Source: Pandoraea fibrosis
GTDB lineage: Bacteria; Pseudomonadota; Gammaproteobacteria; Burkholderiales; Burkholderiaceae
Length of the DNA: 64,000 nt
NCBI RefSeq assembly: GCF_000807775.2
Contig: NZ_CP047385.1
Coordinates: 1,550,001-1,614,000, forward strand
Reading direction: 5' to 3'
Shown: positions 1-64,000 of the stretch, piece after piece
Numbering within the stretch: the first letter of the stretch is position 1
Layout of the letters: every line of letters starts with the position of its first letter
The notes under the pieces: generated by a model
What the model was told of the DNA's origin: nothing
Database searches by the model: none
Seen by the model: only the letters and a program-made list of their open reading frames with translations
Translations under genes and position numbers: made by a program

Positions 1-50
1 CGCGTCAGATCATCGAGGCGGGGATGGCGGGGGCGTTGGACGCCGCGTGA
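1..50 (+). CDS. 3' tail of an unidentified gene cut by the window edge
   Basis: An open frame enters from the left edge and stops at TGA (48-50), giving the tail RQIIEAGMAGALDAA. Too little is visible to name a family. It would converge on the chemoreceptor gene. It could also be a chance frame. Confidence 0.3.
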   Translation, partial: RQIIEAGMAGALDAA

Positions 51-88
51 CGCCGGACGACACCGGTCGCATTCAGATGTCGTGACAC

Positions 89-108
89 GATGGCGCATGC
101 GCGCCATC
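89..108. terminator. Perfect hairpin between convergent genes
   Basis: Eight-base arms GATGGCGC/GCGCCATC enclose a four-base loop. It lies between the left-edge gene and the convergent chemoreceptor gene. No T-tract follows on either strand, so its role as a terminator is only inferred. Confidence 0.35.
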
Positions 109-137
109 GACTGGTCAAGCGTTAGCGCCCGACGCCG

Positions 138-1760
138 TCAGGCAGCCAGCCGCTCGAACGCCGTTGCCGCCGAGCCCCGGGTGCTGGCCGTCGCACCGGC
201 AAGCTGAATCTCCGACGTCATGCGAAACGCCGCCACTGCCTGATCGAGGGCGAGCGCCTGATCCTCCATCGACGCGGCTGCCGCAGCCGCCTGCTCGACA
301 AGCGCGGCGTTCTGCTGTGTGACTTCATCCATTTGCGTGACGGCGCGACCGACTTGCTCGATGCCGTGGCTCTGTTCGGCCGAGGCCGCCGAGATCTCGC
401 CCATGATGTCGGTGACGCGCCGCACGGCCTGCACCACGTCGTGCATTGTCTGACCGGCTTGTGCCACGAGGACCGAGCCGTCCTGAACCCGTCCGTTCGA
501 CGATTCGATCAGTTCCTTGATTTCCCTGGCTGCCGCGGCACTGCGCTGGGCGAGCGTGCGCACCTCGCCCGCGACGACCGCGAAGCCGCGTCCCTGTTCA
601 CCGGCACGGGCCGCTTCCACGGCGGCGTTGAGCGCGAGGATGTTCGTCTGGAATGCGATGCCGTCGATCACGCTGATGATGTCGACCACTTTGCCGGAGC
701 TGTGCGAGATACCTTCCATCGTCGCCACGACCTGATCGACGACTTGCCCGCCGCGCACGGCAATCGCCGACGCGTTCTCCGCCAGTTGGCTGGCCTGACG
801 CGCATTGTCGGCATTCTGGCGGACGGTGGACGTGAGCTGTTCCATCGACGATGCCGTCTCTTCCAGCGCAGCGGCCTGCTGCTCGGTGCGAGCGGACAGA
901 TCGGTATTCCCTTCGGCAATTTCCCGCGCCGCGAGCGTGATGGCGCTCGTGCCGCCGCGAATGCGTCCGATCATCTGTTGAAGATTGGCTTGCATGCGCT
1001 GCATCGCAAACAGCAGGCTGGCGCGGTCGCCTTCGCGCAGCCGGACCTGCGTGAGCAGATCGCCATCGGCAATGCGCGTGGCGATATCGGCGGCGTATTC
1101 GGGCTCGCCGCCGAGGCTGTGCTGGACGTTACGGATGATGAGCAGCATGACCCCGGATACGGCCAGACCGATCACGGCGAGCATGGCGCCCCAGCGCAGC
1201 AGTGCACCGATGAACGCGGCATTGATGTCGTCGACATAGACGCCGGTGGTCAGGTACCAGTCCCACGGCGAATATGCCCCCACGCGGCTGATCTTCTCGA
1301 CGGGCTTGTCCGAGCCGGGTTTGGGCCAGAGATAGGTGACGAACGGGTCGTCGGTGCGCGCGGCGGTGACGATGTCCGAGAACATGAGCTTGCCCGACGG
1401 ATCGCGGAACTGGCTCATGTCCTTGCCTTCGAGCTTGGGATTGACCGAGTTCAGCACGATCACGCGCTGCGAGTTCAAGATACCGAAATAGTTGTCGCCG
1501 TCGTAGCGGATCGCGCCGATCTGCTCGCGCGCGAGCTTCTGCGCGTCGGCAACGCTGAGCTCACCGCGCTCTGCGCGTGCGGCGTAGTGCCTGACAAGGC
1601 TCAGGCCGGATTCGACCACGTGCGTCAGCCCTGCACGACGCTCGGCAAGCATGGTGTCGCGCTGTGCCCACGCCCCCCAGACCGCCATTGCCAGCAGGCT
1701 TACCCACATCAATGCAACGGCAGACCACAACTTCGCTTTCAAACTCAACTGCTGGATCAC
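138..1760 (-). CDS. Methyl-accepting chemotaxis protein with Cache sensor domain
   Basis: Transmembrane chemoreceptor that would sense a ligand in the periplasm and control CheA through CheW. The product is about 540 aa. A first membrane helix (about residues 8-28) is followed by a periplasmic single-Cache domain (about 35-185), a second helix (about 190-212), HAMP, and a long cytoplasmic signalling domain. The signalling hairpin tip shows [20 protein letters not shown], and methylation-type Glu/Gln pairs occur nearby ([10 protein letters not shown]). The start is a GTG behind GGGGAAGAC, which puts the first helix right at the N terminus. The frame is open further upstream, but that extension is Arg-rich and not protein-like. 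No che genes lie nearby, so it is an orphan receptor. The ligand is unknown. Confidence 0.93.
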
Positions 1761-1966
1761 TTCGTCTTCCCCACGGATTCCGCTCCGGTGTCCCTGTCGC
1801 GGCGGCCGCGCGTGACGTGTCGCCACATCCGTGCGGTCCGATTGTCGATCGATTGTCAGTGCTCCTGATGAGAGCACGGGCCAGACGTGTGCTAACGGCA
1901 GTCTGCGAAAGGACTTGAGCGACGGGGGGAGGCGGGCGGTAAGCGGCGAGCGGAGCCGGACGTGAC

Positions 1967-2557
1967 TTATCCGTGAATTACCACCAGCAGGCCGCGCGCG
2001 ACCGATTTGCCCACATTGCGGATGGCATGGGCGCGGTCGGCCGGATAGCGGGCGGTCTCGCCCGGCTTGGCGCGTCGTGCGAAGTGCTCGACTTCGACGT
2101 CGACCTGACCGTCGAACACCGTGAAATGCTCGCGCGTGCCCGGATCGTGCGGCTCCGACACGAGCGCGGCCCCCGGTTGCAGCGTCAGTTCGTACCACTC
2201 GTACTTACCGGCCAGTTCCATCGGGCCCAGGATCTTCAACTGATAGGCATGCTCCGCGCCCGCGAGCGTCGGAATTTCATGCTTGCCGATCACGCGCACC
2301 GGCTCGGGGTCGCCGGTGGGCGCGCCGAGCAGTTGGTCGAGCCGCACGCCCAGCGCATTGGCCAGCCGCCATGCCACGGCAATGGTCGGGTTGGCCTTGT
2401 CGCGCTCGATCTGCGAGAGCATCGACTTCGAGACGCCGGACGCCCGCGAGAGCGTCTCCAGCGTCATCCCGCGCTCTTTGCGCAGTTGCTGAATCATGTC
2501 GCCGACAGGCGGCGGGGCGACCGGGGACACCGCAGACGCTGCGGGAATGCTTGCCAT
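1967..2557 (-). CDS. XRE-family regulator with C-terminal cupin domain
   Basis: DNA-binding regulator of 196 aa. An N-terminal helix-turn-helix (about residues 22-77, with [17 protein letters not shown] as the recognition part) is followed by a cupin barrel (about 110-190) that usually binds a small effector. This two-domain layout is typical of regulators of amino-acid or amine catabolism. It is divergent from kbl-tdh and has a 9-bp-arm inverted repeat just upstream of its own start, so I infer it controls itself and probably the threonine-degradation pair. The effector cannot be read from sequence. Confidence 0.88.
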
Positions 2558-2586
2558 ATGAATTCCGGGATATTAGAATTTTCCAA

Positions 2587-2609
2587 TATATTGAAACTTG
2601 TTCAATATA
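2587..2609. promoter_or_regulatory. Inverted-repeat operator candidate
   Basis: Arms TATATTGAA and TTCAATATA are separated by five bases, in a short AT-rich island. A further half-site (CCAATATATTG) overlaps the left arm. The site lies 30 bp upstream of the XRE-cupin start, where an autoregulator would bind. Function is inferred from position and symmetry. Confidence 0.6.
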
Positions 2610-2798
2610 AAGTATAGTTTCCGATAAGGTGAATGGCTGCATGGTAGCAGAGCCGATAGCTCACGCATGCCCGGCCTTCGATCCTTCAGATTTCACGTAT
2701 TCCGTATTCGATAGCCGGCGGCATTCACCGATGCCGCCCGCATCTTCCGGCGCCGCCGCACAACGGCGAGCGCCGACCGCACACAGGAGAGGCGCACG

Positions 2799-4016
2799 AT
2801 GACTGCACACACCCCGGAGGCCCGCGAGGGCTTCTACCGCCAACTGACCGAACGACTGGAAGACACGCGCCGCCAGGGCCTTTTCAAGCAGGAACGCGTG
2901 CTCATGTCGCGGCAGGGGCCGGAGGTCATGTGCGACGACGGGCAGACGCGTATCAACCTGTGCGCCAATAACTATCTGGGACTCTCGGGCAGCGAGTCGC
3001 TCGTCAAGGCGGGGCAGAAGGCGCTGGAAGACTTCGGTTTTGGCTTGTCGTCGGTGCGCTTCATCTGCGGCACGCAAGGCCCGCACAAGGATCTCGAGGC
3101 CCGCATCGCCGCGTATCTGGGCACGGAAGACGCCATCCTGTACGCCGCCGCGTTCGACGCCAATGGTGGCGTGTTCGAACCGTTGTTCGACGAGCAGGAC
3201 GCCATCATCTCCGACGCCCTCAACCACGCCTCGATCATCGACGGCGTGCGTCTCTGTAAAGCGCAACGTCTGCGCTATGCCCACAACGACATAGAGGACC
3301 TCGAGCGCCAGTTGCAGGCGGCAGCCGGGGCTCGCCATCGCATCATCGTCACCGACGGCGTGTTTTCGATGGACGGCACGATCGCTCAACTCGACCGCAT
3401 CGTGGCGCTGGCCGAACAATACGGCGCGCTCATCATGATCGACGAGTGTCATGCGACCGGCTTCATGGGACCGACGGGGCGAGGCACGCACGAGCATCAC
3501 GGCGTGCTCGGCAAGATCGACATCATTACCGGCACGCTGGGCAAGGCGCTCGGCGGCGCGATGGGCGGCTTCACGGCGGGCCGTCGTGAGGTGATCGAGA
3601 CGCTGCGTCAGCGCTCGCGTCCGTATCTCTTTTCGAACAGCCTCGCGCCGGCCATCGTCGGTACGTCGCTCGCCGTGTTCGACGAACTCGAACATTCATC
3701 TGCGCGACGCGAGCAACTGCACGAGAACACCGCGTTCTTCCGCAAGGAAGTCGCGGCGCTGGGCTTCACCATCAAGCCGGGCACCCATCCGATCGTGCCC
3801 GTGATGCTCTTCGACGCCACGCTTGCCCAGCGATTTGCGCAGCGTCTCTATGAGCTGGGCGTGATCGCTACCGGCTTCTTCTATCCGGTGGTGCCGCAGG
3901 GCCAGGCGCGCGTGCGCGTGCAGCTCTCGGCGGCGCACACCCGCGAACACCTGACCCGTGCGCTGGCGGCATTCGCCCAGGCCGGCAACGAACTCGGCAT
4001 TCTCAAGCAAGGTTGA
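2799..4016 (+). CDS. kbl: Glycine C-acetyltransferase (2-amino-3-ketobutyrate CoA ligase)
   Basis: PLP enzyme that cleaves 2-amino-3-oxobutyrate with CoA to glycine and acetyl-CoA, the second step of threonine degradation. The product is 405 aa, close to the usual length of about 400. Landmarks include NNYLGL near residue 56, the aspartate of MIDECHATG, and the PLP lysine in TLGKALGG. A strong ribosome site (AGGAGAGG) precedes ATG. Its stop lies two bases before the tdh start, so the pair is co-transcribed and covers the whole threonine-to-glycine route. Confidence 0.97.
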   Translation: MTAHTPEAREGFYRQLTERLEDTRRQGLFKQERVLMSRQGPEVMCDDGQTRINLCANNYLGLSGSESLVKAGQKALEDFGFGLSSVRFICGTQGPHKDLEARIAAYLGTEDAILYAAAFDANGGVFEPLFDEQDAIISDALNHASIIDGVRLCKAQRLRYAHNDIEDLERQLQAAAGARHRIIVTDGVFSMDGTIAQLDRIVALAEQYGALIMIDECHATGFMGPTGRGTHEHHGVLGKIDIITGTLGKALGGAMGGFTAGRREVIETLRQRSRPYLFSNSLAPAIVGTSLAVFDELEHSSARREQLHENTAFFRKEVAALGFTIKPGTHPIVPVMLFDATLAQRFAQRLYELGVIATGFFYPVVPQGQARVRVQLSAAHTREHLTRALAAFAQAGNELGILKQG

Positions 4017-4018
4017 AC

Positions 4019-4984
4019 ATGGAACGCATCCTCATCATCGGCGCGAACGGGCAGATCGGCAGCGAACTCGTCGAAGCGCTGGCGGCGCAGTACGGCAACG
4101 AGAACGTCGTCGCCACGGACATTGCGCCGGGACCGTCGCGTCACCCGGTGCACTACGAGACGCTCGACGTGCTCGACGCGTCGCGACTGGCGGCGCTTGT
4201 CGAGCGCTTCGGCATCACGCAGATCTTCCATCTGGCGGCGCTGCTCTCGGCCACGGGCGAGACACGTCCGCTTCAGGCGTGGACGCTCAACATGAACGGC
4301 CTGCTCAACGTGCTGGAACTGGCGCGCGAGCGCCAAGGGCTGCGAGTGTTCTGGCCGTCGTCGATTGCCGCGTTCGGTCCGCATACGCCGGCCGTCGAAA
4401 CGCCGCAACTCGCGATCATGGACCCGACCACCATGTACGGCATCAGCAAGCAGGCGGGCGAGCGGCTGTGCGAGTACTACTTCACGAAGTTCGGTGTGGA
4501 TGTGCGTAGCCTGCGCTATCCGGGCGTGATCAGCTTCAAGACGCCTCCGGGCGGCGGTACGACCGATTACGCCATCGACATCTTTCAGGCGGCGCGTCGC
4601 GGGGAGACCTACACCTGCTTCCTGAAAGAGGACGCGACGCTGCCGATGATCTACATGCCCGATGCCGTGCGCGCTACGCTCGAATTGATGAATGCAGACG
4701 CCTCGCGGTTGCGGGTGCGTTCGTCGTACAACGTGGCCGGAGTGAGCTTCGACCCGGCAACGCTGGCGGCGGCGATTGCACGTCGTGTCCCGGGTTTCAC
4801 GGTGAAGTACGCGCCGGACTTCCGTCAGGCGATTGCCGAGACGTGGCCGCACACGCTGGACGACACCCACGCGCGCTACGACTGGGGCTGGCAACCGGCC
4901 TTCGGTCTGGACGCCATGGTCGACGACATGCTCGCCAACGTACCGTTGGACTGGCACGCGCCGGCCTTGGGAAATGCGGCCTGA
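4019..4984 (+). CDS. tdh: L-threonine 3-dehydrogenase, short-chain (epimerase-like) type
   Basis: NAD-dependent enzyme oxidising L-threonine to 2-amino-3-oxobutyrate, the substrate of Kbl. At 321 aa it belongs to the extended short-chain dehydrogenase/NAD epimerase fold, not the zinc-dependent alcohol-dehydrogenase type found in E. coli. The N-terminal dinucleotide site is GANGQIGSEL, and the catalytic pair is in YGISK. The ATG used here begins MERILIIG; a TTG two codons upstream overlaps the kbl stop and is less likely. The assignment rests on the fold plus the kbl neighbour. Confidence 0.93.
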   Translation: MERILIIGANGQIGSELVEALAAQYGNENVVATDIAPGPSRHPVHYETLDVLDASRLAALVERFGITQIFHLAALLSATGETRPLQAWTLNMNGLLNVLELARERQGLRVFWPSSIAAFGPHTPAVETPQLAIMDPTTMYGISKQAGERLCEYYFTKFGVDVRSLRYPGVISFKTPPGGGTTDYAIDIFQAARRGETYTCFLKEDATLPMIYMPDAVRATLELMNADASRLRVRSSYNVAGVSFDPATLAAAIARRVPGFTVKYAPDFRQAIAETWPHTLDDTHARYDWGWQPAFGLDAMVDDMLANVPLDWHAPALGNAA

Positions 4985-5015
4985 AGCCGCCTGACGGTGA
5001 GATTTGCCGCGTCGC

Positions 5016-5159
5016 TTACTTCGGGTGATGCACCGCGTAGTAGGCGAGTGCGGCGAACACCGCACAGGTCACGGCAAAGGCGCGACGGCGCCAACGGTGG
5101 GCTGGAGTGAAGGTGATGGCCCGGTCGCGGCCTGCTTCTTTGGAATGGTAGTAGCTCAT
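5016..5159 (-). CDS. Small single-pass membrane protein, 47 aa
   Basis: Starts MSYYHSKEAGRDRA and has one hydrophobic stretch (about residues 27-43, AVTCAVFAALAYYAV) preceded by a basic RWRRR. This predicts a cytoplasmic N terminus and one inner-membrane helix. A good ribosome site (GAGAAGGTG, 5 bases before ATG) supports translation. It converges on tdh. No known family is recognised and no function is proposed. Confidence 0.6.
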   Translation of the reverse strand: MSYYHSKEAGRDRAITFTPAHRWRRRAFAVTCAVFAALAYYAVHHPK

Positions 5160-5601
5160 GTTGCACCTTCTCGGGTCTGATACACGGTCTTCGCCGCGGA
5201 AAGAACCTGCCCAAGCGTGTGTCGATGCGCCCCCCGGCGCAGGACAGGCAGGTTCTGCGTCGATTATGCGACCGCACAAAAACGACTGCTAATCAGTATC
5301 TTTACCGATAGGTGTGGCCTTTTTGACACGGTCGCAACGGTCCGTCGCATGTTTCGACGACGGGCTCGACGGCTGACGACATCCCGGTCCCCCCGTCTGC
5401 GCCAACGCCCGTGGCCCGCCCCGCAGGCCACCCCGGACAGGTCTCTCGAATCACGAGAGTCTTGCATTGCGAAGGGGCGCAGAATCCACATTTCCCCGCT
5501 TGCGCACCGCGTCACGCGCTGAAACAATGCCGGAAAACGGTGACCACGCCGAGGGTCACTGCCGAGCCGTCGTTGAGATCACGCCTGGGGAGGGTCGTGC
5601 C
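5160..5601. other. Intergenic region, no gene seen
   Basis: About 440 bases between the small membrane protein and the outer-membrane protein, both reading outwards. It must hold two divergent promoters. A TTGACA-like hexamer occurs at 5323-5328, but no convincing -10 box follows at proper spacing. Open frames here lack ribosome sites. Confidence 0.5.
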
Positions 5602-6486
5602 ATGACGCCGAACACGCGCCGCACCATCGTTTGCGGCCAATGCGCCACCGCCGTCGCGCGCGCCGCATTCGCTTTCATTGCCGCCGGATTCGGTGCGGCT
5701 CACGTCCATGCGCAGGAAGCCATGCTGCGCGCCAACAATCAGGTCTGGATCGATGCCGGTGCCCAGCAGTTGCACTACTGGGAGAACATCGCGCCCGGCA
5801 AGAGCGATTCCGAACGCGGTACGACCGCTGCTTTCGCGCTGGGCGCGTCGACCCAGCGTCAGTTATTCGGTGTCTCGAATCTCTATTTCAGCGGGTCGGT
5901 GCGCGTCGCGCACGGCAATGTCGACTACGGCGGCTATCTGCAAGACTTTGCGGGACGTGTCGTGCAGCCGGACTACCGGATGACGACGCGCTCGACGACC
6001 ACCGACGTCACGCTCAAGGCCGGCAAAGCCTTCCCGTTCCATCTCGGGACCTGGAATGCGCAGGTGGTCCCATACGTCAGCTACAGTTACCGGGACTGGA
6101 TTCGCGACAGCAGCCGCGATCCCTACGGTTTCTACGAGCGTTATCGCCATCACGTCATCGGCGGCGGCCTCATGGGGCAACTTGAATTGACCCAGAAGCT
6201 GGTGGCCACGGCCGACATCCGGGCGGGCGCCATGGTGGGGGCGTCGATGACGCAGGCCGGCTCGCAGAATACCTTCAGCCTTGGCAACAAGCCGGTCGTC
6301 GCTGCGGGGTTCGGTCTCGACTATGCGATCGCGCGCAACTTCCACGTGAACGCGACCTACGAGTGGTCGCGATTTCAGTACGGCCGCTCGAGCGTGACGC
6401 AGGTGCAGCCCGGCGTGAACGCCTATGAACCCGATTCGAAGACGATCAACCAGACGTGGATGATCGGCGCGGGCTACGCGTTCTGA
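5602..6486 (+). CDS. Outer-membrane beta-barrel protein
   Basis: Exported protein of 294 aa. A hydrophobic signal segment (about residues 13-35) ends in VHAQEA, a type I signal-peptidase-like site. The rest alternates polar and hydrophobic residues with many aromatic girdle residues (YVSYSYRDW, NATYEWSRFQY) and ends in aromatic Phe (GAGYAF), the usual signature recognised by the BAM machinery. Homologues are often annotated only as acyloxyacyl-hydrolase-like or hypothetical barrels. I cannot assign a substrate. The ATG follows GGGGAGGG. Confidence 0.75.
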   Translation: MTPNTRRTIVCGQCATAVARAAFAFIAAGFGAAHVHAQEAMLRANNQVWIDAGAQQLHYWENIAPGKSDSERGTTAAFALGASTQRQLFGVSNLYFSGSVRVAHGNVDYGGYLQDFAGRVVQPDYRMTTRSTTTDVTLKAGKAFPFHLGTWNAQVVPYVSYSYRDWIRDSSRDPYGFYERYRHHVIGGGLMGQLELTQKLVATADIRAGAMVGASMTQAGSQNTFSLGNKPVVAAGFGLDYAIARNFHVNATYEWSRFQYGRSSVTQVQPGVNAYEPDSKTINQTWMIGAGYAF

Positions 6487-6493
6487 CAAAAGA

Positions 6494-6527
6494 CAACGCC
6501 GCGTGCTCTGACGATGCACGCGGTGTT
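6494..6527. terminator. Terminator between convergent barrel gene and ABC operon
   Basis: A 13-bp stem with one G-U pair (CAACGCCGCGTGC and its partner). On the minus strand it is followed by TCTTTTG, so it best serves the leftward ABC operon. It may act in both directions. Confidence 0.65.
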
Positions 6528-6562
6528 GCGATTCCCGACGGTCATGCGCTGACGTGCGGCGA

Positions 6563-7882
6563 TCAGGTCGCGCCTTCCACGTCCTCGAGACTGAACGTCT
6601 CGGTGTGGTCGTTGTACGAGAAGATCTCGGCGTAACGCCCCCAGTTGATGGCGGTGTCGAGCGTTTCCTGCGCGAGATCGTCCGACATCGAATCTTCCAG
6701 TTCCTGCTCGAAGCGAACACGCGGCGCGCGTTGCCCGCGACGCTCTTGCAGCACCGCGCGGATCTTCGCGGCGAGCGGCACATGACGCAGCAGGTGCTCG
6801 GCGAACAACACCTTGCGTTCCTGCGTGCTCACGTCCACGAAGCGCTTGCCGGCGGTGGTCAGCAGAATGTCGCCTTCCTTGAGTTCGGCAAAACCCAACT
6901 GGTCGAGAATTTCCGCGACAGGGAACAGGTCATCCACTTCGAGCAGCAGCGTCTGAGCGATTTCCGGCAAGTCGGCGCGGCCGTTGTACGGCGGCCCGGC
7001 AAGCGCTTCGAGCAGACCGGCCATCAGGTTGGTCGACACCTCGTGCAGCGGACTCGACAACTCCAGCGGCATCTTCTGCGTGGTGTGCGCGTTGCGGCGC
7101 GAGGTCATCAGCGCATAGATCTCGTCGACCATCTTGCGGAAGGCCGGATCGAGACGGTTGCGGCGGTGCGCAAACGGCACCTTGATCTCGGCGACCACGC
7201 GGCCCGGGTTCGACGACAGCACCAGAATCCGGTCGCACATGAACACGGCTTCTTCGATGTTGTGGGTGACGATCAGGATCGACTTGATCGGCAACTGACG
7301 CTGGCTCCACAGGTCGAGCAGATCGGTACGCAGCGTCTCGGCGGTGAGCACATCGAGCGCGGAGAACGGCTCGTCCATGAGCAGCAACGTGGGGTTGACC
7401 ACGAGGGCGCGGGCAAAGCCCACACGCTGGCGCATGCCGCCCGAGAGTTCGCGCGGATAGGCGTTTTCGAAGCCATCCAGACCGATCAGGTCGATGGCCG
7501 CCAGCGCGCGTTTGCGACGCTCCTTCGGCTCGACGCCGAGCGCTTCGAGGCCGGCTTCCACGTTTTGCAGCACGGTCAGCCACGGGAACAGGGCGAAGGT
7601 CTGGAACACCATCGCCACGCCCTCGGGCGGGCCTTCGAGGGGCTGGCCGAGATAGCGGATGTCGCCCGAGCTGGGTTGGATCAACCCGGCGATGATGCGC
7701 AGCAGCGTCGACTTGCCCGAGCCAGACCGGCCGAGCATGCCGACGATTTCGCCTTCATGCAGTTGCAGGTTCACGCCGTCGAGCACCTGGCGCTCGTCGC
7801 CGCCCTTGCGGAAACCGCGGCTGACGTTGGCGAGCGAGAAGATCTCTTTTCCGGCAATCGTGGGGTGGGTATCGTTCGGCAT
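6563..7882 (-). CDS. NitT/TauT-type ABC transporter ATPase with C-terminal AAA-associated domain
   Basis: ATPase of 439 aa powering the adjacent permease. Walker A is GRSGSGKST (about 50-58), the signature is LSGGMRQRVGFARAL, Walker B is LLLMDEPFSALD, and the switch histidine is in VTHNIEEA. Residues beyond about 290 form the extra AAA-associated domain found in a subgroup of nitrate/sulfonate/bicarbonate-type ATPases; it may be regulatory. A GTG lies directly before the chosen ATG, with GAAGGGA as ribosome site. It sits 10 bases behind the permease stop. No periplasmic binding protein is encoded nearby, so the substrate is unknown. Confidence 0.92.
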   Translation of the reverse strand: MPNDTHPTIAGKEIFSLANVSRGFRKGGDERQVLDGVNLQLHEGEIVGMLGRSGSGKSTLLRIIAGLIQPSSGDIRYLGQPLEGPPEGVAMVFQTFALFPWLTVLQNVEAGLEALGVEPKERRKRALAAIDLIGLDGFENAYPRELSGGMRQRVGFARALVVNPTLLLMDEPFSALDVLTAETLRTDLLDLWSQRQLPIKSILIVTHNIEEAVFMCDRILVLSSNPGRVVAEIKVPFAHRRNRLDPAFRKMVDEIYALMTSRRNAHTTQKMPLELSSPLHEVSTNLMAGLLEALAGPPYNGRADLPEIAQTLLLEVDDLFPVAEILDQLGFAELKEGDILLTTAGKRFVDVSTQERKVLFAEHLLRHVPLAAKIRAVLQERRGQRAPRVRFEQELEDSMSDDLAQETLDTAINWGRYAEIFSYNDHTETFSLEDVEGAT

Positions 7883-7892
7883 CACGGTCCCT

Positions 7893-9632
7893 TCAATTCA
7901 GGCGAAGCTTGTTTTCGGCAATGGCGTACATGGGGCGCCATAGCAAACGGTTGAACAGTACGACGAACAGCGCCATCACGGCGATGCCCAGCAAAATGCG
8001 CGGATAGTCGCCGGCCGCCGTCATTTCGGCGATATAGGCGCCCAGACCATGCGCGGCGAGCTTGTCGTCGCCCCATTGCACGTATTCCGAGACGATCGAG
8101 GCATTCCACGCGCCGCCCGACGCCGTGATCGCCCCCGTCACGTAGTAGGGGAAGATGCCGGGCAGCATGATCTGACGCCACCATTGCCAGCCACGAATGC
8201 GGAAGTTGGTGGCGGCTTCCTTGAAGTCGTTCGGGAAGGTCGTTGCCCCGGCAATGACGTTGAACAGGATGTACCACTGCGTGCCCAGCACGATCAGCGG
8301 CGAGAGCCAGATGTCCGGATTGGCGTGGAAATGGACGATGGCCACCACAAAGATCGGGAACAGCAGGTTGGCCGGGAACGCGGCGAGAAACTGCGCCAGC
8401 GGCTGAATGCGCTCGGCGAGCTTCGGGCGCAGCCCGATCAGCACGCCCAGCGGCACCCAGATCACCGAGGCGATGGCGATGAGCACCATCACGCGCACGA
8501 GCGTGATGAGACCGAGGCCGAACACGCGCAGGATCTCGGCATAGCCGACTTCGGCCAGCACGAAGGCGCAGATCTTCCACGCGGCGGCCAGTCCGAGCAC
8601 CACCAGTAGCGCGGCCCATAGCCAGTCGATCACGCGCGAGAGCGGGGTTCTCGACTCGGAATGGATCGCAGCGGGAAGCGAGATCGGCATGCGCATGCGT
8701 GCGATCGTGCGCAGCAGCTTGCCGAACGGGCGCAGCAGAAACTGAATTGCCCGGGTGCGTTGAATGACGTTGAGCACCCACGATTCCGGGGTGGCTTGCG
8801 AGACGGTGTCTTCCAGACGGAATTTGTCGGACCAGGCGACCATGGGCCGGAACAGGAACTGGTCGTAAATGACGATGACGACAACCATCGCCAGAATCAC
8901 CCAGCCCACCGCGTGCAGATCGCGCTGCATAATGGCCGTGGCGAGATAGGCGCCAATGCCCGGCAACGTGATGGTCTTGTCGCCGACGGTGATCGCCTCC
9001 GACGCCACCACGAAGAACCAGCCGCCCGACATGCTCATCATCATGTTCCAGATGAGGCCCGGCATCGAGTAGGGCACGTCGAGCTTCCAGAAGCGCTGCC
9101 ACGGCGAGAGGCGCAGATTCACGGCCACTTCCGCCAGATCGCGTGGCTGAGTTCGCATCGATTGATAGAACGAGAACGTCATGTTCCACGCCTGGCTCGT
9201 GAAGATCGCGAAGATGGCGGCGCACTCCGCGCCGAGCACGCGTCCCGGGAATAGGGCGAGGAAGAACGTGACGGTAAACGAGATATAGCCCAGCACCGGC
9301 ACCGACTGGAGGATGTCGAGCATCGGCACAAGCAGCTTCTCGGCCCGGCGGCTTTTCGCGGCAAGGGTGCCGTAGATCAGCGTGAAGAGCAGCGAAGCGA
9401 CCATCGCCGCGAGCATGCGTAGCGTAGTGCGCAACGCATATTCGGGCAGATTGGCCGGATCCAGCGAGATGACTTCGGTCTGCAGATCGGCAAGCGGGGC
9501 CCAGGTTTGACGAATGCCCGACGAACTGACCATCAGAAAACCGATGATGAGCGGGAAGGCAATGAAATCCCAGCGGTTAGGCAGCAGGCGTCGCGCAGTG
9601 GCGGGGATGAACGGACGGGCTACGCGCGTCAT
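7893..9632 (-). CDS. Fused two-domain ABC transporter permease
   Basis: Inner-membrane permease of 579 aa made of two BPD-type permease domains in one chain. Each carries the ATPase-contact loop: EVAVNLRLSPWQRF in the first half and EAATNFRIRGWQWW in the second. About twelve membrane segments are expected, six per half, with a hydrophilic linker around residues 265-330. One polypeptide therefore replaces the usual permease dimer. The start is ATG (MTRVARPF); a TTG one codon upstream is less likely. It is first in the operon with the ATPase. Confidence 0.92.
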   Translation of the reverse strand: MTRVARPFIPATARRLLPNRWDFIAFPLIIGFLMVSSSGIRQTWAPLADLQTEVISLDPANLPEYALRTTLRMLAAMVASLLFTLIYGTLAAKSRRAEKLLVPMLDILQSVPVLGYISFTVTFFLALFPGRVLGAECAAIFAIFTSQAWNMTFSFYQSMRTQPRDLAEVAVNLRLSPWQRFWKLDVPYSMPGLIWNMMMSMSGGWFFVVASEAITVGDKTITLPGIGAYLATAIMQRDLHAVGWVILAMVVVIVIYDQFLFRPMVAWSDKFRLEDTVSQATPESWVLNVIQRTRAIQFLLRPFGKLLRTIARMRMPISLPAAIHSESRTPLSRVIDWLWAALLVVLGLAAAWKICAFVLAEVGYAEILRVFGLGLITLVRVMVLIAIASVIWVPLGVLIGLRPKLAERIQPLAQFLAAFPANLLFPIFVVAIVHFHANPDIWLSPLIVLGTQWYILFNVIAGATTFPNDFKEAATNFRIRGWQWWRQIMLPGIFPYYVTGAITASGGAWNASIVSEYVQWGDDKLAAHGLGAYIAEMTAAGDYPRILLGIAVMALFVVLFNRLLWRPMYAIAENKLRLN

Positions 9633-10127
9633 CAAGACCTCGTGAGGATGAGGGTTCGGACGGACAACAGGACTCGGCGTCGATATGCGACACGGCAGCG
9701 ACGGTGCTCGTGTGCAGGGACGGCAGCGGATGCTACCAGATTGACCCGCAAAATGATGTTAAAGCGCGGCGGCAGGCCTGGCAAATCGGGGCGTCGATGA
9801 CCGACTGTGGTTTTTATGCTGCATTGCGGGAGAAGTTGGTTTTGGTAGGCGATACATGGCCGGAATGCCCTGTCGATGCGACGTTTGCGAGGCGAATGAG
9901 GTGGGCCCATCGCACGTGACGCCACGGGCAAAATGTTGCGTTGAAGATGTGAACTTTATGGGCGTTGCGAAGACCAATCCCCGCGGCTTGCTTCGCGCCG
10001 TGCGGTCGTGTAGTGTGCACCGCTTGATCGGGCCACGGCGCCTGTCGCCGGGGCGGTAAGTCGCTCCGGTGTTCGTGTGGCATGCCGGCCCGTCCCACTC
10101 ATTCCCAGACAAGCAAGGATGCGCCGC
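9633..10127. other. Long divergent intergenic region
   Basis: Nearly 500 bases between the permease start (leftward) and the TPR gene (rightward). It should hold both promoters. Short open frames on both strands lack ribosome sites and read as shadows. No repeats or strong hairpin stand out. Confidence 0.45.
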
Positions 10128-11717
10128 ATGACGACGCCATTAGACGCGCGTTGCGAGCGTGCACGACAACTGAGTGCCGCCGGCCGGCTCGACGAGGCGA
10201 TCGCCGAGTTGCGCCTAGTACTGAAACAATCCCCCGAATTTCTCCCCGCCCTCGAAGGGCTTGCCTACGTTTCGTTGCGTACCAGCGCGTTCGAGTCGGC
10301 GGCCGACGCCTTCGATCGCGTGATCGCTCTGGTGCCGCAGCCGGGCGCACAGGCGACCTTCGACGCCGCGATGGCCAGCCTTCAGGCCGGTCGTCAGATG
10401 CGTGCCGAGGCGTTGTTCGAAGCCACGGTGCAACAGTCGCCGGACGTCATCGGCACGATGCACACCATTGGCATGACGTGGGCGCAGGCGGGCGACAGCG
10501 CCCGTGCGCTGGTCTGGTTCGAGCGCACGGCGGCCAAGGCCCCGGCGCTGTGGCAGGCGCATTTCAACCGTGGGCGTGCCCTCGGCGCGCTGGGCCGCTA
10601 CGACGAAGAGATCGACGCTTACCGTCTTGCCAACGCCATCGCGCCTCAGCAGCCGGATCCGCTGGTGAATCTGGGGGTGGCGTTGCGCGAGCGTCATGCG
10701 TTCACCGAGGCGCTGCAATGCTTTCGCGAGGCCGTGAAGCTCGCCCCCGAGCATGCCGGGGCGCGCACCAACCGCGCGCAGACCAATTTGCTGATGGGTG
10801 ACTTCGAGCATGGCTGGCATGACTATGAATGGCGTTGGCAGGATGGCGGGCAACGGCGTCGCTTCAGTGACCGGCTCTGGGATGGCCGTGCGCCGCTCGC
10901 AGGCAAGACGGTGTTCGTCTATAGCGAACAGGGGTTCGGCGACACACTGCAGTTCGTACGCTTCGTGCCGCGCCTCGTCGAGATGGGCGCCAACGTCGTG
11001 TTGTCGGTGCAGGCGCCGCTCGTCACGCTGCTGGGCGGCTTCGCGCGTGGCGTGACGGTGCTTGGCGAACACATGCCGGTACCGTCGTTCGATTGGCAAC
11101 TGCCGCTGCTCAGCCTGCCGCATTTGCTGAAGGCGGGCGGCAACGTCGCCACCCATTCGCCGTATCTGCGCGCCAGCGCCGGACGGGAGATGATCTGGCG
11201 CTCGATGCTCGGCGCCAAGCCGGAAGGCACGTTGCGCGTTGGATTCGTGTGGCGCCCTCGTCCCTTCCCGCCGCATCGCGACGTGGCGCTCGAGCACTGG
11301 GCGCCGGTCTTCGGCACGAACGCGCAGTTTTTCTCGTTGCAGGTCGATGCGACCGACGAAGAGCGCGCGGAACTCGCACGGTATCCGAACGTGCGCGACA
11401 TCGGTGCGAAGCTCAGCGATTTTGCCGAGACGGCGGCCGTCATTGCGCAGATGGATCTCGTGATTTCGGCCGATACGGCCGTGTTGCACGTTGCCGGTGC
11501 GCTGGGCAAACCCGTCTGGGGGCTGGTCAACTTCACCCCTGATTGGCGCTGGCAGTTGGCGCGCCGGGACAGCGACTGGTATCCGTCGCTCACACTCTTG
11601 CGTCAGCCGCAGCGTGGCGATTGGGACACGGTGATGGCGCAGGTCGGTGCGGATCTCGCGGCGGCGATACGAGGCGAATCGACGACGGACGCGCCGGCGC
11701 CGGAGACGGCGCAGTAA
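10128..11717 (+). CDS. TPR protein with C-terminal glycosyltransferase-like domain
   Basis: Protein of 529 aa. Residues about 5-235 are helical TPR repeats of 34 residues (for example AGRLDEAIAELRLVLKQSPE and ALGRYDEEIDAYRLANAI). The C-terminal half has the ADP-heptose/GT41-like Rossmann fold: EQGFGDTLQFVRF at its start and DTAVLHVAGALGKPVW near the end. Such proteins may transfer sugars to proteins, but no partner or acceptor is evident here. Of two nearby ATGs I chose the second because AAGGA lies 8 bases before it. No signal peptide is seen, so it is probably cytoplasmic. Confidence 0.82.
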   Translation: MTTPLDARCERARQLSAAGRLDEAIAELRLVLKQSPEFLPALEGLAYVSLRTSAFESAADAFDRVIALVPQPGAQATFDAAMASLQAGRQMRAEALFEATVQQSPDVIGTMHTIGMTWAQAGDSARALVWFERTAAKAPALWQAHFNRGRALGALGRYDEEIDAYRLANAIAPQQPDPLVNLGVALRERHAFTEALQCFREAVKLAPEHAGARTNRAQTNLLMGDFEHGWHDYEWRWQDGGQRRRFSDRLWDGRAPLAGKTVFVYSEQGFGDTLQFVRFVPRLVEMGANVVLSVQAPLVTLLGGFARGVTVLGEHMPVPSFDWQLPLLSLPHLLKAGGNVATHSPYLRASAGREMIWRSMLGAKPEGTLRVGFVWRPRPFPPHRDVALEHWAPVFGTNAQFFSLQVDATDEERAELARYPNVRDIGAKLSDFAETAAVIAQMDLVISADTAVLHVAGALGKPVWGLVNFTPDWRWQLARRDSDWYPSLTLLRQPQRGDWDTVMAQVGADLAAAIRGESTTDAPAPETAQ

Positions 11718-11841
11718 GGCGGGGGGCAGCGCGCGAAAGCGAGAGCGCGAGAGAGCGAGGGCCACCCCCGGGTTGGCCCGGGCTCGACGTCGTTCGGTTC
11801 AGAAAGGCGCCGAGTCCGCGCGGATCCGGTGGCGGAAAGCG

Positions 11842-12915
11842 TCACCCGGCATCGGCCTGCGTGTCTTCATCGTCACGCAAGCGCGTGTAGATGTTCCAGC
11901 TTGCGATGAACAGCGCAGCGATCAGCGGCCCGATGACGAAGCCGGTCAGGCCGAAAAGCGACATGCCGCCGAGGGTGGAAATCAGCACGACCCAGTCGGG
12001 CAGCTTCGTATCCTTGCCAACCAGAATCGGGCGCAGCACGTTGTCCACCAGACTGACGATGGTGCCGCAGAACAAAAACAGCACCACGCCCTTCCAGACG
12101 GCCCCCGAGAGCAGCAGCCACACCCCCACGGGCACCCACACGACTGCCGCGCCGACGGCGGGCAGCAGCGAGAGGAACGCCATCACCACGGCGGCGAGCA
12201 CGTAGCCCTGAATGCCGAGCACCGCGAAGATGAAGCCGCCGAGCGCGCCCTGTGCCACGGCCACGGCGATGTTGCCCTTGACCGTGGCTCGCACGACAGT
12301 GGTGAACTGGCGGATCAACAGGTTCTTGTGACGCTCGTCGAGCGGCAGGGCACGGCGCACCATCGCGCCGAGTGCCGTACCGTCGCGCAGCAGGAAGAAC
12401 AGCAGATAGAGCATGACGCCGAAGCTCACGAGCAGTTGTGCCGTGTTCTGGCCGATGCTCACGAGATACACCGCGACGAAGCGGCCGATCTGTGCAGCGC
12501 CGTCGCCGAGCTTTTGCTGGATCGCGTTGACGTCCTGCACGCCGGCCAGGTCCATCACCCGGTGCACGCTTGCGGGCAGGCGGTCGAGCAATTGCTGGAA
12601 GGCGATTGTGAGTTGCGGCAGGTCGGTGCGAAAACGAATCAGCGCCGTGCTGACTTCCTGCGTCAGCATGCCGACGACAAGCGTGAGCGGCAAGATCACG
12701 ATCAGCAGAATCAGCGCAAGCGTGGTGAGGGCCGCCAGGTTCGGACGGCCGCGCATGCGCATCAAGATACGGCGCTGCACCGGTTGAAACAGCACCGCCA
12801 GGATCGTTCCCCAGAAGATGGCGCCGAACAGCGGGAACAGAATCCACCCGAACACGATCGTCACGACGAACAGCATGAGGTGGAAGAACTTGCGCTGGTC
12901 GCTACGACTTGACAT
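11842..12915 (-). CDS. AI-2E/PerM family membrane transporter
   Basis: Multi-pass inner-membrane protein of 357 aa of the AI-2E/PerM exporter family, which includes quorum-signal exporters and Na+/H+-related transporters. Paired N-terminal helices (LFVVTIVFGWILFPLFGAIFW) and the long central amphipathic region are typical. A good ribosome site (GAGGAAA) precedes ATG. The start lies inside the last codons of the upstream NhaR-like gene (14-base overlap), so translation is probably coupled. The substrate is unknown. Confidence 0.85.
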   Translation of the reverse strand: MSSRSDQRKFFHLMLFVVTIVFGWILFPLFGAIFWGTILAVLFQPVQRRILMRMRGRPNLAALTTLALILLIVILPLTLVVGMLTQEVSTALIRFRTDLPQLTIAFQQLLDRLPASVHRVMDLAGVQDVNAIQQKLGDGAAQIGRFVAVYLVSIGQNTAQLLVSFGVMLYLLFFLLRDGTALGAMVRRALPLDERHKNLLIRQFTTVVRATVKGNIAVAVAQGALGGFIFAVLGIQGYVLAAVVMAFLSLLPAVGAAVVWVPVGVWLLLSGAVWKGVVLFLFCGTIVSLVDNVLRPILVGKDTKLPDWVVLISTLGGMSLFGLTGFVIGPLIAALFIASWNIYTRLRDDEDTQADAG

Positions 12916-13861
12916 GAGGTTTCCTCGCAGATGGCGGCGGCGCTGACGGCTCGCCAAGGGTTCTTATATCAGAATCGGCCGTTGCGCCGATGTCACGGAG
13001 GATTTGTGCCACGAGCGGATGCCCTTCGCCGCGTCGCGATCGAATGGCGTGAATGTCTTCGTAGACGCCGTCCGGGCGGCCCAGCCAGCGCAGGCCGCGC
13101 AGCAGCGAGACGTCGCCCGCGCCGGCTTCGCTCAGCGGAAAGACACCCATGCCGCGCGTGGCGAACACCGCCATGAGGGCGCTATCTTCGAATTCGCCGA
13201 CGATATTCGGGCGAATGCTCTGCGCTTCGAACCATTGATCGAGCCGGGCGCGCAAGGCCGAGTGACCCGTTGGCAACAACACGGGCAGGTCGGACAGGCA
13301 TTGCGGAAACGCGTCGCGCGAGGCGTTGCGCACGAGTGACGCCGGGCCGTACCAGTCGACCGGCGACTCGACCAGACGCTCGCTGGCCAGCCGCAAGGTC
13401 GGGTTGTACGGCGCAGGCTGACTTGCCAGCACCAGATCGAGCTTATGTAGCGCAAGTTCGGCCAGCAACTGTTCATGTTCGCCTTCGTGGCATACGAGCC
13501 GAAGCGAAGGCGTGTCGAGAATGGGCGCGAGAATTGCGTGCGCGGCCAGCTTGGAGATACCGTCCGCCAGCCCGACGGCCAGCCGCGCGACCCGCCCGCT
13601 CGCGGCTTCGCGGACTTCGTCCGGGATCGACTGACCGAGGCGGAAGATCTCCTCGGCACGGCGGAAAGCGGCCTGTCCGGGTTCCGTCATGGTGACGCCG
13701 CGTCCGGCCGGCTTGAGCAACTGGTGGCCCAGCGACTTCTCAAGCTCGCGCACCTGGGCGCTGATCGTCTGCACGGCCATGTCGAGGCGCTGCGCAGCAC
13801 GAGCGAATCCGCCTTCCTTGACGACGACCCAAAAATAGTAAAGATGACGGTAGTTCAACAT
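12902..13861 (-). CDS. nhaR: NhaR-like LysR-family transcriptional activator
   Basis: LysR-type regulator of 319 aa. The winged helix at residues 1-60 begins MLNYRHLYYFWVVVKEGGFARAA, the characteristic NhaR start, and is followed by a LysR effector domain (about 90-290). NhaR proteins respond to Na+ in enteric bacteria. Here the partner is not an NhaA antiporter but the overlapping AI-2E/PerM transporter downstream and a divergent TerC gene upstream, so the inducer may be another ion. The symbol is by family resemblance only. Confidence 0.85.
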   Translation of the reverse strand: MLNYRHLYYFWVVVKEGGFARAAQRLDMAVQTISAQVRELEKSLGHQLLKPAGRGVTMTEPGQAAFRRAEEIFRLGQSIPDEVREAASGRVARLAVGLADGISKLAAHAILAPILDTPSLRLVCHEGEHEQLLAELALHKLDLVLASQPAPYNPTLRLASERLVESPVDWYGPASLVRNASRDAFPQCLSDLPVLLPTGHSALRARLDQWFEAQSIRPNIVGEFEDSALMAVFATRGMGVFPLSEAGAGDVSLLRGLRWLGRPDGVYEDIHAIRSRRGEGHPLVAQILRDIGATADSDIRTLGEPSAPPPSARKPHVKS

Positions 13862-13950
13862 ATCGGCTGGACTTCGGAAAAACCGAACTGTTTTGAAGTA
13901 TATAACTGGTTTTTACGAAGCACGAGTTCGGAGATGATGCTGTCCTGAAC

Positions 13951-14017
13951 CCGCATCTCACGTTGGATGCGGAATAACGAAGGGGCATGGCCGTGGTTTG
14001 CAGGCCTCGAATGCCCC
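13951..14017 (+). promoter_or_regulatory. Structured leader with two hairpins upstream of terC
   Basis: Two perfect stems lie in tandem. One is CCGCATC/GATGCGG at 13951-13972. The other is GGGGCAT/ATGCCCC at 13982-14017, enclosing an inner GGCC/GGCC pair. They sit 30 bp before the TerC start. TerC genes in other bacteria are often controlled by leader RNAs (the Mn2+-sensing yybP-ykoY class), but I do not find that motif's conserved core, so this is only a candidate leader. Confidence 0.4.
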
Positions 14018-14046
14018 GATAACCAAACGGAATCTTTGACGCACAT

Positions 14047-14826
14047 ATGGACTATCTCCTTGCTTTGGCGGTTGACCCGGCAGTATGGGCGGCGCTTGTC
14101 ACGCTGGTGGTCATGGAAGTCGTGCTTGGCATCGACAACCTGATCTTCATCTCCATCCTGACCAATAAGTTGCCGTTGTCGATGCGTGCGCGCGCGCAGC
14201 GCATGGGCATCGGGCTGGCGCTGGTCATGCGTCTGGCGCTGCTCGGCACCGTGGCGTGGATCGCCAAGCTGACGACGCCGCTCTTCGAGTTGTTCGGTCA
14301 CGGCTTCTCGTGGCGCGACCTGATTCTGATCGCGGGTGGCCTCTTCCTCGTGTGGAAGGCGACGAAGGAGATGCATCACCATGTGGCGTCGGCCACCGAC
14401 GACGCGGAGCACGGTGAGGGCGCGTCGACAGCAGGAACGATGGCGACGATCACTACGCGTGCCGCCATCGTGCAGATCCTGATGCTGGACCTCGTGTTCT
14501 CGATCGACAGCATCGTGACGGCCGTGGGCATGACCGAGCACATCCCGATCATGTTCGTTGCGGTGATTGCTGCGGTCACGGCGATGTTGTTCATGGCAGG
14601 GCCTCTCTCGCGATTCATCGCGGCGAACCCGACGGTCGTGATGCTGGCGCTGGGCTTCCTGCTCGTGATCGGCATGACGCTGATCGCGGAAGGCTTCGGC
14701 TCGCATATTCCGAAGGGGTACATCTACGCGGCGATGGCATTCTCGGCGTTCGTGGAGGGGATGAACATGATGACGCGTCGCGCGTCGGCACGCCGCAAAG
14801 CGGAGAAGGCTCGCGTGCTGCACTAA
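14047..14826 (+). CDS. TerC-family integral membrane protein
   Basis: Inner-membrane protein of 259 aa with about seven helices. It has the TerC motif [13 protein letters not shown] near residue 22 and the second-half counterpart [17 protein letters not shown]; their acidic residues are thought to bind a metal such as Mn2+. A His-rich loop ([16 protein letters not shown]) lies on a hydrophilic stretch around 117-145. TerC proteins protect against tellurite or export manganese, often cotranslationally. A strong terminator follows. Confidence 0.9.
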
Positions 14827-14853
14827 GCCATGTGGTGATGAAGAGGTAGGCAA

Positions 14854-14888
14854 GGCGGCGCCGGGGGACCCTCGGCGCCGTTTTTTTT
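14854..14888 (+). terminator. Rho-independent terminator of terC
   Basis: Stem GGCGCCG/CGGCGCC with a short loop, followed by eight T residues. It is immediately downstream of terC. Confidence 0.9.
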
Positions 14889-15002
14889 ACATCTGCGAGG
14901 TTCGGTTTTTACGAACATTAACGAATGAAAAAGCAGGTTTTTTCGTGGCGCGGAGCCCGATACATTGAGGGCGTTGTCTCATTTACGTGACGGAGCGAAA
15001 CG

Positions 15003-15329
15003 ATGAAATGTCCTGTATGCGGTACCCCCGATTTGCTGATGACCGAACGTCAGGGAGTGGAGATCGATTACTGCCCGAGCTGTCGCGGCGTGTGGCTCGA
15101 CCGTGGCGAGTTGGACAAGCTGATCGAGCGCACGGACGACATGGCTGGCCGGCCGGCGCAGACGGCGCGCGAAGGTGCGCTCCGGAGCGCGCATCAGGAC
15201 GCCCGACATCGAGACCATCGGGATGAATATCAGCAGCGCAACATGCATCACGGCGATGACGCGCGTCGTCGTCACTACGATCAGCCGCGCAAGAAGAAGT
15301 CGTTGTTCGAGATGTTCGACTTTGATTGA
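15003..15329 (+). CDS. zf-TFIIB domain zinc-ribbon protein
   Basis: Small cytoplasmic protein of 108 aa. Its N-terminal half is a zinc ribbon: CPVCG at residues 3-7 and CPSCRGVWLDRGELDKL at about 25-41. The second half is hydrophilic, rich in His, Arg and Asp, and ends in a basic cluster followed by KSLFEMFDFD. The metal ligands are intact. Its function is not established in any close relative known to me. It stands alone between two terminators. Confidence 0.85.
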   Translation: MKCPVCGTPDLLMTERQGVEIDYCPSCRGVWLDRGELDKLIERTDDMAGRPAQTAREGALRSAHQDARHRDHRDEYQQRNMHHGDDARRRHYDQPRKKKSLFEMFDFD

Positions 15330-15352
15330 CGTTGAGCGCGCCGAGCGAGCGA

Positions 15353-15386
15353 AAGAAGCCAGTCGGATGACTGGCTTTTTCTTCAG
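15353..15386. terminator. Bidirectional terminator
   Basis: Arms GCCAGTC/GACTGGC with loop GGAT, flanked by AAGAA on the left and TTTTTCTT on the right. It works for both the zinc-ribbon gene and the convergent HAD gene. Confidence 0.85.
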
Positions 15387-15398
15387 GGCGGCGTTTTT

Positions 15399-16184
15399 CT
15401 ACGACGCGCGCGAGGCGATCACGGCTTGTGCGGCTTCGATGAAGCCTTGGCCGCCGGGGCCGGTGGTGATCCAGTTGGGCGGCACGGGAATGTGTGGCAG
15501 ATATTCCTTCACGGTGCTCATGCCGACCGTATGTTTGAAGAACGCGAACATCGGTGCGTCGTTGGTCGAGTCGCCCGTGTAGAGCACGGTGTCGCGGTCC
15601 TTGTCGATGTCGACGCCATAGACTTCGGCCATGACACGACGCGTCATCGACAGCTTGTCGTATCCGCCGAACCAGCCGAGCACCCAGAGGTTGTTGATCG
15701 TGGCGTCGGCGCCGGCGCGTTGCAACTCGCGGAGGATCTGCTCACCGGCCGCCGGATCTGCCGGACGCGAAAACGCGACGCTTGTGAGCCGGAAGACCTG
15801 ATCGTCTGCCAGTTGTGCGTAGGGGAGGGCGTTGCTAACGGCGCTTGCGGCGGCGTCGAGCTCTTCGGAGACCGACTCGATCTCGGACTCGGCGTGCCAG
15901 AACGTCCGTTGAATGCCATGGCCGTCGGGCGTGCGCTGAAGGAACAGGCCGCCGTTTTCGCCGATCACGCCATCGACCGGCCACATGCGCGCCATCTGGT
16001 CGCACCAGCCGGCAGGCGCGGCCGTGACGGGAATGACTCGCACTCCGGCTTTCTGCAAGTTCTCCAGCGCGCAATACGTGTCGGCCGCGAGTCTGCCTCG
16101 ATACGTCAGGGTTTCGTCCATGTCGGTGAGGACGAATCGGACATCCTTGAATTCATGCGCGGCAGCAACGGACAGGTGACGCAT
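15399..16184 (-). CDS. HAD-superfamily hydrolase (type IIB-like phosphatase)
   Basis: Putative phosphatase of 261 aa. Motif I is DMDETL (nucleophile and acid/base aspartates, about residues 19-24). A threonine-containing motif II lies in VIPVTAAPAGW. A cap region with the motif III lysine (DKLSM) and motif IV GDSTNDAPMF are all intact. The order is that of HAD-IIB sugar-phosphate phosphatases. The substrate is unknown. An earlier TTG would add 13 residues; I prefer the ATG beginning MRHLSVAA. Confidence 0.85.
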   Translation of the reverse strand: MRHLSVAAAHEFKDVRFVLTDMDETLTYRGRLAADTYCALENLQKAGVRVIPVTAAPAGWCDQMARMWPVDGVIGENGGLFLQRTPDGHGIQRTFWHAESEIESVSEELDAAASAVSNALPYAQLADDQVFRLTSVAFSRPADPAAGEQILRELQRAGADATINNLWVLGWFGGYDKLSMTRRVMAEVYGVDIDKDRDTVLYTGDSTNDAPMFAFFKHTVGMSTVKEYLPHIPVPPNWITTGPGGQGFIEAAQAVIASRAS

Positions 16185-16839
16185 AACGTTCTCGATCAGG
16201 GGGACGGGGGAGCCATTATGCAATCAACGACGAAATGCCGCCGGGCGTCGCTCGGGGCTGCATGCGTAAGGCAAGGAAAGGGGGAGGGGAGCGCCGGTTG
16301 ACGATCACATACAACGGCACGGCCGCCTTCTTGTCAGGGAACGACAAGGCCCGGATGTGCGGATTATGATGCTCGCGCCAAAACGTCTTGAATCATGAGG
16401 TCGACGTTCCGAATCGAGAAGGCGACGGTAGGGCGAGATCCCCACCCAAATTGGGGTTTCAAATGGTTGCGGAACGATTTTCGGTCGCAAGGCTGGACGT
16501 TTTCAAGCGGCTCACGGGGTGTTGAAACGCCCATGTGCAGGCTCTTGTGATCGATGACGTGCCTGGCCAATTCATGCGGCGCGACAGGCACGATACGGCG
16601 CTGACGATGGACTTTGCCATTAATGAACGAAAACCGCTCGCAGAACGGCGGCCTTGTGTTACTGCGAACTCTTGGTCTGTCATACGCCGTAAGCGTTTTT
16701 GCTGCGCGTCGAAACGTTTCGAGTGTCGACGCATAGTCGGGGATATTCGGAAGTTACTGAAACGCAAGGCTCGGCACTCCTGCGATGATGGATTTAGCCG
16801 CTAGGTCGGCTCAATCCACTCACATTTCAGGAGGCTTGG
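16185..16839. other. Loose, less GC-rich region without a convincing gene
   Basis: About 650 bases, visibly poorer in G+C and with poorer codon bias than its surroundings. On the minus strand a frame stays open from about 16756 to 16364 (with SFINGKVHRQRRIVPV in the middle) but has no ATG or ribosome site and starts right after a stop, so it could be a gene remnant. A plus-strand frame at 16535-16804 is no better. A hairpin CCCCA/TGGGG lies near 16440. Confidence 0.45.
16350..16370. repeat. Partial direct copy of the tRNA-Met anticodon region
   Basis: CCCGGA-(3 bases)-GCGGATTATGAT, matching 18 of 21 bases of 17549-17569 inside the tRNA-Met gene, in the same orientation. The identical 12-base part covers the anticodon loop and 3' stem strand. 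Such partial tRNA copies often mark att sites of integrative elements. The pair would bound about 1.2 kb. A chance match cannot be excluded. Confidence 0.4.
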
Positions 16840-17148
16840 ATGAATGATTCAACCCAAAGCGACGGAAAGGATGGAGTAAACGGCGGTGGGGCCGATGACG
16901 GGCTCGACCTTCCTAAGTCGTTGGCACGTGAAGGGCATGTGATCTGGTTCCACGAATACAAGAAGTACCTCGGTTACGCTTGGGACGACGCAGCGGGGGA
17001 AATCAGGCGAGCGCATGTGTCCAACTCCGAGCACGCGATTTACTTCGAGACGTTCGCGGAGGCGATGGTGGCGACGGATATGTTGATGGGGTCTCACGTC
17101 ATTCTTCACGCGGCGAAGCGGGGCGAGAAACCAAGGCTGGTGCGCTAA
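16840..17148 (+). CDS. Hypothetical protein, 102 aa
   Basis: A good ribosome site (CAGGAGG) precedes ATG. The first 30 residues are Gly/Asp-rich and probably disordered. The remainder looks like a small alpha/beta domain with several aromatic residues (WFHEYKKYLGYAWDD, IYFETFAEAMVATDM). No known family is recognised. It sits alone in the less GC-rich stretch beside tRNA-Met, so it may be horizontally acquired cargo. Confidence 0.65.
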   Translation: MNDSTQSDGKDGVNGGGADDGLDLPKSLAREGHVIWFHEYKKYLGYAWDDAAGEIRRAHVSNSEHAIYFETFAEAMVATDMLMGSHVILHAAKRGEKPRLVR

Positions 17149-17157
17149 CCTTCGTTG

Positions 17158-17181
17158 CGGCCCATCCATTGCGGTGGGCCG
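17158..17181. terminator. Hairpin downstream of the orphan gene
   Basis: Perfect seven-base arms CGGCCCA/TGGGCCG right after the stop of the 102-aa gene, followed by TTATG only. A weak terminator is plausible. From here to about 17480 I see no gene. Confidence 0.4.
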
Positions 17182-17482
17182 TTATGCACAATCTCCAGAT
17201 TCACCTTGCCGCGTAGTCCGCGGACGAATCAATTGTGCCGCCGGCGGCTCGGATTTTGCATCCAGCGCGTTTCGGTAGCATCGCTACACAGACGTATCCA
17301 TAGATTCGAAATCGGAGACTTCACCGCCACGCCGGACGTTCGTGATGGGGCTATCTGGCTCCGACAGAACCAAGACAAGGCAGCGATTGAGAATTTCTGC
17401 GTCGGTACGTCCGGCATCGCAAAGGGAAGCTGGTCATGCCGACTAAGTGATCGGTTTGCGGAACGGAACCGTTTTTGCGGAA

Positions 17483-17520
17483 CAAATAAAAACGGCCCCC
17501 ATCGCTGGGAGCCGTTCTTA
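17483..17520 (-). terminator. Terminator of tRNA-Met
   Basis: Read on the minus strand, AACGGC pairs with GCCGTT, with inner CCC/GGG pairs, followed by TTTTTATTT. It begins a few bases after the CCA end of the tRNA. Confidence 0.8.
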
Positions 17521-17524
17521 AATT

Positions 17525-17601
<77 letters not shown>

Positions 17602-17713
17602 GAAGAAAATGATTATAGGTAGGCCCCTATAGGCTGTCAACATTTTTTTTGCGAGCCGACGAAAATTAACGGCGCGCCGTTCAGGGCAGCCTCCGGAAAG
17701 GGCCCCGGAAAAG

Positions 17714-17746
17714 ACAACGCCGGAACCCGAAGGTCCCGGCGTTGAC
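17714..17746 (-). terminator. Terminator of the MHS transporter gene
   Basis: On the minus strand the stem AACGCCGG-GACC closes around a TTCG tetraloop and is followed by GTCTTTTCC. The T-tract is short but the stem is 12 bp. Confidence 0.7.
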
Positions 17747-17779
17747 GATCCACTTCAACCTGTCTGGCAGGTCACCCCA

Positions 17780-19438
17780 TCAGTCGTTGGCGTAGATGTC
17801 GACGTCCTTGGTCTCCTTGATGAAGAGCATGCCGATCACGAAGGTGATGAGCGCGATCACGATCGGGTACCAGAGGCCGGAGTAGATGTCGCCCTTGGCG
17901 GCCACGATGGCGAAGGCCGTGGCCGGCAGGAAACCGCCGAACCAGCCATTACCGATGTGATACGGCAGCGACATCGAGGTGTAGCGAATGCGCGTCGGGA
18001 ACATTTCCACCAGCATTGCCGCGATCGGGCCGTACACCATCGTCACGAAGATCACGAGAATCGCCAGCAGGATCACGACCATCGGCTTGTTCATCTGGGC
18101 CGGGTCAGCCTTCGGCGGATAGCCATCGGCCTTGAGCGTGGCTGACATATCCGTCTCGAACGCCTTGGTCTTGTCTTTTGCGTCCGCTGCCTTGCCGTCT
18201 ACCGACTGGATCACCTTGTCGCCGATCTTCACCGTCGCCATGGTGCCTGCCGGCGCTGCTTCGTTGTGATAGTTCAGGCCAGCGCGCGACAGGTAGCTCT
18301 TCGCGATATCGCACGAGCTGGTGAACTTCGACGTGCCCACCGGGTTGAACTGGAACGAGCACTCGTTCGGATCGGCGATGACCGTGATCGGCGAGCGTGC
18401 CGTTGCCGCTTCAAGTGCCGGGTTGGCGTAGTGCGTGAGCGCCTTGAAGATCGGGAAGTACAGCAACGCCGCCAACAAGCAGCCGGCCATGATGATCGGC
18501 TTGCGACCGATCTTGTCCGACAGTGCGCCGAAGAACACGAAGAACGGGCTGCCGATCAACAGACCCAGCGCCACCATGATGTTCGCGGTGTTGCCGTCGA
18601 CCTTCAGCACCTGTGTCATGAAGAACAGCGAGTAGAACTGCCCCGTGTACCACACGACCGCCTGACCCGCCGTCAGACCGACCAGCGCCAGAATCACGAT
18701 CTTCAGGTTCTTCCATTCGCCGAACGATTCCTTGAGCGGCGCCTTCGAGCCCTTGCCCTCAGCCTTCATGCGCTGGAATGCCGGCGATTCGCTCAGTTGC
18801 AGACGAATCCACAGCGAAACCAGCAGCAGCACGATCGACAGCACGAACGGAATGCGCCAGCCCCACTCACCGAACGCCTCTTCACCCATCGCCATGCGGG
18901 TGCCGAGAATCACGAGCAGCGAGAGGAAAAGACCCAGCGTGGCAGTCGTCTGAATCCACGACGTGTAGAAGCCGCGACGACCTTGCGGGGCGTGCTCGGC
19001 CACGTACGTCGCTGCACCGCCGTATTCGCCGCCGAGGGCCAGACCCTGCAGCAAACGCATGGCAATGAAGATCACCGGTGCGGCAATCCCCCACGACGCA
19101 TAGCCCGGCAACAGACCGACGACCAGCGTGGACAGGCCCATCAACGTGATGGTTACGAGGAACGTGTACTTGCGGCCAACCAGGTCACCGATGCGGCCGA
19201 AAACGATGGCGCCGAACGGACGCACCGCGAAGCCCGCCGCAAACGACAGCAGCGTGAAGATGAATGCCGCGGTCGGATTGATGCCCGAGAAGAAGTGTCT
19301 GCTGATGAAAGCGGCCAACGAACCGGCCAGATAAAAGTCGTACCACTCGAACACTGTGCCCAGCGACGACGCGAAGATGACTTTGCGTTCTTCTTTGGTC
19401 ATCGGCGCATGCGTAGTGGCTGTCGTTGCAGTAGCCAT
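17780..19438 (-). CDS. MFS transporter of the metabolite:H+ symporter (MHS) family
   Basis: Inner-membrane symporter of 552 aa. It shows the MHS signature near the start (SSLGTVFEWYDFYLAG), the loop motif GRIGDLVGRKYTFL, and GLALGGEYGGAATYVAE in helix 4. About twelve helices are expected. Between the eighth and ninth comes a hydrophilic insert of roughly 110 residues (about 345-455) with two cysteines (NECSFQF, SSCDIAK), which makes it longer than the 430-450 aa usual for the family. AGGAGA precedes ATG. The substrate is not predictable; relatives carry dicarboxylates, shikimate or osmolytes. Confidence 0.9.
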   Translation of the reverse strand: MATATTATTHAPMTKEERKVIFASSLGTVFEWYDFYLAGSLAAFISRHFFSGINPTAAFIFTLLSFAAGFAVRPFGAIVFGRIGDLVGRKYTFLVTITLMGLSTLVVGLLPGYASWGIAAPVIFIAMRLLQGLALGGEYGGAATYVAEHAPQGRRGFYTSWIQTTATLGLFLSLLVILGTRMAMGEEAFGEWGWRIPFVLSIVLLLVSLWIRLQLSESPAFQRMKAEGKGSKAPLKESFGEWKNLKIVILALVGLTAGQAVVWYTGQFYSLFFMTQVLKVDGNTANIMVALGLLIGSPFFVFFGALSDKIGRKPIIMAGCLLAALLYFPIFKALTHYANPALEAATARSPITVIADPNECSFQFNPVGTSKFTSSCDIAKSYLSRAGLNYHNEAAPAGTMATVKIGDKVIQSVDGKAADAKDKTKAFETDMSATLKADGYPPKADPAQMNKPMVVILLAILVIFVTMVYGPIAAMLVEMFPTRIRYTSMSLPYHIGNGWFGGFLPATAFAIVAAKGDIYSGLWYPIVIALITFVIGMLFIKETKDVDIYAND

Positions 19439-19609
19439 GCGGTTGTCTCCTGTAATGTAAGCACGCCCCTGGGTCGTGCCCGGGCCGTTGCAACTGATTA
19501 TTGGAGGACAACCTTACCGCCGTCTGACGCCAAACTGACTCGAACCTTACGTGGCTAGGGACTTACCCTCGACTTTGGTGCGAAATCGACCGTATTTCGA
19601 GTGTTTTCG

Positions 19610-21253
19610 TCAAGCATGCGGGTTTTCGATAGGCGCGTCCGCGAGCGGTAACGTCACCCGGATGAGCGTGCCGGTTGCTTCGGGGTGCTGGGCGTCGACA
19701 TGGTCGAGCACGCTCACGTCGCCGCGATGAATCTGCACGATCTCCCGCACGATGGCGAGCCCCAGACCGCTGCCGTCGCTGTCGCTGCCGAGAATGCGAT
19801 AGAAGCGCTCGAAAACGCGCGGACGCTCCGCCGCAGGAATGCCCGGCCCGGTGTCTTCCACTTCCAGATGGACGAAGCCGTCAGACGCCTCATGTCGCAG
19901 GCGAACCGTCACCTTGCCGCCGGCCGGCGTGTAGCGGATCGCGTTGTCGATCAGATTGTTGAGCAACTCGCGCAGCATTACCGGTTGCCCGGACAGATGC
20001 ACCGGGAATGGCGGCTCCTCGAAGCCAAGGTCGATCCGTTTGGCGAAGGCCGCCTGGAACCAGTCCTGCATCGCGCTTCGGGCGAGCACGCTGAGGTTGA
20101 CCGGGGTGAACGCGGCGGCGTCGTTCGCGCTGTTCTCCGCGCGTGCCAATGCCAGCAACTGATTGACGAGACGTGCTGCCTGCTCGGAGCTGACTGCGAT
20201 TTGCGAGAGCGAACGGCGTAGTTCGTCGGGAGATGTCTGGCGCAAGGCGAGTTCTGCCTGCATGCGCAGCCCGGCCAGCGGTGTCTTGAGCTGGTGAGCG
20301 GCGTCGGCGATGAAGCGCTGCTGGAGCTTCATGTTCTGTTCGAGCCGCCCGAGCAGATCGTTCAGCGAACCCACGAGCGGTGCGATCTCCGGCGGCGCCT
20401 GACGCGCTTCGAGTGGCGACAGGTCGTCGGGACGTCTGGCGCGGATATGTTCCTGCAACGCGTGCAGCGGCGCGAGACCGCGCGACAGGCCGAACCACAC
20501 AAGGATGATGGCCAGCGGCAGGATCACGAACTGCGGCAGGATCACGCCCTTGATGATTTCGTTCGCCAGTTGACTGCGTTTGTCGAGCGTCTCCGCGACC
20601 TGCACGAGCGCCATGCTGCCCGGTGGCGCCATGCGGGGCAGATCGACATAGGTGAACGCGACTCGAATATCGTTGCCGCCAACGTTCTCGTCGCGAAACT
20701 GGACGACACCCGGTTGCGGACGGTCGTCTTCATGCGGCAAAGGCAGATCTGCCGTGCCGGCCACGAGTTCGCCCTTCGCGCCGAGCACCTGAAAGTAGAC
20801 GTTGTCGGTGGCGTCGGCGCGCAGCAGGTCGCGTGCGGGCATGGGGAGCGTGAGCGTGACTTGTCCGCGATCCGAATGGACTTGCTGCGCGAGCACGTAG
20901 GTGTTGGTCTCGAGCGCCCGGTCGAAGGGACCGTTGGCAATCGATTTTGCGACGAGATACGTCACGGCAATGCTCATCGGCCAGAGCAGCAGCAGTGGCG
21001 CGAGCATCCAGTCGAGAATCTCGCCGAAGAGCGAGCGTGGTGGCGGCTCGGCCTCGCGTTCGAGCGGCGCGCCGAAGCCTGGGCGCACGAAAGGATCGGC
21101 GTATGGGTCGAACGGATCGGTGGCGTCGGAGGGCGAGGCGTGTGTGGGGGAGCCGCGTTGCGCCGGCATGCCGTCTGCCGAATGCGATGAGGCAGACGAG
21201 GCGTCCGGGGCCGCAGAGGTGGCGCGATGATGGTGGCGAAAGCTCAGACGCAT
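19610..21253 (-). CDS. Sensor histidine kinase, TctE-like (2CSK_N type)
   Basis: Membrane kinase of 547 aa. An unusually long, Ser/Pro-rich N-terminal stretch (about 75 residues) precedes the first helix (APLLLLWPMSIAVTYLVA). A periplasmic 2CSK_N sensor region (about 105-230) and a second helix (FVILPLAIILVWFGL) follow. The cytoplasmic part has HAMP, the phosphorylated His in AAHQLKTPLAGL, the N box NNLIDNAIRYTP, and G boxes DTGPGIP and GSGLGLAI. It lies 50 bases behind its response regulator. TctE-type kinases usually sense carboxylates. Confidence 0.92.
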   Translation of the reverse strand: MRLSFRHHHRATSAAPDASSASSHSADGMPAQRGSPTHASPSDATDPFDPYADPFVRPGFGAPLEREAEPPPRSLFGEILDWMLAPLLLLWPMSIAVTYLVAKSIANGPFDRALETNTYVLAQQVHSDRGQVTLTLPMPARDLLRADATDNVYFQVLGAKGELVAGTADLPLPHEDDRPQPGVVQFRDENVGGNDIRVAFTYVDLPRMAPPGSMALVQVAETLDKRSQLANEIIKGVILPQFVILPLAIILVWFGLSRGLAPLHALQEHIRARRPDDLSPLEARQAPPEIAPLVGSLNDLLGRLEQNMKLQQRFIADAAHQLKTPLAGLRMQAELALRQTSPDELRRSLSQIAVSSEQAARLVNQLLALARAENSANDAAAFTPVNLSVLARSAMQDWFQAAFAKRIDLGFEEPPFPVHLSGQPVMLRELLNNLIDNAIRYTPAGGKVTVRLRHEASDGFVHLEVEDTGPGIPAAERPRVFERFYRILGSDSDGSGLGLAIVREIVQIHRGDVSVLDHVDAQHPEATGTLIRVTLPLADAPIENPHA

Positions 21254-21303
21254 CGGACGGGAAGACTCAAGAGGCTGGAACGGCTCGCGCCGTACGCGGC
21301 GCA

Positions 21304-21993
21304 CTAGGCCGCATTGGCAGGCGCGGCGGCCGGCTTCTCCAGACAATACCCCAACCCACGGATCGTGGCGATGCGCACGCCGCTGGGCTCGATCTTCTTG
21401 CGCAGCCGATGCATGTACACCTCGATGGCGTTGTTACTCACCTCTTCGCCCCAGCCGCACAGATGATCGACGAGTTGCTCCTTCGAGACGAGGCGGCCTG
21501 TGCGCAACAGCAGCACTTCGAGCAATTCGAGTTCGCGGGCCGACAGGTCGAGCATCTGCTCATGAATGTAGGCGGTGCGCCCGACCTGATCGAAGCTGAG
21601 TGGGCCGTGACGGATCACGGTGGAGCCACCGCCTGCGCCACGCCGGGTCAACGCCCGCACGCGCGCTTCGAGTTCGGCCAGTGCGAAGGGCTTGGCCATG
21701 TAGTCGTCGGCGCCGAGATCGAGACCCTTGACGCGGGCATCGACACTGTCGGACGCGGTCAGGATCAGCACGGGCAGATGAGAGTTGCGCGCGCGCAGGC
21801 GGCGCAGCACTTCGTGACCGGGCAGGCGAGGCAGACCGAGGTCGAGAATCAGCAGGTCGAACGCCTGGGCGGAGAGCGCGGAGTCGGCTTCAAGCCCGGT
21901 TTTGACGTGATCGACGGCGTAGCCCCCCTGGCGCAGCGAGCGGGTCAGGGCGTCAGCCAGAATGCTGTCATCCTCTGCGATGAGAATTCGCAT
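21304..21993 (-). CDS. OmpR-family response regulator, TctD-like
   Basis: Response regulator of 229 aa: receiver domain (residues 1-115; acidic pocket AEDD, phosphoacceptor in LILDLGLP, Lys in MAKPF) and C-terminal winged helix (about 130-222; SNNAIEVYMHRLRKKI). The ATG chosen starts MRILIAEDD; an upstream-extended frame is Arg-rich and not homologous to the family. It is first gene of the operon with the kinase and is divergent from recA. Confidence 0.94.
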   Translation of the reverse strand: MRILIAEDDSILADALTRSLRQGGYAVDHVKTGLEADSALSAQAFDLLILDLGLPRLPGHEVLRRLRARNSHLPVLILTASDSVDARVKGLDLGADDYMAKPFALAELEARVRALTRRGAGGGSTVIRHGPLSFDQVGRTAYIHEQMLDLSARELELLEVLLLRTGRLVSKEQLVDHLCGWGEEVSNNAIEVYMHRLRKKIEPSGVRIATIRGLGYCLEKPAAAPANAA

Positions 21994-22121
21994 GGGCGTG
22001 ATAGGCTTGTGTAGGCACCGGCGCCTGACGGCAGCGGTGTGTCTCCTGTGATGTTGCGGCGCGTGGTTCGCGGCTTTTTTTGTCGTTTCGGCGCTTTCGG
22101 ACAACAGGCACTTGCAAAGAG

Positions 22122-22141
22122 CACTGGTTTTTTATACAGTA
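22122..22141. promoter_or_regulatory. LexA (SOS) box of recA
   Basis: CTG-N10-CAG in the order CACTGG...ATACAGTA, one base off the CTGT...ACAG core. It lies 55 bp before the recA start, where the promoter should be. This predicts LexA repression and induction by DNA damage. Confidence 0.8.
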
Positions 22142-22195
22142 CTGGCATTCACGCCTCACTCGAGCCGTCTCGCTCATCATATCAAAGGACGATTC

Positions 22196-23260
22196 ATGGA
22201 AGAAAGCAAGAAAGGGTCTGCCAATCTGTCGGCCGAGAAAGGCAAGGCGCTCGCCGCCGCCCTCGCGCAGATCGAGAAGCAATTCGGCAAGGGCTCGATC
22301 ATGCGTCTGGGCGACAGCGAGGTCGAAGCAGACATCCAGGTCGTCTCGACCGGCTCGCTGGGTCTGGACATCGCGCTGGGCGTTGGTGGCCTGCCGCGCG
22401 GTCGCGTGATCGAAATTTACGGTCCGGAATCGTCGGGCAAGACCACGCTCACGCTGCAAGTCGTGGCCGAGATGCAGAAGATCGGCGGCACCTGCGCGTT
22501 CATCGACGCAGAGCATGCGCTCGACGTCGGATACGCCAACAAGCTGGGCGTCTCGGTGCCTGAGCTGCTGATCTCGCAGCCGGACACGGGCGAACAGGCG
22601 CTGGAAATCGCCGACGCGCTGGTGCGCTCGGGCTCGATCGACCTGATCGTCATCGACTCGGTCGCGGCGCTGGTGCCGAAGGCCGAAATCGAAGGCGAGA
22701 TGGGTGATTCGCTGCCGGGTCTGCAAGCGCGTCTGATGTCTCAGGCCCTGCGTAAGCTGACCGGCACCATCAAGCGCACGAACTGCACGGTGATCTTCAT
22801 CAACCAGATTCGTATGAAGATCGGTGTGATGTTCGGTAACCCGGAAACCACGACGGGCGGTAACGCGCTGAAGTTCTACTCGTCGGTGCGTCTGGACATT
22901 CGCCGTATCGGCTCGATCAAGAAGGGCGACGAGGTTGTCGGTAACGAAACCCGCGTCAAGGTCGTCAAGAACAAGGTGTCGCCGCCGTTCCGCGAAGCCA
23001 TCTTCGACATCCTTTACGGCCAGGGAATCTCGCGCGAAGGCGAAATCATCGATCTGGGCGTGAACGCCAAGATCGTCGAGAAGGCCGGCGCCTGGTACAG
23101 CTACAACGGCGAGAAGATCGGTCAGGGTAAGGACAACGCGCGTGAATTCCTGCGCGAAAATCCGGAGATTGCCCACGACATCGAAAACAAGGTGCGTGCA
23201 TCGCTCGGCGTGACGGCGATCAACGAAACCGGCGAGATCGAAGAAGAAGACGAGGCCTGA
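22196..23260 (+). CDS. recA: Recombinase RecA
   Basis: ATP-dependent strand-exchange protein and LexA coprotease, 354 aa, close to the usual length. Walker A is GPESSGKTT, Walker B is in [12 protein letters not shown], loop L2 contains [17 protein letters not shown], and the acidic C-terminal tail (EIEEEDEA) is present. The ATG beginning [15 protein letters not shown] fits the family; the frame upstream crosses the promoter and SOS box. It is followed by a strong terminator and then recX. Confidence 0.99.
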
Positions 23261-23275
23261 TAAGCCCCGTTTCGG

Positions 23276-23322
23276 AACGGCAACGCGAGGCCACATGGCA
23301 TCGCGTTGCCGTTTTTGTTTTT
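23276..23322 (+). terminator. Terminator between recA and recX
   Basis: Thirteen-base stem AACGGCAACGCGA with its complement, then GTTTTTGTTTTT. Read-through would supply RecX at a lower level than RecA, as known in E. coli. Confidence 0.9.
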
Positions 23323-23354
23323 CTAGTCCAGTCCGATTGCGCCACGATGACGTC

Positions 23355-23900
23355 ATGATCAATCGCCGTCCTCCCCGAGATCCGAACGCACCGCCGCCCC
23401 CACCGGGTGACGAGGCCGTTTCGGTCAAGCGATCACGAAAACCCGTGCTCAGCCTCAAGGCGCGGGCACTGTCGTATCTGGCCCGTCGCGAGTACAGCCG
23501 GACGGAGCTGCGCCGCAAACTCGTGCCGTTCGCCGATGCCGAGGATCCCGAAGCGCTCGATCGTGTGCTCGACAGCCTCGAGCAGGAACGCTGGCTGTCC
23601 AACGAACGGTTTGCGGAAAGTGTGGTGAACCGGCGCGCATCGCGCCTGGGCACGACACGTATCGTCAACGAACTCAAACAACATCAGGTCGACGCCGAGA
23701 CGGTCGCTGTGCTCTCGGAGCAGTTGCGCGGTACGGAACTGGCACGCGCCCGCGTCGTATGGCAAAAGAAGTTCGGCGAGGTCGCTACCACGCCCGAAGC
23801 TCGAGCCAAGCAGATGCGCTTTCTCGCCTCACGCGGTTTTTCACGTACCGTTATCAGCAAAATCGTGCGCGGTGCAGACGAGTTTTCGGACGATTGTTAA
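23355..23900 (+). CDS. recX: RecA regulatory protein RecX
   Basis: Small helical modulator of 181 aa that inhibits RecA filament growth. It contains the RecX three-helix repeats, for example ALSYLARREYSRTELRRKL and LEQERWLSNERFAESVVNRR, and ends with FLASRGFSRTVISKIV. The first about 25 residues are Pro-rich (PPRDPNAPPPPPGD), typical of Burkholderiaceae homologues. The start MINRRPP is my choice; no strong ribosome site is visible, and read-through from recA is likely. Confidence 0.93.
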   Translation: MINRRPPRDPNAPPPPPGDEAVSVKRSRKPVLSLKARALSYLARREYSRTELRRKLVPFADAEDPEALDRVLDSLEQERWLSNERFAESVVNRRASRLGTTRIVNELKQHQVDAETVAVLSEQLRGTELARARVVWQKKFGEVATTPEARAKQMRFLASRGFSRTVISKIVRGADEFSDDC

Positions 23901-24083
23901 CGCGCGTTGCGTCGCTTTCCTGATAGATGTGCGTGCATTCATCGGTAACGCGTCAATGACCGCCACCGTCTGGCAGGCCGCATGGATGCTGGCGTGACAT
24001 GACGATGAATCTCGCGTGACGCGTCATGCCACAGTTATCGCGATATGGCGTCGCACCATGCGCCAGTCCATCTCGTGATTTTG

Positions 24084-24109
24084 ATAACCCGACCGCCGGG
24101 TCGGGTTAT
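24084..24109. other. 11-bp perfect palindrome in the recX-DUF2889 gap
   Basis: Arms ATAACCCGACC/GGTCGGGTTAT around loop GCCG, in a gap of about 310 bases (23901-24209) that otherwise shows no gene. No T-tract follows on either side, so it could be a factor-dependent terminator of recX or a protein-binding site before the sucCD operon. Confidence 0.45.
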
Positions 24110-24209
24110 TCGGCCTTATGCGGCGGGCTTCTGTTGCGCTGCGGCAGAGTGCGCCGTGGCCTATGCTAGAATCAAGATCTTTCTGCGTTCATGCATTGCA
24201 CACTCTCGC

Positions 24210-24896
24210 ATGCCGCTCTCTGAGCCTGCCTCTCGTACCTTGCGTCACCGCCGCACGATCGCTGTCGAAGCGTATTCGCGCGAGGATGGCCTATGGGACA
24301 TCGAAGCCCGTCTAACCGATCACAAAGATCGGGATTTTGCATTGGCGACGGGACTTCGCAAGGAGGGCACGCCGATTCACGAGCTTTGGCTGCGTCTGAC
24401 CATCGATGAGGACTTCGAGGTGCATGACGCCGAGGCCGTCTCGGACTGGGTGCCGTATCCCGGCATTTGCGATCAGATCGGCCCCGAATACCGTCAGTTG
24501 ATCGGACTTAACCTGCGACGCGGCTTCCGGCACGCGGTTCGCGAGCGCCTTGGCGGCGCGGCGGGTTGTACCCATCTGACAGAACTTTGCAGTGTCCTGC
24601 CAACGGCAGCGATTCAGGCCTTTGCCGGCGTGGTGATTCATACCCCCGATACGGCGCTCAAGGCCGCCAACGATGCCGAGAGTTCGGCGCCTCCTTTCCA
24701 ACTCGGACATTGTCACGCCTTGCGGTTTGATGGCGAGGCAGTGCGCCGGTTTTACCCGCGCTGGTTCAACGGCCGCGCAAACGATCGAGCGAACGAGCCC
24801 ACGACGCCCGTCACAACAGAAGCGGTGCGCGATGGTGCCTCGACTCGCAAGCTCGAACCCAAACTTCCAACTCAGCAAGAAGGGAATCACGCATGA
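24210..24896 (+). CDS. DUF2889 domain protein
   Basis: Protein of 228 aa with the DUF2889 pattern: [25 protein letters not shown] at the start, [14 protein letters not shown] in the middle, [11 protein letters not shown] near 120. There is no signal peptide. The last 35 residues are hydrophilic and variable. Its function is unknown in all relatives I know of. Its stop overlaps the sucC start (ATGA), so it is translationally coupled to succinyl-CoA synthetase, suggesting a link to central metabolism or simply a shared promoter. The chosen ATG starts MPLSEPAS; upstream codons are not family-like. Confidence 0.85.
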
Positions 24897-26059
24897 AGAT
24901 TCATGAGTATCAAGGCAAGGAAATCCTCCGAAAATTCGGAGTCGCGGTGCCCCGCGGCATTCCGGCGTTTTCCGTGGACGAGGCCGTGAAGGCAGCCGAA
25001 GAACTCGGCGGTCCGGTTTGGGTGGTCAAGGCCCAGATTCACGCAGGCGGTCGCGGTAAGGGCGGCGGCGTGAAGGTTGCCAAGTCGATCGAGCAAGTGC
25101 GCGAATACGCCGGCCAGATCCTCGGCATGCAACTGGTCACGCACCAGACCGGTCCGGAAGGCCAGAAGGTCAATCGCCTGCTGATCGAAGAAGGCGCCGA
25201 CATCAAGAACGAACTGTACGTCAGCCTGGTGGTTGACCGCGTCACGCAGAAGATCGTGATGATGGGTTCGAGCGAAGGCGGCATGGACATCGAAGAAGTT
25301 GCTGAAAAGCATCCGGAACTGATCCACCACGTTGTCATCGATCCGTCGGTCGGTCTGACCGATGCGCAAGCTGACGACCTGGCCAAGAAGATCAGCGTTC
25401 CCGACGCTTCGATTCCGCAAGCCCGCACGATCCTGCAAGGTCTGTACAAGGCCTTCTGGGAAACGGACGCTTCGCTGGCGGAAATCAACCCGCTGAACGT
25501 GAGCAGCAACGGCACGGTCACCGCCCTGGACGCCAAGTTCAACTTCGATTCGAACGCCCTGTTCCGTCACCCGGAAATCGTCGCGTACCGCGACCTGGAC
25601 GAAGAAGATCCGGCGGAAGTCGAAGCCTCGAAGTTCGATCTGGCTTACATCTCGCTCGACGGCAACATCGGCTGTCTGGTGAACGGTGCCGGTCTGGCCA
25701 TGGCCACGATGGACACCATCAAGCTGTTCGGCGGCGAACCTGCGAACTTCCTGGACGTGGGCGGTGGCGCCACGACCGAGAAGGTCACGGAAGCGTTCAA
25801 GATCATGCTGAAGAACCCGAACCTGACCGCCATTCTGGTCAACATCTTCGGCGGCATCATGCGTTGCGATGTGATCGCCGAAGGCGTGATCGCAGCATCG
25901 AAGGCCGTCTCGCTGAAGGTGCCGCTGGTCGTGCGCATGAAGGGCACGAACGAGGACCTGGGCAAGAAGATGCTCGCCGAATCCGGCCTGCCGATCATCT
26001 CTGCGGACAGCATGGAAGAAGCTGCCCAGAAGGTTGTCGCGGCTGCCGCAGGCAAGTAA
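24893..26059 (+). CDS. sucC: Succinyl-CoA synthetase beta subunit
   Basis: ADP/GDP-forming TCA-cycle enzyme subunit, 388 aa as in the family. The N-terminal ATP-grasp domain ([33 protein letters not shown]) binds nucleotide. The C-terminal ligase half includes [11 protein letters not shown] and [15 protein letters not shown]. The ribosome site AGAAGGGA lies inside the end of the DUF2889 gene. It is followed by sucD after 84 bases. Confidence 0.98.
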
Positions 26060-26143
26060 CCAGAACAGTCGAAGCCGCAGCGGCGCGCCGCCCCGAGGGG
26101 TTGCGCGAATGCTGCCCGGCAACCGGATGAAGGAAATCAAGCA

Positions 26144-27025
26144 ATGTCGATTCTGATCAACAAAGATACCAAGGTCATCACCCAGGGTATTACTGGCAAA
26201 ACCGGCCAGTTCCATACCCGCATGTGCCGCGAATACGCGAACGGCAAGAACGCGTTCGTCGCTGGCGTGAACCCGAAGAAGGCTGGCGAAGACTTCGAGG
26301 GCATTCCCATTTTCGGTTCGGTCAAGGACGCGAAGGCACAGACCGGCGCGACCGTGTCGGTGATCTACGTGCCGCCCGCAGGCGCGGCTGCCGCGATCTG
26401 GGAAGCTGTTGAAGCCGACCTGGATCTGGCGATCTGTATCACGGAAGGTATCCCCGTTCGTGACATGATCGAAGTGAAGGACCGTATGCGTCGCGAAGGT
26501 CGCAAGACCCTGCTGCTCGGCCCGAATTGCCCGGGCGTGATCACGCCGGACGAACTGAAGATCGGCATCATGCCGGGTCACATCCACAAGAAGGGTCGCA
26601 TCGGCGTGGTCTCGCGCTCGGGCACCCTGACGTACGAAGCCGTGGGTCAACTGACCGCCCTGGGTCTGGGCCAGTCGACCGCCGTCGGTATCGGTGGCGA
26701 CCCGATCAACGGTCTGAAGCACATCGACGTCATGAAGATGTTCAACGACGATCCGGATACGGACGCCGTGATCATGATCGGTGAAATCGGTGGTCCGGAC
26801 GAAGCGACGGCCGCCGAGTGGATCAAGGGCAACATGAAGAAGCCGGTCGTCGGCTTCATCGCCGGTGTGACGGCGCCCCCGGGCAAGCGCATGGGCCACG
26901 CCGGCGCGCTGATCTCGGGCGGTGCCGACACGGCCGAAGCCAAGCTGGCCATCATGGACGCCTGCGGTATCAAGGTGACCCGTAATCCGTCGGAAATGGG
27001 CCGCCTGCTCAAGGCTGCGCTGTAA
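26144..27025 (+). CDS. sucD: Succinyl-CoA synthetase alpha subunit
   Basis: CoA-binding and phosphohistidine subunit, 293 aa. The CoA-binding Rossmann part shows [12 protein letters not shown]. The phosphorylated His is in [12 protein letters not shown] (about residue 246), with the helper Glu region [14 protein letters not shown] intact. The ribosome site AAGGAAA precedes ATG. A strong terminator closes the DUF2889-sucC-sucD operon. Confidence 0.98.
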
Positions 27026-27084
27026 TTCCCGCCGGATGACCGCATCACGGCCGTCGGAACCGGCGAGCGTGTAATCGGTCAGGA

Positions 27085-27118
27085 AAAGGGAGCCCGGAAC
27101 ATCGGGCTCCCTTTTTTG
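27085..27118 (+). terminator. Terminator of the sucCD operon
   Basis: Stem GGGAGCCCG/CGGGCTCCC with a six-base loop, A-run before and TTTTTT after. Confidence 0.92.
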
Positions 27119-27171
27119 CTATTGCAATTCCCAAGTCATTCGCTTCATTCGTTCCCGAGGATATTCCCGCT

Positions 27172-27900
27172 ATGCTTGCGTTTTTTGCCGAGCTGAACTG
27201 GGCCGCGGTCCTGCAGATCATCATGATCGACATCCTGTTGGGTGGCGACAATGCCGTGGTGATCGCGCTGGCCTGCCGCAACCTGCCGGCCAAGCAACGG
27301 TTGCAGGGAATCATGTGGGGGACGGTTGGCGCCATCGTGTTGCGCGTGATCCTGATCGCGTTCGCCGTGACGCTGCTCGCGGTGCCGTACCTTAAGGCGC
27401 TCGGGGGCTTGTTGTTGCTCTGGATCGGGACCAAGCTGCTGGTGCCCGACCATGACGCTCACGACAGTGTGAAGCCGGCCGACAAGCTCTGGACTGCCAT
27501 CAAGACCATCATCGTGGCCGATCTGGTGATGAGCATCGATAACGTGATCGCGATTGCCGGTGCGGCAGAAAGTGCCGCCGATCATCATCAATTGCCGCTC
27601 GTGATCTTCGGTCTGCTCGTGAGCATTCCGCTCATCGTCTGGGGCTCGCAACTGGTGCTCAAGGCCCTCGACCGGTTTCCGTTCATCATCATCGCCGGTG
27701 CGGCGCTGCTCGGCTGGATCGCGGGCGGTCTGATCGTCTCGGACCCGGGCATCGGGCACCTGCTGCATTTGCCGGGGGCGGCCGCCGAATACACACATTA
27801 CGTGGCGTGCGCCATCGGTGCTGTGCTGGTCGTGGTGGTAGGGCTCATCCTCAAGCGACGCAGCGAGGCACGTCAATTGCGTGCAACCTCTTCGGAATAA
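27172..27900 (+). CDS. TerC-family protein, YjbE subgroup
   Basis: Inner-membrane protein of 242 aa with about seven helices. The paired acidic motifs of the family are ILLGGDNAVVIALACRNLP (near 22) and DLVMSIDNVIAIAGAA (near 120). It is the second TerC homologue in the window but of a different subgroup from the 14-kb copy, with little sequence in common outside the motifs. YjbE/TerC proteins are linked to Mn2+ export. GAGGA precedes ATG. Only about 50 bases separate it from the sucCD terminator, leaving no room for a leader riboswitch. Confidence 0.9.
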   Translation: MLAFFAELNWAAVLQIIMIDILLGGDNAVVIALACRNLPAKQRLQGIMWGTVGAIVLRVILIAFAVTLLAVPYLKALGGLLLLWIGTKLLVPDHDAHDSVKPADKLWTAIKTIIVADLVMSIDNVIAIAGAAESAADHHQLPLVIFGLLVSIPLIVWGSQLVLKALDRFPFIIIAGAALLGWIAGGLIVSDPGIGHLLHLPGAAAEYTHYVACAIGAVLVVVVGLILKRRSEARQLRATSSE

Positions 27901-28130
27901 TCGAGTCCATTGCCGGGATCATGGTTCTCGGTCGATGGTGACTTTTCGGGGGAATCACTCCCTCGATCGGACGAATCGTCCTGCCCTGGATTAGGACGAT
28001 TCTCTCCACCTGTACGGCTCCGCCCGATTTTGATCTACGGCAGGGTGCTCGCCGTTGGGGCTGTGGCATACTCCGCCCACTTCCCCCCGATGTCCCTTTT
28101 GTTTTTATTGCTTTCGCAGGGAGTTACACA

Positions 28131-28649
28131 ATGCGTCGTTTCGGCCACCGGACCACCGGTATCGCCAAATCCCGGGGTTTTACCCTGATCGAGCTGATGA
28201 TCGTGCTGGCGATCATTGGCGTGTTGGTCACGGCAGGGGTTCCGTATCTGCAGAATTATCTGGTGCGCGCACGCGTTGTCGAAGGGTTGGGCGTTGCTGC
28301 CTCGGCCAAGGCACTCGTGAGTGAGAACGCCATGCATGGCGCGCCGTTCAACAGCGGCTGGCAGGCGCCGAGCGCGACCGATAACGTGAACTCGGTGAGC
28401 ATCGACTCGGTGAGTGGCAACGTGACCGTCGCCTACACGCAACGCGCGGGCGATGGTGCGCTCGTGCTGGTGCCGACGAGTGCCGGCGTCGATGGTGCGC
28501 CCAAGGCGCTGACGGTCGGCAAGGCACCGGAAGGCCAGATCGTGTGGACGTGTTACGCCCAGGGCCGTGAAGGGGCGCCGAACGGGGCGACTTTGCCGGG
28601 TAAGCTGGCGCCGCAGGAGTGTCGCGGCCCGCTGGCCAAGGCGGCCTGA
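28131..28649 (+). CDS. pilA: Type IV major pilin-like protein
   Basis: Prepilin of 172 aa. A 15-residue basic leader ends in SRG, followed by the mature N terminus FTLIELMIVLAIIGVLVTA with Glu at mature position 5, as PilD requires. The head domain is Ser/Val-rich with a C-terminal disulfide pair (WTCYAQ...APQECRG). It is followed at once by a PglL-type glycosyltransferase gene, making this pilin a likely O-glycosylation substrate (several Ser-rich stretches). The gene name is by family; minor pilin status cannot be excluded. Confidence 0.9.
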   Translation: MRRFGHRTTGIAKSRGFTLIELMIVLAIIGVLVTAGVPYLQNYLVRARVVEGLGVAASAKALVSENAMHGAPFNSGWQAPSATDNVNSVSIDSVSGNVTVAYTQRAGDGALVLVPTSAGVDGAPKALTVGKAPEGQIVWTCYAQGREGAPNGATLPGKLAPQECRGPLAKAA

Positions 28650-28748
28650 ATCCCGTTCGCGGACGGTCGTGACATGTCGCACATCGTCACGCACCGCGAT
28701 CTGCCGCGATGACGGATTCCATGACGGCGTATTGACGTGCGTCAGGCA

Positions 28749-28781
28749 TGAAATGGCTGCCCTCGGGCGGCCATTTTTCGT
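28749..28781 (+). terminator. Terminator of the pilin gene
   Basis: Stem AATGGCTGCCC/GGGCGGCCATT followed by TTTTCGTT. It covers the first ATG of the following open frame, which argues that the real start of the ligase gene lies downstream. Confidence 0.75.
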
Positions 28782-28804
28782 TATGCTTGCGCATCTTCCA
28801 ACCG

Positions 28805-30619
28805 GTGCACTGCACGGCGGCGATCTTGTTTCCTCCTCTGCTTCTTTCGTTGATCGGGCTCACGGTAGCCTTGATCTGGGCGTTGCCCTATAACCTCGTC
28901 AAGCACACCTACCCGATTTCCACGTTCTACTCGGAAGCGCTGACGTTTTCGCTCTTTGGTGTGCTCGGCCTGCTCGCGATGATTGCCGTGTGGCAGCGCG
29001 ATGGGCGGGTGCTGCGCATGCCGCGCGTTACCTGGATGCCGCTTGCGTTCGTGGCGGTCATCCTGGTGCAGCGAGCGGTCATGCCGACCGAGCTGCCGCA
29101 ACTGATGATGACGGCGCTGCTCTATGGCGTGGCCATGATCGTGGCAGTGAATGCAGGGTTCTGGCTCGCACAACTTGGCTGGCGCAATGCCCTCATGCGA
29201 TGGAGCGCGGTGGCGCTCACGCTGGGAGGACTGTATGCAGTGGGTGCGCAGGTCGTGCAGGCGTTTCATCTGGAAGGCAACGTGCCCTGGCTGGTGGCCA
29301 GGTACACCGTGACGGTGGCCAGGCGACTGTTCGGCAATATGTACCAGCCGAATCATCTGGCGACGTATTTGTCGCTCGCCAGCGCAGGGGCCTTCTATCT
29401 CTGGTATCTCCGCAAGCTACCCGCGTGGCTCTGGCTGATCGCATGCGCCGCGTTCGACATCGGCATCTGCCTGACCGGGTCGCGCACGCCGTGGCTGCAA
29501 CTGGCGTTGCTGTCGGCATCGGGATTGTGGCTCGTGTGGATGGAGCGTGCCGAGCCGACACGCAACATGCGCCGGTCGATGCGATGGTTCGTGCCGGTGG
29601 CGATCCTGCCGTTGCTCGCCCTGGTGACGATGTTCGTCGGCTGGGCGAACGTGGCCTGGGGATTGCAACTCGACGGCAGCGCTGTGGCCCGCATGCAGCA
29701 GGCCGGTCAGGTGACGGGGCGACTGAACCTGTGGGAGTACGGTCTGGCGATCTTCCGTGGGCACTGGTGGCTTGGGGCGGGTTGGTCGAACTACATCGAC
29801 GCTCAGTTTGCTCTCGTCGACAAGCTCGGCCCGGTCGAAATGGCAGACAACGCCCACAACGTGTTGATCGACCTGCTCGCGAAGACCGGCATTATCGGCA
29901 CGTTGGCGGTACTGGTGCCGCTGGCGTTCTGGTTCGTGCGCGCTGTGCGCGGCATCAAGGCGCCGCCGATCGCGCTCGCGTTCGTTCTGCTCGGCATGCT
30001 CGCCATCCATGCCATGCTCGAGTATCCGCAGCACTACGCGTTCTTCCTGCTGCCTGCATTGTTCCTGCTGGGTTTTTGCGAGACGAAGCAGATCGACAGC
30101 GTTTCGTCGACGGCGACCGGCGCCATCCATGGCGTGATCCTGTTGTTTGCGTGCGTGGCGATTCCCTGGCTCTTCCAGGACTACCAACGGGTCGAGGTGG
30201 CGTATCGGAGTGGCAAGATCGACACGTACCGCACTGATCCGGCACTCTTCTTTGCGCCTTACGGCGATTACGCGGTCACGGGCGCCTTGCTCCTGAGCCG
30301 GGATCAACTCGACGAGAAGCTGGCAGCGCATCGCGAGGCGCTGGCGCTGGGTGCAGGGCCGACGATGATCAAACGCTACATCGTGCTGCTGGCGATCGCC
30401 GGACGCGACGACGAGGCACTGGAAGACATTCGCCGTCTGAAGAACTACAACTCGGCGATCTTCCCGGGGCAGTACGCGGCACTCGTGCGCATGTTGCGAG
30501 CGCAGGGCGACGATCTGGCGCCGTTCGTCAAGCGAGTGATCGAGGTGTGGGGACGGCCGAAGGGCGATGCCGACGACGATGCCATGGTGCCTCTGCGAGG
30601 CAAGTCGCGCGTGTCGTAG
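28805..30619 (+). CDS. pglL: PglL-family O-oligosaccharyltransferase (O-antigen-ligase fold)
   Basis: Membrane enzyme of about 604 aa that transfers a lipid-linked glycan to Ser/Thr of periplasmic proteins. It has 10-12 hydrophobic helices, the PglL hallmark FGNMYQPNHLATYLS (near 180), a long Wzy_C periplasmic loop with RLNLWEYGLAIF and ADNAHNVLIDLLAKTG, and EYPQHYAFFLLP with a conserved His. A hydrophilic C-terminal Wzy_C_2 region (from about 430) ends the protein. It lies next to a pilin gene, as do known pilin or general PglL ligases. The start is uncertain: GTG 28805 and TTG 28826 are candidates; the ATG at 28748 sits inside a terminator. Confidence 0.85.
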   Translation: MHCTAAILFPPLLLSLIGLTVALIWALPYNLVKHTYPISTFYSEALTFSLFGVLGLLAMIAVWQRDGRVLRMPRVTWMPLAFVAVILVQRAVMPTELPQLMMTALLYGVAMIVAVNAGFWLAQLGWRNALMRWSAVALTLGGLYAVGAQVVQAFHLEGNVPWLVARYTVTVARRLFGNMYQPNHLATYLSLASAGAFYLWYLRKLPAWLWLIACAAFDIGICLTGSRTPWLQLALLSASGLWLVWMERAEPTRNMRRSMRWFVPVAILPLLALVTMFVGWANVAWGLQLDGSAVARMQQAGQVTGRLNLWEYGLAIFRGHWWLGAGWSNYIDAQFALVDKLGPVEMADNAHNVLIDLLAKTGIIGTLAVLVPLAFWFVRAVRGIKAPPIALAFVLLGMLAIHAMLEYPQHYAFFLLPALFLLGFCETKQIDSVSSTATGAIHGVILLFACVAIPWLFQDYQRVEVAYRSGKIDTYRTDPALFFAPYGDYAVTGALLLSRDQLDEKLAAHREALALGAGPTMIKRYIVLLAIAGRDDEALEDIRRLKNYNSAIFPGQYAALVRMLRAQGDDLAPFVKRVIEVWGRPKGDADDDAMVPLRGKSRVS

Positions 30620-30653
30620 CCACGCCGATGGCGTGCTGAACCCCCGCTAGCCA

Positions 30654-30692
30654 AGCAAAACGCCCGCGATACTCGCGGGCGTTTTGTTTTGC
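30654..30692. terminator. Bidirectional terminator
   Basis: Stem AAAACGCCCGCGA/TCGCGGGCGTTTT with a three-base loop, T-rich on both strands, between convergent pglL and thiD. Confidence 0.92.
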
Positions 30693-30711
30693 GGCATTTC
30701 CTGCCGGAGGT

Positions 30712-31548
30712 TCAGGCTTCGGGGGCGTCGCTTTCCTGATCGGTCTCTTCGCTGCGTGCCCAGAAGAACCGGTCGGGGAAATGGCGTCCCATGCCGGGGC
30801 GGAACGCATTTTCCAGCACCTGCTGCAAATACTCCTGTGCTTCGCGCACGGCCTCGGGCACGGCAAGGCCGTTGGCGAGCATGGCCGTGACGGCTGCCGC
30901 CAGCGTGTCCATGGCGCCAGCCACATTGTGCGGCGGGCGGTCCCAGGCGTCTTCGCGAACGACGCCGCCATCGGCATACAGCGTGTGCGTGAATTGCGGT
31001 GCGTTGCTGTCGCTCACCAAGATGAACTCGCAACCGTTTTCCAGCAGGATGGAGACCGCTTCGTCGAGCGAGATATTCTCGTTTTCGGTGATGGTCTGCG
31101 CTAGGGCCACGGCGCTGGCAGGGCTCACGACCAGCACACTGGCTTGCGGTACGAGAAGACTGGCCGTGGCCTCGCGCAACTCGTCGGCCGAGAGCAGATG
31201 CTCGCCCGCCAGCCCGAAGTCGGGCGCGACGACCAGAGGCGTCTCGTCGTAATCGGCCACGATCTCGGCAATCGCGGCGACATTTTCGGCGTTAATCGTG
31301 CTGCCGACCTTGAAGGCGGCGACCGGCATGTCTTCGAGCAGCATGCGCGCCTGATCGGCGATCCAGTCCGGATCGATCGGCTGCACTTCATCGCACGCGC
31401 GTGAGTCCTGAGAGGAGTAGCCGGTCAGCACCGACACGCCGTAGCCACCCATGCTGGCAAAGGTCAGCAGGTCGGCCTGGACGCCGGTTGCCGAGGTGGG
31501 GTCGGAGAGCCCGAAGGTCAGAAGAATGGGAGGGGATTCAGTGTGCAT
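30712..31548 (-). CDS. thiD: Hydroxymethylpyrimidine/phosphomethylpyrimidine kinase homologue
   Basis: Ribokinase-fold protein of about 279 aa resembling ThiD, which makes HMP-pyrophosphate for thiamine. The N-terminal motif GLSDPTSATGVQADLLTFASMG departs from the usual G.DPSGGAGIQADLKT. The catalytic Asp is kept in VAGAMDTLAAAV, but the surrounding anion hole (normally GTGC/D) is altered. The C-terminal tail beyond FRPGMGRHFPDRFF is acidic. No other thi genes are near. An ATG 17 codons upstream (with AAGG) is an alternative start. Neighbouring rubredoxin is a common partner in this lineage. Confidence 0.8.
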   Translation of the reverse strand: MHTESPPILLTFGLSDPTSATGVQADLLTFASMGGYGVSVLTGYSSQDSRACDEVQPIDPDWIADQARMLLEDMPVAAFKVGSTINAENVAAIAEIVADYDETPLVVAPDFGLAGEHLLSADELREATASLLVPQASVLVVSPASAVALAQTITENENISLDEAVSILLENGCEFILVSDSNAPQFTHTLYADGGVVREDAWDRPPHNVAGAMDTLAAAVTAMLANGLAVPEAVREAQEYLQQVLENAFRPGMGRHFPDRFFWARSEETDQESDAPEA

Positions 31549-31762
31549 GGAGGCAGGATAGACGGCGATCTGGTCAGGCCTTGGGTTCGTTGGTACCATC
31601 ACGCCTTAAATGCCCGTTTCGGAGCGCTGAAAAGCGCCGTGGGCACCCCCTGTCCGGACAATGCCCCGGCAGGGTTCCCACAACACCGCACGACATCTCT
31701 GCCGGCGGGACCCGAAGCGGTTGACAAGCCATTGTAACGGAACGCTCGTCGCTGAAGAAAGA

Positions 31763-31933
31763 ATGGAATACAAGAGCTGGATGTGCCTCATTTGCGGTTG
31801 GATTTATGACGAAGAGGCAGGTTTGCCCGACGAGGGCATTGCGCCCGGCACGCGCTGGGACGACGTGCCTATCAACTGGACCTGCCCCGAGTGCGGCGCG
31901 CGCAAGGAAGACTTCGAGATGGTGCAAATCTGA
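31763..31933 (+). CDS. rubA: Rubredoxin
   Basis: Electron carrier of 56 aa binding one iron by four cysteines: CLICG near residue 9 and CPECG near 42. WIYDEEAGLPDEGIAPGT is the classic rubredoxin middle. AGAAAG precedes the ATG (MEYKSW). It is divergent from thiD. Partner enzymes (alkane hydroxylase, rubredoxin reductase) are not encoded here. Confidence 0.97.
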   Translation: MEYKSWMCLICGWIYDEEAGLPDEGIAPGTRWDDVPINWTCPECGARKEDFEMVQI

Positions 31934-32125
31934 GGATGGGCGGCTCAGCCGCCATTTCTCCGAGATGCCCGCGTGTTTGCCGCGCTCCCCGATGCCTGCC
32001 AACGCCGTTAAGCCCCGGGTGCGGCACAGCGCTCGACGATCCGCCCGGCCATCGGCCCGGCCGGTGACGCGGCGGATTTCCCGCCCGAATTCACGAAGAC
32101 CGGCCGCACGGCCAGGAGATGGCCT

Positions 32126-33505
32126 ATGGTGACGCCGCAAACGCCTTCCGACACCACCATCAACACCCCCGGAACTGCAACGCGCGAGACGCGTGACACG
32201 ACCCCCTTGTGGCGTCTGCCCGAGGTGGCCGAAGCGCTGACCGAGGCGTCCGACGCCTGGTCCAACGGTCCCGCCGCTGCGCTTGGGCCGTTGCGGCGCG
32301 CCAATCGTCTGCTCCAGTCGAGCGGTCATGCCGACTGGGCGCTGCACGGCGAGCGTCTTGTGCAGGCGATCGCCGAGGCGGCATATGGGGAGCCGGGCGG
32401 CCAGGACGCACAGCGCAACGCGCTGCGCCGGTTCGAGCGCGACATCTGGCAGGCGGGGGCCATCCCTGCCGCCACGCCCGCATCGACGGATGCCGCCGCG
32501 CCTTCTGAGAACTGGTCCGGCGCCCCGTCGCCGGGCGAGCTTCGGATGGCGGGATGGGTGGTGGCACAGCCGCGACTACATGGGCTGCCCGTTGGCACTG
32601 CACCGCTGCGTGCCGACGTCGAACGCGTTCTGCTGCGCCTGTTGCGTCCAGATGCGGAGGCGACCGATACCACGGCGGCGCTCGCGCAATTGGCCGATCT
32701 TGCCGCCGACCTCCACCGCGCCGGGGCGACGGCACCGCTCGACTACTGGCGTCTGGCCGCCGCGTGGCTGCGCTTTGCGCGTGCCCCGCTGAGTCTGGCC
32801 GACAAACGCCAGATCGGGCGGATGAATCTGGCGCTGCGTAAGCAATTGACGCGTCCGAGTGCGCCGGGAGACGTTCAGAGCGCATCGTCCGCCGCGGCGG
32901 GCACAGGCGCGAAGGGCGGCGGCGAGGCGGTGCCAGGGCACGATCTGCTCGAAGCCCTCGCCACCTGGCATGCGCAGGCCCCCGATAGCTGGTTGGGTAC
33001 GTTGCTGGCCGACTTCGGCGTGCTGCGCCGTCCCGGTCATTTGCCCGAGCCGTTGGTGGATGCTGCACAGGCGGCGCAGAAGCAGGGCGCGGGCAATAGC
33101 TCGCGCGACTGGCTGCGCATCGGCCCGTTGGCGGTGCGGCAGGACGTTTGCCAAACGTTTCTCAGCCTCGCCGATGAGGCACTTCCGAATTTGAACGATC
33201 CTGCGGTGGCCGCCAAGGTCGCGGAATACTCTGCGGCGATCGGACTGGCTCCGGTTGCGCGGCTTGCGGCGGCGGTCGCCGCCACGGGCGAGCGACTTGC
33301 GGCTTCGCCGCCAGCGGAGCCGGGCGGGCCCGCAGCGCTTGCGATGACCGTCAAGGCGTTGCGCGGCATGCTTCACCAGTTCGCGGCCGACACGTACCCC
33401 GAATCGCGACCTGACCTGATCGCCGACATGGCGATGTGGCGAGAGCGCGCGCTGGACGCCAGCGTGTTCGGACAGCGGCTCGTCACCGGGCGCGACGTTC
33501 CGTGA
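32126..33505 (+). CDS. Hypothetical Ala-rich helical protein, 459 aa
   Basis: Cytoplasmic by composition (no signal or membrane helix). It is mostly alpha-helical with a low-complexity linker around 115-135 and another around 250-270. AGGAG precedes ATG with good spacing. The N-terminal helices (PLWRLPEVAEALTEASDAW, LGPLRRANRLLQSSG) and C-terminal ones remind me of the Hpt-like N-terminal region of ChpA/FimL. In related genera the pil-chp chemosensory genes sit right after rubredoxin. The likeness is weak and the protein has no histidine-phosphotransfer motif I can point to, so it remains unassigned. Confidence 0.7.
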   Translation: MVTPQTPSDTTINTPGTATRETRDTTPLWRLPEVAEALTEASDAWSNGPAAALGPLRRANRLLQSSGHADWALHGERLVQAIAEAAYGEPGGQDAQRNALRRFERDIWQAGAIPAATPASTDAAAPSENWSGAPSPGELRMAGWVVAQPRLHGLPVGTAPLRADVERVLLRLLRPDAEATDTTAALAQLADLAADLHRAGATAPLDYWRLAAAWLRFARAPLSLADKRQIGRMNLALRKQLTRPSAPGDVQSASSAAAGTGAKGGGEAVPGHDLLEALATWHAQAPDSWLGTLLADFGVLRRPGHLPEPLVDAAQAAQKQGAGNSSRDWLRIGPLAVRQDVCQTFLSLADEALPNLNDPAVAAKVAEYSAAIGLAPVARLAAAVAATGERLAASPPAEPGGPAALAMTVKALRGMLHQFAADTYPESRPDLIADMAMWRERALDASVFGQRLVTGRDVP

Positions 33506-33682
33506 TAAAGTCGGCGCAAAGGTCGCCTTTGGCGGCCGATCGCCGTACCACGATGCGGAAAAAGTTCGTCCGCTGACCGGCCGCAGGCAGGTGCTGCGAG
33601 CCCGCGCGGGGGCCATGCCCCTGCTGCGGAGTGCGACACCGCGCGGCAGACCGTCAAACAGGTTCCGATAAACTTTGGCCCT

Positions 33683-34252
33683 ATGCCGAACGACCGTATC
33701 AATCTCACGAATCAGTTCCTTATCGCCATGCCCGGCATGGCCGATCCGACCTTTTCCGGCACCGTCGTGTACCTGTGCGAGCACAGTGAAAAAGGCGCGA
33801 TCGGGCTGGTCATCAATCGTCCGACCGACATTGATTTGCAGTCGCTGTTCGAGCGTCTCGACCTGAAGCTGGAAATCGATCCACTGGCGCATCAACCGGT
33901 GTTCTTCGGCGGTCCGGTACAGACCGAGCGCGGTTTCGTGCTGCACGAGTCGACCGGCACGGCGTATAGCTCGTCGCTGTCGGTGCCGGGTGGCCTCGAG
34001 ATGACGACGTCGAAAGACGTGCTCGAAGCCGTGGCCAATGGACAGGGGCCGAATCGCTTTCTGCTGACGCTCGGGCATTCGGGCTGGAGCGCCGGCCAAC
34101 TGGAAGACGAGATCGGCCGCAATGGCTGGCTGACCGTCGCCGCTGACCCGGGCATCGTATTCGATGTGCCGCCGGCCGAACGCTTCGACGCCGCGCTGGC
34201 ACTGCTGGGTGTGACGTCGTCGATGCTCTCCGCCGACGCAGGTCACGCATGA
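33683..34252 (+). CDS. yqgE: YqgE/AlgH family protein
   Basis: Protein of 189 aa of the UPF0301 family: [28 protein letters not shown] at the start, [11 protein letters not shown], and [15 protein letters not shown] in the middle. Function is unsettled (AlgH was linked to alginate regulation in Pseudomonas). Its stop overlaps the ruvX start by four bases, the conserved arrangement. No strong ribosome site precedes ATG. Confidence 0.95.
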
Positions 34253-34677
34253 CGGCTGGCAGTGCCACGGTACTCGCCTTCGATTACGGCGAGCGCCGGA
34301 TCGGCGTGGCGATCGGCAATCTCCTGTTGCGCGAGGCTCGCGCCCTCACCGTTCTTGCCAATCTCAATCGCGAAGTTCGCTTCGCCGAGACCGGCAAGCT
34401 CATTGCAGAATGGCAACCCGAACTGATCGTCGTCGGGCTGCCGTGTCATCCGGACGGTACGCCGCACGCGATGACCCAACAAGCCAAGCGCTTCGGGAAT
34501 CAACTCAACGGGCGATTTGACGTGCCGGTCGTGTGGGTCGACGAACGCTACTCGTCGGTCGCCGCTGCGGCAGCGCTGGCCGAGGCGGGCGTCAAGCTGT
34601 CCCAAAAGACATCGCTCGACGCCGAAGCCGCCCGCATCATCCTTCAGCAGTATTTCGACGAGCATGTGCCTGCCTGA
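34249..34677 (+). CDS. ruvX: RuvX/YqgF-type resolvase-like nuclease
   Basis: RNase H-fold protein of 142 aa, implicated in 16S rRNA 5'-end processing and Holliday-junction resolution. Acidic active-site residues are in [11 protein letters not shown] (first strand), WVDERYSS and DAEAARIIL. Its length matches the family. It is translationally coupled to yqgE and followed 77 bases later by pyrB. The pyrR gene that normally lies between them in the Burkholderiaceae is missing. Confidence 0.95.
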
Positions 34678-34754
34678 CCTCCCGGCGGGCATCGCGCCCC
34701 GCAGTTTTCTGAGCGACGTCGCGCCACGCGGCGTTGGCAAGGCATCTCCCCTGT

Positions 34755-35732
34755 ATGGCTAACGGAATTCTCGGCCGACGTGGCCATCCCCAGCTCAACC
34801 GTCACGGTGAACTGAAGCATTTGCTGACGGTGGAAGGATTGCCGCGCGCCGTGCTGATGCACATTCTCGACACGGCCACGCAGTTCGTCAGCGTGAACGA
34901 TGCGGACGTCAAGAAGGTGCCGCTGCTGAGCGGCAAGTCGGTCTTCAATCTCTTCTTCGAGAATTCCACGCGTACGCGAACGACGTTTGAGATCGCCGCA
35001 GCGCGCTTGTCGGCCGATGTGCTGAATCTGAATATCAACGCGTCGTCGACGAGCAAGGGCGAGACATTGCTCGACACCATCGGCAACCTGTCGGCGATGC
35101 ATGCGGATCTGTTCGTCGTGCGTCACGCGCAGTCGGGGGCGCCATACCTGATTGCCGAGCATTGCGCGCCGCATGTGCATGTCATCAACGCGGGCGACGG
35201 ACGGCACGCGCACCCCACGCAGGGTTTGCTCGACATGTACACGATTCGCCATCACAAGGGCGAATTCCAGAACCTGACGGTCGCCATCGTCGGCGACATT
35301 CTGCATTCGCGGGTGGCGCGTTCCGATATTCACGCGCTCACTACGCTGGGCGTGCCGGAAGTGCGCGCGATCGGTCCGCGTACGCTTCTGCCCACCGGAC
35401 TCGAACAACTCGGCGTGCGTGTGTTTCACGACATGGACGAAGGACTTCGCGATGTCGATGTCGTCATTATGTTGCGGTTGCAGAACGAGCGAATGAACGG
35501 TGCGTTGCTGCCATCGGCGGCCGAGTACTTCAAGTATTACGGCTTGACGCCCGAGCGCTTGGCACTGGCCAGGCCGGACGTCATCGTCATGCATCCGGGG
35601 CCGATGAATCGCGGCGTGGAGATCGATTCGGCGGTGGCCGATGGCCCGCACTCGGTCATTCTCGAACAAGTGTCGTTCGGCATCGCCGTGCGCATGGCGG
35701 TGATGAGCATCGTCGCCGCAAACCACGGGTGA
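34755..35732 (+). CDS. pyrB: Aspartate carbamoyltransferase catalytic subunit
   Basis: Makes N-carbamoyl-aspartate from carbamoyl phosphate and aspartate in pyrimidine synthesis; 325 aa. Signature [13 protein letters not shown] (carbamoyl-phosphate site), the [12 protein letters not shown] loop, and [16 protein letters not shown] are intact. It has an N-terminal extension of about 20 residues compared with E. coli PyrB, typical of enzymes that assemble with a dihydroorotase-like partner, which is the next gene. No pyrI regulatory subunit is nearby. Confidence 0.96.
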
Positions 35733-35739
35733 GCGCAGC

Positions 35740-37008
35740 ATGAAATTGCATCTGAAGGGTGGCCGTGTCATCGATCCCGCGACGCGAACCGACCGGGTTC
35801 AGGACGTTTTCATCGCCGACGGTCATATCGGGGCGCTGGGCGAGGCACCCGCCGATTTCACGGCCGAACGGGTGTTCGATGCGACGGGGCTGGTGGTCAT
35901 GCCCGGACTCGTCGATCTGGCCGCGCGCCGAGTGACGGCAGCCAGCGAAGCGGCGGCGGCACTCGCCGGTGGCGTGACGCGCGTCGTTTGCCCGCCGGAT
36001 ACCGACCCCGTGCTCGATGAGCCCGACCTTGTCGAGATGCTGCAATTACGTGCTCGTGCGGCTCATCTTGTGCAAGTCCATCCGCTGGGCGCGCTGAGCG
36101 TTGGCCTCGCTGGGCGCGAACTCACGGAAATGGCGCAGTTGACGCAGGCGGGCTGCATCGGACTCTCGCAGGCCAACGCATCGATGACCGACCCCCGCAC
36201 GTTGCTGCGCGCGTTGCAATACGCGGGCACGTTCGGACTGACGGTATGGCTACGCGCACAGGATGCCGCGTTGGCTGCCGGTGGCGTGGCGGCCAGTGGG
36301 GCCGTCGCATCGCGCCTTGGCCTTGCCGGGATTCCCGTCGTTGCCGAGACCATTGCGCTCCATACGATTCTCGAACTCGTGCGCGCCACGGGTACGCGAG
36401 TGCATCTGTGTCGTCTGTCGTCTGCCGCAGGGTTGGCGATCGTGCGTGCGGCAAAGGCCGAGGGGTTGCCTGTGACGTGCGACGTTGCCGCGCACCATCT
36501 CCATCTGACGGACATGGACATCGGTTATTTTGATGTCCAGTACCGGCTCGATCCGCCGCTAAGAGGCCAGCGCGACCGGGAGGCCATCCGGGATGCGGTG
36601 CGAGACGGTACGATTGACGCCATCTGCTCCGACCATACGCCGCTGGCTGCCGATGCCCGTCTGGTGCCATTTGCAGAAGCCTCGCCGGGCGCAAGCGGGC
36701 TGGAGTTGTTGCTGTCGCTGGTGCTGAAATGGGCCGAGGAGTCGCGCGTGCCGCTGGTCGACGCGTTGGCGCGTGTGACGCACTCGCCAGGGCAGCGTCT
36801 CGCGCAAGTCGCGTCGGGGGCTGGCCGTCTTGCGCCGGGACAGCCAGCCGATGTTTGTGTATTCGCGCCGTTGGCGCATTGGACGGTGGCCGCGCCGAAT
36901 TTGCGCAGCGCCGGTCATAACACCCCGTTTCTGGGATACGAATTGCCGGGGCGCGTACGTCTCACGCTGGTGGGTGGCCGCGTGGCGCACGAAGCCCCTG
37001 CCGTTTAG
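35740..37008 (+). CDS. Dihydroorotase-like protein lacking the metal-binding motif (PyrC')
   Basis: Amidohydrolase-fold protein of 422 aa. In active type I dihydroorotases the first strand ends in D-x-H-x-H; here it reads GLVDLAARRV, so both zinc histidines are lost. Later family features remain (DVAAHHLHLTD, DAICSDHTPL, GLELLLSLVLK). In Pseudomonas such inactive homologues are structural partners needed for an assembled aspartate carbamoyltransferase, and the 7-base spacing to pyrB supports the same role. A separate active PyrC must be encoded elsewhere. Confidence 0.9.
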   Translation: MKLHLKGGRVIDPATRTDRVQDVFIADGHIGALGEAPADFTAERVFDATGLVVMPGLVDLAARRVTAASEAAAALAGGVTRVVCPPDTDPVLDEPDLVEMLQLRARAAHLVQVHPLGALSVGLAGRELTEMAQLTQAGCIGLSQANASMTDPRTLLRALQYAGTFGLTVWLRAQDAALAAGGVAASGAVASRLGLAGIPVVAETIALHTILELVRATGTRVHLCRLSSAAGLAIVRAAKAEGLPVTCDVAAHHLHLTDMDIGYFDVQYRLDPPLRGQRDREAIRDAVRDGTIDAICSDHTPLAADARLVPFAEASPGASGLELLLSLVLKWAEESRVPLVDALARVTHSPGQRLAQVASGAGRLAPGQPADVCVFAPLAHWTVAAPNLRSAGHNTPFLGYELPGRVRLTLVGGRVAHEAPAV

Positions 37009-37020
37009 GATGCGATTGCC

Positions 37021-37851
37021 GTGCTCTTGATCAAAAAACTCCGTCTCGGTCTGCACCTCTCGCGCGGTCTGCTCACTGCGTTGTTGTGCTTCCCGTTTCT
37101 GACCGAGGCGGCGAAGCATCGCCGCATTCGCGCGTGGTCGCAGAAGCTGCTGAAGCTGTGCGGCATGCGTCTGGAAGTCGAGCAACACGCGGCGTTGCCC
37201 GACAGCGGCGTCATGCTTCTGTGCAATCACGTGTCGTGGATCGACATCTTCGCGATCAATGCGTGGCAACCCGTGCGCTTCGTCGCGAAGGCCGAGATTC
37301 GCCATTGGCCGCTGGTCGGTTGGCTGTGCGTGCAGACGCGGACGATTTTCCTGCAACGTGAGCGCCGCGCCGATGCGCGCCGCATCATGCACTACCTGTC
37401 GGATTGTCTGCGTGACGGCGACATCATTACGGTCTTCCCGGAAGGCACGACGACGGATGGCCGTAGCCTGTTGCCGTTTCACGCCAACCTGCTGCAAGCC
37501 CCGGTGAGTACCGGGAAGCCCGTGCAGCCGCTTTGCCTGTTCTACACCGATGCGTCGAGCGGACGCCATACGATGGCCCCGGCTTACATTGGCGAGATGA
37601 GTCTGATCGAGTCCATCGACATGATTCTGCGCGCACCGCCGATGACGGTACGACTGTCGGTCGGCGAGCCGCAATATCCGAGGGATGGGCAGCATCGACG
37701 CGAGTTCGCGCTCGGCGCGCAGAAAGCCGTTGGCGACGCGTTGCAGGCCTTCCTGCCGGAAGTGGTGCTTCCGCAGAGTGGTTCGGTCGGTTCGCGCGAT
37801 GCGGTCTTGGGTGACGAAGAGGGCGATGCCGCACAGGCGGTTCAGGCCTGA
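37021..37851 (+). CDS. plsC: 1-acyl-sn-glycerol-3-phosphate acyltransferase
   Basis: Membrane-associated acyltransferase of 276 aa making phosphatidic acid from lysophosphatidate. The catalytic HX4D motif is in NHVSWID and the substrate motif is FPEGTTTDG. One or two hydrophobic N-terminal segments anchor it. The start appears to be GTG, 12 bases after the stop of the dihydroorotase homologue, so it probably shares the pyr operon transcript. The C-terminal 30 residues are variable. Confidence 0.9.
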   Translation: MLLIKKLRLGLHLSRGLLTALLCFPFLTEAAKHRRIRAWSQKLLKLCGMRLEVEQHAALPDSGVMLLCNHVSWIDIFAINAWQPVRFVAKAEIRHWPLVGWLCVQTRTIFLQRERRADARRIMHYLSDCLRDGDIITVFPEGTTTDGRSLLPFHANLLQAPVSTGKPVQPLCLFYTDASSGRHTMAPAYIGEMSLIESIDMILRAPPMTVRLSVGEPQYPRDGQHRREFALGAQKAVGDALQAFLPEVVLPQSGSVGSRDAVLGDEEGDAAQAVQA

Positions 37852-37867
37852 CGCGAAGTCTGGCGGA

Positions 37868-37902
37868 ACAAAAAACGGCGCGTGAATGCGCCGTTTTTTA
37901 TT
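37868..37902. terminator. Bidirectional terminator
   Basis: AAAAAACGGCGC/GCGCCGTTTTTT around a six-base loop, between convergent plsC and apaH. Confidence 0.93.
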
Positions 37903-37950
37903 TGATCGAGACGTGAGGCACAGACGTGAGCGGATGGGGCAAGTCCCGCC

Positions 37951-38937
37951 TCATTCGCCTTTGCGTTTCGCCGTCTTGTCGGCTTTTGCGGGTTTATCGG
38001 TCTTGTCGAGCTTGCGTGCGCCCTTGCCGATCTTCTCGGCTTTTGCAGCTTTGAAGGCCTCTTCGGCCTTATCGGCCTTCTTCATCTTGGCGCGCTTCTT
38101 GGCGTCGGCCAGCGCAAAAGGATCGCGAATCTGCGGGCAATCGATCTGAATCAGCTCGCGTTCGGCAGGGACGCTGGCGAGCTTCACCGCCGTCAATTTG
38201 CCTCCCCAGACGCAGCCGGTATCGAGTCCGAGGACGTTCTCGCGCATGACCAGACCGAGCGCCGACCAGTGACCGAACACCACGGTGACATCGGCCGTGC
38301 GGCGGCCCGGCGCATCGAACCACGGCTTGAGCTCGGTGGTCGCGGCATCGGCACCTTCCTTGATCTTGAAGTCGATGCGCCCGTCTGCCGTGCAGAAGCG
38401 CATACGGGTCAGCGCGTTGATGGTGAGACGCTGGCGATCCTCGTCGCTCAATCCCTGCTGCCACTGATCGGGCTGATTGCCGAACATGCGCGAAAGGAAC
38501 GTTTTCCAGTCCGGTCCGCGCAATTGTGTCTCTACGTCACGCGCGAGCGTGATGACCTGCGTGGCGTCCCATTGCGGCAGCACGCCCGCGTGCACCATCA
38601 GATGGCCATGCGCGAGGTGTGCAAGCGGCTGATGGCGAACCCAGTCGATGAGGGCGTCGCAGTCGGGGGCGCTGAGAATGTCGTCGATGGTGTCGCTGCC
38701 ATGGGCCTGACGCACCCCTGCGGCCACCGCCAGCAGATGCAAATCGTGATTGCCGAGGATGGCCGTGACGCGATCGCCCAGCGCGATGACCTGACGCAGC
38801 GTGTCGAGCGAACGCGGGCCGCGATTGATGAGATCGCCCGCGAGCCAGAGATCCGCATCCCCGGGCAGGCGTGCGAGCAGTTGTTCAAACGACGTTTGGC
38901 AACCTTGCAGGTCGCCGATGGCATAGATGTCACGCAT
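37951..38937 (-). CDS. apaH: Symmetrical bis(5'-nucleosyl)-tetraphosphatase with Lys/Ala-rich tail
   Basis: Metallophosphoesterase hydrolysing Ap4A to two ADP. Metal motifs are GDLQGC (residues 8-13), GDLINRGPRS, GNHDLHLL and GHWSALG. The core of about 275 residues matches ApaH. It then carries about 50 extra residues rich in Lys, Ala and Asp (KKRAKMKKADKAEE, KTDKPAKADKTAKRKGE), strongly basic and probably disordered. Such tails can bind nucleic acid or polyphosphate; the function here is unknown. It converges on plsC. Confidence 0.94.
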   Translation of the reverse strand: MRDIYAIGDLQGCQTSFEQLLARLPGDADLWLAGDLINRGPRSLDTLRQVIALGDRVTAILGNHDLHLLAVAAGVRQAHGSDTIDDILSAPDCDALIDWVRHQPLAHLAHGHLMVHAGVLPQWDATQVITLARDVETQLRGPDWKTFLSRMFGNQPDQWQQGLSDEDRQRLTINALTRMRFCTADGRIDFKIKEGADAATTELKPWFDAPGRRTADVTVVFGHWSALGLVMRENVLGLDTGCVWGGKLTAVKLASVPAERELIQIDCPQIRDPFALADAKKRAKMKKADKAEEAFKAAKAEKIGKGARKLDKTDKPAKADKTAKRKGE

Positions 38938-39031
38938 CGCGTAGGTGGCGCTGTCTTGTCTTGTTGTCCCGATCCGGGGGATGTTGTGTGCCGTGGCGAC
39001 TCACCTTCGGTGCATCACCCCCCGTGGTCGT

Positions 39032-40123
39032 TCATTTCTTGTAGATCAGCCAGCGTGGTGCTTTGAAGCGCACGATACGGAGGTACAGCCAGACATACGT
39101 CGCCATGAAGGCGATGCAGCACAGCGCTAGCACCAGACTATGTCGCCAGAAAACCGTCGCCGGGATCACTGCCAGCAAGCATAGCAGCCAAAGGTACGGT
39201 GAGGTCAAGGAGTTGCGTTGCGTCAAGGCGCTTGCCGTACGCGCACCGGCGGCCCAGCGCATCAGTCGCTTGTACACGAGCATGTGCAGATGTACGCCAT
39301 CGGGAATGCCGGGCGAGATGCCGCGCACGAAGCGTTTGCGATAGATCGAGAAGCAGACTTCGAACGCCGGGTAAATCACCATGAGGGCCGGATACCACGG
39401 CGAGACCTGCGGGTTGCGCATGACCAGCAACACGGCGATCTCGGCCAGCATGAAGCCAAGGAAATAGGCGCCGCCGTCGCCCAGGAAAATCAGTCCGCCG
39501 GGGAAGTTGAAGATGAAGAAACCGAGAATGGCGCCCACCATGATCATCGACGTGGTGAGCACGACGGGGTCTTGTACCTGGAAGCCGACATAGCCGAGCG
39601 AGGCGAACATGATCATGGTGACCATGGCGGCGAGCCCGTTGAACCCGTCGATGATGTTGACGGCGTTGGCCATGCCGGCAACACATAGCACGGTGAGCGG
39701 TACCGAGACGGCAGCGAGCATCAGCACGCGGTCGGCCACGCCGATATCGATGCGGGTGACATGGATGTCGAGCACGAGCCATGCCAGCAAGGCGGCGAAC
39801 ATGGTGCAGAGGAGGCGGACCGTCGGCGTGACCTTCTTGGTCAAATCCTCGATGAGGCCGGAAAGGAACGCGGGCAGGCCGCAGGCGATGAGCAGCAGAA
39901 TATCGCGCGAGACCTTGGGGTAAGAGACACCCAGCGCCGTCGCGGCGACGAGCAGGCCCATGAGGATGCCGACGCCGCCGATGCGTGGCACCGGGCGCAC
40001 GTGAAACTTCTGCACCCCGGCGACATCGCTATCGCCGGAGAAGCGGGAATGGATGTGCGCGTAGCGCACGATCAGCAGCGTCGCGACAAACGACACGACG
40101 AGGGCGATGGCAAGACTCAGCAT
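39032..40123 (-). CDS. Polyprenyl-phosphate sugar-1-phosphate transferase (WecA/MraY superfamily), copy 1
   Basis: Integral membrane enzyme of 363 aa, about ten helices, that starts a lipid-linked glycan by moving a sugar-1-phosphate (often GlcNAc or GalNAc) to undecaprenyl phosphate. Landmarks are GLIEDLTKK (Mg2+ site region), NIIDGFNGLAAM, FLGDGGAYFLGF, and the cytoplasmic HLHMLVYKR near residue 285. It is last gene of the leftward glycan operon. By eye it is at least two-thirds identical to the next copy. The exact sugar cannot be read from sequence. Confidence 0.9.
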   Translation of the reverse strand: MLSLAIALVVSFVATLLIVRYAHIHSRFSGDSDVAGVQKFHVRPVPRIGGVGILMGLLVAATALGVSYPKVSRDILLLIACGLPAFLSGLIEDLTKKVTPTVRLLCTMFAALLAWLVLDIHVTRIDIGVADRVLMLAAVSVPLTVLCVAGMANAVNIIDGFNGLAAMVTMIMFASLGYVGFQVQDPVVLTTSMIMVGAILGFFIFNFPGGLIFLGDGGAYFLGFMLAEIAVLLVMRNPQVSPWYPALMVIYPAFEVCFSIYRKRFVRGISPGIPDGVHLHMLVYKRLMRWAAGARTASALTQRNSLTSPYLWLLCLLAVIPATVFWRHSLVLALCCIAFMATYVWLYLRIVRFKAPRWLIYKK

Positions 40124-40178
40124 GATGCAGTGCGATAGTCGGTGATGCGGCTATCGGGAAGAGGACACGGAGAATGTC

Positions 40179-41276
40179 TTACTTTTTCTTAAAAATGATC
40201 CAACGCGGCGAGCGGAACCGTACGATTCGCTGATACAGCCAGACGTACACCACGATGAACACGAGACAACACGCAGCGAGCAAGCCGCTGTGCCGCCAGA
40301 AGATGGTCGCCGGGACCACCGCCGACAGACAAAGTACCCACAGATACGGTGACGTCATCGAATTGCGTCGGGCAAGTTGCGCGGCAACTTTTGAGCCAAC
40401 CGCCCAGCGCAAGACGCGCTTGTAGATGAGCATATGCAGGTGCACGCCATCGGGCATGCTCGGGGAGACGCCTCGCACAAAGCGTCGCCGGTAGATCGAA
40501 AAGCAGACTTCGAAAATCGGGTAAATCAGCATGAGTGCCGGATACCAGGGAGAGACCATCGGGTTTCGCATCACCAGCAATATGGCAAGTTCTGCGAGCA
40601 TGAACCCAATGAAATAGGCGCCGCCATCTCCCAGGAAAATCAGACCGTTCGGATAATTCAGAATGAAAAAACCGAGAACGGCGCCGATCATAATCATTGA
40701 CGCAGAAAGCACGATGCTATCGCCGACTTGAAACGCGACGTAACCGAGCGAGGCGAACATGAAAATGCTGACCATCGCGGCAAGGCCATTGAAGCCATCG
40801 ATGATATTGATCGCATTGGTCATGGCTGCCGTGCAGACAACGGTCAGCGCAACCGAGATCAATGGAATCGTGAGAAGACTATCAATCGGTGCAATATCAA
40901 TTCGATTGATATGAATGCCCAGAACCCAATAGGCAATGAGTGACGACACCATCGCGCACAACAAACGAGTGCGCGGCGAAACGCGTTTGGTGATGTCTTC
41001 GATGAAGCCCCCCAGAAACACGGGAGCGGCGCAGGCGGTGAGCAGCAGGGTTTCATCGAGTCGTCCGCCGCGGTAATAGAACGTCGCAAACGTCGCTGCA
41101 ACGAGCAAGCCGAGCATAATGCCCAGCCCACCAATTCGCGGCACAGGGTGGGCGTGAACCTTCTGAACCCCCTTCGTATCGCTATCGCTGGAAAAATGCG
41201 CGTGTACGTGGGCATACCGCACAATAAGCAGCGTAGTGATAAATGAAACCAGCAATGCCAATGTCAGGCTCAGCAT
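40179..41276 (-). CDS. Polyprenyl-phosphate sugar-1-phosphate transferase, copy 2
   Basis: Tandem paralogue (365 aa) of the neighbouring transferase, with every family motif intact: GFIEDITKR, NIIDGFNGLAAM, FLGDGGAYFIGF, HLHMLIYKR. Codon third positions are clearly richer in A/T than in copy 1 and in the rest of the window (many ATT, AAT, ATC alternations in the middle third). That suggests a horizontally acquired copy or a relaxed gene, not a fresh duplication. Ribosome site weak. 55 bases separate the two copies. Both look functional. Confidence 0.9.
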   Translation of the reverse strand: MLSLTLALLVSFITTLLIVRYAHVHAHFSSDSDTKGVQKVHAHPVPRIGGLGIMLGLLVAATFATFYYRGGRLDETLLLTACAAPVFLGGFIEDITKRVSPRTRLLCAMVSSLIAYWVLGIHINRIDIAPIDSLLTIPLISVALTVVCTAAMTNAINIIDGFNGLAAMVSIFMFASLGYVAFQVGDSIVLSASMIMIGAVLGFFILNYPNGLIFLGDGGAYFIGFMLAELAILLVMRNPMVSPWYPALMLIYPIFEVCFSIYRRRFVRGVSPSMPDGVHLHMLIYKRVLRWAVGSKVAAQLARRNSMTSPYLWVLCLSAVVPATIFWRHSGLLAACCLVFIVVYVWLYQRIVRFRSPRWIIFKKK

Positions 41277-41341
41277 AGTACGGACAAGTTAATCGCGTTG
41301 CTTAGTTCTTATTTGCGATTGATGTGCACGCCAAATCCCGG

Positions 41342-42484
41342 TTAAACGTGGGTCGGATGTCGCGGGGCCCTCCTATTGACCTCGCCAAGTATTCTGAAAT
41401 ACTCGGCAATCACCAATCGCTCGTCGAAATTGTGCGCTACTTTAGCACGCCCGGCCTGCCCGACCGCCGCAAGATCACGGGTTGACATGCCCGCGGTTTG
41501 CGTCATTTGTGCGGCCAATGCGGTCGAGTCCTGTACCGGCACGACCCATCCTGTCACACCCTCGGTCACCACCTCACGGCATCCATGAACATCGGAGGTG
41601 ATGACCGGGCGTCCCATGGCACTCGCCTCCAGCAGCGTTCGAGAGAGGCCTTCCCGGTAAGATGGCAGCACGATGCAGTGCGCTTGTGCGATGAAAGGGC
41701 GGACTTCCTGCGTCACGCCCAGGTACTCGACGAGACCCTCCCGCTCCCATGCCGCGACCTGTTCTCGTGAAATTGCCGTCGGATTCTCTACGTCGGCGGG
41801 TCCCAGCAACTGGCATCGAACGTGCGGCATCGTTGCCTTGAGCGCCCGCGCGGCTTCCACAAATTCCAGGACGCCCTTGTCTCGCAACAGCCGCGCGATC
41901 AGCAGAAATCGGAACGAACTGTCGTTTTCCGGCCACGGGGCGAGGGCGAAGTGATCGAGATTGATGCCCTCGCCGGGAAGCAGGCGTGCCTTGCGCATAT
42001 CGACCAGCCCGCCCCGGACCATGGCGTCGAAGTCCGACTCGTTGAGCAGCCAGTTCTCCAAGGTGTGCCGGAACGCATACCGGTACAGCAGGCGAACGAT
42101 GTGCGTAATGAACGACTTGTTGATGAAGACGGTGCCCAGGCCGGTCGTGATGGATACCGACGGAACGCCGGCCCAACGCGCTGCCACGGCGCCGTAGATG
42201 TTTGGCTTGATCGTGTAATGGAAACAGACGGCTGGACGAATTCGCCGGTACAGGCGGTACAGGCGCATCGTCAGGGCGATGTCCTGAAGCGGATTCTGGC
42301 CTTTCGACGCCATCGGCATGATGTGCACCGTGCACCCCATGTCGCGCAGCAGGGGCGAGTAGTCGTCGTCCGGGGCGACGACATGGACCGGGTGTCCGTC
42401 GGCGAGCAATGCGCGAATCGGACCGCCACGAAAGTTGTGGATCGACCAGAAGGAGTTCGAGCAGAAAAGAACGGGTGCTTGCAT
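41342..42484 (-). CDS. GT4 glycosyltransferase, PglA-like
   Basis: Cytoplasmic or membrane-surface transferase of 380 aa with a GT-B fold. The N-terminal half shows HYTIKPNIYGAVAARWAGVPSVSITTGLGTVF split over residues about 85-120, a pattern of HexNAc transferases such as PglA. The C-terminal donor site has LPSYREGLSRTLLEASAMGRPVI with the catalytic Glu-x7-Glu. The ATG sits 5 bases behind the upstream gene's stop. A longer upstream frame is a shadow of that gene. The donor and acceptor sugar are unproven. Confidence 0.9.
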   Translation of the reverse strand: MQAPVLFCSNSFWSIHNFRGGPIRALLADGHPVHVVAPDDDYSPLLRDMGCTVHIMPMASKGQNPLQDIALTMRLYRLYRRIRPAVCFHYTIKPNIYGAVAARWAGVPSVSITTGLGTVFINKSFITHIVRLLYRYAFRHTLENWLLNESDFDAMVRGGLVDMRKARLLPGEGINLDHFALAPWPENDSSFRFLLIARLLRDKGVLEFVEAARALKATMPHVRCQLLGPADVENPTAISREQVAAWEREGLVEYLGVTQEVRPFIAQAHCIVLPSYREGLSRTLLEASAMGRPVITSDVHGCREVVTEGVTGWVVPVQDSTALAAQMTQTAGMSTRDLAAVGQAGRAKVAHNFDERLVIAEYFRILGEVNRRAPRHPTHV

Positions 42485-42489
42485 GAGTT

Positions 42490-43641
42490 TCAGTGGGTTA
42501 CGGCTCGCGCCGCAGCCAATTGGGCATAGGTCTCGAGCCAACGCGTCACGACGGCGTCGAGAGAATAATGGGCGACGATGCGTTCGCGATTGGCTGCGCC
42601 GGTGGCGTGGCGCACGCTCGCGTCGGCGCGCAGTTGTCGAATCAGGGCCTCGCCCAGCGTCCGCGAATCGCCCACGGGTACCAGGGCATTGCCGGGCACA
42701 TCGCCGATCAGTTCGCGCACGCCCCCGCAATCGGTCGACACCACGGGCAAGCCACTGGCCATCGCCTCGCCGATCACGAGCGGTAATCCTTCCCACGCAG
42801 ACGACATCACGTAGACGTCCGCCGCGCACATCCACTGCGCAATGTCGTTGCGACGCCCGAGCAATGTGATGGCGCCACCCAGCCCACGGGCATCGACATG
42901 TGCCTGAATCGCGGCGCGAAGCGGACCGTCGCCTGCGATGAACAAGTGGGCTTCGGGCCATTCGTGGTGGACGTGCGAGAACGCGTCGACCAGCGTCGGA
43001 TAGTCCTTTGCCTCGACCATCCGTCCAGCGGCGAAGACGATGGGCCTGTCGCCGGACGGCCCGTCGGACGACCCGGATTCGCGCGTCCGAGCGGCGGCTC
43101 GCCACTGCATTCGTGCTTGTACGTCGGGCCGGTAACGCGTTGTGTCGATGCCGTTCGGCACACTCGCGATACGGGCGGCGGGCGCGGCGCGTTGCGCGAC
43201 GAATGCCGCGACGGCATCGTCGCTGACGTTGGTCGTCAGGTCCGTCCACCGATCGGTCAGCCGGTAGGCCAGCATCCGCAGATGCCCGCCTTCGTGACGG
43301 CTGTGAGCGCTCGTCACCAGCACCGGCATGCGCACAAACCAGCGCGCCACGCGCGCGAGCAGATTGGCATGCACCATGTGGGCGTGCACAACGTCCGGCC
43401 GCCAGGCACGCAGATGTGAAACGAGCCGCCGCAGCGCACACGCAAGCGACCACGGTGTCTTGCTCGCTTTCAGTTCGACGAGTGTGAGTTGCGGCGATTC
43501 CGGTAAGTCGATCGCGCAGTGTCCGGTCAACGAGATCAGGTTGACGTCATGGCCGCGCGCGAGGAACCCCCGGGCGAGATCGGCCACCTGAGTCTCGGCG
43601 CCCCCCAGTTGGAGCCCGGTGACGAACAGGACAATCCTCAT
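42490..43641 (-). CDS. GT4 glycosyltransferase
   Basis: Glycosyltransferase of 383 aa. The N-terminal acceptor domain begins MRIVLFVTGLQLGGAETQ with VVHAHMVHANLLAR, and the C-terminal donor domain shows AGDGPLRAAI and SSAWEGLPLVIGEAMASGLPVV. It overlaps the stop of the upstream transferase by four bases, so translation is coupled. An upstream GTG/ATG extension exists inside the neighbour but gives no family-like residues. Confidence 0.9.
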   Translation of the reverse strand: MRIVLFVTGLQLGGAETQVADLARGFLARGHDVNLISLTGHCAIDLPESPQLTLVELKASKTPWSLACALRRLVSHLRAWRPDVVHAHMVHANLLARVARWFVRMPVLVTSAHSRHEGGHLRMLAYRLTDRWTDLTTNVSDDAVAAFVAQRAAPAARIASVPNGIDTTRYRPDVQARMQWRAAARTRESGSSDGPSGDRPIVFAAGRMVEAKDYPTLVDAFSHVHHEWPEAHLFIAGDGPLRAAIQAHVDARGLGGAITLLGRRNDIAQWMCAADVYVMSSAWEGLPLVIGEAMASGLPVVSTDCGGVRELIGDVPGNALVPVGDSRTLGEALIRQLRADASVRHATGAANRERIVAHYSLDAVVTRWLETYAQLAAARAVTH

Positions 43642-44765
43642 TGCGTCTCCTCCGTTGCCGAAGTCCCGACATGCCAGAGCGTTTCCCATCGCGCTGCGAT
43701 GGCCTCGGGCCGGAAATCCTGCGCATGGGCGTAGCCGGCCAATCCGAGCTTGCGGCGCAGCGAGGCGTCGCCGATCAGGCGAGACAGCGCGCCAGCCAGT
43801 GCGGCGATGTCGCCGTCGTGCACGACGAGGCTGTCGATTTCATCGTTCAGAAGGGTTCGCGGGCCAGCGTCGGCAGCATAAGCCACTACGGGAACCGCAT
43901 ACGCCTTCGCTTCGATCAGCACCAGCCCAAAGCTCTCACGACGCGATGGCAGGCAGTAGATCGCTGCCCGCGCGTAGTTCTGCGCGATATCCGCGACGGC
44001 GGGCAGCACCTCGACACTGTCGCCAACCCCTGCGTCGCGCGCTTGCGCATGCAGGGCATCGCGCAACGCCCCGTCGCCCACGATGCGCACATGCCAACCG
44101 GGCGCGTGGTGGGCGATGCGTGACCATGCGTCGATCAGCCGGTCGAAGCCTTTCTCCGGAACGAGACGTCCGACGGCCAGCACGCAGCGATCGTCGTCAT
44201 GCGCCGGCGGCGTATCGGGAATCGCGATGCCGAGTGGATTGGGCAGCGTGACAAATTGTGCGCGTGCATTCGGATGATGTTGCTGCCAGGCGGCGCGATC
44301 GGCATCGGTCAGCACCACGACGGCGTCGTACCTGCATGCCGCCAGCGCCCGCGCCCAGCGACGTGCTCGCCGGCCCAGGTCGCTGGCATATGTGCTGTGC
44401 TCCCAGGCGATGCGTCGCAGCGGCAAACCCAGCGTAGCGGGCACCGTGTAGAGGGCAAGCATCGGATCGACATCGATCATCACGTCGATGGCGTGCTGAC
44501 GCACATAACGCCGTACCTGCTGCACGATGGACAAATAATGATGTTTGAACGGCACGCGCTCGGCGAACATCGCGTGATGCACGACTTCCGGCGTTAGTGG
44601 GAAGACGGGCGTATGTCCCCACAGCGAGAGCACATGCACGCGATGTCCGCGCGCGGCGAGCGCATTGGCCAGCGTGGCCGTCGCACGCTCGGCGCCGGCG
44701 AAGGCGGCAAGGGTGCCTGTGAAGAGGCAGACGGTGCGCGGTGCGGTGGTGTGCGGCAATGTCAT
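43638..44765 (-). CDS. GT4 glycosyltransferase
   Basis: Glycosyltransferase of 375 aa. The start FTGTLAAFAGAERATATLANALAARGH is the GAER/GGAER-type acceptor motif. The donor domain has VGRLVPEKGFDRLIDAW, VGDGALRDAL and LPSRRESFGLVLIEAKAYAVPVV. It is the second gene of the operon, four bases behind the flippase. Resembles PglH/AmsD-type transferases that add HexNAc or Gal. Which linkage it makes is not predictable. Confidence 0.9.
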   Translation of the reverse strand: MTLPHTTAPRTVCLFTGTLAAFAGAERATATLANALAARGHRVHVLSLWGHTPVFPLTPEVVHHAMFAERVPFKHHYLSIVQQVRRYVRQHAIDVMIDVDPMLALYTVPATLGLPLRRIAWEHSTYASDLGRRARRWARALAACRYDAVVVLTDADRAAWQQHHPNARAQFVTLPNPLGIAIPDTPPAHDDDRCVLAVGRLVPEKGFDRLIDAWSRIAHHAPGWHVRIVGDGALRDALHAQARDAGVGDSVEVLPAVADIAQNYARAAIYCLPSRRESFGLVLIEAKAYAVPVVAYAADAGPRTLLNDEIDSLVVHDGDIAALAGALSRLIGDASLRRKLGLAGYAHAQDFRPEAIAARWETLWHVGTSATEETQ

Positions 44766-44769
44766 CGCG

Positions 44770-45987
44770 TCAGTCTCGTCGGAGCAGCCAGACGCCAAGC
44801 ACCAGCGCGGCCGCGTAGCCAGCGCCGAAGCCAAGCGCCCCGGCAAGCGCGCCGAGTTGAGGCGCGAGCCCACTTACGACGACGAAGGCCACCACGGCAG
44901 CGCATAGCCATTTCGCAATGACCCAACGTCCGGCGCCGCGGCGAATCAACGTCAGGTTCAGGGCGGCATCGGCAAACACGAGAATGCCCATGAGGGCCGA
45001 GACACGCAAAATCTGCGCCGACTCTGCGAATCCTGCGCCGTAAATCAGATGCACGATCCAGGGCGCGAGCAGCGCAATGGGCACTGCCAGACTCGCACCG
45101 GCGGCCACCATCAGCCACACGGCTCGCACGGTGTTGCGCGTCGCGGTGGCGTTGTCCGCCGTCTGGAAGATCAGTTGCGGGGCCAGCGAATTCGCGATGA
45201 TCGGCGCGACGAGCACGAAGTTTTCCGTGATTTGCATGGCGGCGGCATACGCGCCCAGTTCGGAGAGTGGAATGAGCGGTTTGAGTACGAGCTGATCGAC
45301 GCGCTTGAAAAGAATCATGAGCATCAACCCGCCCCAGAACGTCATGCCACTTGCGAGCAGATCGAACAGCAGTTTGCGTTGCCAGATCACCGGCGTACTC
45401 GGCGAATGTTTCAGGTAGTAGCGCAGGAGCAGCACGGCGGCCACGATGGCCTCGATGGCGTAGACGACCGCAAACGCGGCAACGCTGGCATGCGTGGCGA
45501 ACAACACGGCCACGAGCGCGAGCTTTACCCCCAGACCGCACAGATTGGCGGTCACGCTCGGGCGGTTGAACGTGCGGGCTTGCAGCCACGCGATCACGAT
45601 GCCGAACGGCTCGCGGAACCAGAGCGCCACGCCGAGCCACAACGCGACAGCTACCAGATCGGATTCCGCGAAACCGACGATATAGACGGCGAGAATCGTA
45701 TAAGCGACAGCGGCGGCGGCCAGACGCAACACGAAGGCGTGCGCGATCACCGTGCGTTGATCGGCTTCGGTCTTGCCGACCAGGCGCGGCACCACGACCT
45801 CGCTGCCACACAGCAGCGTGAGCGAGGCGGCGAGGAACACAAGGGATTGTGCGTACTGAAACAGGCCGAACTGTGCGGCGCCGAGACTACGGGCAAGAAG
45901 GCCGGAGACTGCAATGCCGCCGACGATCTGCGCGCCGCGCTCGGTCAGCATCCAGAGAATGTTGCGAATGATGGTGCGATAGGGCAT
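44770..45987 (-). CDS. Wzx-type lipid-linked oligosaccharide flippase
   Basis: Polytopic membrane protein of 405 aa (MATE/PST fold, about twelve helices) predicted to flip an undecaprenyl-linked glycan to the periplasm. N-terminal RNILWMLTERGAQIVGGIAVSG and ARSLGAAQFGLFQYAQSLVFL are typical of the RfbX/Wzx family. It is first gene of the leftward glycan operon. A GTG-initiated longer frame runs back across the leader hairpin and is unlikely. No Wzy-type polymerase accompanies it, so the exported glycan is probably short. Confidence 0.9.
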   Translation of the reverse strand: MPYRTIIRNILWMLTERGAQIVGGIAVSGLLARSLGAAQFGLFQYAQSLVFLAASLTLLCGSEVVVPRLVGKTEADQRTVIAHAFVLRLAAAAVAYTILAVYIVGFAESDLVAVALWLGVALWFREPFGIVIAWLQARTFNRPSVTANLCGLGVKLALVAVLFATHASVAAFAVVYAIEAIVAAVLLLRYYLKHSPSTPVIWQRKLLFDLLASGMTFWGGLMLMILFKRVDQLVLKPLIPLSELGAYAAAMQITENFVLVAPIIANSLAPQLIFQTADNATATRNTVRAVWLMVAAGASLAVPIALLAPWIVHLIYGAGFAESAQILRVSALMGILVFADAALNLTLIRRGAGRWVIAKWLCAAVVAFVVVSGLAPQLGALAGALGFGAGYAAALVLGVWLLRRD

Positions 45988-46339
45988 GTGGCGCTCGCGC
46001 GGCTCACTCGTTCTCAAAATAAGCAAAACCGGCCTTGCGAGGCCGGTGCAGATGGACTTCACGCGCTTGTCATGTCGCGCGGCTATGGATTGTAGGCCAT
46101 GACTGACAAGGGTTTCGGGGTGCGCCGCAGTGCAGCGAAGTCCCGTATAATTTTAGCGTAATGCAGCCGTTCCCGGCCGGGCTTCCTGCCGGGATTTGAC
46201 GTTTGCGGCGCGGCTGGCATATTCCTCGCGGCCAGAGCGTTCGCAACTTCCGGCCCGTCGCGGGCTCGGGCAGGCAACCTGACAGGCCCACCCGCCACGG
46301 ACGCTAATTTCTCCCCTCGTTTCCGAGAGACGCTTTCCC
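45988..46339. other. Divergent promoter region of the glycan operon and phosphomannomutase
   Basis: About 350 bases without a gene. It holds a minus-strand terminator-like hairpin near the flippase, a TATAAT hexamer on the plus strand at 46146-46151 (no clear -35 partner), and a GC-rich stem TCCCGGC/GCCGGGA near 46170-46195. No ops (JUMPstart) element is recognised. Confidence 0.5.
46020..46050 (-). terminator. Terminator-like hairpin in the leader of the glycan operon
   Basis: Read leftward: ACCGGCCT, loop CGCA, AGGCCGGT, then TTTTGCTTATTTT. It stands 35 bases before the flippase start with no leftward gene upstream, so it may attenuate transcription into the operon. Confidence 0.6.
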
Positions 46340-47737
46340 ATGACGCAAACCACGCAAGTTTCGCCTGCGATTTTCAAGGCATATGACATTCGCGGCATCG
46401 TCGGCAAGACCCTGGATGCCAACGTTGCGAACCTGATCGGCCGAGCGTTCGGCACTGCGCTGCGTCGCGAGGGCGGCAATGCCGTCGTCGTCGGCCGCGA
46501 TGGCCGCCTGTCCGGCCCCGAACTGGTCGGTGCACTCTCCGATGGCCTGCGCGCCGCTGGTGTTGACGTGGTCGATATCGGCGTTGTCGTCACGCCGATG
46601 GTGTACTTCGCCACCAACGTCACGCTGCACGGCCGGGTCGTGGATTCCGGCATCATGGTCACGGGCAGCCACAACCCGCCCGACTACAACGGTTTCAAGA
46701 TGGTGCTGCGCGGCCGTGCGATTTACGGCGATGCGATCCAGGGCTTGGCGAAGCTGATCGAACAACAGGATTTCGAAACGGGGCAGGGCACCTACACCGC
46801 CGACGAAATCGGCGAGTCGTACCGCGCACGCATCACGGGCGACGTGCATCTGGCGCGTCCGATGAAGATCGCTGTCGATTGCGGCAACGGTGTGGCAGGC
46901 GCCTACGCGCCGGCGCTGTTCCACGCGCTCGGCTGTGACGTCATCGAACTGTTCTGCGATGTGGACGGCACCTTCCCGAACCACCACCCGGACCCGGCAC
47001 ACCCCGAAAATCTGCAGGATCTGATCAAGACGCTGCAAACGACCGATGCCGAAATCGGTCTGGCGTTCGACGGCGATGGCGACCGTCTGGGTGTGGTGAC
47101 CAAGGACGGCCAGATCATTTATCCGGATCGTCAGTTGATGCTTTTCGCCGCCGAGGTGCTGAGCCGCAACCCGGGCGAGAAGATCATCTACGACGTGAAG
47201 TGCACGCGTAACCTTGCGGCGTGGGTGCGCGAGCATGGCGGCGAACCGCTCATGTGGAAGACGGGCCATTCGCTGGTCAAGGCCAAGCTCAAGGAAACGG
47301 GCGCACCGCTCGCAGGCGAGATGAGCGGCCACGTGTTCTTCAAGGATCGTTGGTATGGCTTCGACGATGGCCTGTACACCGGCGCGCGTCTGCTTGAAAT
47401 CCTGTCGAAGGCGGCTGACCCGAGCGCCGTGCTCAACGCGCTGCCCAATTCGATCTCGACGCCCGAGTTGCAGATTCCGCTTGCCGAAGGCGAGAACTTC
47501 GCGTTGATCGACAAACTGCGCGAAACCGCCAAGTTCGACGGCGCGCAGGACATCGTCAAGATCGATGGCGTGCGGGTCGAATACCCGGATGGTTTCGGTC
47601 TGGCCCGCTCGTCGAACACCACGCCTGTCGTCGTGTTGCGTTTCGAGGCCGATAGCGACGCCGCGATCCAACGTATTCAGGACGACTTCCGTCGCGCCAT
47701 TCTGGCGGTCAAGCCTGACGCAAAGCTGCCGTTCTGA
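46340..47737 (+). CDS. manB: Phosphomannomutase/phosphoglucomutase
   Basis: Phosphohexomutase of 465 aa supplying mannose-1-P or glucose-1-P for nucleotide sugars (AlgC/CpsG group). Catalytic phosphoserine loop TGSHNPPDYNG, metal loop DGDGDRLG, sugar loop GEMSGH, phosphate-binding RSSNTTP. N-terminal AYDIRGIVG fits the bifunctional PMM/PGM type. It lies divergent from the flippase and upstream of the LPS-core genes, so it can serve both. Confidence 0.96.
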   Translation: MTQTTQVSPAIFKAYDIRGIVGKTLDANVANLIGRAFGTALRREGGNAVVVGRDGRLSGPELVGALSDGLRAAGVDVVDIGVVVTPMVYFATNVTLHGRVVDSGIMVTGSHNPPDYNGFKMVLRGRAIYGDAIQGLAKLIEQQDFETGQGTYTADEIGESYRARITGDVHLARPMKIAVDCGNGVAGAYAPALFHALGCDVIELFCDVDGTFPNHHPDPAHPENLQDLIKTLQTTDAEIGLAFDGDGDRLGVVTKDGQIIYPDRQLMLFAAEVLSRNPGEKIIYDVKCTRNLAAWVREHGGEPLMWKTGHSLVKAKLKETGAPLAGEMSGHVFFKDRWYGFDDGLYTGARLLEILSKAADPSAVLNALPNSISTPELQIPLAEGENFALIDKLRETAKFDGAQDIVKIDGVRVEYPDGFGLARSSNTTPVVVLRFEADSDAAIQRIQDDFRRAILAVKPDAKLPF

Positions 47738-47939
47738 CTGCCGTTGTGACGTCACGCCGGGGGCAGCCCCGGCGGCGCGAGGGGATCGGCAACTCTGTGA
47801 CGCAAGCGTTGGTCCGGCGCGCGAGATGCCGTGAGGAGGGCGTGAAGAGAACCCGGGCAGGAATGATGTCTGGCGGGCCGGGTCGGGGTAAAATCGCGGT
47901 TTTGCTCACGAGGCCCGGCCGAACCGCCGGAGCGTTCGG

Positions 47940-48959
47940 TTGCAGGTTCTGATCGTCAAAGTCTCGTCGCTCGGCGACGTCGTCCATAACATGCCCGTGG
48001 TGCAGGACATCCTGCGCCAGTATCCCGACGCCCAGATCGACTGGGTGGTGGAAGAGGGCTTCGTCGACCTCGTCAAACTCGTGCGCGGTGTGCGCCGGGT
48101 CATTCCCTTCGCGTTGCGCCGCTGGCGCAAGAAGCCGCTTGCGGCACGTACCTGGCAGGAAATCGGCACGTTCCGCCGTGCGTTGCGCGAAACCCCCTAC
48201 GACTATGTGATCGACACGCAAGGTCTGGTCAAGACGGGCTGGATCGCGCGCACGGCGCGCGGTCCCGTGTGGGGGCTGGGCAACCGGACCGAGGGGGCCA
48301 GCTACGAGTGGCCGGTGCGCTATCTGTACCGCCACATGGTGCGTATCGAACCGCATACCCATGTGGTGACACGCTCGCGATTGCTGGTGGCCGAGGCGAT
48401 GGGCTTCAAGGTGCCGGGCGAGATCGACTTCGGCATTGCCACCGAACGGGCCGACCACAGCCAGTGTCCGGCGCGTCCATACGCGGTGTTTGTGCACGCC
48501 ACGTCGCGCGACGACAAGACCTGGCCGGAAGATGACTGGGTTGCGCTGGGCCGGGATCTGGCATCGCAGGGTTTCCTGATCGTGTTGCCGTGGGGCAGCG
48601 CGGCCGAGCATGCGGTATCGGTGAGGTTGGCCGAGGCGTTGGGGAAAGACGCCTGGGTGCCGCCGAAGATGAACCTGTCGCAGGTCGTGGGTCTGATCGA
48701 TCGCGGCGCGATCACGGTGGGCGTGGACACGGGCCTGGTACATATCGCCGCAGCACTGAACCGTCCCACCATCGAACTATACAATTTCAGCACTGCGTGG
48801 CGTACCGGTGGATTCTGGTCGCCGCGCATCATCAATCTGGGCGACGCCGAACATAAGCCAACCCTCGCGCAGGTGCGCGACGCCGTGCGTCAGCTTGCAC
48901 CGTCGCCCGCGCCTGTGGTGAGTGGCGACGCCGCGTCCCGGGAGGACAGAAGCGCATGA
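47940..48959 (+). CDS. waaC: LPS heptosyltransferase I
   Basis: GT9 enzyme of 339 aa adding the first L-glycero-D-manno-heptose to Kdo of the LPS inner core. The start MQVLIVKVSSLGDVVHNMPV is canonical; it uses a TTG codon with GGAGCG six bases before it. The ADP-heptose site is in VGVDTGLVHIAAAL near residue 260, with HATSRDDKTWPEDDW at about 185. The gap of 200 bases from manB may hold its own promoter. It overlaps kdoO by four bases. Confidence 0.95.
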   Translation: MQVLIVKVSSLGDVVHNMPVVQDILRQYPDAQIDWVVEEGFVDLVKLVRGVRRVIPFALRRWRKKPLAARTWQEIGTFRRALRETPYDYVIDTQGLVKTGWIARTARGPVWGLGNRTEGASYEWPVRYLYRHMVRIEPHTHVVTRSRLLVAEAMGFKVPGEIDFGIATERADHSQCPARPYAVFVHATSRDDKTWPEDDWVALGRDLASQGFLIVLPWGSAAEHAVSVRLAEALGKDAWVPPKMNLSQVVGLIDRGAITVGVDTGLVHIAAALNRPTIELYNFSTAWRTGGFWSPRIINLGDAEHKPTLAQVRDAVRQLAPSPAPVVSGDAASREDRSA

Positions 48960-49852
48960 GCGAAACCAACGCAAACAACCAGATCGTCACTGTTGAATCC
49001 GGCAATTGGCAGGGCGCAGAACTGTCGATACCGCGCGAGACGCTGGTGGCCGATGTCGAGGCGGGCAAGGTGCTTTACTTCCCGCATCTGGCTTTCGCCA
49101 TCGACGCCGGGGAGCAACGCCTGCTCGATCCTGCGATTGCCGATCCCAAGCGCAAGAACATCAGCCTCGACCCGAAGACCGACGTGCTCGTCGGTGTGGC
49201 CGCCGACGACGCCACGCAGCGGGCAGTGCATGCGCTGATCAAGCGCTATTACACGCAAGCCTGCAGCCTGATCGACGGTCTGCTGCCCGAGTATCGCGGC
49301 AAGCTGCGCGCGGCGCCGACAAGCCTGCGTCTGCATCAGGTCGAGACGCGCCAGACGTCGTGGCGCAAGGACGATAGCCGCCTGCATGTCGATGCCTTCC
49401 CGTCGCGCCCGAACTACGGTGAGCGCATCCTGCGAGTGTTTACGAACATCAACCCGGCAGGCCAGCCGCGCGTGTGGCGCGTGGGCGAGCCGTTCGAAGA
49501 CGTGGCCAAGCGTTTTCTGCCGAAGGTGCCGACCCAATGGCCGGGTTCCGCATGGTTGCAGAACGCCGTGGGGATCACCAAGCGTGTGCGCAGCGGTTAC
49601 GACCACATCATGCTGCACCTGCATGACGGCATGAAGGCCGACATGGGCTACCAGCGCGACGCCGATCAGCAGACCATGCCGTTCCCGCCGGGCAGCGTGT
49701 GGGTGTGCTTTTCCGATCAGACGTCGCACGCCGTGATGTCGGGGCAGTTCATGATGGAACAGACATTCTTCCTGCCCGCCGAAGCGATGGTGCACCCCGA
49801 GTGCTCGCCGCTGGCGGTGTTGCAACGTCTCACGCATCGTGCGCTGATCTGA
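48956..49852 (+). CDS. kdoO: Kdo 3-hydroxylase (Fe2+/2-oxoglutarate dioxygenase)
   Basis: Enzyme of 298 aa that hydroxylates lipid-A-linked Kdo to D-glycero-D-talo-oct-2-ulosonic acid (Ko), known in Burkholderia and Yersinia. The iron triad is visible as HVD (RLHVDAFPSRP, near residue 143) and the distal His in SDQTSHAVMSGQF (near 264), with MMEQTFFLP after it. It sits between heptosyl- and Kdo-transferase genes with coupled starts, the expected place for a core-modifying enzyme. Confidence 0.93.
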   Translation: MSETNANNQIVTVESGNWQGAELSIPRETLVADVEAGKVLYFPHLAFAIDAGEQRLLDPAIADPKRKNISLDPKTDVLVGVAADDATQRAVHALIKRYYTQACSLIDGLLPEYRGKLRAAPTSLRLHQVETRQTSWRKDDSRLHVDAFPSRPNYGERILRVFTNINPAGQPRVWRVGEPFEDVAKRFLPKVPTQWPGSAWLQNAVGITKRVRSGYDHIMLHLHDGMKADMGYQRDADQQTMPFPPGSVWVCFSDQTSHAVMSGQFMMEQTFFLPAEAMVHPECSPLAVLQRLTHRALI

Positions 49853-51163
49853 ATGGCGCTGCGTCTCATCTATCGCGCGCTCTGGTGGATCGTTGCCCCA
49901 TTGGCGGTGATCCGTCTGTGGTGGCGTGGCCGGTTTGAACCGGGCTATCGTCGTCACATCGGGGAACGCTTCGGCTTCTACGATTCACCGCCATACACCG
50001 GCCGCCCGTTGATCTGGGTGCACGCCGTCTCCGTGGGGGAGACGCGCGCGGCGCAGCCATTGATCGATGCGCTGCTCGAACGCTATCCGTCTCACGGCAT
50101 CCTGCTCACGCACATGACGCCTACCGGGCGCGCGACAGGCGAAAACCTGTTTGGCGATCGTGTGTTGCGTTGTTATCTGCCTTACGACATGGTTGGGCCG
50201 ATCCGGCGATTCCTGAAGCAATGGCGACCGAGCGTCGGCGTGGTGATGGAGACGGAAGTCTGGCCGAACCTGATTTTCACCTGCAGGGAAAACGGTGTGC
50301 CGCTGGTGCTGACCAATGCGCGAATGTCGGCGCGCTCCTTCCGGCGTGCCGCCCGCTTTGGCGACGCGGCGAAGCCCGTCTTCGGCGGTTTCAGCCGTGT
50401 GTTCGCACAGAGCGACGCCGATGCCGAACGCCTTCGCATGCTGGGAGCGAACGACGTCGACGTGATGGGCAATCTGAAGTTCGACATGACGCCCCCGCCC
50501 GCGTTGCTCGCATTGGGGGCGCGTTGGCGCGAGCGCTTCGGCGATCGCAAGGTCTGGCTGGCAGCGAGCACTCGCGATGGCGAGGAAGCGCTGGTGCTCC
50601 AGGCCCGCGCCATGCTCGCGGCCGCCTCGGACGTCGGGCGACGCTCGTTGCTGGTGCTTGTGCCGCGTCATCCGCAGCGCTTCGACGAAGTGGCGACGAT
50701 GCTCGAGAAGGTGCGTCTCAACTACGTTCGTCGCAGTGCATGGCCCGACGACGATACGCCGCTGCCTGCCGATGTCGACGTCGTGCTCGGCGATTCGATG
50801 GGTGAGATGGCCGCGTATTTCTCCGCGGCCGATGTCGCATTCATCGGGGGAAGCCTGTTGCCGTTGGGCGGTCAGAACCTGATCGAGGCTTGCGCGGCGG
50901 GCACGCCGGTGGTCTTCGGTCCACACATGTTCAACTTCACGCAGGCCAGCGAAAACGCGCTGACGGCGGGCGCGGCGCGGCGCGTCAGCGATGCCGGCGA
51001 ACTCGCCACGGCGTTGGCCGATCTGCTGCTCAACGACGACCGGCGTCTTGCGATGCGCACTGCTGCGACGTTGTTCGCGAAGCAGCATCAAGGGGCGACC
51101 GCGCGCACTGTCACGGCGTTGGGACGTTGGCTCGACGCAGGCTTGGTGGCTCCGCAGGACTGA
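49853..51163 (+). CDS. waaA: 3-deoxy-D-manno-octulosonic acid (Kdo) transferase
   Basis: GT30 membrane-associated enzyme of 436 aa moving Kdo from CMP-Kdo to lipid A precursor. An N-terminal hydrophobic anchor (about residues 4-20) precedes the acceptor domain (IWVHAVSVGETRAAQPLI, METEVWPNLIF). The CMP-Kdo domain has LVPRHPQRFDEV and GGSLLPLGGQNLIEACAAGTPVVFGPH. ATG follows the kdoO stop directly. A long palindromic terminator ends the rightward LPS-core operon. Confidence 0.97.
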   Translation: MALRLIYRALWWIVAPLAVIRLWWRGRFEPGYRRHIGERFGFYDSPPYTGRPLIWVHAVSVGETRAAQPLIDALLERYPSHGILLTHMTPTGRATGENLFGDRVLRCYLPYDMVGPIRRFLKQWRPSVGVVMETEVWPNLIFTCRENGVPLVLTNARMSARSFRRAARFGDAAKPVFGGFSRVFAQSDADAERLRMLGANDVDVMGNLKFDMTPPPALLALGARWRERFGDRKVWLAASTRDGEEALVLQARAMLAAASDVGRRSLLVLVPRHPQRFDEVATMLEKVRLNYVRRSAWPDDDTPLPADVDVVLGDSMGEMAAYFSAADVAFIGGSLLPLGGQNLIEACAAGTPVVFGPHMFNFTQASENALTAGAARRVSDAGELATALADLLLNDDRRLAMRTAATLFAKQHQGATARTVTALGRWLDAGLVAPQD

Positions 51164-51214
51164 TCTGTCGAGCGTCGTCCGCGTCGTCCGTTGACGCTTA
51201 TGCACGTCGATAAA

Positions 51215-51256
51215 CAAAATGCCTCGCATGCCGAACTGGCCATGCGAGGCATTTTG
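51215..51256. terminator. Bidirectional terminator, 16-bp stem
   Basis: Perfect arms CAAAATGCCTCGCATG and complement around a ten-base loop, between convergent waaA and the TolC-like gene. Confidence 0.9.
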
Positions 51257-51296
51257 CTATGCGCCTCAGCGCTATCTCAGCGCACCGTCGGTCCGA

Positions 51297-52823
51297 TTAG
51301 CGACGCATCGGCGGCGCCGCGATGCCCGGACGGACACCGCGCGCGGGCAACCCCGTGCCGGCACCGGCGGGCGTGGCTTCGCGAGCCCCGGCCATGGCCG
51401 CGGAAGCGTCCTGATTTTCGGTGAGCAGCGCGTTGAGCAATTGCAGATCCGTGTCCACGAGGGTGGCGGCGCTGGCCTTCAGTTGAAGGCTGGAGAGCAG
51501 CGTGCTGTAGCGCGCTTTGGCGAGATCGCGCCGGGTCGTGAAGAGCTTGTCTTCGGCGTTGAGCACGTCGGCATTGATACGAATACCGACCTGATAGCCG
51601 AGCTTGTTCGACGCGACCGACGACTGCGCCGATTGCTCGGCCGCCTCAAGCGCCTTGACCTGCGCGAGTCCGCTGGAAACACCGAGATACGATTGGCGCG
51701 CGCTGAAGACGGCAAGCCGACGCGCGTCGTCCAGATCGGTCATCGCTTTGTCTTCGAGGGCGAGTGTCTGGCGCAACTTGCTTTGCACGGCCCCGCCCGA
51801 GAAGATCGGAATACTGACCTGAATGCCGATCTGTCCTGCAGAACTCGGTCCTGCGCCTTGACTGGAGGGGCTCGACATCGCCGACGACAACAGACTGTTG
51901 GCGTTGCCCACATTCGAGTGTGCGCCGGCGGCGACCAGATCGACCGACGGCATGTAGCCCGACTTTGCCTTGGACGTTTCGCGCCGCGCGGTTTCGAGCG
52001 TGAGCGTTTGCAGTTGCACGCCGTAGTTGGCCTGCTCTGCTTGCGCGACCCAGTCGGCGACGTTGTTCGGTTGCGGCGACGGCAGCGTGGCGCCGGCGCG
52101 CAGCGTGGCGAGCGAGCCGACCGGATGCCCGACGATTCGCGCAAACGCAGCACGGCGCACGTCGAGCGTGTTCTGCGCGGCAATTTCCTGCGCTGTGGCC
52201 TGATCGAAGCTGGCTTGCGCTTCGTTGGCGTCGACGATCGTGGCGTTGCCGACCTCGAAGTTCCGCTTGGCGGAGGCGAGTTGCTCGGCGATCGCTTGCT
52301 TGTGCGTGCCGGCGAGCGCCAGATCGTCCTGCGCGGCGAGCACGTCGAAATAGGCGGTCGCCACACGCAGAATCAGATCCTGCTCCGCTTGCGCAAACGA
52401 TGCCTCCGCACTCGCCACCGTCAGCTTGCCTTGCTGATACGACTGCCAGCTATCCCAGTGGAAGATGGGCTGCGTGAGCGCCAGGCTGTAGCCGCTGCTG
52501 ACGAACGTGTTCGAAACGTTCCCCGAGCCATAGTGCGTATTGACCGAGCCCCAGCGTGCCGTGACTTGCGGCAGGAGCGCGGCCCGCGCTTGCGGCAGCG
52601 CCTCGACATTGGCGAGATAGGCCGAGCGGGCACTGGCGATCAGCGCATCGCGGCTCTGGGCTTCGCTGTAGAGCTGGAGGAGGTCGGTAGCGCCCGCAGG
52701 GGCGGCGTGAAGCATGAAGGCTGCGAGCGTCGTCGCCAGGACGAGGGGGCTCGCAGAGAGAGTGCGCCGCGCAGGCGCACGCTTGGCCGCGCGCTCAGGC
52801 GCGGCAAGCCTCGGGGGGCGCAT
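51297..52823 (-). CDS. TolC-family outer-membrane channel protein
   Basis: Outer-membrane efflux/secretion duct of 508 aa. The N-terminal basic stretch and hydrophobic segment end in PAGATDLLQLY (signal cleavage near residue 45). The mature protein has two homologous coiled-coil halves; typical pieces are ALTQPIFHWDSWQSYQQGKL and VSIPIFSGGAVQSKLRQ. The C-terminal 35 residues are Ala/Pro-rich. It is followed upstream by rhodanese and pcm in the same direction, a common order in the Burkholderiaceae. The partner pump is not encoded here. Confidence 0.93.
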   Translation of the reverse strand: MRPPRLAAPERAAKRAPARRTLSASPLVLATTLAAFMLHAAPAGATDLLQLYSEAQSRDALIASARSAYLANVEALPQARAALLPQVTARWGSVNTHYGSGNVSNTFVSSGYSLALTQPIFHWDSWQSYQQGKLTVASAEASFAQAEQDLILRVATAYFDVLAAQDDLALAGTHKQAIAEQLASAKRNFEVGNATIVDANEAQASFDQATAQEIAAQNTLDVRRAAFARIVGHPVGSLATLRAGATLPSPQPNNVADWVAQAEQANYGVQLQTLTLETARRETSKAKSGYMPSVDLVAAGAHSNVGNANSLLSSAMSSPSSQGAGPSSAGQIGIQVSIPIFSGGAVQSKLRQTLALEDKAMTDLDDARRLAVFSARQSYLGVSSGLAQVKALEAAEQSAQSSVASNKLGYQVGIRINADVLNAEDKLFTTRRDLAKARYSTLLSSLQLKASAATLVDTDLQLLNALLTENQDASAAMAGAREATPAGAGTGLPARGVRPGIAAPPMRR

Positions 52824-52832
52824 GGCCCTCGC

Positions 52833-53156
52833 TCAGTAAGTCGGCATCGACGGATCGACCTGGCGAGCCCAGGCATCGATTCCGCCGTCCAGATTGAACA
52901 TCTGGGAGAAACCTTGTTGTTCCAGAAACATCGCGGCGCGCGCACTGCGCATGCCGTGATGGCAGATGCACACGATGGGCGCATCGGCGTCGAGTTCGGT
53001 CAGACGCGCGGGCACGTCGCCGAGCGGCACGTTCTTGCTCTGGGCGATGTGGCAGGTCTGCACTTCCCAATCCTCACGCACGTCGAGGAGCGTGGGTTGG
53101 CTGCGGTCCCCGTCCGCGAGCCACTGGGCCAATTGCGCCGGTGTAATGTTTTGCAT
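52833..53156 (-). CDS. Single-domain rhodanese-like sulfurtransferase
   Basis: Cytoplasmic protein of 107 aa with one rhodanese domain. Active-site loop CHHGMRS with the catalytic Cys (about 66), DVREDWEV near 25 and GGIDAWARQVDPSMPTY at the end. GlpE-like size. It stands nine bases upstream of the TolC-like gene's start. An upstream-extended frame is a shadow. Confidence 0.94.
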   Translation of the reverse strand: MQNITPAQLAQWLADGDRSQPTLLDVREDWEVQTCHIAQSKNVPLGDVPARLTELDADAPIVCICHHGMRSARAAMFLEQQGFSQMFNLDGGIDAWARQVDPSMPTY

Positions 53157-53303
53157 GATGTTCGTGTGTCGTATGGATGGCGTCCGGCTCTCGTCAATTC
53201 CCGCACGCATTTGCCCCCACAAAAGGGCGCGGGACCGGTACGCTCGCGGCATTCCGGGAGCGCGCCATCCGTCGCCGGACAACGCATCACCCGGGCGCCG
53301 GGC

Positions 53304-53972
53304 TCAGAACTTGAAGCTCGACGGTTGCGGCGCGACCAGATAGGCCACTTGCGTCTCGAACAGGTTTTCCGTGCGGTACTCGGTCTCGGACATGCGCGTG
53401 ATGAGCTTCGCTTCCATGACCGGGCTGCCACCGACAAACGCTGCCAGACGACCACCGACCTTCAGTTGGTCGAGGAAGGCCTGCGGCAGTTCGGCAAGCG
53501 CGCCCGAGATGGCGATCACGTCATACGGTGCGGCGGCGCTCCAGCCTTGTGCGCCGTCGGCATTGACGACTTCCACATTGGTCACGCCGTTGGCGCGCAG
53601 CGTCTGCTGGGCGGTCCGGGCGAGATTGGCGTCGAACTCGACGGTCGTCACGTGATGGGCGTTATAGGCGAGCAGGGCGGCCATGTAGCCCGAACCCGTG
53701 CCGATTTCGAGCACGTTTTCGTTCTTCTTCGGCGCCAGCGCTTGCAGAATGCGCGCTTCGACGCGCGGGAACATCATATGCTGGCTCTTGTCGGCGATGG
53801 CCGCGCCCGGCAGCGGCAGTTCAACGTCGGTGAAGGCGAGGGCGCGCTGGGCCGTCGGCACGAATTCCTCGCGCTTGACGAGCTTGAGCAGATTGAGCAC
53901 TTCTTGATCGAGCACGTCCCAGGGACGGATTTGCTGCTCGATCATGTTAAAGCGGGCCTGTTCGTAATTCAT
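53304..53972 (-). CDS. pcm: Protein-L-isoaspartate O-methyltransferase family protein
   Basis: AdoMet-dependent repair methyltransferase of 222 aa. MNYEQARFNMIEQQIRPWDV is the start seen in the short betaproteobacterial type. The SAM site is VLEIGTGSGYMAALLA, followed by VEFDANLARTAQ. The family's usual start motif around the substrate serine appears as ADKSQHMMFP instead of the classical IGYGQTISQP, so true isoaspartate activity is uncertain. First gene of the pcm-rhodanese-tolC group. Confidence 0.88.
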   Translation of the reverse strand: MNYEQARFNMIEQQIRPWDVLDQEVLNLLKLVKREEFVPTAQRALAFTDVELPLPGAAIADKSQHMMFPRVEARILQALAPKKNENVLEIGTGSGYMAALLAYNAHHVTTVEFDANLARTAQQTLRANGVTNVEVVNADGAQGWSAAAPYDVIAISGALAELPQAFLDQLKVGGRLAAFVGGSPVMEAKLITRMSETEYRTENLFETQVAYLVAPQPSSFKF

Positions 53973-54101
53973 CTCGGTTACCGTGGGTAGTAGGCAAACA
54001 CAACCCGACATTTTACCAGTTCCGGGCGGCAGTCATGATGGCGCGTGAACTTTTGCCGCATCGGCGGCGCAGAGACGGCGCGCACAGCGGCAAAGCGGTG
54101 A

Positions 54102-54770
54102 CTATGCCGCGGCTTTGGGGGTGCCCGGTTGGGCGACCCGGAGCAGGTACGCGCCGCACATCGTCGCCATCTGATCGGCAATCTGCCCCGCCAGCGTTTC
54201 GTAGCACGCACCGGCGGGGGCGCGGTTCTCCAGAATCGCCTTGATGGGGCCGCTCATCGAGTTCAGGAAGACGAAGGCGACCGTCTCGGGATCGTCGAAA
54301 TGCGCGTCGTGCGCCGTTTTCAGCATGCCGACCACGGCCCCATGCATGCGTGTGGCCGCCCCGGCGAACACCTCCCGCCCATCCAGATCCTCCGAGAGCC
54401 GGTACAGCGCCTGTGCCTCCTCGATGTCCGTCATCTTCGCGCCGACGTATGCCTTGGCAAGCGAGCGTGCCATCACTTCCAGCGGCTGTCCGTGGGCCGA
54501 CGCGCACGTCGTCTCCACGGTTTCGACGATCCGATCGATATGCCGCCCGAGCACTGCATAGAGCAGCACCTGTTTGTTCTGGAAGTACTGGTACAAGGTG
54601 CCGACCGACACCCCCGCACGCTCGGCAACGCGCGTGGTGGTCAATTGACGCCCGCCGTCGAGCAGCAAAACCTGAAGCGCGGCTTCGAAAATGGCGTCGA
54701 TGGTGACCCGTGAACGCGCTTGCTGCGGCGATTTACGGGGCGTTGCGGGGGCCTGGCTGTCCGGTTTCAT
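54102..54770 (-). CDS. TetR-family transcriptional repressor
   Basis: Repressor of 222 aa. The helix-turn-helix at residues 20-65 contains TTTRVAERAGVSVGTLYQYFQNKQVLL. The C-terminal half is a variable ligand-binding helical domain. It faces a short-chain dehydrogenase gene across about 100 bases with a small inverted repeat, so I infer it represses that gene and itself. The ligand is unknown. Confidence 0.92.
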   Translation of the reverse strand: MKPDSQAPATPRKSPQQARSRVTIDAIFEAALQVLLLDGGRQLTTTRVAERAGVSVGTLYQYFQNKQVLLYAVLGRHIDRIVETVETTCASAHGQPLEVMARSLAKAYVGAKMTDIEEAQALYRLSEDLDGREVFAGAATRMHGAVVGMLKTAHDAHFDDPETVAFVFLNSMSGPIKAILENRAPAGACYETLAGQIADQMATMCGAYLLRVAQPGTPKAAA

Positions 54771-54786
54771 ATGCGAATGGAAAAGC

Positions 54787-54800
54787 TGAAGGATTCTTCA
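54787..54800. promoter_or_regulatory. Candidate TetR operator
   Basis: Inverted repeat TGAAG-GATT-CTTCA, 17 bases upstream of the repressor start, in the divergent promoter region. The arms are short, so support is mainly positional. Confidence 0.35.
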
Positions 54801-54868
54801 TAAACTCGATGCTAACAAATTTGCGTGCGGTCAGGCGCAGCACAACAGGGATTTCGACGGGAGCAGTG

Positions 54869-55651
54869 ATGAAACGGGACGCAATCGAGAGCGCGGTACG
54901 CGAGGACGCCGAACGTCATCTGGGCAACGTGGCACTGGTAACGGGCGCGACGCGGGGCATTGGGCAAGAAGTGGCGCGGGCGCTGGCCGAGGCCGGCATG
55001 ACAGTCCTCGTGGGGGCACGAGAGGAAGCGAAGGGTGAAGAGGTCGTCGAACCGCTGCGCAAAGCGGGTTTTCAGGCGGAGACGCTGGTGATCGACCTGT
55101 TGCGGCCTGAGACGCTTCACGCGGCGGCCTATCGCATCGGGCGCTATCACGGACGGCTCGACGTGCTGGTGAACAACGCCGGCGTGACCGATCCGCGCGA
55201 CGACGCGCCGGAGAAGGCGTCCATCGAAGCGGTCGAGCGGGTGTTTGCCACGAACTTCTTCGGCACCTTGCGCGTGACGCAAGCCATGTTGCCGTGGCTG
55301 GCGCGCTCGGAGCGGGCGCGCATCGTCAATGTATCGAGTGGCCTCGGCTCGCTCGCGCACAACAGCGATCCGGCATGGGAGCATTCGGCGTTCCGCCAGA
55401 TCGGCTTCAACGCCTCGAAGGCGGCATTGAACATGTTAACGGTGCAGCTATCGCACACGTTGCGCGAGACGTCGATCACGGTGAACTCGGTCGATCCGGG
55501 CGCGCCTGCCGACCTTGCGATCGATGCGAACGGCAAGCGTGTGCGACAAGGGCTGGCCGACGGCGCGCGCAGCGTGCTGATGCTGGCGCTCGGTGAGCGC
55601 GGGCCGGTCACCGGCGGGTTCTTCGACGTGGAGGGGCGTTTGCCCTGGTAA
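54869..55651 (+). CDS. Short-chain dehydrogenase/reductase with Phe in place of catalytic Tyr
   Basis: Rossmann-fold protein of 260 aa. The cofactor site TGATRGIG and the NNAG motif are intact, as is the catalytic Ser region (VNVSSGLGS). The expected YxxxK is GFNASKAA: the lysine is there but Tyr is Phe (codon TTC). The C-terminal [15 protein letters not shown] is normal for carbonyl-reductase-like SDRs. Either another Tyr substitutes or the enzyme is catalytically altered. It is divergent from a TetR gene. Start MKRDAIES; upstream codons belong to the promoter region. Confidence 0.9.
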
Positions 55652-55758
55652 GGCAGACGCAGGGCGCCTGCGTCGCCACTCACGGTAGAATGCGCGGCCT
55701 GATACCGCGTTGTCCCGAGCGGATGACGCTGCACCTCCCGCATTTTTCCGATTCCCTC

Positions 55759-56022
55759 ATGAATTGCCGACCCCACTGTGCGGCGTGTTGCATCGCGCCT
55801 TCCATCTCGACGCCGATTCCGGGCATGCCGCATGGCAAGCCGGCGAATACCCGTTGCGTGCAGTTGGACACCGACGATCGCTGCCGGATTTTTGGCAGCC
55901 CTCTGCGCCCGGCGGTCTGTGGCTCGTTGCAGCCGTCGGCCGAGATGTGTGGCGACGGTCGCGCGCAGGCCATCGCATGGCTGTCGCAACTGGAAGCGAT
56001 GACGGCGCCGATGGCGGCGTGA
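55759..56022 (+). CDS. YkgJ-family cysteine-cluster protein
   Basis: Small protein of 87 aa beginning [11 protein letters not shown], with further cysteines in TRCVQL, DRCRIF, AVCGSL and EMCGDG. This is the pattern of YkgJ proteins, probably binding zinc or an Fe-S cluster. No ribosome site is strong; a longer start 12 codons upstream (MTLHLPHF) is possible. Function unknown. Confidence 0.85.
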
Positions 56023-56150
56023 GTCATGCGTATCGACGCGAATCGGCGCGTGTCGGCCGAATAGAGGCAATGCGGGGCGTGCAAGCGCGTCATCTGCGGG
56101 TGCTATAGTCGCGCGTGTCGGGCGCCGGGCGCCCTGTAGCGGAACGTGAC

Positions 56151-56780
56151 ATGCCGGATAGCCTCCCTTCAGATCAGTCCATTCTTCAGCAGTGCGAGAC
56201 GCCTGCTGCACCGTCGACCTCGCACGTTTCGCGCCGTCGTTGGCTCGTGTTGACGGGCGCGGCAGTGATTGCCGCCGGGCTGGCGGCGTGTGCGGGATTG
56301 CCGTTCGGCAACGACTACACCTTCTCCGAGAGTCAGTTGCAACGTGCGCTGGAGCGCAAATTCCCGTTCGACCGCCGTGTGCTGGCGGTGCTCGACGTGA
56401 ACCTCACGCACCCGAGACTGACCCTGCTGCCGGATCGCAATCGTCTGGCGGTGGCGGTCGATGCCACGGTGACGCATCCGCTCGGTGGCGCGCCGCTGAC
56501 CGGCACGCTCGCCATCGACAGCGCACTCGCCTACGATCCCGCCACCCTGTCGGTGGTGCTGCGCGATCCGGAGGTCGAGACATTCACCATCGATGGCCTG
56601 CCCGAGCGCTGGTCGCGGCAACTGAACGCCGCAGGCGCCCTGATCGCGACGCAATTGCTGCAAGGCGCGCCTATCTACACGTTCAAGCCCGAGCAACTCA
56701 ACATCGGTGGCGTGGCACGTCAGCCGGGCGCCATCACGGTGCTCTCGCACGGCGTGAACGTCAAATTCGATTCGCGTTGA
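56151..56780 (+). CDS. DUF1439 lipoprotein with twin-arginine-like signal
   Basis: Predicted outer-membrane lipoprotein of 209 aa. About 25 polar residues precede SRRRWLVLTGAAVIAAGLAAC: a hydrophobic stretch ending in the lipobox LAAC, with an RRR ahead of it that suggests Tat export. The mature part has the DUF1439 pattern (FPFDRRVLAVLDVNLTHPRLTLLPDRNRLAV). Homologous to YceB-like lipoproteins, thought to be lipid-carrier folds. The function is unknown. It is followed by uppP. Confidence 0.85.
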   Translation: MPDSLPSDQSILQQCETPAAPSTSHVSRRRWLVLTGAAVIAAGLAACAGLPFGNDYTFSESQLQRALERKFPFDRRVLAVLDVNLTHPRLTLLPDRNRLAVAVDATVTHPLGGAPLTGTLAIDSALAYDPATLSVVLRDPEVETFTIDGLPERWSRQLNAAGALIATQLLQGAPIYTFKPEQLNIGGVARQPGAITVLSHGVNVKFDSR

Positions 56781-56864
56781 CGCGAGCGGCCGTCTGAATC
56801 GGCCAACGGCGTCGGCGGGGCTGTCTCTCCAATCCGCTATCACGACTTCTCAGGAACTCATTGC

Positions 56865-57707
56865 ATGGACTTGTTGCTGGCGTTCAAAGCCGTCATTCTC
56901 GGTGTGGTCGAAGGTCTGACCGAATTTCTGCCGATCTCGTCGACCGGTCACCTGATTCTGGCGGGCAGTCTGCTCGACTTCAACGACGAAAAGGGCAAGG
57001 TCTTCGAGATCGTGATTCAGTTCGGCGCGATTCTTGCCGTGTGCTGGGAATTTCGCGTCAAGATTTCGCAGGTGGTGGCGGGCCTTGGCAGCGATGCAAA
57101 AGCGCGCCGGTTTGCAGTGAACGTGATCGTGGCGTGCCTGCCTGCCATCGTGCTCGGCCTGTTGCTCGGCAAGCACATCAAGGCGGCGTTGTTCAACCCG
57201 AGTGTGGTGGCCACGGCGTTCATCGTCGGCGGCGTGATCATCCTGCTGGTGGAGCGGCATAACCGTCGAAACGCTGAAGCGGGCAAGCTGCCGCGTGTGA
57301 ATTCGATCGACGACCTCTCGGTGGTCGACGCGCTGAAAGTGGGCTGTGCGCAGTGTCTGGCCCTTGTGCCGGGCACGTCGCGTTCGGGGGCAACGATCAT
57401 CGGCGGCATGATGTTCGGCCTTGAGCGCAAGGTAGCCACCGAATTCTCGTTCTTCCTTGCGATTCCGATTCTGTTCGGCGCCACCCTTTACGAACTGTAC
57501 AAGGCGCGCGCGACGTTGTCGGTCGATGACTTCAGCTTGTTTGGCATCGGCTTCATCGCCGCATTCATCAGCGCCTTCATCTGCGTGCGCTGGCTGCTGC
57601 GCTACATCGCATCGCACGACTTCACGGCGTTCGCGTGGTACCGCATCGTGTTCGGACTGGTGGTGCTGGCAACCGGCTACAGCGGGCTGGTCGTCTGGGC
57701 TGACTGA
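56865..57707 (+). CDS. uppP: Undecaprenyl-diphosphatase
   Basis: Membrane enzyme of 280 aa (BacA) recycling undecaprenyl pyrophosphate, the lipid carrier for peptidoglycan and glycan pathways. Motif 1 is [15 protein letters not shown] (near 17-31), motif 2 is [10 protein letters not shown]. About eight helices. It supports the carrier demand of the two sugar-1-phosphate transferases in the window. A strong terminator follows. Confidence 0.97.
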
Positions 57708-57738
57708 GTCGGCGCAAGCCACACACAACGCGCAAAGA

Positions 57739-57781
57739 AAAGGGGCACCGTGCAGTTCAGCACGGTGCCCTTTTTTCTTTC
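57739..57781. terminator. Bidirectional terminator
   Basis: Stem AAAGGGGCACCGTGC/GCACGGTGCCCTTTT around a six-base loop, T-rich both ways, between convergent uppP and trmB. Confidence 0.93.
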
Positions 57782-57811
57782 CAACGATTTCAGCGAACTC
57801 GGAGCGCGAGG

Positions 57812-58612
57812 TCAGCCGCGCTTGCGGAACACGAGATCCCAGACGCCGTGACCGAGACGCAGGCCACGGTTCTCGAACTTCGTTACCGGACGATAATCCG
57901 GGCGCGGCGCGTAATCGGCCGCCGTGTTCTCCAGCGTGGCTTCGCCGCCGAGCACTTCGAGCATCTGCTCGGCATATTCCTGCCAGTCCGTCGCGCAGTG
58001 CAGATAACCGCCCGGCTTCAGACGCGAGGCGAGTAACGCCACGAACGGCGGTTGCAGCAGGCGGCGTTTGTGATGGCGCTTCTTGTGCCAGGGATCGGGG
58101 AAGAATACGTGTACGCCGTCGAGCGAGCCTTCGGGCAGCATGTGCTGAACGACTTCCACGGCATCGTGCTGAATGATGCGCACGTTCGACAGCGGCGTTT
58201 CGCCAATGAGTTTGAGCAGCGCGCCTACGCCCGGCTCGTGCACTTCGACGCCGAGAAAATCGTCTGCCGGGCGCACCTTCGCGATATGCGCGGTGCCGTC
58301 GCCCATGCCGAAGCCGATTTCGAGAATGCGCGGCGCGTTCGTGCGTGCGAACGCGGTGGGCCAGTCGAGCGGTTCGGGGGCATACGGCAGCACGAACTTC
58401 GGACCGAGCAGGTCGAACGCGCGCTTCTGCGCTTCCGAGCTGCGTCCCGCGCGACGCACGAAACTGCGAATGCGGCGCGGGTGCGCTACGCCGTCCGGGC
58501 CGACGAACGTCTCGTCATCGCCCGTGGCATGAGGTTGCGGCGCGCCCAGGTCGGCGTCGTCGTCGTGGGCCGGTTGCGCGTCGTCAGCCGGCGGATGTCC
58601 GTGGTTCGTCAT
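57812..58612 (-). CDS. trmB: tRNA (guanine-N7)-methyltransferase
   Basis: AdoMet enzyme of 266 aa forming m7G46 in tRNA. The SAM site is [16 protein letters not shown], the tRNA-binding/catalytic loop [16 protein letters not shown], and the end [18 protein letters not shown] 45-residue acidic/His-rich N-terminal extension precedes [12 protein letters not shown], usual in this lineage. It is the only trm gene nearby. Confidence 0.96.
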
Positions 58613-58797
58613 GGAAACAAAAAGCCGTCTGGGACGACGGCTTGTCGAGGAGTGCTGCGGCGGGCGGCACCTCCGGCATTACTGCCCAAGTCGGCGCCCA
58701 ACACGATGATTTTTCAAAGGATTTTCCCGCGCCTTGGCGTCGGGAGCGGGCTCGATTATCCACCGGAACCCCCTCCACTGGCAAGTTGACGCCCTGC

Positions 58798-59256
58798 TCA
58801 TGCCGGCCGGACGACCTGCGTGTCTTCCGGCGCCACAGGACTGCCGTCGCGGGTGGTGGGCTGCAAATCGGCCAGCGGCTCCCCCGTGCGCGTGTCGATC
58901 AGCGTGGAATGAAGCTCGCGTCGCCCGAACCGGTGCTTCTCCCCCCATTGGCGCAGCGCCACGATCAGCGTGAAGAGTTCGCGGCCCTGGGGCGTAAGCA
59001 CGTATTCCTGATACGACGTGCCGTCCGAGGCGGGTTGTACCGAGAGAATGCCCGCCTCGACCAGCGCCCTTAGACGCGTTGTCAGCATGCTGCGCGCCAC
59101 GCCGAGGCTGCGCAGGAAGTCGCCGAAACGCCGCACGCCGTCGAAGGCGTCGCGCACGATGAGCAAGCTCCAGCGGTCGCCGATGATGTCGACCGTGCGC
59201 GCGACGGGACAGGTGTCGAGTGGCGGGGCGGGGGCTTCGGGGGGCGCTTGCGTCAT
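58798..59256 (-). CDS. HxlR-family transcriptional regulator
   Basis: Winged-helix regulator of 152 aa. Family signature CPVARTVDIIGDRWSLLIVRDAF (Cys near residue 16) and RFGDFLRSLGVARSMLTTRLRALVEAGIL. Some HxlR proteins sense redox or aldehyde stress through that Cys. It is divergent from an MFS exporter with repeated motifs in between, so it probably controls the exporter. The start MTQAPPEA is preferred over an upstream one in the promoter. Confidence 0.93.
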   Translation of the reverse strand: MTQAPPEAPAPPLDTCPVARTVDIIGDRWSLLIVRDAFDGVRRFGDFLRSLGVARSMLTTRLRALVEAGILSVQPASDGTSYQEYVLTPQGRELFTLIVALRQWGEKHRFGRRELHSTLIDTRTGEPLADLQPTTRDGSPVAPEDTQVVRPA

Positions 59257-59283
59257 AACGACCTCGTTTGGCGGTAACGAAAT

Positions 59284-59345
59284 TGGTTTCATTTTAGAAC
59301 TAGTTTGGCTATGATCCAACAAGTCTTAATTTGAAACCAGTTTGG
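59284..59345. promoter_or_regulatory. Operator region between hxlR-type and MFS genes
   Basis: Inverted repeat TGGTTTCA (59284-59291) and TGAAACCA (59332-59339), plus direct repeats ACTAGTTTGG and ACCAGTTTGG. The stretch is AT-rich compared with its surroundings and spans both promoters. Confidence 0.5.
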
Positions 59346-59353
59346 GAGGCCTC

Positions 59354-60610
59354 ATGTCATCGTGTCCATCGGCAAATGTCGCATGTGCGTCCGCGCCATC
59401 GAACGCTCAGCGTGTTGGCTATCGAATGCCGCGCGCGCTCGTCGCGATCTTCGCGTGTGCGGCCGGGCTGAGCGTGGCCAACGTCTATTACGCGCAGCCC
59501 TTGCTCGATGCACTGGCTGACGATTTCGGCATTTCGCGCGGCGCGGCGGGCGGCGTGGTCACCGCAACGCAGGCGGGGTGTGCGCTCGCGCTGCTGTTTC
59601 TCGTGCCGTTGGGCGACCAGTGGGAGCGACGGCGCCTCATGCTCGTACAACTCGCGCTGTTGACGCTGAGTTTGCTGACCGTGTCGGCGGCGACATCCGC
59701 CGTGGCGCTGCTGCTGGGCATGACGCTGGTCGGGATGCTGGGTACGGCGATGACACAGGGTCTGATCGCCTATGCGTCGAGTGCGGCGGGCGAGCACGAA
59801 CGTGGGCGCGTAGTGGGCGCCACACAGGGCGGCGTGGTCGTCGGTCTGCTGCTGGCGCGGGTCATGGCGGGCGCCATTGCCGACATTGCCGGCTGGCGTG
59901 GCGTGTATCTGACGTCGGCGGGCGCCATGCTGGTGCTCGGCGCTGTACTGTGGCGCGCGTTGCCGCGTCAGACGACGTCGGGCGCACAACACCGCTACGC
60001 CGTGCTGTTGGTGTCGATGTTCCGGCTGTTACGTGAAGAACGCACGTTGCAAATTCGCGGCACCATCGCGCTGCTGATGTTCATGGCATTCAGTATTTTC
60101 TGGAGCGCGTTAGTGCTGCCGCTGTCTGCCGCGCCGTTTCATTTCTCGCATACAAGCATTGGCGCATTCGGGCTGGTCGGCGCAGCGGGGGCGCTGGCGG
60201 CTGCGCGCGCCGGGTATTGGGCGGACCGGGGATGGGCGCAACGCACGACAGGCGTTTCGCTCGCCTTGCTGACGTTCTCGTGGCTGCCGCTGGCGGGCTT
60301 GCATGCGTCGCTTGGTTGGCTCGTTGCGGGGGTACTGCTGCTCGATCTGGCCGGGCAGGCGATTCATGTCACGAACCAGAGTCTGATCTTCGCCGCGCGC
60401 ACCGATGCGCCGAGTCGTCTGGTGGGCGCGTACATGTTGTTCTACGCGACCGGCAGTGGCTTGGGGGCGATGGCGGCGACGGCGACGTATGCGGCGTTCG
60501 GCTGGATCGGCGTGTGTTGGCTTGGGGCCGGCGTGAGTCTGGCCGCGCTCGCGTTCTGGGCGATGACGTTGCGCTGGATGCCGGGCGTCGACGCTGGCCG
60601 CAGATCCTAG
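59354..60610 (+). CDS. MFS transporter (drug-efflux-like)
   Basis: Inner-membrane transporter of 418 aa with about twelve helices. Start of the membrane part SVANVYYAQPLLDALADDFG is typical of a widespread MFS subgroup with multidrug or sugar-efflux members; the loop motif LGDQWERRRLML follows helix 2. GGGAGG precedes the ATG. Its stop interlocks with that of the convergent DUF2894 gene. Regulation by the HxlR gene is inferred from the divergent layout. Confidence 0.92.
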   Translation: MSSCPSANVACASAPSNAQRVGYRMPRALVAIFACAAGLSVANVYYAQPLLDALADDFGISRGAAGGVVTATQAGCALALLFLVPLGDQWERRRLMLVQLALLTLSLLTVSAATSAVALLLGMTLVGMLGTAMTQGLIAYASSAAGEHERGRVVGATQGGVVVGLLLARVMAGAIADIAGWRGVYLTSAGAMLVLGAVLWRALPRQTTSGAQHRYAVLLVSMFRLLREERTLQIRGTIALLMFMAFSIFWSALVLPLSAAPFHFSHTSIGAFGLVGAAGALAAARAGYWADRGWAQRTTGVSLALLTFSWLPLAGLHASLGWLVAGVLLLDLAGQAIHVTNQSLIFAARTDAPSRLVGAYMLFYATGSGLGAMAATATYAAFGWIGVCWLGAGVSLAALAFWAMTLRWMPGVDAGRRS

Positions 60611-61479
60611 CGAGCCTTCGCGCGAGAGGGCTTGGCGGCGGTGGTGGCGCGGGCTACGGGCTTGTTGCCGAGCACACCGGTCGTCTCCATATCTTCCAGC
60701 CACGACAGGGCGTCTGCGTGCCGCAGGAAGTGCCGCAGATAGTCGGGCGAGACGTCGTGCATGAGCGAGAGTGCGCGGTGCACGAGATGGCTGGAGTTGA
60801 GCGGCCCGGCGTTTTCCGGCACCTGGGCGAGCGACTGGCGGAGATTGCCGTCGGTGCTGAGTTTCGACCAGGTCTCGCGGAAGTATTCGAGGACATCGAG
60901 GTCCTCGAAGGCGTCATCTGTGGAGATGACCGTCGGCGTGACGGCAAGGGGCGCCGGCGTGTGCGGTACGGCGGATCGCTTCTGCAGCGTTGATGCCGCG
61001 CCCTCCGGTTGAGCGGTCTCGCGCGTCGGCGGGGGCTGGTCGGTCGACCTGGCGACTCGCAATTTGCGAGTCGCCGCCGGGGCGGTGCGCTCGCCTGTGC
61101 CGACACGTTGCGTGATGTCGGCCGTCAGTGTGGCGAGGGGCGATGCCGTCTGTGGCGAGGTCTGAGCGTCTTCGCTGGACGTCGCCGCGGGGCTGCCATG
61201 CAAACGCACGAATTCTGCGACGAGCGTATTCAACCGGTCGTCGAGCACGCGTCGCACATCGCCTGTGTACGACCGGCTGCGCAGCGCTAACGCCTCGATG
61301 CGATGAAACCGCGCAGGATCACGCTTATCGACGCCTTGCGCCCGCCACGCTGCGAGTTGCTCCGCACCCACATCCAGGGCTTCCTGTGCGGGCGCTTCTG
61401 CCGAGGCGTCTGTTGCCGCGTCTATCGCCGCGTTCATGGCGGCGGTCCCGGTGCTGTCGTCGCTCATCGCATCATGCAT
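60607..61479 (-). CDS. DUF2894 domain protein
   Basis: Cytoplasmic, mostly helical protein of 290 aa. An acidic/Ala-rich N terminus leads to EQLAAWRAQGVDKRDPARFHRIEALALRS, which is the DUF2894 start, followed by RRVLDDRLNTLVAEF. After a low-complexity centre (about 115-185) comes a conserved C-terminal block (EYFRETWSKLSTDGNLRQSLAQVPENAGPLNSSHLVHR). Its ATG overlaps the end of the OmpA-like gene by eight bases, so the two are coupled. No function is known; the operon setting suggests a cytoplasmic part of the same complex. Confidence 0.88.
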   Translation of the reverse strand: MHDAMSDDSTGTAAMNAAIDAATDASAEAPAQEALDVGAEQLAAWRAQGVDKRDPARFHRIEALALRSRSYTGDVRRVLDDRLNTLVAEFVRLHGSPAATSSEDAQTSPQTASPLATLTADITQRVGTGERTAPAATRKLRVARSTDQPPPTRETAQPEGAASTLQKRSAVPHTPAPLAVTPTVISTDDAFEDLDVLEYFRETWSKLSTDGNLRQSLAQVPENAGPLNSSHLVHRALSLMHDVSPDYLRHFLRHADALSWLEDMETTGVLGNKPVARATTAAKPSRAKAR

Positions 61480-62140
61480 GGGGCTTGCCTGCACTACTGG
61501 CGCTGCTGCGCGGCATCGGCGCGATTTCGACACGCCGGTTCTTCGCTCGACCGGTCTCGTCGGCGTTCGACGTGACGGGCTGTTCGGCACCAAACGCCGC
61601 CGAGAAAATCGACGATGGCGGCACGCCCGCAGCGATCAATTCACGGGTGACGGTCAGCGCACGCTGGGCTGACAACTCCCAGTTATCGGCGAATCGCCGG
61701 TTCGTTTCGCGCACCTGTTGATCGTCGGTGAAACCGCTGACCATGAGGATCTCGTCGCTCGCGCGCAGATAGGCGCTCAGCGGGCCGGCCAGGCTGCGCA
61801 GCACCTCACGTCCTTGCGGCTGCAACTGGTCGGAGTTCAGCGCAAACAGCACGTTGCCGCTGATACCGATGCGCCCGTTCACGAGCGTGACGCGGCCACC
61901 GGCGAGCGGCCCGGCCAGCGCTTGTTCAAGTGTCTGGCGGCGTTGCGTTTCGGCGCGTCGCTCTTTCACTTCGCGTTCGAGCTTGGCAGACAGTTCGATC
62001 TGCACGCCGATCACGCCCAGCATGATGAGGACGAACGCGCCGAGCATCACCGACATCAGATCGCCGAAGACGGCCCACGTCGGCGCTGCGGCGCCTACGT
62101 CGCCGCTGTCCGCGATGTCTGCGTCGAAGTCGTCCCTCAT
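61472..62140 (-). CDS. MotB/ZorB-like membrane protein with OmpA domain
   Basis: Protein of 222 aa with one N-terminal membrane helix (about residues 22-48) in the context PTWAVFGDLMSVMLGAFVLIML. The Asp at its start matches the proton-carrying Asp of MotB. A coiled linker (about 50-75) follows, then an OmpA/MotB peptidoglycan-binding domain (about 85-210): VSGFTDDQ, NWELSAQRALTV and AKNRRVEI. This is the build of MotB, TolR-type and ZorB stator subunits. It overlaps both neighbours in a leftward operon. Confidence 0.9.
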   Translation of the reverse strand: MRDDFDADIADSGDVGAAAPTWAVFGDLMSVMLGAFVLIMLGVIGVQIELSAKLEREVKERRAETQRRQTLEQALAGPLAGGRVTLVNGRIGISGNVLFALNSDQLQPQGREVLRSLAGPLSAYLRASDEILMVSGFTDDQQVRETNRRFADNWELSAQRALTVTRELIAAGVPPSSIFSAAFGAEQPVTSNADETGRAKNRRVEIAPMPRSSASSAGKPHA

Positions 62141-64000
62141 GCTGCCACGCTACCCGGTTGTGCCCGCGTTTGCGCCAGTTCCTGAAGGTTCTCAAGGATC
62201 TGCTTCTGCGACATCACACTCAGCTCCACCACTTCGCGCGCCTGCGCAACGTAGTAGCCAAGCTGTTCGTCGCTGCGTGCCATCGACTTGTCGAGCGCCG
62301 CTTCGATGCGTTGCAGATGCTCGAGCAATTGCGCATTCGATTCACCGAACGATTGCACGGCCGCCCCGAAGGCATCGCCAAGGCTGGCGATTTCCACGGC
62401 GCTGCCGGTGACCTGCGCCGACGCGGCGGTGAGCTTCTCGGTCTGCGCGGCGATGGCGTCACCCAGATTCGTGCTGGCACGCTCGAGCAATTGTGCGGAG
62501 GTCGTGACCAGTTCATCGACGGCGGCGCGTTGTTCGTTACCGGCGTGCTTGACGGTGTCGAGCAGTGTGCCCAGCGTGTCGAGCAATCGTGAGCGCTCTT
62601 CGAGCATGGCGTTATCGCGCACCATGCTGTCCGAGAGCTTCTGACGCAATTCGCCGATGATCTCGGCCGCAGCCTTCGGCGCTTCGGACGCGGTTTGCAC
62701 GAGACGCGAAATCTCGGCAATCGTGTCGCTGGCATTGGCGCGCGTCTGTTCGGACATTTCCAGCGCGGTGCGTGCGAGTGTGTCGCAGATCGCCTGTTGC
62801 TGGCTGGCCGTTTGCGCACCGACCTGCTGCCATTCCGAGCGTAGTGTGGCGAGTGTGCCTTCGAGCGTTTGCGTCCAGGCGGACAGTCGCTGTGTTTCGC
62901 GCTCGGCAGTGGCGTCGTGATGGGCGGTGCTGGCGGCGCTCAGGGCTTGCAGCAGCGACGCGCTGTGTTCCGTGAAGGCGTGGGTCGTTGCGGCCACGAG
63001 TTGCTGGTTGCCGTCGGCCAGGCGCTCGCTGGTGCGTGCGTGTTCTGCCACGGCGTCGCGCCACGTCTGCGCGACGTTTCCGGACACGGCGTCCATTTGC
63101 GCCGAAACACTTTGCAATAGCTGCGAAGCGCGCGTCTCGAAGGTGTCGGCGAAGCGTTCGAGCGCACCGGCCAGATCGCGTGTGAGCGCATCGTTTGCGG
63201 ACTGTTGCGCGGTGACGGCCTGCTTCCACTCGCCGGACACGACGGCGGCGGTCTCCGACACGTTGTGCATCGCGCCTTCGGTGCGTTGGCTGACGCCGTC
63301 GATCAAGTGCGCCGAGCGTTGCTCGAAGGTCTCGGTGAAGCGGGCGAGCGCGGCGGCAAGATCGGTGTTAAGCGTGGCGTTGGCTTGCTGTTGCAGCGCG
63401 ATCGATTGATCCCACGCCTGTGCAACGCGCTCGTGCGCCCCGGTGACATTTCCGCTGGCGGCATCGAGCTTGGTCGCAACGTCGGCAAGCAAGGCGTCGG
63501 CGCGCGATTCGAACGTCTGTGCGAAACGTTCCAACGCTGTGCCGAGATTTTGCGTGAGGGCGTCGTGCGAGCGCTGTTGCTGGGCGAGCGCTTGTTCCCA
63601 TGCCTGGGCAACGGTGGTCTGCGCCGTTGTGATGCTGCCCGTGGCGCTATCGAGACGCGTGGTGACGTCGGCAAGCAGATCGGCCGAGCGGGTCTCGAAG
63701 GCCTGAGCGAATTGCGCGAGCGTTGCGCCAAGTTCCTTGGCGAGCGCATCGTTGGTCTGTTGTTGTGCCGCCAGCGAGGTCTCCCACGTTTGTGCGACAC
63801 CGGCGTGCGAGGCGGTGACCTGTCCCGTCGCGGTTTCGAGGCGCGTAGCGACCTCGTCGACGAGCCTGGCCGAACGAGTCTCGAAGGTTTGTGAGAATTG
63901 AACCAGTGCGCTGCCGAGTTCCTTGGCGAGCGAATCGTTGGTGCGCTGCTGCGCAGCGAGCGAGGTCTCCCATGTCTGTGCGACATTGGCATGGGCGCTG
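62137..64000 (-). CDS. DUF802 repeat protein, 5' part cut by window end
   Basis: Only the C-terminal about 620 residues are visible; the reading frame is open to the window edge. It consists of 62-residue helical repeats (start marked by QTWETSLAAQQ, then NDALAKEL, FETRSA, then LLADV) followed by a non-repeated helical tail (about 400 residues; EISRLVQTASEAPKAAAEIIGEL, SMVRDNAMLEERSRLLDTLGTLLDTV). In known homologues the missing N terminus carries membrane helices of the MotA/ExbB kind. The next gene overlaps by four bases. Function unknown. Confidence 0.85.
   Translation of the reverse strand, partial: SAHANVAQTWETSLAAQQRTNDSLAKELGSALVQFSQTFETRSARLVDEVATRLETATGQVTASHAGVAQTWETSLAAQQQTNDALAKELGATLAQFAQAFETRSADLLADVTTRLDSATGSITTAQTTVAQAWEQALAQQQRSHDALTQNLGTALERFAQTFESRADALLADVATKLDAASGNVTGAHERVAQAWDQSIALQQQANATLNTDLAAALARFTETFEQRSAHLIDGVSQRTEGAMHNVSETAAVVSGEWKQAVTAQQSANDALTRDLAGALERFADTFETRASQLLQSVSAQMDAVSGNVAQTWRDAVAEHARTSERLADGNQQLVAATTHAFTEHSASLLQALSAASTAHHDATAERETQRLSAWTQTLEGTLATLRSEWQQVGAQTASQQQAICDTLARTALEMSEQTRANASDTIAEISRLVQTASEAPKAAAEIIGELRQKLSDSMVRDNAMLEERSRLLDTLGTLLDTVKHAGNEQRAAVDELVTTSAQLLERASTNLGDAIAAQTEKLTAASAQVTGSAVEIASLGDAFGAAVQSFGESNAQLLEHLQRIEAALDKSMARSDEQLGYYVAQAREVVELSVMSQKQILENLQELAQTRAQPGSVAA
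63226..64000 (-). repeat. 186-bp tandem repeats inside the DUF802 gene
   Basis: The Trp codon that opens each unit recurs at 63970, 63784, 63598, 63412 and 63226, exactly 186 bp (62 codons) apart; a shorter unit (165 bp) follows towards 63061. Units are similar at protein level but have many synonymous and some replacement changes, so they are old repeats. More units lie beyond the window. Confidence 0.9.

Follow-up and report, generated by a model that had tools for sequence, protein, structure and literature searches.

An operon at the end of a 64,000-nucleotide stretch of Pandoraea fibrosis DNA, the whole of which is called the window here, raises the question of whether the putative membrane motor that it encodes is a defence against phage or a housekeeping device of the cell envelope.

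Gene Order and Identity of the Operon

The open reading frames (ORFs) of a DUF802 protein, an OmpA protein and a DUF2894 protein are all present on the minus strand (Table 1), and the overlaps of 4 and 8 bases noted in the initial annotation were borne out: the OmpA ORF, which runs from 62140 to 61472, shares its first bases with the DUF802 gene (end at 62137) and its last with the DUF2894 gene (start at 61479). A TTG-started DUF2894 ORF that reaches 61593 is probably over-extended, since database homologues begin at or after 61479. The window stops short of the 5' end of the DUF802 gene; the genome sequence extends the gene to 65163, giving a protein that starts with MTRYLVDLVAFIAG. When the whole genome is read, the full order is DUF3348 - DUF802 (ZorA, 1008 aa) - OmpA protein (ZorB) - DUF2894. 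The DUF3348 gene (65144-65941) lies directly upstream of the DUF802 gene, with a 20-base overlap, and escaped the initial annotation because it is beyond the window end.

Table 1. Features of the operon in window numbering.
Feature	Position	Strand	Evidence
DUF2894 protein, 290 aa, Zorya type III accessory	60607..61479	-	PF11445 163 bits; PADLOC PDLC00653 329 bits (scores computed on the longer ORF; start placed by homologues)
Highly constrained DUF2894 C-terminal domain, residues 186-268	60676..60924	-	pN/pS, identity, AF2 helices
ZorB type III, 222 aa, single membrane helix and OmpA peptidoglycan-binding domain	61472..62140	-	PADLOC ZorB3 371 bits
OmpA-like peptidoglycan-binding domain of ZorB, residues 98-202	61535..61849	-	PF00691 66 bits
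ZorB Asp27 codon, presumed ion-carrying Asp	62060..62062	-	81/81 loci
ZorA type III (DUF802 protein), 3' part	62137..64000	-	PADLOC ZorA3 1429 bits; gene runs to 65163, 1008 aa in total
DUF802 tail modules, 62-aa register (186 bases)	62950..64000	-	Seven matches above cut-off in the gene

This arrangement was compared across 81 loci, namely the present locus plus the 80 best among 498 relatives identified through DUF2894, a choice by which close relatives are over-represented. The order DUF802-OmpA-DUF2894 is kept in all 81, and DUF3348 is also present in 79, with ZorA itself truncated at a contig end in the remaining two. Such constancy indicates that the gene arrangement is not due to chance.

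The type III Zorya models of PADLOC match all four proteins (scores for three are given in Table 1; DUF3348 reaches 295 bits, and 266 bits with PF11828). Zorya type III, comprising ZorA, ZorB and proteins of the DUF3348 and DUF2894 families, was named in 2021 by Payne et al. (PMC8565338, accessible text). In that study, the Stenotrophomonas nitritireducens type III operon, expressed from a plasmid in the foreign host E. coli, made at least one phage form fewer plaques and, below an MOI of 0.1, kept the culture from collapsing. In B. cenocepacia K56-2, phage infection changed the transcription of the leading one or two type III genes only, and the system is absent from the authors' list of transcriptionally active systems, as far as the accessible part of the report goes (PMC12584637). 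For Cupriavidus necator H16, the accessible text of PMC12645576 mentions a Zorya system and gives no type for it. Zorya type III is already a published system, and the motor reading of the locus is right. The ZorA-ZorB arrangement proposed in the initial annotation agrees both with the PADLOC models and with matches to solved ZorA and ZorB structures. Its statement that the function is undescribed did not hold, as type III has been named and tested against phage, and DUF2894, which it had placed in the position of known Zorya effectors, is itself a known type III component (PMC8565338).

We consider it quite probable that the locus is a chromosomal Zorya type III operon encoding, by analogy with types I and II, an ion-driven motor. 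With the published type III system it has in common the four protein families and their co-occurrence; the representative tested in the accessible account is from Stenotrophomonas, and the present operon is from Pandoraea. With types I and II, as described in the accessible text of PMC11890865, it shares the ZorA-ZorB core, the Asp of the ZorB helix, the peptidoglycan-binding domain and a long ZorA tail. Those types have ZorC and ZorD (helicase) or ZorE (nickase), in place of which DUF3348 and DUF2894 are found here, and, set against them, the type III ZorA tail varies widely in length. ZorC, ZorD and ZorE were not found among the immediate neighbours of zorAB, where Pfam recognises MFS and HxlR families downstream and MFS upstream.

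Distribution, Mobility, and Constraint

DUF2894 and DUF3348 occur in the same 171 of 249 genomes sampled from the family, the identity of the two lists being judged by eye; for comparison, a CBASS cyclase is found in 25 of the same 249. Within Pandoraea, 31 of 32 genomes carry DUF2894, the exception being a reduced genome of 1.2 Mb, and the counts are 59/61, 55/58 and 51/60 in three other genera, which were selected for their high number of positive members in the family sample. The operon is core-like and single copy in nearly all sampled genomes of these four related genera. DUF2894 is missing in 78 of the 249 genomes of the family and in 14 of its 25 sampled genera; the genomes without it include some of 5-8 Mb. 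Of the earlier description as a core gene set in Burkholderiaceae, there remains a status close to core in several genera, while 14 of the sampled genera are without it. In the rest of the order, 7 of 200 genomes are positive (one under the cut-off and three from the operon's own family), as are 7 of 274 in the rest of the class (one being the present genome).

The operon relocates and moves between genera. The same three downstream neighbours are found in 17 of 20 Pandoraea loci, and in Paraburkholderia the operon occupies at least four different locations. In the tree, Rhodanobacter stands beside Caballeronia (support 86/79), and a Ralstonia falls within Cupriavidus. Among the neighbouring genes are two that we take, from their sequences, to be trmB and uppP. 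A PADLOC scan of 120 of the 143 flank genes from 37 loci revealed no recurrent defence family; 44 families were matched, each by one gene only (25 listed, sorted by gene number), with flank genes taken from a home-made codon-usage gene caller that may admit false ORFs. Relatives of DUF2894 are present on 27 of 72,556 plasmid records (20 non-mobilizable and 7 mobilizable), the smallest of 366 kb. In 50,697 phage records, ZorB gave nine hits, all short of 80% coverage; they span 50-58% of the protein within residues 86-221, the OmpA region. These counts indicate that the operon is not like phage or small-plasmid cargo. Constraint on the motor genes equals or exceeds that on the genes that flank them, with pN/pS of 0.086 for the motor part of ZorA and 0.084 for ZorB vs. 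0.118-0.250 for nine flanking gene families.

Many anti-phage systems are gained and lost from one strain to the next. It is unusual for a defence system to be present as a near-universal single copy in several genera, under strong constraint and with no recurrent defence genes beside it. These features, together with the scarcity of the CBASS cyclase in the same family and the constant downstream neighbours in Pandoraea, would suit a housekeeping envelope motor of Burkholderiaceae that senses or corrects wall damage, in which case the protection seen in E. coli would be a side effect of overexpressed wall sensing. Such a motor is nevertheless hard to square with an operon that changes its location and crosses between genera, that is missing from many genomes and genera of the family, large genomes included, and that is seldom found elsewhere in the order and class, as well as with the phage protection measured for a relative (PMC8565338, accessible text); we therefore regard it as rather unlikely. 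For the Zorya type III operon itself, a tentative proposal, which we put forward as one possibility, is that in Burkholderiaceae it has the nature of a nearly fixed single-copy envelope motor with a modular-ruler tail, engaged in wall surveillance, with phage entry as one of its triggers, as opposed to mobile defence cargo. If this is true, motor-type innate immunity or wall surveillance would have been made part of the core genome. In the accessible text of the published work, we found no description of the core-like spread, the flanks devoid of defence genes, the modular tail length or the pattern of constraint in the motor and DUF2894.

The Putative Motor Proteins ZorA and ZorB

With its full 5' end read, the DUF802 protein has hydrophobic segments at residues 1-53, 98-130 and 162-180, and Thr162-Ser163 is kept in at least 98% of 79 loci. 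When the ZorA3 profile was compared with solved structures, the sole match at E < 0.001 was the type I ZorA chain 8vvn_C (E 9.1e-5), and MotA, ExbB and TolQ chains were not found at E ≤ 1. Likewise, the protein has no match to the Pfam MotA/ExbB family PF01618 at E ≤ 1, and the ZorA models of NCBIfam match it only under their cut-off (best 46 bits, cut-off 100). Judged from the PADLOC model and the 8vvn_C match, the DUF802 protein is a ZorA with a predicted membrane part of the MotA/ExbB type and a very long helical cytoplasmic tail. This agrees with the initial annotation, which had placed such helices at the start of DUF802 relatives and had counted an N terminus devoid of them against its own reading; the three segments and the 8vvn_C match were found instead.

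ZorB has one hydrophobic segment (residues 21-54) that contains Asp27 within the motif WAVFGDLMSV, and this Asp is invariant across the loci. The single helix, the Asp in the MotB position and the peptidoglycan-binding domain had all been anticipated. In types I and II, ZorB D24 is crucial to defence, and the tail, the Asp and peptidoglycan binding are all required, according to the accessible text of PMC11890865. The ZorB3 profile aligns to the solved ZorB chains 8vvn_B and 8qyd_F from a point ahead of the membrane helix through the end of the OmpA domain, and, among the 60 listed of 65 chains, two ZorB chains alone match from before the membrane helix. When the single OmpA protein sequence was used, the best match among solved structures was to MotB (3khn_A, E 3.1e-17), with no ZorB chain at E ≤ 0.001, and NCBIfam places the protein in the 'hypothetical protein' family PRK09040.1 (373 bits). 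The profile evidence points to the OmpA protein being a ZorB. The MotB and PRK09040.1 matches would favour a motor of the MotAB/TolQR type that is unrelated to Zorya and alike merely because all 5:2 motors resemble each other, but the high scores of four type III models and the profile matches, specific to ZorA in one case and in the other reaching ahead of the membrane helix in ZorB chains alone among those listed, make this highly improbable. What the Zorya operon does share with the MotAB flagellar stator is the logic of a membrane motor anchored to peptidoglycan; it differs in its long modular cytoplasmic tail, its two extra proteins and an A subunit that lacks a MotA match in Pfam or among solved structures.

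The Accessory Proteins DUF2894 and DUF3348

The DUF2894 protein is called ZorG in two papers and 'ZorF3' in PADLOC-DB. Together with DUF3348 it adjoins zorAB at the present locus and in 79 of the 81 loci, so that the operon includes two small helical partners that are inherited together. Neither protein has a hydrophobic segment, and no enzyme fold was recognised in either, the DUF2894 model being poor; this makes the two partners a point of interest for the output step. DUF2894 consists of an almost frozen C-terminal domain joined to a fast-changing remainder. Across 171 Pandoraea pairs, residues 186-268 have a median pN/pS of 0.032 and 97.6% amino acid identity, compared with pN/pS of 0.41-0.78 in the parts N-terminal to them. 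The C-terminal domain is helical in the AF2 model, with a pLDDT of 73-87 per ten-residue block from residue 191.

Proposed Mechanism

On the model of types I and II, whose structures are solved, the motor would be ion-driven and rotary, built from five ZorA and two ZorB subunits and kept inactive until an entering phage perturbs the cell wall. At that point ZorB would grip peptidoglycan, ions would flow past Asp27 and ZorA would turn, with the tail transmitting this movement into the cytoplasm. More speculatively, the ZorA tail might offer its conserved end as a docking site for DUF3348 and for the frozen DUF2894 C-terminal domain, which would serve as adaptors or regulators, and the fast-changing part of DUF2894 could be a flexible tether. 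An ion leak or a recruited host enzyme are candidates for what finally stops the phage.

The Modular Tail of ZorA

Of the seven tail-module matches, the most N-terminal (64045-64203) falls beyond the window, whose end truncates the following one. Autocorrelation of the tail peaks at 62, 124 and 186. A constant hydrophobic phase across module lengths (62/17 = 3.65, 80/22 = 3.64, 87/24 = 3.63 and 113/31 = 3.65 residues per turn) was considered and set aside, since the repeat period itself forces such spectral peaks, which makes the test partly circular, and since the best peak of the spectra ranges from 3.605 to 3.71 across loci, which keeps the test from being clean; the constant phase thus stands as no more than an idea.

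If the count of whole modules determines tail length, the tail could change frequently without breaking the rotating bundle, as in a modular ruler, and the natural series of lengths, with ZorA of about 698, 872 and 1046 aa among the natural operons, would offer a probe of how rotation is transmitted from the ZorA tail to its partners. Tail length does differ between loci by whole modules, of 62 aa in Pandoraea and mostly 87 aa elsewhere. These landmark distances include nine loci that were missed by a first pattern and recovered with a looser one, and they are unaffected by the ZorA start of one locus (L067), which is probably mis-set. Of the 436 values between 0 and 435, sums of 62 and 87 can produce 25, and for these loci, which are related and not independent, the fit is far from chance.

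Identity of the operon

The operon is a system of an already known kind, almost certainly Zorya type III. It belongs to a 5.59 Mb genome assembled as one contig, of which the window takes up positions 1,550,001-1,614,000, and was obtained whole by reading its locus past the window end. From DUF3348 to DUF2894, adjoining genes overlap by 20, 4 and 8 bases, and the best matches of the DUF2894 and DUF3348 proteins among named proteins are from Pandoraea. These matches, together with the place of ZorA-ZorB within the Pandoraea clade of the tree, make Pandoraea the most likely genus of this genome. All four proteins match the PADLOC models of Zorya type III (ZorA3, 1429 bits; ZorB3, 371; DUF2894, 329; DUF3348, 295).

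Features of the operon in window numbering; L045-L124 are the loci of relatives
Feature	Position	Strand	Remarks
DUF3348 gene	65144-65941	minus	265 aa, outside window
DUF802 protein (ZorA) gene	62137-65163	minus	1008 aa, beyond window end in part
OmpA protein (ZorB) gene	61472-62140	minus	222 aa
DUF2894 protein gene	60607-61479	minus	290 aa
ZorA tail modules	62950-64000, plus ZorA genes of L045-L124		

The hydrophobic segments of the DUF802 protein (residues 1-53, with room for two helices, 98-130 and 162-180) can be read as four MotA-like membrane helices. When a profile covering the N-terminal third of ZorA was built from 18 relatives, its one match below E 0.001 among solved structures was 8vvn_C (E 9.1e-5), the type I ZorA of Shewanella. 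The Pfam MotA/ExbB family gave no match to the DUF802 protein at E<=1, and the NCBIfam ZorA models scored it under their cut-offs, so that the link to ZorA is easily overlooked. The OmpA protein profile matched 65 solved chains at E<=0.001; among the 60 of these listed, MotB and others align over the OmpA part and the preceding linker, and the membrane helix is also aligned in two ZorB chains only, 8vvn_B (positions 8-205, E 2.2e-7) and 8qyd_F (positions 10-199, E 2.9e-5). The Asp of this helix (D27) is conserved in 81/81 loci, that is, our own and the best 80 of 498 relatives.

The initial annotation had called the function undescribed, which does not hold: passages of PMC8565338 describe 6,401 zor gene pairs that have DUF3348 and DUF2894 genes beside them, give these the name Zorya type III, and report phage tests. 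There, the Stenotrophomonas nitritireducens operon in Escherichia coli reduced plaquing of at least one phage and averted culture collapse at an MOI below 0.1, and the DUF3348 and DUF2894 proteins are proposed to regulate ZorAB. Type III is also present among the PADLOC hits of one Variovorax, according to an excerpt of PMC11953036. The PADLOC-DB models (PDLC00652-PDLC00658) name DUF2894 'ZorF' and DUF3348 'ZorG', opposite to the usage in the relevant parts of PMC8565338 and PMC11890865, where DUF3348 is ZorF and DUF2894 is ZorG.

Modular ZorA tails

Tail length, taken as the residues between a motor landmark (AFGTS) and a near-end landmark (RSD[DE]QL), ranges from 439 to 929 across 79 ZorA proteins. 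Relative to a reference span of 494 residues (14 loci), the deviation is an exact sum of 62s and 87s in 69 of the 79 loci. For the other ten it is 113 and 320 (two loci each), 73, 91, 153, 171, 178 and -55; by autocorrelation, three of them have 80-residue repeats and a fourth a weaker 113-residue repeat. Pandoraea has modules of 62 aa, and all 19 of its spans differ from 556 by a multiple of 62. Many Paraburkholderia and Caballeronia have 87-aa modules instead, and sizes of 80, 113 and 149 aa also occur. The tree requires at least seven length changes within Pandoraea and at least 37 across all 79 loci. At the DNA level, adjoining repeat units of our own gene share 55-74% identity. In Paraburkholderia guartelaensis (L104) the figure is about 90% for three pairs out of four, and therefore the units of the latter seem to have been gained through recent duplication. 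According to the part of PMC11890865 that treats it, components keep much the same size inside each Zorya family; type III appears to differ. No account of a modular ZorA tail was found in the open-access literature, and one may exist elsewhere.

Sequence constraint

In pairwise comparisons of 18 Pandoraea loci, the ZorA motor part had a median pN/pS of 0.086 and ZorB one of 0.084; the median was 0.105 over the final 270 residues of ZorA and 0.156 in DUF3348. Nine families of flanking genes, each represented by 12 to 17 loci, had medians of 0.118-0.250. DUF2894 is the outlier at 0.44. When the protein was divided into domains and compared over 171 pairs from 19 loci, residues 186-268, the C-terminal domain, had a pN/pS of 0.032 and 97.6% identity, and the other parts had values of 0.41 (N-terminal domain), 0.67 (linker), 0.78 (leader) and 0.39 (last 22 residues). 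This pattern suggests one fixed, putative binding face and a free tether. Change in the fast parts may be relaxed or diversifying, and is not in itself proof of an arms race.

Distribution and inheritance

Of 32 genomes in the genus, 31 carry DUF2894, and the one that lacks it measures 1.2 Mb. This genome is strongly reduced and shares its genus code with genomes of mostly 5-6 Mb. In the family sample, DUF2894 is found in 171/249 genomes and 11/25 genera, and DUF3348 likewise in 171/249, the two genome lists being identical by eye. The absences listed for the family include many small genomes and others of 4 to 8 Mb. The single comparison family used, the CBASS cyclase PF18144, occurs in 25 of these 249 genomes, with 21 above its cut-off. 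Three other genera, chosen for their many positives in the family sample, carry DUF2894 in 59/61, 55/58 and 51/60 genomes, almost always as a single copy. Outside the family it is scarce, with 7/200 in the order sample (three from the family itself, one under cut-off) and 7/274 in the class sample (one being our own genome). Among 72,556 plasmid records, 27 carry it, every one at least 366 kb. DUF2894 (PF11445), unlike DUF3348, also scored above cut-off in the distant Gram-positive control Corynebacterium glutamicum, a match that could be chance or unrelated.

The same three downstream genes, two of which we take to be trmB and uppP, lie within a few genes in 17 of 20 Pandoraea loci; two others stop too early, and P. 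terrae has other neighbours. The latter locus, the sole deviant among those long enough to judge, also has the shortest ZorA (760 aa) of the 19 measured in Pandoraea. Paraburkholderia has at least four operon locations, each common to several species, and no neighbour family conserved across genera was seen among the loci compared. In the ZorA-ZorB tree, Pandoraea (19/19 rows), with our own sequence inside it, and Variovorax (4/4) each form one clade, Cupriavidus is scattered with one Ralstonia nested in it, and Rhodanobacter sp. C01 (L101), from another order, stands next to Caballeronia on a long branch with modest support (86/79), which suggests acquisition by transfer. These placements and locations indicate mainly vertical inheritance with occasional transfer or relocation. 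At 37 representative loci, 143 genes lie within two genes of the operon on either side, and 120 of them were scanned. They matched 44 PADLOC families, each by one gene at most and several being helicase models, and 145 Pfam families, led by MFS transporters (8 genes) and TetR (5), with 3 genes each for TctC, LysR and histidine kinase domains. Judged from these two genes per side, the operon is not a member of a defence island.

Proposed mechanism and native role

The components, their order and co-inheritance, the conserved Asp and motor residues, and the modular tail were seen directly. By analogy with types I and II, the motor would be an ion-driven 5:2 complex; phage entry would disturb the wall, ZorB would bind peptidoglycan, and the motor so bound would turn the ZorA tail. 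We propose that DUF3348 and the DUF2894 C-terminal domain would dock on the conserved tail end. Both accessory proteins are helical with no enzyme fold recognised, and neither the operon nor its immediate neighbours contained a recognisable nuclease or helicase. Phage defence is probably the main native job of the operon, the chief rival being a housekeeping role in the envelope. Its core-like status and modular tail make this question testable. In Burkholderia cenocepacia K56-2 under phage infection, a passage of PMC12584637 reports a change in transcription of the first one or two type III genes only.
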